DNA from: Oligoflexales bacterium | GTDB lineage: Bacteria; Bdellovibrionota_B; Oligoflexia; Oligoflexales; CACXFL01 | Length of the DNA stretch: 12,783 nt | Direction: 5' to 3' | Assembly: GCA_028282865.1 (NCBI GenBank) | Contig: JANQHA010000038.1 | Location: 1-12,783 of the forward strand | Part shown: positions 1-12,783 of the stretch, in pieces | Position numbering within the stretch: position 1 is the first letter of the stretch | How the letters are laid out: each line of letters starts with the position of its first letter | Notes under the pieces: generated by a model | Seen by the model: the letters and a program-made list of their open reading frames with translations, nothing else | What the model was told of the DNA's origin: nothing | Database searches by the model: none | Program-made: the position numbers and the translations under genes

Positions 1-1175
1 TTAGGCTTTTTAAGGCCACCAACCCTCGGCAAGCTAGCGGCATTAAGCTGCTATTTGCAGGAGACGGTGATATGGCCGCTGATTTAAAGTATCGTTGCCA
101 TGATCTTAGGTTAGGTTCCTCAGTGCTTTTTCTGCATCAAGATGTTGAACCATTTCGCGAAGATCTTTATTCCGCTAGCGATGCGGTTATTAGCTTGAAA
201 CATCGCCGTGGAGTCACTCATGAGCAGTTTCCTTTGAGCGCTATAGAGGTGGCTTTTTCTCGGGCGGTGCCAATTTATTCAAAAAATTCCTATATTTCTG
301 AATTCTTCCCTAATATCGGAGTTAGTGTGATTGATGAGTCTTGTGAGTCGATATCTCATGCCTTTAAGGAGCTTTTTGCTCACCCTGGAAGGTACTTATC
401 TGAACGAGCTAAACTCGAAGGAAATTGGCTTGAGCTAATAGAGCAAAAATTCTTCTCAAGTCGTCTTGACCAGGAAATTCAGAAAACTTTGAACAAAAAT
501 CAGAATAGATTGTCAATGATCGGCGTCGATCCAGTAGATCAGATTGAAGCAGACCTTAAATATGGCTCTATCGAAGATACTCTGAAGAAAGTCGAAGCTC
601 TTCTGGACCGCGGCGATCAAAAGACTAAGAAACGTTCTCAGCTTTTTCAGATTAAAGGTGACGCCCTGCTCAAAAGCTCGCGTTTTGATGAAGGTATGGA
701 AGCCTACAGCGCTAGTTTGAAGTTTGACGAAAATAATCATCTCGCTTATGTCGGCCTTGGCCACATTGCCCTAAGGGGGCACGCTAATGAGGATGCACTG
801 ACCTTTTTTAGAAAGGCTTTAGCTAAGAAGGAAAATGATCCCCAAGCTTTAATGGGTATTGGTATGGTTCATGATCGTCTTGGTATCTCAGAAGATGCTA
901 TTTACTGGTATGAAAAAAGTATCCAGATGACTGCGGACTCAGGTGGTGACATCGCGACATCACTTTCTGTTTTGTCTCAGTGTTGCATGGAATGTACTAA
1001 TCGCAAGTTTGCTATTTCAACTTTAGAGCGATTGAGAGAGAATATCCCTGATAATTCGTCGATTGCTCTGGTGCTAGGTCAGCTATATCTGAAAGATGGC
1101 CAGTCCGAAATTGGCCAGAAGCTAATTGACGAAGCTTTGTTGGTGCAAAATCAAGGACAAAGTAAACCGGCGTGA
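1..1175 (+). CDS. GT4-like glycosyltransferase with C-terminal TPR repeats (5' end outside window)
   Basis: The reading frame is open from base 3, so the gene starts upstream; the ATG at 72 is internal. The 23 residues before that Met include KLLFAGDGD, the usual GT-B/GT4 beta-strand motif (LLIAGDGP-like). Next come a DLYSASDAVISL segment and an E-x7-E motif in EQFPLSAIE (codons of bases 222-248), which in GT4 enzymes contacts the nucleotide-sugar donor. About 60 residues of linker lead into roughly five TPR-like helical pairs, about bases 633-1151 (for example GDALLKSSRFDEGMEAYSASL and AYVGLGHIALRGHANEDALTFF). By family, it should transfer a sugar from an activated donor, with TPRs for protein contacts. 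Donor and acceptor cannot be told, and the N-terminal acceptor domain is missing from the window. Its TGA overlaps the GTG start of the next gene, which suggests translational coupling. Confidence 0.8.
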   Translation, partial: RLFKATNPRQASGIKLLFAGDGDMAADLKYRCHDLRLGSSVLFLHQDVEPFREDLYSASDAVISLKHRRGVTHEQFPLSAIEVAFSRAVPIYSKNSYISEFFPNIGVSVIDESCESISHAFKELFAHPGRYLSERAKLEGNWLELIEQKFFSSRLDQEIQKTLNKNQNRLSMIGVDPVDQIEADLKYGSIEDTLKKVEALLDRGDQKTKKRSQLFQIKGDALLKSSRFDEGMEAYSASLKFDENNHLAYVGLGHIALRGHANEDALTFFRKALAKKENDPQALMGIGMVHDRLGISEDAIYWYEKSIQMTADSGGDIATSLSVLSQCCMECTNRKFAISTLERLRENIPDNSSIALVLGQLYLKDGQSEIGQKLIDEALLVQNQGQSKPA

Positions 1176-1714
1176 TTTATTCATTGATACCATTTTCACC
1201 ACTGGGCTTAGAAGTTAGCTTAGATGCTGAGATATCTTTTGATGGACCATTCGTTACGGTAAACTATCTGCTAAATGACCCAAACCGAGTGGTTAAACTC
1301 CCCCCGATTAGCGCACAGCCTCAATTTAAAGACGGTCTCTATCATTCAACTTGCTTTGAGTTGTTTGTGTCATGTGGCAAGACTTATTTAGAGTGGAACT
1401 TTTCTCCTAGTCTCGACTGGTCTGTTTTTGGCTTTGATTCTTATCGGTCTAGGGTTGATGCTGATTGGTCTAGGATACCGCTGCCTTCTGTTAAGCTTCT
1501 CAGTAGCCAAATCTCAGATAAAACTCAGCTACAGGCTAAGGTTGAATTACCACAAACCTTTTATAACGTTATTGGTGTTCGTTCCACGGAAGATCTGTCG
1601 GCATCGATCACTTCGGTTTTAGATCTAGGGGACAGGTTGGCATACATGGCTATTAAGCACTGCGGAGCTAAGCCAGATTTTCACTTGAGCGAGAGTTTTG
1701 TTGTAAAACTCTGA
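1172..1714 (+). CDS. DOMON-like domain protein
   Basis: 180 residues starting at GTG (1172), overlapping the TGA of the upstream glycosyltransferase gene by four bases (GTGA). The best recognised part is residues 61-92, with CFELFV, YLEWNFSPS, DW and FDSYR. This is the signature of the DOMON-like beta-sandwich domain of proteobacterial proteins, related to carbohydrate- or heme-binding DOMON modules. There is no signal peptide and no membrane segment, so it is probably cytoplasmic. The length suits a single-domain member. No biochemical function is established for this family that I can assign; a carbohydrate-related role is only suggested by the coupled glycosyltransferase. It converges on srkA with a gap of 38 bases and no convincing terminator. 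Confidence 0.75.
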   Translation: MIYSLIPFSPLGLEVSLDAEISFDGPFVTVNYLLNDPNRVVKLPPISAQPQFKDGLYHSTCFELFVSCGKTYLEWNFSPSLDWSVFGFDSYRSRVDADWSRIPLPSVKLLSSQISDKTQLQAKVELPQTFYNVIGVRSTEDLSASITSVLDLGDRLAYMAIKHCGAKPDFHLSESFVVKL

Positions 1715-1752
1715 TAGCTACGATTATTTTGTTCTGTGAATATGTTTATTAT

Positions 1753-2775
1753 TTAAATTGCCTGCTGGCAGATAAGTTCATATTGTTCATGTAGATCCAT
1801 TATCTGCTCTTGCCAATATCGCTCGCTACCAAAATGGGGAAAGAACTTAGGAAAAATGGGATCTTGCCACCTACGCGCAATCCAGGCGCTGAAGTGTACG
1901 TATCTTAAAGCTCGTAGTGGTTCGATAAGCTTTAGGCTTGATCTGTCAAATGGCCGCATAAGTTCATATGCAGAAATAAACTGCTCCATCTGCTGTTTTG
2001 CATACTCGTCACGGCCAGGAATAATGAGCCAGAGGTCCTGTACGCACGGTCCCTGAACCATATCATCAAAATCTACTAAAACGATGCTTTCTCTGCCTTC
2101 AAGTATATTACCCAAGTGACAATCTCCATGGATGCGCTGGTAGCTTGCTTGGGAAAACCAGGGCGATGATGCCTCACATATTTTCTTAACGATATCTTGG
2201 TATCGACTCTCAAAATTTTCGGGGATAAAGTTATGGTTGGTCAGATATTCGAGGTTTGCCAATCCGTAGGTTTCAGTATCTAGCTTTAGTCTGTGCGCTG
2301 ATTCTTTCATTGCACCGACATTGTGCAGCCGGGCAATTAACCTCGCGGTCGTCCGTAATTTCTCGTCTTGCATCTCGTCAGCAATTCTACCACCCATTTT
2401 CGGGAATATGGTGAAATATATTTCGGCTTCACTCAATTTAAAAAGTGTTTCACCGTGCTTATTTGCCAATGGTGGTATCACTGGTAGCTCATTATCTTTT
2501 AGGTCTGCTAGGAATTCGTGCTCCTCTGCTATCTGCTCTCGACTCCATCGACCTGGCCGGTAAAACTTTGCTACAATAAACTGATCACTCGGACTTTTGG
2601 CAGGTGAATCTAGTTCTATTTCAATCTCATAGACTCGATTTTCCATGCTATTGAGTGGTAGAATCCTACCGGTGCATCTAAACGAGCTGTTTCTCTCAAT
2701 TTCATTTAGAACTATCTCAGGGGTCAGACTAAAGAAAAATTTTGTTTCTTCGTTGCCCCATGTGCTTGCTGCCAT
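1753..2775 (-). CDS. srkA: Stress response serine/threonine kinase SrkA (YihE/RdoA family)
   Basis: 340 residues, close to the usual length of the YihE/RdoA/SrkA family of APH-fold protein kinases. Visible motifs: a strand-borne Lys in FIVAKFYRPGRWS (K70), the catalytic-loop HGDCHLGNIL (H216, D218, N223) and the metal-binding DFDD (D235-D238) followed by VQGPCVQDLWLI. RPGRW and HGDCH are typical of this family rather than of aminoglycoside phosphotransferases. The E. coli relative counters stress-induced death (Cpx-regulated; counters MazEF toxicity). The ATG has a GAGGG ribosome site four bases upstream. It lies 71 bases downstream of nrdB on the same strand with no clear terminator between, so read-through from nrdAB is possible; a weak promoter of its own is also visible. 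The substrate cannot be inferred here. Confidence 0.9.
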   Translation of the reverse strand: MAASTWGNEETKFFFSLTPEIVLNEIERNSSFRCTGRILPLNSMENRVYEIEIELDSPAKSPSDQFIVAKFYRPGRWSREQIAEEHEFLADLKDNELPVIPPLANKHGETLFKLSEAEIYFTIFPKMGGRIADEMQDEKLRTTARLIARLHNVGAMKESAHRLKLDTETYGLANLEYLTNHNFIPENFESRYQDIVKKICEASSPWFSQASYQRIHGDCHLGNILEGRESIVLVDFDDMVQGPCVQDLWLIIPGRDEYAKQQMEQFISAYELMRPFDRSSLKLIEPLRALRYVHFSAWIARRWQDPIFPKFFPHFGSERYWQEQIMDLHEQYELICQQAI

Positions 2776-2804
2776 GTGTCCCTCTTGCTGTCGATAGGAA
2801 ATCT

Positions 2805-2833
2805 AACCTAACGATGCTAGGGGAGTTCGTCAA
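2805..2833 (-). promoter_or_regulatory. Weak candidate promoter for srkA
   Basis: On the minus strand TTGACG (2828-2833) lies 17 bases before TAGGTT (2805-2810). The -35 is good and the -10 poor. It would place a start about 20 bases before the srkA ribosome site. Read-through from nrdB is equally possible. Confidence 0.3.
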
Positions 2834-2846
2834 CCTTAGCGTATAT

Positions 2847-3845
2847 TTAAAATGCTAAATCGAGCGATACATCCCCAGATACGCCAATCTGATAGGCAGA
2901 AGCTCGTCGTTCGAAGAAATTGGTAACCTCCTGTACGTTCTGTAGCTCCATAAAGTCGAAGGGATTTTTGGCTCTATATGCCGGGTCCATTCCTAGGGTT
3001 ATAAGGCGTTGATCAGCCACAAACCGCAGGTATTGGCTCATGTCGTTTTGTGAAAGGCCTGCGACTCCTTGGCTTAATATGTCTCTTGAAAAAGCTTCCT
3101 CACAGGCGATAGCCTCTTCGAACATTCTCAACACCGATATCTTCATATCTGCGTCGAATAGTTCTGGTTGTTCTAATCGGATCGTGCGCACGACTTCGAA
3201 GGCAAAGTTCATATGGCAGCTCTCGTCACGAAAGACCCAATTAGTTCCAGTTGCTAACCCGTGCAGCAGCCCTTTGGATCTCAAGAAGTACACATATGCA
3301 AAAGCTGCAAAAAAGAATAAGCCTTCAATACATCCAGCAAAGCATATCAAGTTCAATAAAAACTGCTTCTTGTCTTTGTCGCTTTGTATCGTTTGGATGT
3401 TATTAATAGTATCAATCCACTTCATACAAAACTGTGCTTTCCGTTGAATAGACGGGATGTTGTCAATGGCAGCAAAGCTCTTAGCGCGCTCCTCGGGGTC
3501 TGGGATATAATTGTCTAGGAGGGTTAGATAAAACTGGGCATGTAGCGCCTCTTCGTAGAGTTGCCGGGACAGGTATAACCGTGCCTCGGGGGCATTGATA
3601 TGAGTATAGAGGTTTAGGACTAGGTTGTTTGCGACAATAGAATCACCGGTGGCAAAAAAAGCAACTAACCTTCTGATTAGGTGCATCTCAGAAGGTGTGA
3701 GTTTGCTTCTTAGATCATTCAGGTCACTAGAGAAATCAACCTCTTCGACGGTCCAAGTATTTTTAATTGCATCCCGGTACATCTCATAGAAAGTCGGGTA
3801 TTTCATTGGCCTAAGGCTAAGGTCAAATCCTGGGTCTAGTAGCAT
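2847..3845 (-). CDS. nrdB: Ribonucleoside-diphosphate reductase class I, beta (radical) subunit
   Basis: 332 residues. This subunit houses the dimetal site and tyrosyl radical that start catalysis in the alpha subunit. All expected ligands can be read: D68 (ATGDSIV), E99 and H102 (YEEALHAQFY), E174 (GCIEGLFFF), E208 and H211 (RDESCHMNF). The radical residue four after the His is Y106. Tyr rather than Phe or Leu here argues against the Chlamydia-type class Ic enzyme. The C-terminus FFERRASAYQIG ... DVSLDLAF supplies the Tyr of the radical-transfer path (Y318) and the tail that docks on alpha. There is no N-terminal ATP-cone. ATG start with AGGAGG six bases upstream; this site overlaps the 12-base gap after nrdA, so the two are certainly co-transcribed. 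Dimetal identity (Fe/Fe or Mn) cannot be told. Confidence 0.96.
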   Translation of the reverse strand: MLLDPGFDLSLRPMKYPTFYEMYRDAIKNTWTVEEVDFSSDLNDLRSKLTPSEMHLIRRLVAFFATGDSIVANNLVLNLYTHINAPEARLYLSRQLYEEALHAQFYLTLLDNYIPDPEERAKSFAAIDNIPSIQRKAQFCMKWIDTINNIQTIQSDKDKKQFLLNLICFAGCIEGLFFFAAFAYVYFLRSKGLLHGLATGTNWVFRDESCHMNFAFEVVRTIRLEQPELFDADMKISVLRMFEEAIACEEAFSRDILSQGVAGLSQNDMSQYLRFVADQRLITLGMDPAYRAKNPFDFMELQNVQEVTNFFERRASAYQIGVSGDVSLDLAF

Positions 3846-3858
3846 ATCAAACCTCCTT

Positions 3859-6234
3859 TTATTGGCATGCTTCGCATGATTCTGGGTTTTCTAGGGAGCA
3901 CGATACTGCATCTGTCCCGGTTACTGTTGTTTTGTTAATTTTTGTTGCGGGACGAGACCTTAGGTAGTAGGTCGACTTTAGGCCCTTCTTCCAAGCATAA
4001 AAATACATTGACGATAGCCGGCCAATATTGGGGCTTTCGGAAAAAAGATTCAACGATTGACTTTGGTCAATATAAGCTCCCCGGCTAGCAGCTAGATCTA
4101 TGATAGCTTTCATAGGTAGCTCCCAGGCAGTTCGGTATAACTTTTTTAAGTGGTCTGGGACTAAGTCGATATTTTGAATAGAGCCTTCGTTTGCTTTTAG
4201 TTGCTCTCTGGTATGTGCATTCCAAATACCTATTTTTTTTAAGTGAGCTACAAGGTATTTGTTAATCTGTAGGAACTCTCCCGATAAGGTCTCTCGCTTG
4301 AAAAGGTTTGATGTCAAAGGTTCTATGCACTCATAACAACCTGCGATGGACGCTATCGTCGCTGTCGGTGCAACTGCAATAAGCAGCGAATTCCTTAGCC
4401 CATTTTTTTTAATTTCATCTTTAAGTTCGATCCATCGTTTACTTTCGCCCTTGCTGATGCCCCAGAGGTCAAACTGTAAATCTCCCACCGCAGCTCGAGT
4501 GTCATCGAAACTAGGATGTGGCCCTTCCTCGACCGCTAAGGCACACGAGGTTTTAAGTGCATGGAAGTAAATTTCTTCGGATATTTGTGTGCTTAACTCT
4601 AAGGCCTCGGAAGAATCAAACTCTAAACCTAATTTAAAAAATACGTCCTGCAAACCCATCATACCCAGCCCGACTGGCCGCCATTTAGAGTTGGAGCTTT
4701 TTGTTGAAGGGATTGGGTAAAAATTTATATCAATCACCCGGTTTAGTTGCCTGACTGCAGTGGTCACAGTTTTTGCTAATTTATTAAAATCGAAGGTGTT
4801 GTCACATACGTGGTTAGATAAATTAATTGAGCCCAGATTGCAAACGGCAGATTCTTCGCCGGAAGTTACTTCCACGATTTCAGTGCATAAATTTGATAGA
4901 TGCACGACGTTTCCTGGCTTAGCAGTTTGATTGCATTTGATGTTAGAGCTGTCCTTAAAAGTCATCCAACCATTTCCTGTTTGAGCTAATGTTTTCATCA
5001 TTCGGCCATAAAGGTCCCGCGCTTTGACAGATGATTTAGCTAGTCCAGATTTTTCTGCCTTTACATAGGCCTTTTCAAAGTCTTCTCCATAAAGATCTGT
5101 AAAGTGCGGTACGTCTGCAGGGTCAAATAATGACCAAGTTTCGTTGCTTTCAACTCGCCTCATAAAAATATCAGAAATCCAATTAGCGATATTTAGGTTA
5201 TGGGTTCTACGAGACTCATCTCCGGTATTCTCGCGCATATCCAAGAAATCTTCGATATCGGCGTGCCATGACTCGAGGTAGACGCAGCAAGCACCTTTTC
5301 TTCGGCCTCCTTGGTTTACGGCTGAGACTGATGAGTCGAGGGTTTTCAACCACGGAACGATCCCGTTGCTATGGCCGTTAGTAGATTTGATCAGTGATCC
5401 ATTGCTTCTAACTCTATGGTAAGCTAAGCCGATTCCTCCGGAAAATTTCGATAGCAGCGCAATATCGGTGTATTTTTTGTAGATATCTTCAAGTTCATCT
5501 TTAGGTGAATCCAGCAAAAAACATGAGGAAAGTTGCTCATGTTTAGTGCCAGCATTGAATAGAGTGGGAGAGCTTGGAAGGTAGTCTAAGTTCGAGAAAA
5601 TATTATATAGATCCAATGCTTCTTCTAGAGATTGCGATAGCGCACAGGCGATTCTCATAAAGAAGTATTGAGCTGACTCAATGACATGTCGACCTTGGGG
5701 GTGCCTTAAAAAATATCGATCAGTTAGAGTTCTTAGGCCAAAAAACTCAAAAAGGTCGTTCCTGTCAGCAACGATCCTTTTATCTAATTGCGCTTGGTGT
5801 TTTGTTACAAAGCTATTAAGTCTATCTCCAATTAATCCTAAGCTACGGCCATATTGAATCGATGCCGAAAATGAGGTGATTTGATGTTTGGTCAACTCCA
5901 AATCAATTTGATTTGTCAGAAGGTTTGCAGCTAGTCCCGAGTAAGCTGGGTCTTCAGTTATGAGGGCAGCTGCAGACTGGATTAGCATGGTGTCGATTTC
6001 TTTTATTGAAATCCCGTCGTAGCAGCCGCTAAAAACCTTATCAATTACTTTGTCTTTATTGATAACTGAGCTTCTATATTGACTTAGGTTTAACGAACCT
6101 AAAATGACTTCTCGTGTGAGAGGCTTCGAAGTGTTTTGCTCATCTAAGTAGCTGAGCAGATGACTTTGATCCTCAGAAACCTGCCTCCATCCTTGGGTTA
6201 TTGTTTCCTGAGTATTTCCGGTTTCGTTAAGCAT
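3859..6234 (-). CDS. nrdA: Ribonucleoside-diphosphate reductase class I, alpha (catalytic) subunit
   Basis: 791 residues; reduces ribonucleoside diphosphates to deoxy forms together with NrdB. Catalytic residues are all present: redox pair C238 (LSSCFLL) and C465 (AVCNLGSINL), thiyl-radical C450 with N448 and E452 in SNLCTEI, the radical-path pair Y756-Y757 (STYYLRS), the phosphate loop PTATIASIAG (623-632) and the C-terminal CEAC (C787, C790) that is re-reduced by thioredoxin or glutaredoxin. The barrel begins near FSGCYDGISIKEID (68-81). Residues about 28-60 align by eye with an ATP-cone, but the KRDG nucleotide-binding motif is replaced by DEQN (31-34), so the overall-activity site looks degenerate. 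ATG start with AAGGAG five bases upstream. Expression is probably controlled by the NrdR boxes, cobalamin riboswitch and terminator in the 5' leader. Confidence 0.97.
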   Translation of the reverse strand: MLNETGNTQETITQGWRQVSEDQSHLLSYLDEQNTSKPLTREVILGSLNLSQYRSSVINKDKVIDKVFSGCYDGISIKEIDTMLIQSAAALITEDPAYSGLAANLLTNQIDLELTKHQITSFSASIQYGRSLGLIGDRLNSFVTKHQAQLDKRIVADRNDLFEFFGLRTLTDRYFLRHPQGRHVIESAQYFFMRIACALSQSLEEALDLYNIFSNLDYLPSSPTLFNAGTKHEQLSSCFLLDSPKDELEDIYKKYTDIALLSKFSGGIGLAYHRVRSNGSLIKSTNGHSNGIVPWLKTLDSSVSAVNQGGRRKGACCVYLESWHADIEDFLDMRENTGDESRRTHNLNIANWISDIFMRRVESNETWSLFDPADVPHFTDLYGEDFEKAYVKAEKSGLAKSSVKARDLYGRMMKTLAQTGNGWMTFKDSSNIKCNQTAKPGNVVHLSNLCTEIVEVTSGEESAVCNLGSINLSNHVCDNTFDFNKLAKTVTTAVRQLNRVIDINFYPIPSTKSSNSKWRPVGLGMMGLQDVFFKLGLEFDSSEALELSTQISEEIYFHALKTSCALAVEEGPHPSFDDTRAAVGDLQFDLWGISKGESKRWIELKDEIKKNGLRNSLLIAVAPTATIASIAGCYECIEPLTSNLFKRETLSGEFLQINKYLVAHLKKIGIWNAHTREQLKANEGSIQNIDLVPDHLKKLYRTAWELPMKAIIDLAASRGAYIDQSQSLNLFSESPNIGRLSSMYFYAWKKGLKSTYYLRSRPATKINKTTVTGTDAVSCSLENPESCEACQ

Positions 6235-6267
6235 ATTAACTCCTTCATGCTTAAGTCTTCAGATAGC

Positions 6268-6313
6268 AAAAAAGGAGATCAGGGTGCGAGATGATCGCAC
6301 GGGTGAACTCCTT
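6268..6313 (-). terminator. Intrinsic terminator between cobalamin riboswitch and nrdA
   Basis: Minus-strand RNA forms a two-part stem: AAGGAG (6308-6313) with CTCCTT (6272-6277), a short TCA/TGA helix, and an apical GTGCGA (6295-6300) with TCGCAC (6284-6289) around a 5-base loop. A run of T follows at once (6268-6273 as A on the plus strand). It lies 34 bases before the nrdA ATG and about 50 bases after the aptamer, where a transcription-terminating riboswitch expression platform is expected. A separate AAGGAG at 6240-6245 serves as the ribosome site, so this is not the Shine-Dalgarno itself. Confidence 0.85.
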
Positions 6314-6364
6314 CGCCTCTCCCTCGAAGACAAAGTTATTAAACTAGCCAATTTTGGCCTAGTG

Positions 6365-6529
6365 CGTCGGTAGGTCTTCGGACTTGCGAGCTTTAAGCCT
6401 ACTCCAAACCGCTTCCCAGCAAATCTCTGCCAGTGCTTAATGGCTTGTTTCGTTCTCGTTTACCGCTGCGGGGCAGTCCCGGATTCCCACCGGATTCCCT
6501 GTTGATGCATCTGCGATGCGGAACCGACG
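6365..6529 (-). promoter_or_regulatory. Cobalamin (AdoCbl-type) riboswitch aptamer in the nrdAB leader
   Basis: The minus strand shows the conserved core (6460-6499) with GGGAATCCGGTGGGAATCC, then GGGACTGCCCCGCAGCGGTAA, followed by CACTGG and a B12 box reading AGTCCGAAGACCTACCG (6368-6384). Closing helix P1 is a perfect 7-pair stem, CGTCGGT (6523-6529) with ACCGACG (6365-6371). These are the hallmarks of the cobalamin riboswitch, which usually turns genes off when adenosylcobalamin is bound. The strand and position put it in the 5' leader of nrdAB, not of a B12 transport or synthesis gene. The exact ligand form (AdoCbl or another cobalamin) is inferred from the large canonical core. Confidence 0.95.
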
Positions 6530-6537
6530 GCTTATAT

Positions 6538-6553
6538 ACACAAGATATAGCGG
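6538..6553 (-). promoter_or_regulatory. NrdR box 2, over the -10 element
   Basis: Minus strand CCGCTATATCTTGTGT matches the NrdR consensus ACACWATATATWGTGT at 13 of 16 positions. It covers the -10 hexamer. It is 16 bases from box 1, so the centres are 32 bases (about three helical turns) apart, the arrangement known for cooperative NrdR binding. NrdR is a zinc-ribbon/ATP-cone repressor that senses ATP/dATP. Confidence 0.72.
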
Positions 6554-6570
6554 CTTAACCTTTGAGTCAA
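6542..6570 (-). promoter_or_regulatory. Sigma70-type promoter of nrdAB
   Basis: On the minus strand TTGACT (6565-6570) is separated by exactly 17 bases from TATCTT (6542-6547). The start of transcription would be near 6534-6536, just before the P1 helix of the riboswitch, so the aptamer begins the transcript. Both elements are overlapped by the NrdR-like boxes. Confidence 0.75.
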
Positions 6571-6585
6571 CACCATAAGTGGTGT
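6570..6585 (-). promoter_or_regulatory. NrdR box 1, touching the -35 element
   Basis: Minus strand ACACCACTTATGGTGT is a near-perfect palindrome with ACAC and GTGT ends, matching the NrdR consensus at 12 of 16 positions. Its last base is the first base of the -35 hexamer. Together with box 2 it would block RNA polymerase. Confidence 0.75.
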
Positions 6586-6637
6586 TTTGTCTGTAATGCT
6601 TGTGTGAGAAGTGCTTCGGAGTTTCGCTGAATGAAAA

Positions 6638-7990
6638 TTATAGACCAAAAAACTTTTTCACCAATTGATCCAAATCCCAAGCGATCTTGTAAGTCGATCG
6701 GAACTCTTCACCACCGTAAGTGAGTGGTGAAACTAAGTAGAAACCCAGGCTAATGGTCGCCGCAATTAAACAAAAAACAATAATACTAGACTTGGTTGTC
6801 AGTGACTTTAAGTGACTTTGCCCAAGGTAGGTAAATACGATGAGGATTAAAAAAATAAGTGGAGTTAAATAATTCCATATCAGCATTGTTCTAGTGACTG
6901 AAACGTACGGTAAATAGGATCCTAAAAAGCCAATAACAAGTATGAAGTAAGGGCTTTTTTTTACTTCTGAAAATTTCGGCAAATTCTGCCATTTTGTTTG
7001 GAAAAGTAGAAACAAACCCATCAAAAGGCTACCGAGCCACACTGTGGGATTTCCCTTAAAGACCATGCCACCGTAGTGCACTGATTTATACATCAACGGC
7101 CAGGTCCACCAAGGGCTAGTGCCTGGGTGGGTTCCCTGAAACTTGACCTGGCTACTTAAAATGAGGAGGTTTTGCTTCCAGAAATCGACCAATAAATTCC
7201 CCGTTGGTTTTACAAATTTCTCCAGGTTCTCATTAGTCGGCAATACCAGCAATTTAAAATGTATCAACCAGCCACCAACAAATATGAATGCAAAACCTAA
7301 AAGGACATATAAGCTCGAACTAGCTATCTCTCGGCGAGTAGATTCGGTCCGGTTTAGCATGATCGTAAGCGCTACCATGCCTAGCCCGATTAGGCCGGAG
7401 AGTTTAGCGCCTAGCGCAAGGCCACAAAAACCTCCAGCAACGGCACAAAGGAGATACTTAAGCCACTTTGCTTGCTGCTTTTCAGCCAGCAAGTAGAATA
7501 AAAGTCCACCAAAAATTCCTGAGATTAAGGCGTAATCAAGGTTGAGTACTCGCGACTGCAGGACTAGTGCATTGTCAAGTGCGATGGCTAAGCCACCTAG
7601 GAAGGCTGCCGGTATACCGGCACCTAATTGGATAAGCAAAAAGAAAATGATGACCACCGCGGCTATACCCCCTAGTGCTGGCACTAGTCTAATTTTTTCG
7701 ATTGAAATACCGGGTGCAAACGGCTGACCGCCGCCGCCAAACTCATAATCACAGTCGTATGAACTGAGCCTCATTGCGGCAGCAATTAGTAGCTTCGCGT
7801 GAGGCGGATGCATATCGAAAATTCTGACTCCTGTGCAGTTGTAAGCGGCGGCAAAGTTTCCGTAATAAACCTCGTCAAAAACGACTCGATTTGGTGTTCC
7901 TACATCCCATACGCGTGTTAAGAACCCTATGACTAGCAGTGTAGCCACCGCAAAAAAATATTTGATGGATTTTGGCAAGCTAAAACTCAC
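6638..7990 (-). CDS. PMT-family (GT39) protein O-mannosyltransferase-like membrane glycosyltransferase
   Basis: 450 residues with many hydrophobic membrane segments. PMT-family motifs appear in order: FDEVYYGNF with the acidic D39-E40 pair that is catalytic in characterised PMTs, MHPPHAKLL (60-68), ALDNALVLQSR (137-147), GLALGAKLSGL (190-200) and HPGTSPWWTWPL (288-299). There are no MIR domains, as is normal for bacterial members. By family it transfers mannose (or another sugar) from a polyprenyl-phosphate donor to Ser/Thr of exported proteins on the outer face of the inner membrane. Start is GTG at 7990: TAA lies only three codons upstream in frame and no in-frame ATG is near. The ribosome site is weak (AAGAAAAA). 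The sugar donor is not known from sequence; other lipid-linked sugars are possible. Confidence 0.85.
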   Translation of the reverse strand: MSFSLPKSIKYFFAVATLLVIGFLTRVWDVGTPNRVVFDEVYYGNFAAAYNCTGVRIFDMHPPHAKLLIAAAMRLSSYDCDYEFGGGGQPFAPGISIEKIRLVPALGGIAAVVIIFFLLIQLGAGIPAAFLGGLAIALDNALVLQSRVLNLDYALISGIFGGLLFYLLAEKQQAKWLKYLLCAVAGGFCGLALGAKLSGLIGLGMVALTIMLNRTESTRREIASSSLYVLLGFAFIFVGGWLIHFKLLVLPTNENLEKFVKPTGNLLVDFWKQNLLILSSQVKFQGTHPGTSPWWTWPLMYKSVHYGGMVFKGNPTVWLGSLLMGLFLLFQTKWQNLPKFSEVKKSPYFILVIGFLGSYLPYVSVTRTMLIWNYLTPLIFLILIVFTYLGQSHLKSLTTKSSIIVFCLIAATISLGFYLVSPLTYGGEEFRSTYKIAWDLDQLVKKFFGL

Positions 7991-8031
7991 TTTTTCTTAA
8001 TACAGCGGTAGGTAGACGAAGCTGCCAACTA

Positions 8032-8060
8032 TTTATAGACACATACAGCAGGTGGGTCAC
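8032..8060 (-). promoter_or_regulatory. Candidate promoter for the PMT-family gene
   Basis: Minus-strand GTGACC (8055-8060) and TATAAA (8032-8037) are 17 bases apart, predicting a leader of about 35 bases before the GTG start. The -10 is good, the -35 moderate. Confidence 0.4.
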
Positions 8061-8151
8061 CGCTAAGTTCCTTGATAATGCTTGAAAGTTAATTTTGTTA
8101 AACATAATGCAAATTGGTCGATGTGTCTAGTCATAACAAGCTGTTAAAAAC

Positions 8152-8180
8152 TTGAATTCTCAGGTGGCGTTGATTAGATT
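8152..8180 (+). promoter_or_regulatory. Candidate promoter for the cytochrome-like lipoprotein gene
   Basis: TTGAAT (8152-8157) and TAGATT (8175-8180) are 17 bases apart. Transcription would start near 8187, consistent with translation from the ATG at 8215 and not from the TTG at 8152. Confidence 0.35.
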
Positions 8181-8214
8181 AGTGGTTAGAAACTCAGTCG
8201 AAAATGATGTGCTA

Positions 8215-8910
8215 ATGAACCGTGTTATAAACCCGTTAGTCTTTTGCTTTTTGTTTGCCTGTGGTCAGCTTAAACCTTCTAAGCGTACCACCAAACATCA
8301 ACCTGATAACGTCGCGCAGCTTTCGAAACCGTCCGGTGCAACGGCTACGAGTTTGTCTGTCGTAGTTAAATATCCATACGAGCCTGCTTCTACTAGAACA
8401 GTGGTCCATGAAGACGTGAAACATATTTTTGATCGTGACTGTAAGAGTTGTCACTTTGGCGCGGTATTGAACTTTAAGGAGTTTCCTTATAGTTCTCCTA
8501 TGATGAGTTTTAAAGATTTGATTGCTACCAGCCTCCAAAGGATGAGACGTACCGATCTAAAAAGGATGCCTACTATAAACCAAGAGAAGACTCCGGATCG
8601 AGATATTGATTTGATCCAGAGGTGGTTTGACGATGGTTTGAAAGTGAGCGGGGATCTAGCTCAAAAAGAATCTCCAGGAGAAGTATTTCAACTCCAGGCA
8701 TTTATGAGACTGAGTCCAGGTGAACCTTGGCAACCTTTAGTTGTAGAGAATGAGTCTATACGCAGTTGGAGAGTTCAAGTAGAGCCAGGTAACGATGGAC
8801 TATTTGATTTGTTACTGACAATTGTGTCCTCAGGAAGTGATGAAAAAAAGATTACTCTTAATCGCATTTCAGTTGAAACGATGAATATCGAAATTGAATG
8901 GCAATCTTAA
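8215..8910 (+). CDS. Lipoprotein with a cytochrome c-type heme-binding motif
   Basis: 231 residues from the ATG at 8215. That start gives a textbook lipoprotein signal: MNRVINPLVFCFLFAC with lipobox LFAC and lipidated C16. The longer TTG-initiated frame (8152) adds a hydrophilic extension that would bury the signal and overlaps a promoter-like sequence. A CKSCH heme c motif is at residues 76-80 within HEDVKHIFDRDCKSCHFGA, and a likely axial Met follows in KRMP (M118). FDRDCKSCH ... RMP ... DIDLIQRWFDDG is the pattern of small cytochrome c-like domains in secreted lipoproteins. The last about 75 residues look like a separate beta-rich domain of unknown function. It is expected in the periplasm, anchored to a membrane. 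Redox partner unknown. Ribosome site is weak. Confidence 0.75.
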   Translation: MNRVINPLVFCFLFACGQLKPSKRTTKHQPDNVAQLSKPSGATATSLSVVVKYPYEPASTRTVVHEDVKHIFDRDCKSCHFGAVLNFKEFPYSSPMMSFKDLIATSLQRMRRTDLKRMPTINQEKTPDRDIDLIQRWFDDGLKVSGDLAQKESPGEVFQLQAFMRLSPGEPWQPLVVENESIRSWRVQVEPGNDGLFDLLLTIVSSGSDEKKITLNRISVETMNIEIEWQS

Positions 8911-8970
8911 CCTAACTAGTGGATGGTTAGAGAATTAGATTTCGTTTGTGATAGTGAGGGAGTTTTAACA

Positions 8971-9576
8971 ATGTACATACCAGACCATTTCAAGAATGAT
9001 GATACAGGGTCTATGCTAGCTCACATTAAAAAAGATGCTTTTGGGTCTTTGACAACCTGTACACCAGACGGCCCCTTTACCACGCATATCCCGGTGCTGC
9101 ATGTTTCAGATGATACTGAGTACGGAAAAATTATTGGTCATATGGCCAGCGAAAATGACCAAACGAATCACTTTGACTACGGTACTGCTCTAGCAGTTTT
9201 TCTTGGTCCTCACGCATATATTTCACCTAACTACTATAAATCTGGAACTGGAGTTCCGACTTGGAACTATATTGCTGTTCACGCATATGGAGCTCTTCGG
9301 GAAGTGAAAGGCGAAGAAAAATTAAGACAGCAGGTTTTGATGACTGAATACTTTGAGAGGGCATTTGAGACTCCTTGGACTATTTCAGCTTTTCCTGAAA
9401 AAGCTATTGAGCAGATGCTGGACGCTCTTATTTCGTTCGAGATGAGAGTAGAGCGTTTAGAAGGAAAGTGGAAGCTAAGCCAAAATGTGTTTGAAGAGGA
9501 TCGTCAGGGAGTGAAAGAGGCCTTTGATAGCAGTAGCTGTCAGCAAGAGCAGGCCGTCGGTAAAATGATAGAGTAG
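8971..9576 (+). CDS. paiB: PaiB-family FMN-binding protein (split-barrel, putative negative regulator)
   Basis: 201 residues from the ATG at 8971, giving the family's usual start MYIPDHF. A GAGGGAG ribosome site lies eight bases upstream, whereas an upstream ATG (8923) would add 16 unconserved residues. Motifs: GSLTTCTPDGPFTTHIPVL (25-43), GPHAYISPNYY (79-89), VPTWNYIAVHAYG (95-107) and RLEGKWKLSQN (162-172). These define the PaiB/FMN-binding split-barrel family. The Bacillus PaiB was described as a negative regulator of protease synthesis and sporulation, but members look like flavin- or heme-binding proteins and the true activity is unclear. It sits 60 bases after the lipoprotein gene and 76 before phzF on the same strand; co-transcription is possible, with no strong promoter seen between them. 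Confidence 0.9.
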   Translation: MYIPDHFKNDDTGSMLAHIKKDAFGSLTTCTPDGPFTTHIPVLHVSDDTEYGKIIGHMASENDQTNHFDYGTALAVFLGPHAYISPNYYKSGTGVPTWNYIAVHAYGALREVKGEEKLRQQVLMTEYFERAFETPWTISAFPEKAIEQMLDALISFEMRVERLEGKWKLSQNVFEEDRQGVKEAFDSSSCQQEQAVGKMIE

Positions 9577-9652
9577 TTTATTATAGAATTAATATTAGCA
9601 GGTCGCTATTGTGTCTCTTGTCATTTAACTAGAATGTCGAGGGGTAAAATAT

Positions 9653-10450
9653 ATGCCTTTTCTAATCTATCAAGTAGATGCCTTCACTGACGAGTTGTTT
9701 CGCGGTAACCCTGCAGCAATCGTTCCTCTAGACGAATGGCTTGATGATAGGCTTCTCCAAGATATCGCAGCGGAAAATAATCTATCAGAAACAGCATACT
9801 TTGTTCCCTCTAACTCTACTGAAGTAGATTTTCATATCCGCTGGTTTACTCCAACTGATGAAGTAGACCTCTGTGGTCACGCTACTTTAGCCGCAGCCTA
9901 CGTGATATTTAATTTTGTTGAGTCCTTTAAAGCACCTGAAATTGTTTTCGACACGAATAATGTGGGCTTTTTAAAAGTGAAGCGGGACCGTGACCTTATT
10001 TGCTTAGACTTTCCGGCTAGGGTTGCAACGGAGTATCCGATACCAGATGGGATGGAAAATGCTGTCGGATCACCCGTTATTGGCTTTTGGAAGTCGATAA
10101 AGAATATGGCAATTCTTAAGTCAGAGTCAGATGTGCGCTCTGCTGATGTGGACCTTGAGTATGTCAAATCTTTGGGAGGAGATGGCCTGATCCTTACTGC
10201 TCCCGGTGAGGCTAGTGATTGCGTGTCTCGGTATTTTGCCCCCCATGTCGGAATTTCTGAGGACCCGGTCACCGGATCAGCCCACTGTACTATTGTCCCT
10301 TATTGGGCAGAAAAGCTTGGCAAAACGAATATTCATGCGAGACAGGTGTCCGCGCGGTCTGGTGATTTGCACTGCAATTGGCATGGAGATCGGGTCGAGT
10401 TAGCTGGGACTGCAAAATTGTTTCTAAAGGGTGAGATCAGCATCGACTAG
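9653..10450 (+). CDS. PhzF-family isomerase/epimerase-like protein (YddE-like)
   Basis: 265 residues. The PhzF fold is two similar halves, here with the catalytic Glu in NNLSETAYF (E46), DLCGHATLAAAY (72-83) and EDPVTGSAHC (203-212) for the second half. QVDAFTDELFRGNPAAIV at the N-terminus is also diagnostic. PhzF itself isomerises trans-2,3-dihydro-3-hydroxyanthranilate in phenazine synthesis, but no phenazine genes are present. YddE-like relatives are widespread with unknown substrates, so only an isomerase or epimerase type of activity is implied. ATG start with a GAGGGG ribosome site eight bases upstream. No terminator is evident after the stop. Confidence 0.92.
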   Translation: MPFLIYQVDAFTDELFRGNPAAIVPLDEWLDDRLLQDIAAENNLSETAYFVPSNSTEVDFHIRWFTPTDEVDLCGHATLAAAYVIFNFVESFKAPEIVFDTNNVGFLKVKRDRDLICLDFPARVATEYPIPDGMENAVGSPVIGFWKSIKNMAILKSESDVRSADVDLEYVKSLGGDGLILTAPGEASDCVSRYFAPHVGISEDPVTGSAHCTIVPYWAEKLGKTNIHARQVSARSGDLHCNWHGDRVELAGTAKLFLKGEISID

Positions 10451-10595
10451 TGGTTAAGCTTCGGTCCTGTATTCGGTGTATCACAAGTAATACCCCTGAT
10501 TTGTTAGCTAAAATTTGGCGTAATCTTTAAAAGAATTATATTTTTCAGTGTCTTCGGTGGTTTTAGCTCTTTTCGCTAACTCATTCTAAACCATG

Positions 10596-10601
10596 TATAA
10601 T
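10596..10601 (+). promoter_or_regulatory. Candidate -10 element before the coiled-coil gene
   Basis: A perfect TATAAT with no convincing -35 (TTCGCT is 18 bases upstream). It predicts a start near 10608 and a 75-base leader that holds the hairpin listed next. An activator might be needed if this is the true promoter. Confidence 0.4.
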
Positions 10602-10636
10602 CTTAAGTATATGACCCAAAAAAATCTAGCAAGGAG

Positions 10637-10664
10637 ACCAGCTGGTTTACCGGTTAGGTAAGCT
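10637..10664 (+). promoter_or_regulatory. Palindrome and hairpin in the leader of the coiled-coil gene
   Basis: A perfect 10-base palindrome ACCAGCTGGT (10637-10646) adjoins an RNA hairpin: GGTTTACC (10644-10651) pairs with GGTAAGCT (10657-10664, including G-U pairs) around loop GGTTA. It ends six bases before the AAAGGA ribosome site. No known riboswitch class was recognised; it could be an operator or translational leader element. Confidence 0.3.
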
Positions 10665-10682
10665 CTTTGAAAGGAAACGGAC

Positions 10683-12783
10683 GTGTTTTTAAACGCTATA
10701 AGATTTCGTACTAAATTTGACGATCAATTTCAGCTATGGAAGTTTCAACACGGAACTGGAAATAAGCAAAATATGATCTGTTTTCATTCGAGTCATGAAC
10801 AGTTGAGCGACTTCCAAGACGCGATGAAGTATGCATTGAGCGGACAGTCTGCAGGTGCAATCGAAGAAGTAGCTGTTCAGCTGGCTGATGATGCATGTGA
10901 TGTGTGGATTATTGAAAGGTCACGATCCGGGGTTCGGGTGCTTCGTAATGGCAAAAACTTAAATGATTTGTCGATAGCACATACTTTACTAGCGTCGTTA
11001 TTTGATCTGGAAGATGCCAACGAGCAGGGTGATTCATTTGACTATACTTCTATTTGTCAGACTCTTGAGCTATTTGTTGATGATGGTGTCCTGGCTGCAA
11101 AACGTTTAAATGTGGACGGCCGTCATAAAAAACGGGCTTCACAGCTAGCGGACCGGTATCAGAAAGAGTTGTTAAGATCCGCTTCAAAGTTATTTGACCA
11201 GCCTTTGTTGCTTGACAAGGACAAGACCATTGCGCTGGCACGTCGTGTCAAACCGCTATTTTATTCAAATAGAGAGATTTTGCGACAGAAACGCTCTTTG
11301 CTTGCGTCTGCGCAGTCACTGGACAAGTTGGATGTAGATTTGTTGCGGCAGTTGGAGCAAGAAACAAAGCTTTTGGATAAAATTCACCAAACCGCTGCAC
11401 CGCTTCTTGAGCCAGCTTACTCTCCAAAAATTGTTAAGGAGAAGTTAGCGAAAATAGAAGCCGAGCTCAAAAAAGAGCTCCAAGCATGCCGCGTGAGCTC
11501 CTTGCCAGTTTCTTTGGAGCCCATTCCTTGGCACAAATTGGCAAAATGCCTTTGTAAGTTAGAGGCGCAAAGAAGGTTGATTGAAGTTTCTGAGCGTGCT
11601 CAGAATCTGAGTCAAGAGCGTTTGGAGCCGATTCACGAGCTATATATAAAAACCGTAGAGAACCTAATCGCCTCTGATTCTCAAATCATAGCTGAGCTAG
11701 AGAGCTGCCTGGCTACCTTGAGTCTTCATAGTGAAACCTGTCAGAAAGCACCCAAAAGAAGTCTCGGAGAGCTTATCGGTAAGTTTGTTAAGCCGTCGGC
11801 TGATGTTGTCCCTACAGATACTGATGAGCGAAAGCGTGCCCGGTTAGATGATTCGCGAATGGCGGTTGACTTTGCACTTGCAAAGTTGGGTGAGCTACAT
11901 AGCAATGTAGATGATATTAAGCTTGATTTTGAGAAGCTTCAGCACGAGTTAAGGGATCATCATGAGGAATTGGTTGCGAGCTATGGGCGGTTGAAGCAGC
12001 ATTGGTCTCAGCTGTCAAAGGAGCATAGAATTCCCGACAATATCACTCTCCCAGATCTAATGAGATTGATTTATAAATATGCCCACCTGAATGAACTATA
12101 TAATAAGCAACAATCCTACAAAGAGTTTCTAGAAGAAAGAAAAACGGCATTAATCCGCCTTGAAGAACAGATACTTGAGTGGCGCAGTGTTAGCAAAAGT
12201 CAAAAGGATGAGATGCTTAACACTCCAGTTCTTCTATTAGCCGAGGCGCGCGGTATTCTAAGGTACAAAGACAAAAAGAGGAGTCAGTTGGAGAAGCTGA
12301 GGGCTTTACAAGACCATCTAAGAGCTTACTCGACTTTAAAATCCAACTTAGAAGCCCGTCAGAGCCAGATACAGGACTCCTGGAAGGGTAGTTTTCATGA
12401 AGTAGAAATTCCTTTAATAGCGATTGAAAAATCGGAATGGTCCGAGTTTTTCAATATTGTTGATCAGCTTTCAGCTTGGGGTATCTTGCTAGCCAAAGAC
12501 GAGGAACCAACCCGAGATCAGGAAATTTTTGCCGATGATAGCTCTACGACGCCCGTTTCAATCTTTATTTGGGGTCAACCTTACTCACAGAATAAAAGTG
12601 CCTCGCTTATGTTAGAAAAAGCTATCGGATCCCGGACGTCTTCAGACCTTCAATTCGTTTTGGTTACCGATCCTACGTTGTTTGAACTTTTGAAATCTAG
12701 CGGCTGTGGTTTCTCGAAACCGTTGGCTAGCAAGAAAAAGAAGGCTTCTGTGCAAGCTTCAAAAACATCTGTTGTCGATGAAA
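10683..12783 (+). CDS. Large coiled-coil protein, possibly degenerate YhaN/SMC-like (3' end outside window)
   Basis: The frame is open for 700 codons to the window end. GTG at 10683 is the first possible start after an in-frame TGA at 10668 and has AAAGGA seven bases upstream. No family is firmly recognised. The N-terminus (1-110) follows the order of a YhaN/AAA-type SMC head: a strand and G, then NMICF..., a helix DFQDAMKYALSG, then VWIIERSRSGVRVLRNGKNLND. However, the GxxxxGKS/T Walker A is absent, replaced by HSSHEQLS. Residues about 150-270, 285-345, 385-445 and 465-560 are rich in charged heptad-like helices, typical of long coiled coils. Residues about 575-600 and 625-675 (VSIFIWGQPYS, LQFVLVTDPTLFELL) look globular alpha/beta, followed by a Lys-rich KKKK stretch (684-687). 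There is no signal peptide or clear membrane segment. The function is unknown; DNA- or cell-structure roles are speculation. Confidence 0.8.
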   Translation, partial: MFLNAIRFRTKFDDQFQLWKFQHGTGNKQNMICFHSSHEQLSDFQDAMKYALSGQSAGAIEEVAVQLADDACDVWIIERSRSGVRVLRNGKNLNDLSIAHTLLASLFDLEDANEQGDSFDYTSICQTLELFVDDGVLAAKRLNVDGRHKKRASQLADRYQKELLRSASKLFDQPLLLDKDKTIALARRVKPLFYSNREILRQKRSLLASAQSLDKLDVDLLRQLEQETKLLDKIHQTAAPLLEPAYSPKIVKEKLAKIEAELKKELQACRVSSLPVSLEPIPWHKLAKCLCKLEAQRRLIEVSERAQNLSQERLEPIHELYIKTVENLIASDSQIIAELESCLATLSLHSETCQKAPKRSLGELIGKFVKPSADVVPTDTDERKRARLDDSRMAVDFALAKLGELHSNVDDIKLDFEKLQHELRDHHEELVASYGRLKQHWSQLSKEHRIPDNITLPDLMRLIYKYAHLNELYNKQQSYKEFLEERKTALIRLEEQILEWRSVSKSQKDEMLNTPVLLLAEARGILRYKDKKRSQLEKLRALQDHLRAYSTLKSNLEARQSQIQDSWKGSFHEVEIPLIAIEKSEWSEFFNIVDQLSAWGILLAKDEEPTRDQEIFADDSSTTPVSIFIWGQPYSQNKSASLMLEKAIGSRTSSDLQFVLVTDPTLFELLKSSGCGFSKPLASKKKKASVQASKTSVVDE

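Follow-up and report, generated by a model that had tools for sequence, protein, structure and literature searches.

Why should a cobalamin (vitamin B12) riboswitch stand before the genes of a B12-independent class I ribonucleotide reductase? The question is raised by a stretch of 12,783 nucleotides from an Oligoflexales bacterium (contig JANQHA010000038.1 of assembly GCA_028282865.1; the whole stretch is hereafter called the window), in which nrdA and then nrdB are the next genes after the aptamer on the same strand, just as a preliminary description of the sequence had claimed. The answer that we regard as quite likely is that the nrdAB leader contains a transcription-terminating AdoCbl OFF riboswitch, with NrdR as a second layer of control. 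The features on which this reading is built are collected in Table 1.

Table 1. Features of the nrdAB locus in the window, in the order of transcription.
Feature	Positions	Strand	Basis
NrdR-type box 1, ACACCACTTATGGTGT	6570..6585	-	last base touches -35 hexamer
Candidate sigma-70 promoter, TTGACT-17-TATCTT	6542..6570	-	consensus scan, 9/12 matches; 1 found, 0.3 expected
NrdR-type box 2, CCGCTATATCTTGTGT	6538..6553	-	13/16 against the consensus used; weaker; 32 bases from box 1; covers -10 hexamer
Cobalamin (B12) riboswitch aptamer	6352..6543	-	RF00174, 100 bits, E 1.6e-24, full length
Terminator-like hairpin	6268..6311	-	GGAG..CUCC, inner GUGCGA/UCGCAC stem, then six U (6273-6268)
Shine-Dalgarno-like AAGGAG of nrdA	6240..6245	-	read from sequence
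nrdA, class I reductase large subunit, 791 aa	3859..6234	-	TIGR02506 727 bits (cut-off 341); PF02867, PF00317
nrdB, class I reductase small subunit, 332 aa	2847..3845	-	PF00268 276 bits (cut-off 34)

The riboswitch had been placed at positions 6365-6529 from the sequence alone, and this interval lies inside a match to the Rfam Cobalamin covariance model, the scan that the preliminary description had proposed as a check. The match covers model positions 1-189 of 189 and far exceeds the gathering score of 31.5 bits (cmscan), while no other Rfam family reached its own gathering score anywhere in the window. The P1 stem of seven pairs described earlier is also borne out: once the Rfam structure is mapped onto the sequence, seven consecutive standard pairs are found. 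By eye, no clear P13 or L13 is present in the leader, and no L5-L13 kissing loop was identified. The gene that precedes the element encodes a PMT-family mannosyltransferase and ends at position 6638.

Between the aptamer and nrdA sits the terminator-like hairpin, which has an internal loop and a folding energy of -15.3 kcal/mol. It was also picked up by a separate terminator scan of the leader; it is absent from the output of a simple pattern scan, which permits no internal loop and whose one terminator-like site lies on the + strand, over the palindrome of box 1. In folding calculations, the lower stem of the hairpin has a probability of 0.98-1.00 with the aptamer either free or enforced and, in consequence, folding shows no switch. 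From the end of the U run there are 22 bases to the Shine-Dalgarno-like sequence, followed by the nrdA start.

Both subunits of the class I enzyme, NrdA and NrdB, are present with open reading frames. The NrdB stretch EALHAQFY matches the pattern E-x-x-H-x-x-x-Y, which we take, from E. coli NrdB, to correspond to metal ligands and the radical tyrosine; no nrdS was found beside nrdB in the window. An N-terminal ATP-cone is not universal among class I ribonucleotide reductases, and the window NrdA gives no match to this domain (PF03477), which is absent in four of the 119 other homologues listed (precomputed domains). In an N-terminal alignment, residues 1-60 (6234-6055, - strand) appear as a degenerate ATP-cone that has lost the K-R-x-G motif. 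According to a crude motif search, a KRxG-type motif is kept in 78 of the 86 NrdA sequences of the tree set described below; the eight without it are those of the window, of L105 and L139, and five from the class of the window genome. Overall dATP control of the window NrdA may, to judge from these residues, have been lost.

The promoter region brings in a second regulator. A search for ACACNANNTATNGTGT across the window hit box 1 and nothing else (no mismatches, up to one allowed; 0.04 expected by chance), and the pair formed by the two boxes was reached by none of 300 dinucleotide shuffles. Both ACACNANNTATNGTGT and ACACWATATATWGTGT are forms of what we take to be the NrdR box consensus. The same genome encodes NrdR on contig C339 (TIGR00244, 168.5 bits, cut-off 124.65), so that the regulator gene is accompanied by paired boxes at the nrdAB promoter, as defined by this consensus.

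This box pair recurs at the nrdA loci of other bacteria that carry the riboswitch. Using the consensus ACACWATATATWGTGT, a spacing of 31 or 32, 300 dinucleotide shuffles per locus and p<=0.01, a predicted NrdR box pair was found in 29 of 33 riboswitch-nrdA loci, a set that includes the window and in which many members are close kin. The first box starts 33-43 bases ahead of the aptamer in 27 of the 33; in L100 and L112 the significant pair is at another position, and in L038, L092, L095 and L101 the pair was not significant at that threshold (300 shuffles each). As a control, B12 riboswitches not preceding nrd genes gave no box pair at p<=0.01 (0/7), the nearest being L008, with a pair at a similar position and p 0.083. 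Among nrdA loci that lack the riboswitch, such a pair was found in 23 of 42 (450 bases scanned, 200 shuffles each) and, hence, the operator is independent of the riboswitch. The predicted near-fixed layout of operator and riboswitch is, together with the distribution of the riboswitch relative to NrdJ, what this analysis adds.

Should B12 govern a B12-independent reductase, a B12-dependent class II enzyme, NrdJ, would be expected elsewhere in the genome, as had been predicted. The assembly (3.33 Mb, 683 contigs, 90% complete) does encode NrdJ, on contig C199 (NF005736, 1787 bits, cut-off 1737; PF08471; TSCPD), its 5' end being cut by the contig end; its identity to the NrdJ of 14 relatives of the order is 60-68%, a range that does not decide NrdJ descent. 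The companion prediction, that genes for B12 uptake or synthesis would be present, stood only in part. On the one hand, the genome encodes (i) a PduO-type cobalamin adenosyltransferase (contig C202, 201 bits); and (ii) four B12-binding-domain matches, two of them over cut-off, namely MetH (TIGR02082, 1208 bits over 1011) and an IcmF-like mutase-GTPase frame (NF045497, 819 bits, under the cut-off of 1500), of whose 1103 residues the locus covered a part. On the other hand, neither CbiC nor CobS, two markers of synthesis and assembly, nor the FecCD importer family was matched in this 90% complete assembly, and no B12 importer was found in it. Judged by the markers searched, and with about one-tenth of the genome possibly missing, the organism seems to use B12 while lacking both ring synthesis and the final assembly steps. 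Given the adenosyltransferase, MetH and the IcmF-like frame, the cell probably converts cobalamin to AdoCbl and makes use of it.

At L002:1501-2682 (contig C243 of this genome), a second Cobalamin match (44 bits) stops 13 bases short of an open reading frame with a secreted-looking N-terminus, the remainder of which is a DUF1559/N_methyl protein. Such proteins are presumably typical of Planctomycetes, and the contig may be chimeric.

How widespread the arrangement is was assessed in the best 80 of 591 confirmed nrdA relatives, all from named genomes. A Cobalamin riboswitch (Rfam) lies upstream of nrdA on the same strand at 32 of these 80 loci, so the earlier statement that this logic occurs in a few bacteria was too narrow: within this set, many of the nearest relatives by NrdA share the arrangement. 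By title or NCBI lineage, 30 of the 32 belong to Xanthomonadales, Myxococcota and Acidobacteriota; the others are two MAGs titled only Proteobacteria bacterium (L096 and L098), which group with a Rhodanobacter MAG. Six loci with fewer than 400 bases before the match (L036, L037, L043, L082, L085 and L089) were excluded from the comparison with NrdJ, the box scans and the tree, leaving 74. NrdJ over cut-off (TIGR02504) was found in 31 of the 32 riboswitch genomes, Dyella and Luteibacter among them, the sole exception being a Bryobacteraceae MAG (L092). Where the riboswitch is absent, NrdJ was found in 23 of the 42; the Fisher p of 3.7e-5 ignores kinship and comes from a test outside which the window itself was kept. 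A kinship-aware pair test had three usable pairs on starred branches and five on all branches, too few for any statistical power, with 1.1 going the same way, 1.0 the other way and 0.9 showing no difference.

One Stenotrophomonas group in the tree comprises six loci. Five of them (L049, L053, L054, L057 and L064) have neither the riboswitch nor an over-cut-off NrdJ, their genomes holding an RNR-like frame of 824-923 residues that matches in two pieces well under cut-off; the sixth, L058, has NrdJ and no riboswitch. All six retain the box pair, a pattern that might reflect an operator kept, and a riboswitch gone, after NrdJ loss. Their box pair closely resembles that of the riboswitch-bearing Pseudoxanthomonas L097. 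Two further observations were made in this set: (i) Oleiagrimonas carries a second, divergent Cobalamin riboswitch beside the nrdA one (L087:813-1109, - strand; 77 bits); and (ii) in seven genomes (G077, G081, G082, G091, G103, G109 and G112) the NrdJ match is interrupted for about 1.1 kb, in frame and at one profile place, within open frames of 1105-1332 aa.

Closer to the window genome, 56 genomes were compared, namely the window genome (G000) and 55 others that share its order or class. With E<=0.001 as threshold, Cobalamin matches turned up in 18 of the 56; in 10, a match exceeds the cut-off (stricter filters). The loci around 28 matches of the other genomes were examined (three further matches were left out), and tblastn with the window NrdA and NrdB and the NrdJ of G000 found nothing near them at E 1e-8. 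Seven strong matches stand before genes for TonB-receptor-like proteins (L006, L007, L009 and L010; the Plug domain was tested for L006, the others were assigned by eye) or CbiX-ferredoxin proteins (L008 and L012 by Pfam; L011 by NCBIfam matches under cut-off). A divergent class II-like RNR, missed by tblastn at that threshold, lies near three weak matches of 28-33 bits (L023, L026 and L029, in G049, G045 and G043), which share the same syntenic place upstream of a thioesterase-like gene followed by the class II-like RNR; this is possibly a degenerate B12 element on an NrdJ operon. Another weak match (L028 in G044, 29.5 bits, under cut-off) lies, as judged by eye, between divergent citrate-synthase-like and MmgE/PrpD-like genes, and would fit B12 control of a B12-independent propionate route.

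NrdJ is over cut-off in 15 of the 56 genomes, and a class I type match accompanies it in three of these: G000, G008 and G041. The class I type large-subunit gene of G041 (contig C104, L151) is disrupted by a stop codon as well as a change of frame, an apparent case of class I decay. For G008, a member of the same order, a search relaxed to E 1 still gave no Cobalamin match in the vicinity of the class I gene. Four genomes of the same class (G043, G044, G045 and G049) combine a class I match with a class II-like RNR of 385-394 bits versus the NrdJ cut-off of 400 and, by coordinates, no Cobalamin match lies near their class I genes. Since genomes with both classes and no riboswitch near class I exist, here as well as among the 23 named genomes mentioned above (of 42 riboswitch-less loci in the best 80 of 591), possession of both classes does not require the riboswitch.

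Taken as a working mechanism, these elements would act as follows. When AdoCbl is plentiful, the aptamer would fold and the terminator would form; the oxygen-dependent class I reductase would then not be made, and NrdJ would supply deoxynucleotides. When B12 is short, transcription would read through into nrdAB. NrdR would constitute the second layer, binding the pair of boxes over the promoter, immediately upstream. We infer ligand binding, the sign of regulation, termination and NrdR binding alike; that B12 turns nrdAB off is, in particular, drawn from analogy. The explanation is supported, at the level of sequence comparison, by the geometry of the boxes and by the rarity of the riboswitch where NrdJ was not found.

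Other readings of the same leader must be weighed. The switch might act in the opposite sense, B12 raising nrdAB expression, if ligand binding freed a downstream GUCUUCG to serve as antiterminator and prevent termination. There is a structural basis for such a scheme: CGAAGAC, in the B12-box region of the aptamer, is the perfect complement of GUCUUCG (duplex -9.1 kcal/mol); in the unconstrained fold the two pair in part (0.29-0.48); and GUCUUCG can also pair with the 5' side of the terminator, in a hairpin of -4.5 kcal/mol, a structure of this antiterminator type being predicted before the 3' arm of the terminator is made. However, complementarity over 7 bases should arise by chance about once between stretches of about 192 and 80 bases (an estimate), the terminator wins in both folds carried to the end of the U run, and the sign would be biologically backwards, the cited precedents being repressive; an ON switch is, in our opinion, hardly credible. 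An OFF switch that acts on translation instead of termination is unlikely rather than implausible. It would agree with a scan that gave no strong terminator behind the aptamer in 22 of 33 loci, although in several of these the scan could cover only 10-64 bases, given how close even the farthest candidate start codon lies. In the window, by contrast, a strong hairpin directly abuts six U, and this run stops 22 bases short of the Shine-Dalgarno-like sequence.

It might also be argued that the riboswitch is a relic, imported with nrdAB and no longer regulating. The long branch of the window NrdA (0.86) and its degenerate ATP-cone would fit relaxed constraint; nevertheless, the aptamer still matches the full model at 100 bits, the hairpin, the box pair and the Shine-Dalgarno sequence are all in place, and nrdA and nrdB are open. 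A relic is very unlikely on these grounds, and a terminating OFF switch under AdoCbl continues to be the reading that we prefer.

Where the nrdAB genes came from is a separate matter. A quick tree was made of 86 NrdA sequences with frames taken from tblastn; an earlier tree, based on the longest open frame per locus, was discarded owing to 13 odd rows judged to be antisense frames of GC-rich loci, which were gone with the tblastn frames. In this tree, the NrdAs of the order and those of Bdellovibrionota form one supported group (99), apart from the window NrdA. The latter falls within a group of 40 rows, 32 of them riboswitch-bearing (support 88, not starred), which consists mostly of riboswitch-bearing NrdAs of Myxococcota and Xanthomonadales; the nearest rows by path are L040 (1.18) and L042 (1.23), both without the riboswitch, and L038 (1.19), with it. 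The riboswitch trait needs five changes on the tree. Horizontal transfer of the window nrdAB is thereby suggested and, in our judgement, likely, although forcing the window NrdA into its own order (25.5 log units, AU p 0.122) or into the order plus Bdellovibrionota (23.6 log units, AU p 0.113) was not rejected.

A broader proposal, which we put forward tentatively and hold to be possible rather than probable, is that NrdR operator, B12 riboswitch and nrdAB constitute one portable cassette of fixed geometry that moves between phyla, and that subsequent NrdJ loss removes the riboswitch and leaves the operator. In such a cassette, the box pair would lie 31-32 bases apart over the promoter and the transcript would enter the aptamer at once. 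If so, an NrdJ-based lineage acquiring it would gain a class I enzyme kept off for as long as B12 enables NrdJ to function. The fixed layout, together with lineages that have the operator and no riboswitch, offers a testable account of how a regulatory RNA can move along with the gene that it controls and then disappear.

The regulatory logic is already known from a few bacteria. The observation holds here and its interpretation is supported, probably adding a further lineage to those in which B12 decides which of two forms of an essential enzyme is used. Earlier literature reportedly includes Vitreschak and Rodionov in 2003. No paper was found under the words "NrdR box" and "riboswitch" together, and the available passages on the cobalamin riboswitch, Xanthomonas and nrdA do not describe the arrangement. 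In other wording, the two elements are paired in a paper on Propionibacterium acnes and, hence, the combination is not new in itself (PMC3848588, available passages). In Pseudomonas aeruginosa, nrd expression drops slightly with B12 and does so without the involvement of a B12 riboswitch, according to the passages available (PMC5962746).

As far as the passages at hand go, three known systems can be compared with the window: (i) nrdABS of Streptomyces coelicolor (Borovok 2006, as cited in PMC4991794), in which an AdoCbl riboswitch likewise stands ahead of the class Ia operon and NrdJ is encoded as well, but which differs in its lineage and in having nrdS; (ii) nrdAB of P. acnes, with an annotated cobalamin riboswitch and an nrd-box at the promoter, nrdRJ in the genome and much transcription apparently ending before the first gene, where a single nrd-box is found in place of the pair 32 apart (PMC3848588); and (iii) the B12-elements of nrdDG in Desulfovibrio vulgaris and Desulfuromonas, for which the same cofactor logic was proposed with NrdJ as the alternative, the target being the class III NrdDG instead of class I (PMC545781). 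Also to be compared are the 32 riboswitch nrdA loci among the best 80 of 591 relatives: while their leaders are mostly GC-rich and 22 have no strong terminator by scan, they share with the window a coding-strand riboswitch before nrdA and, in most, the box pair.
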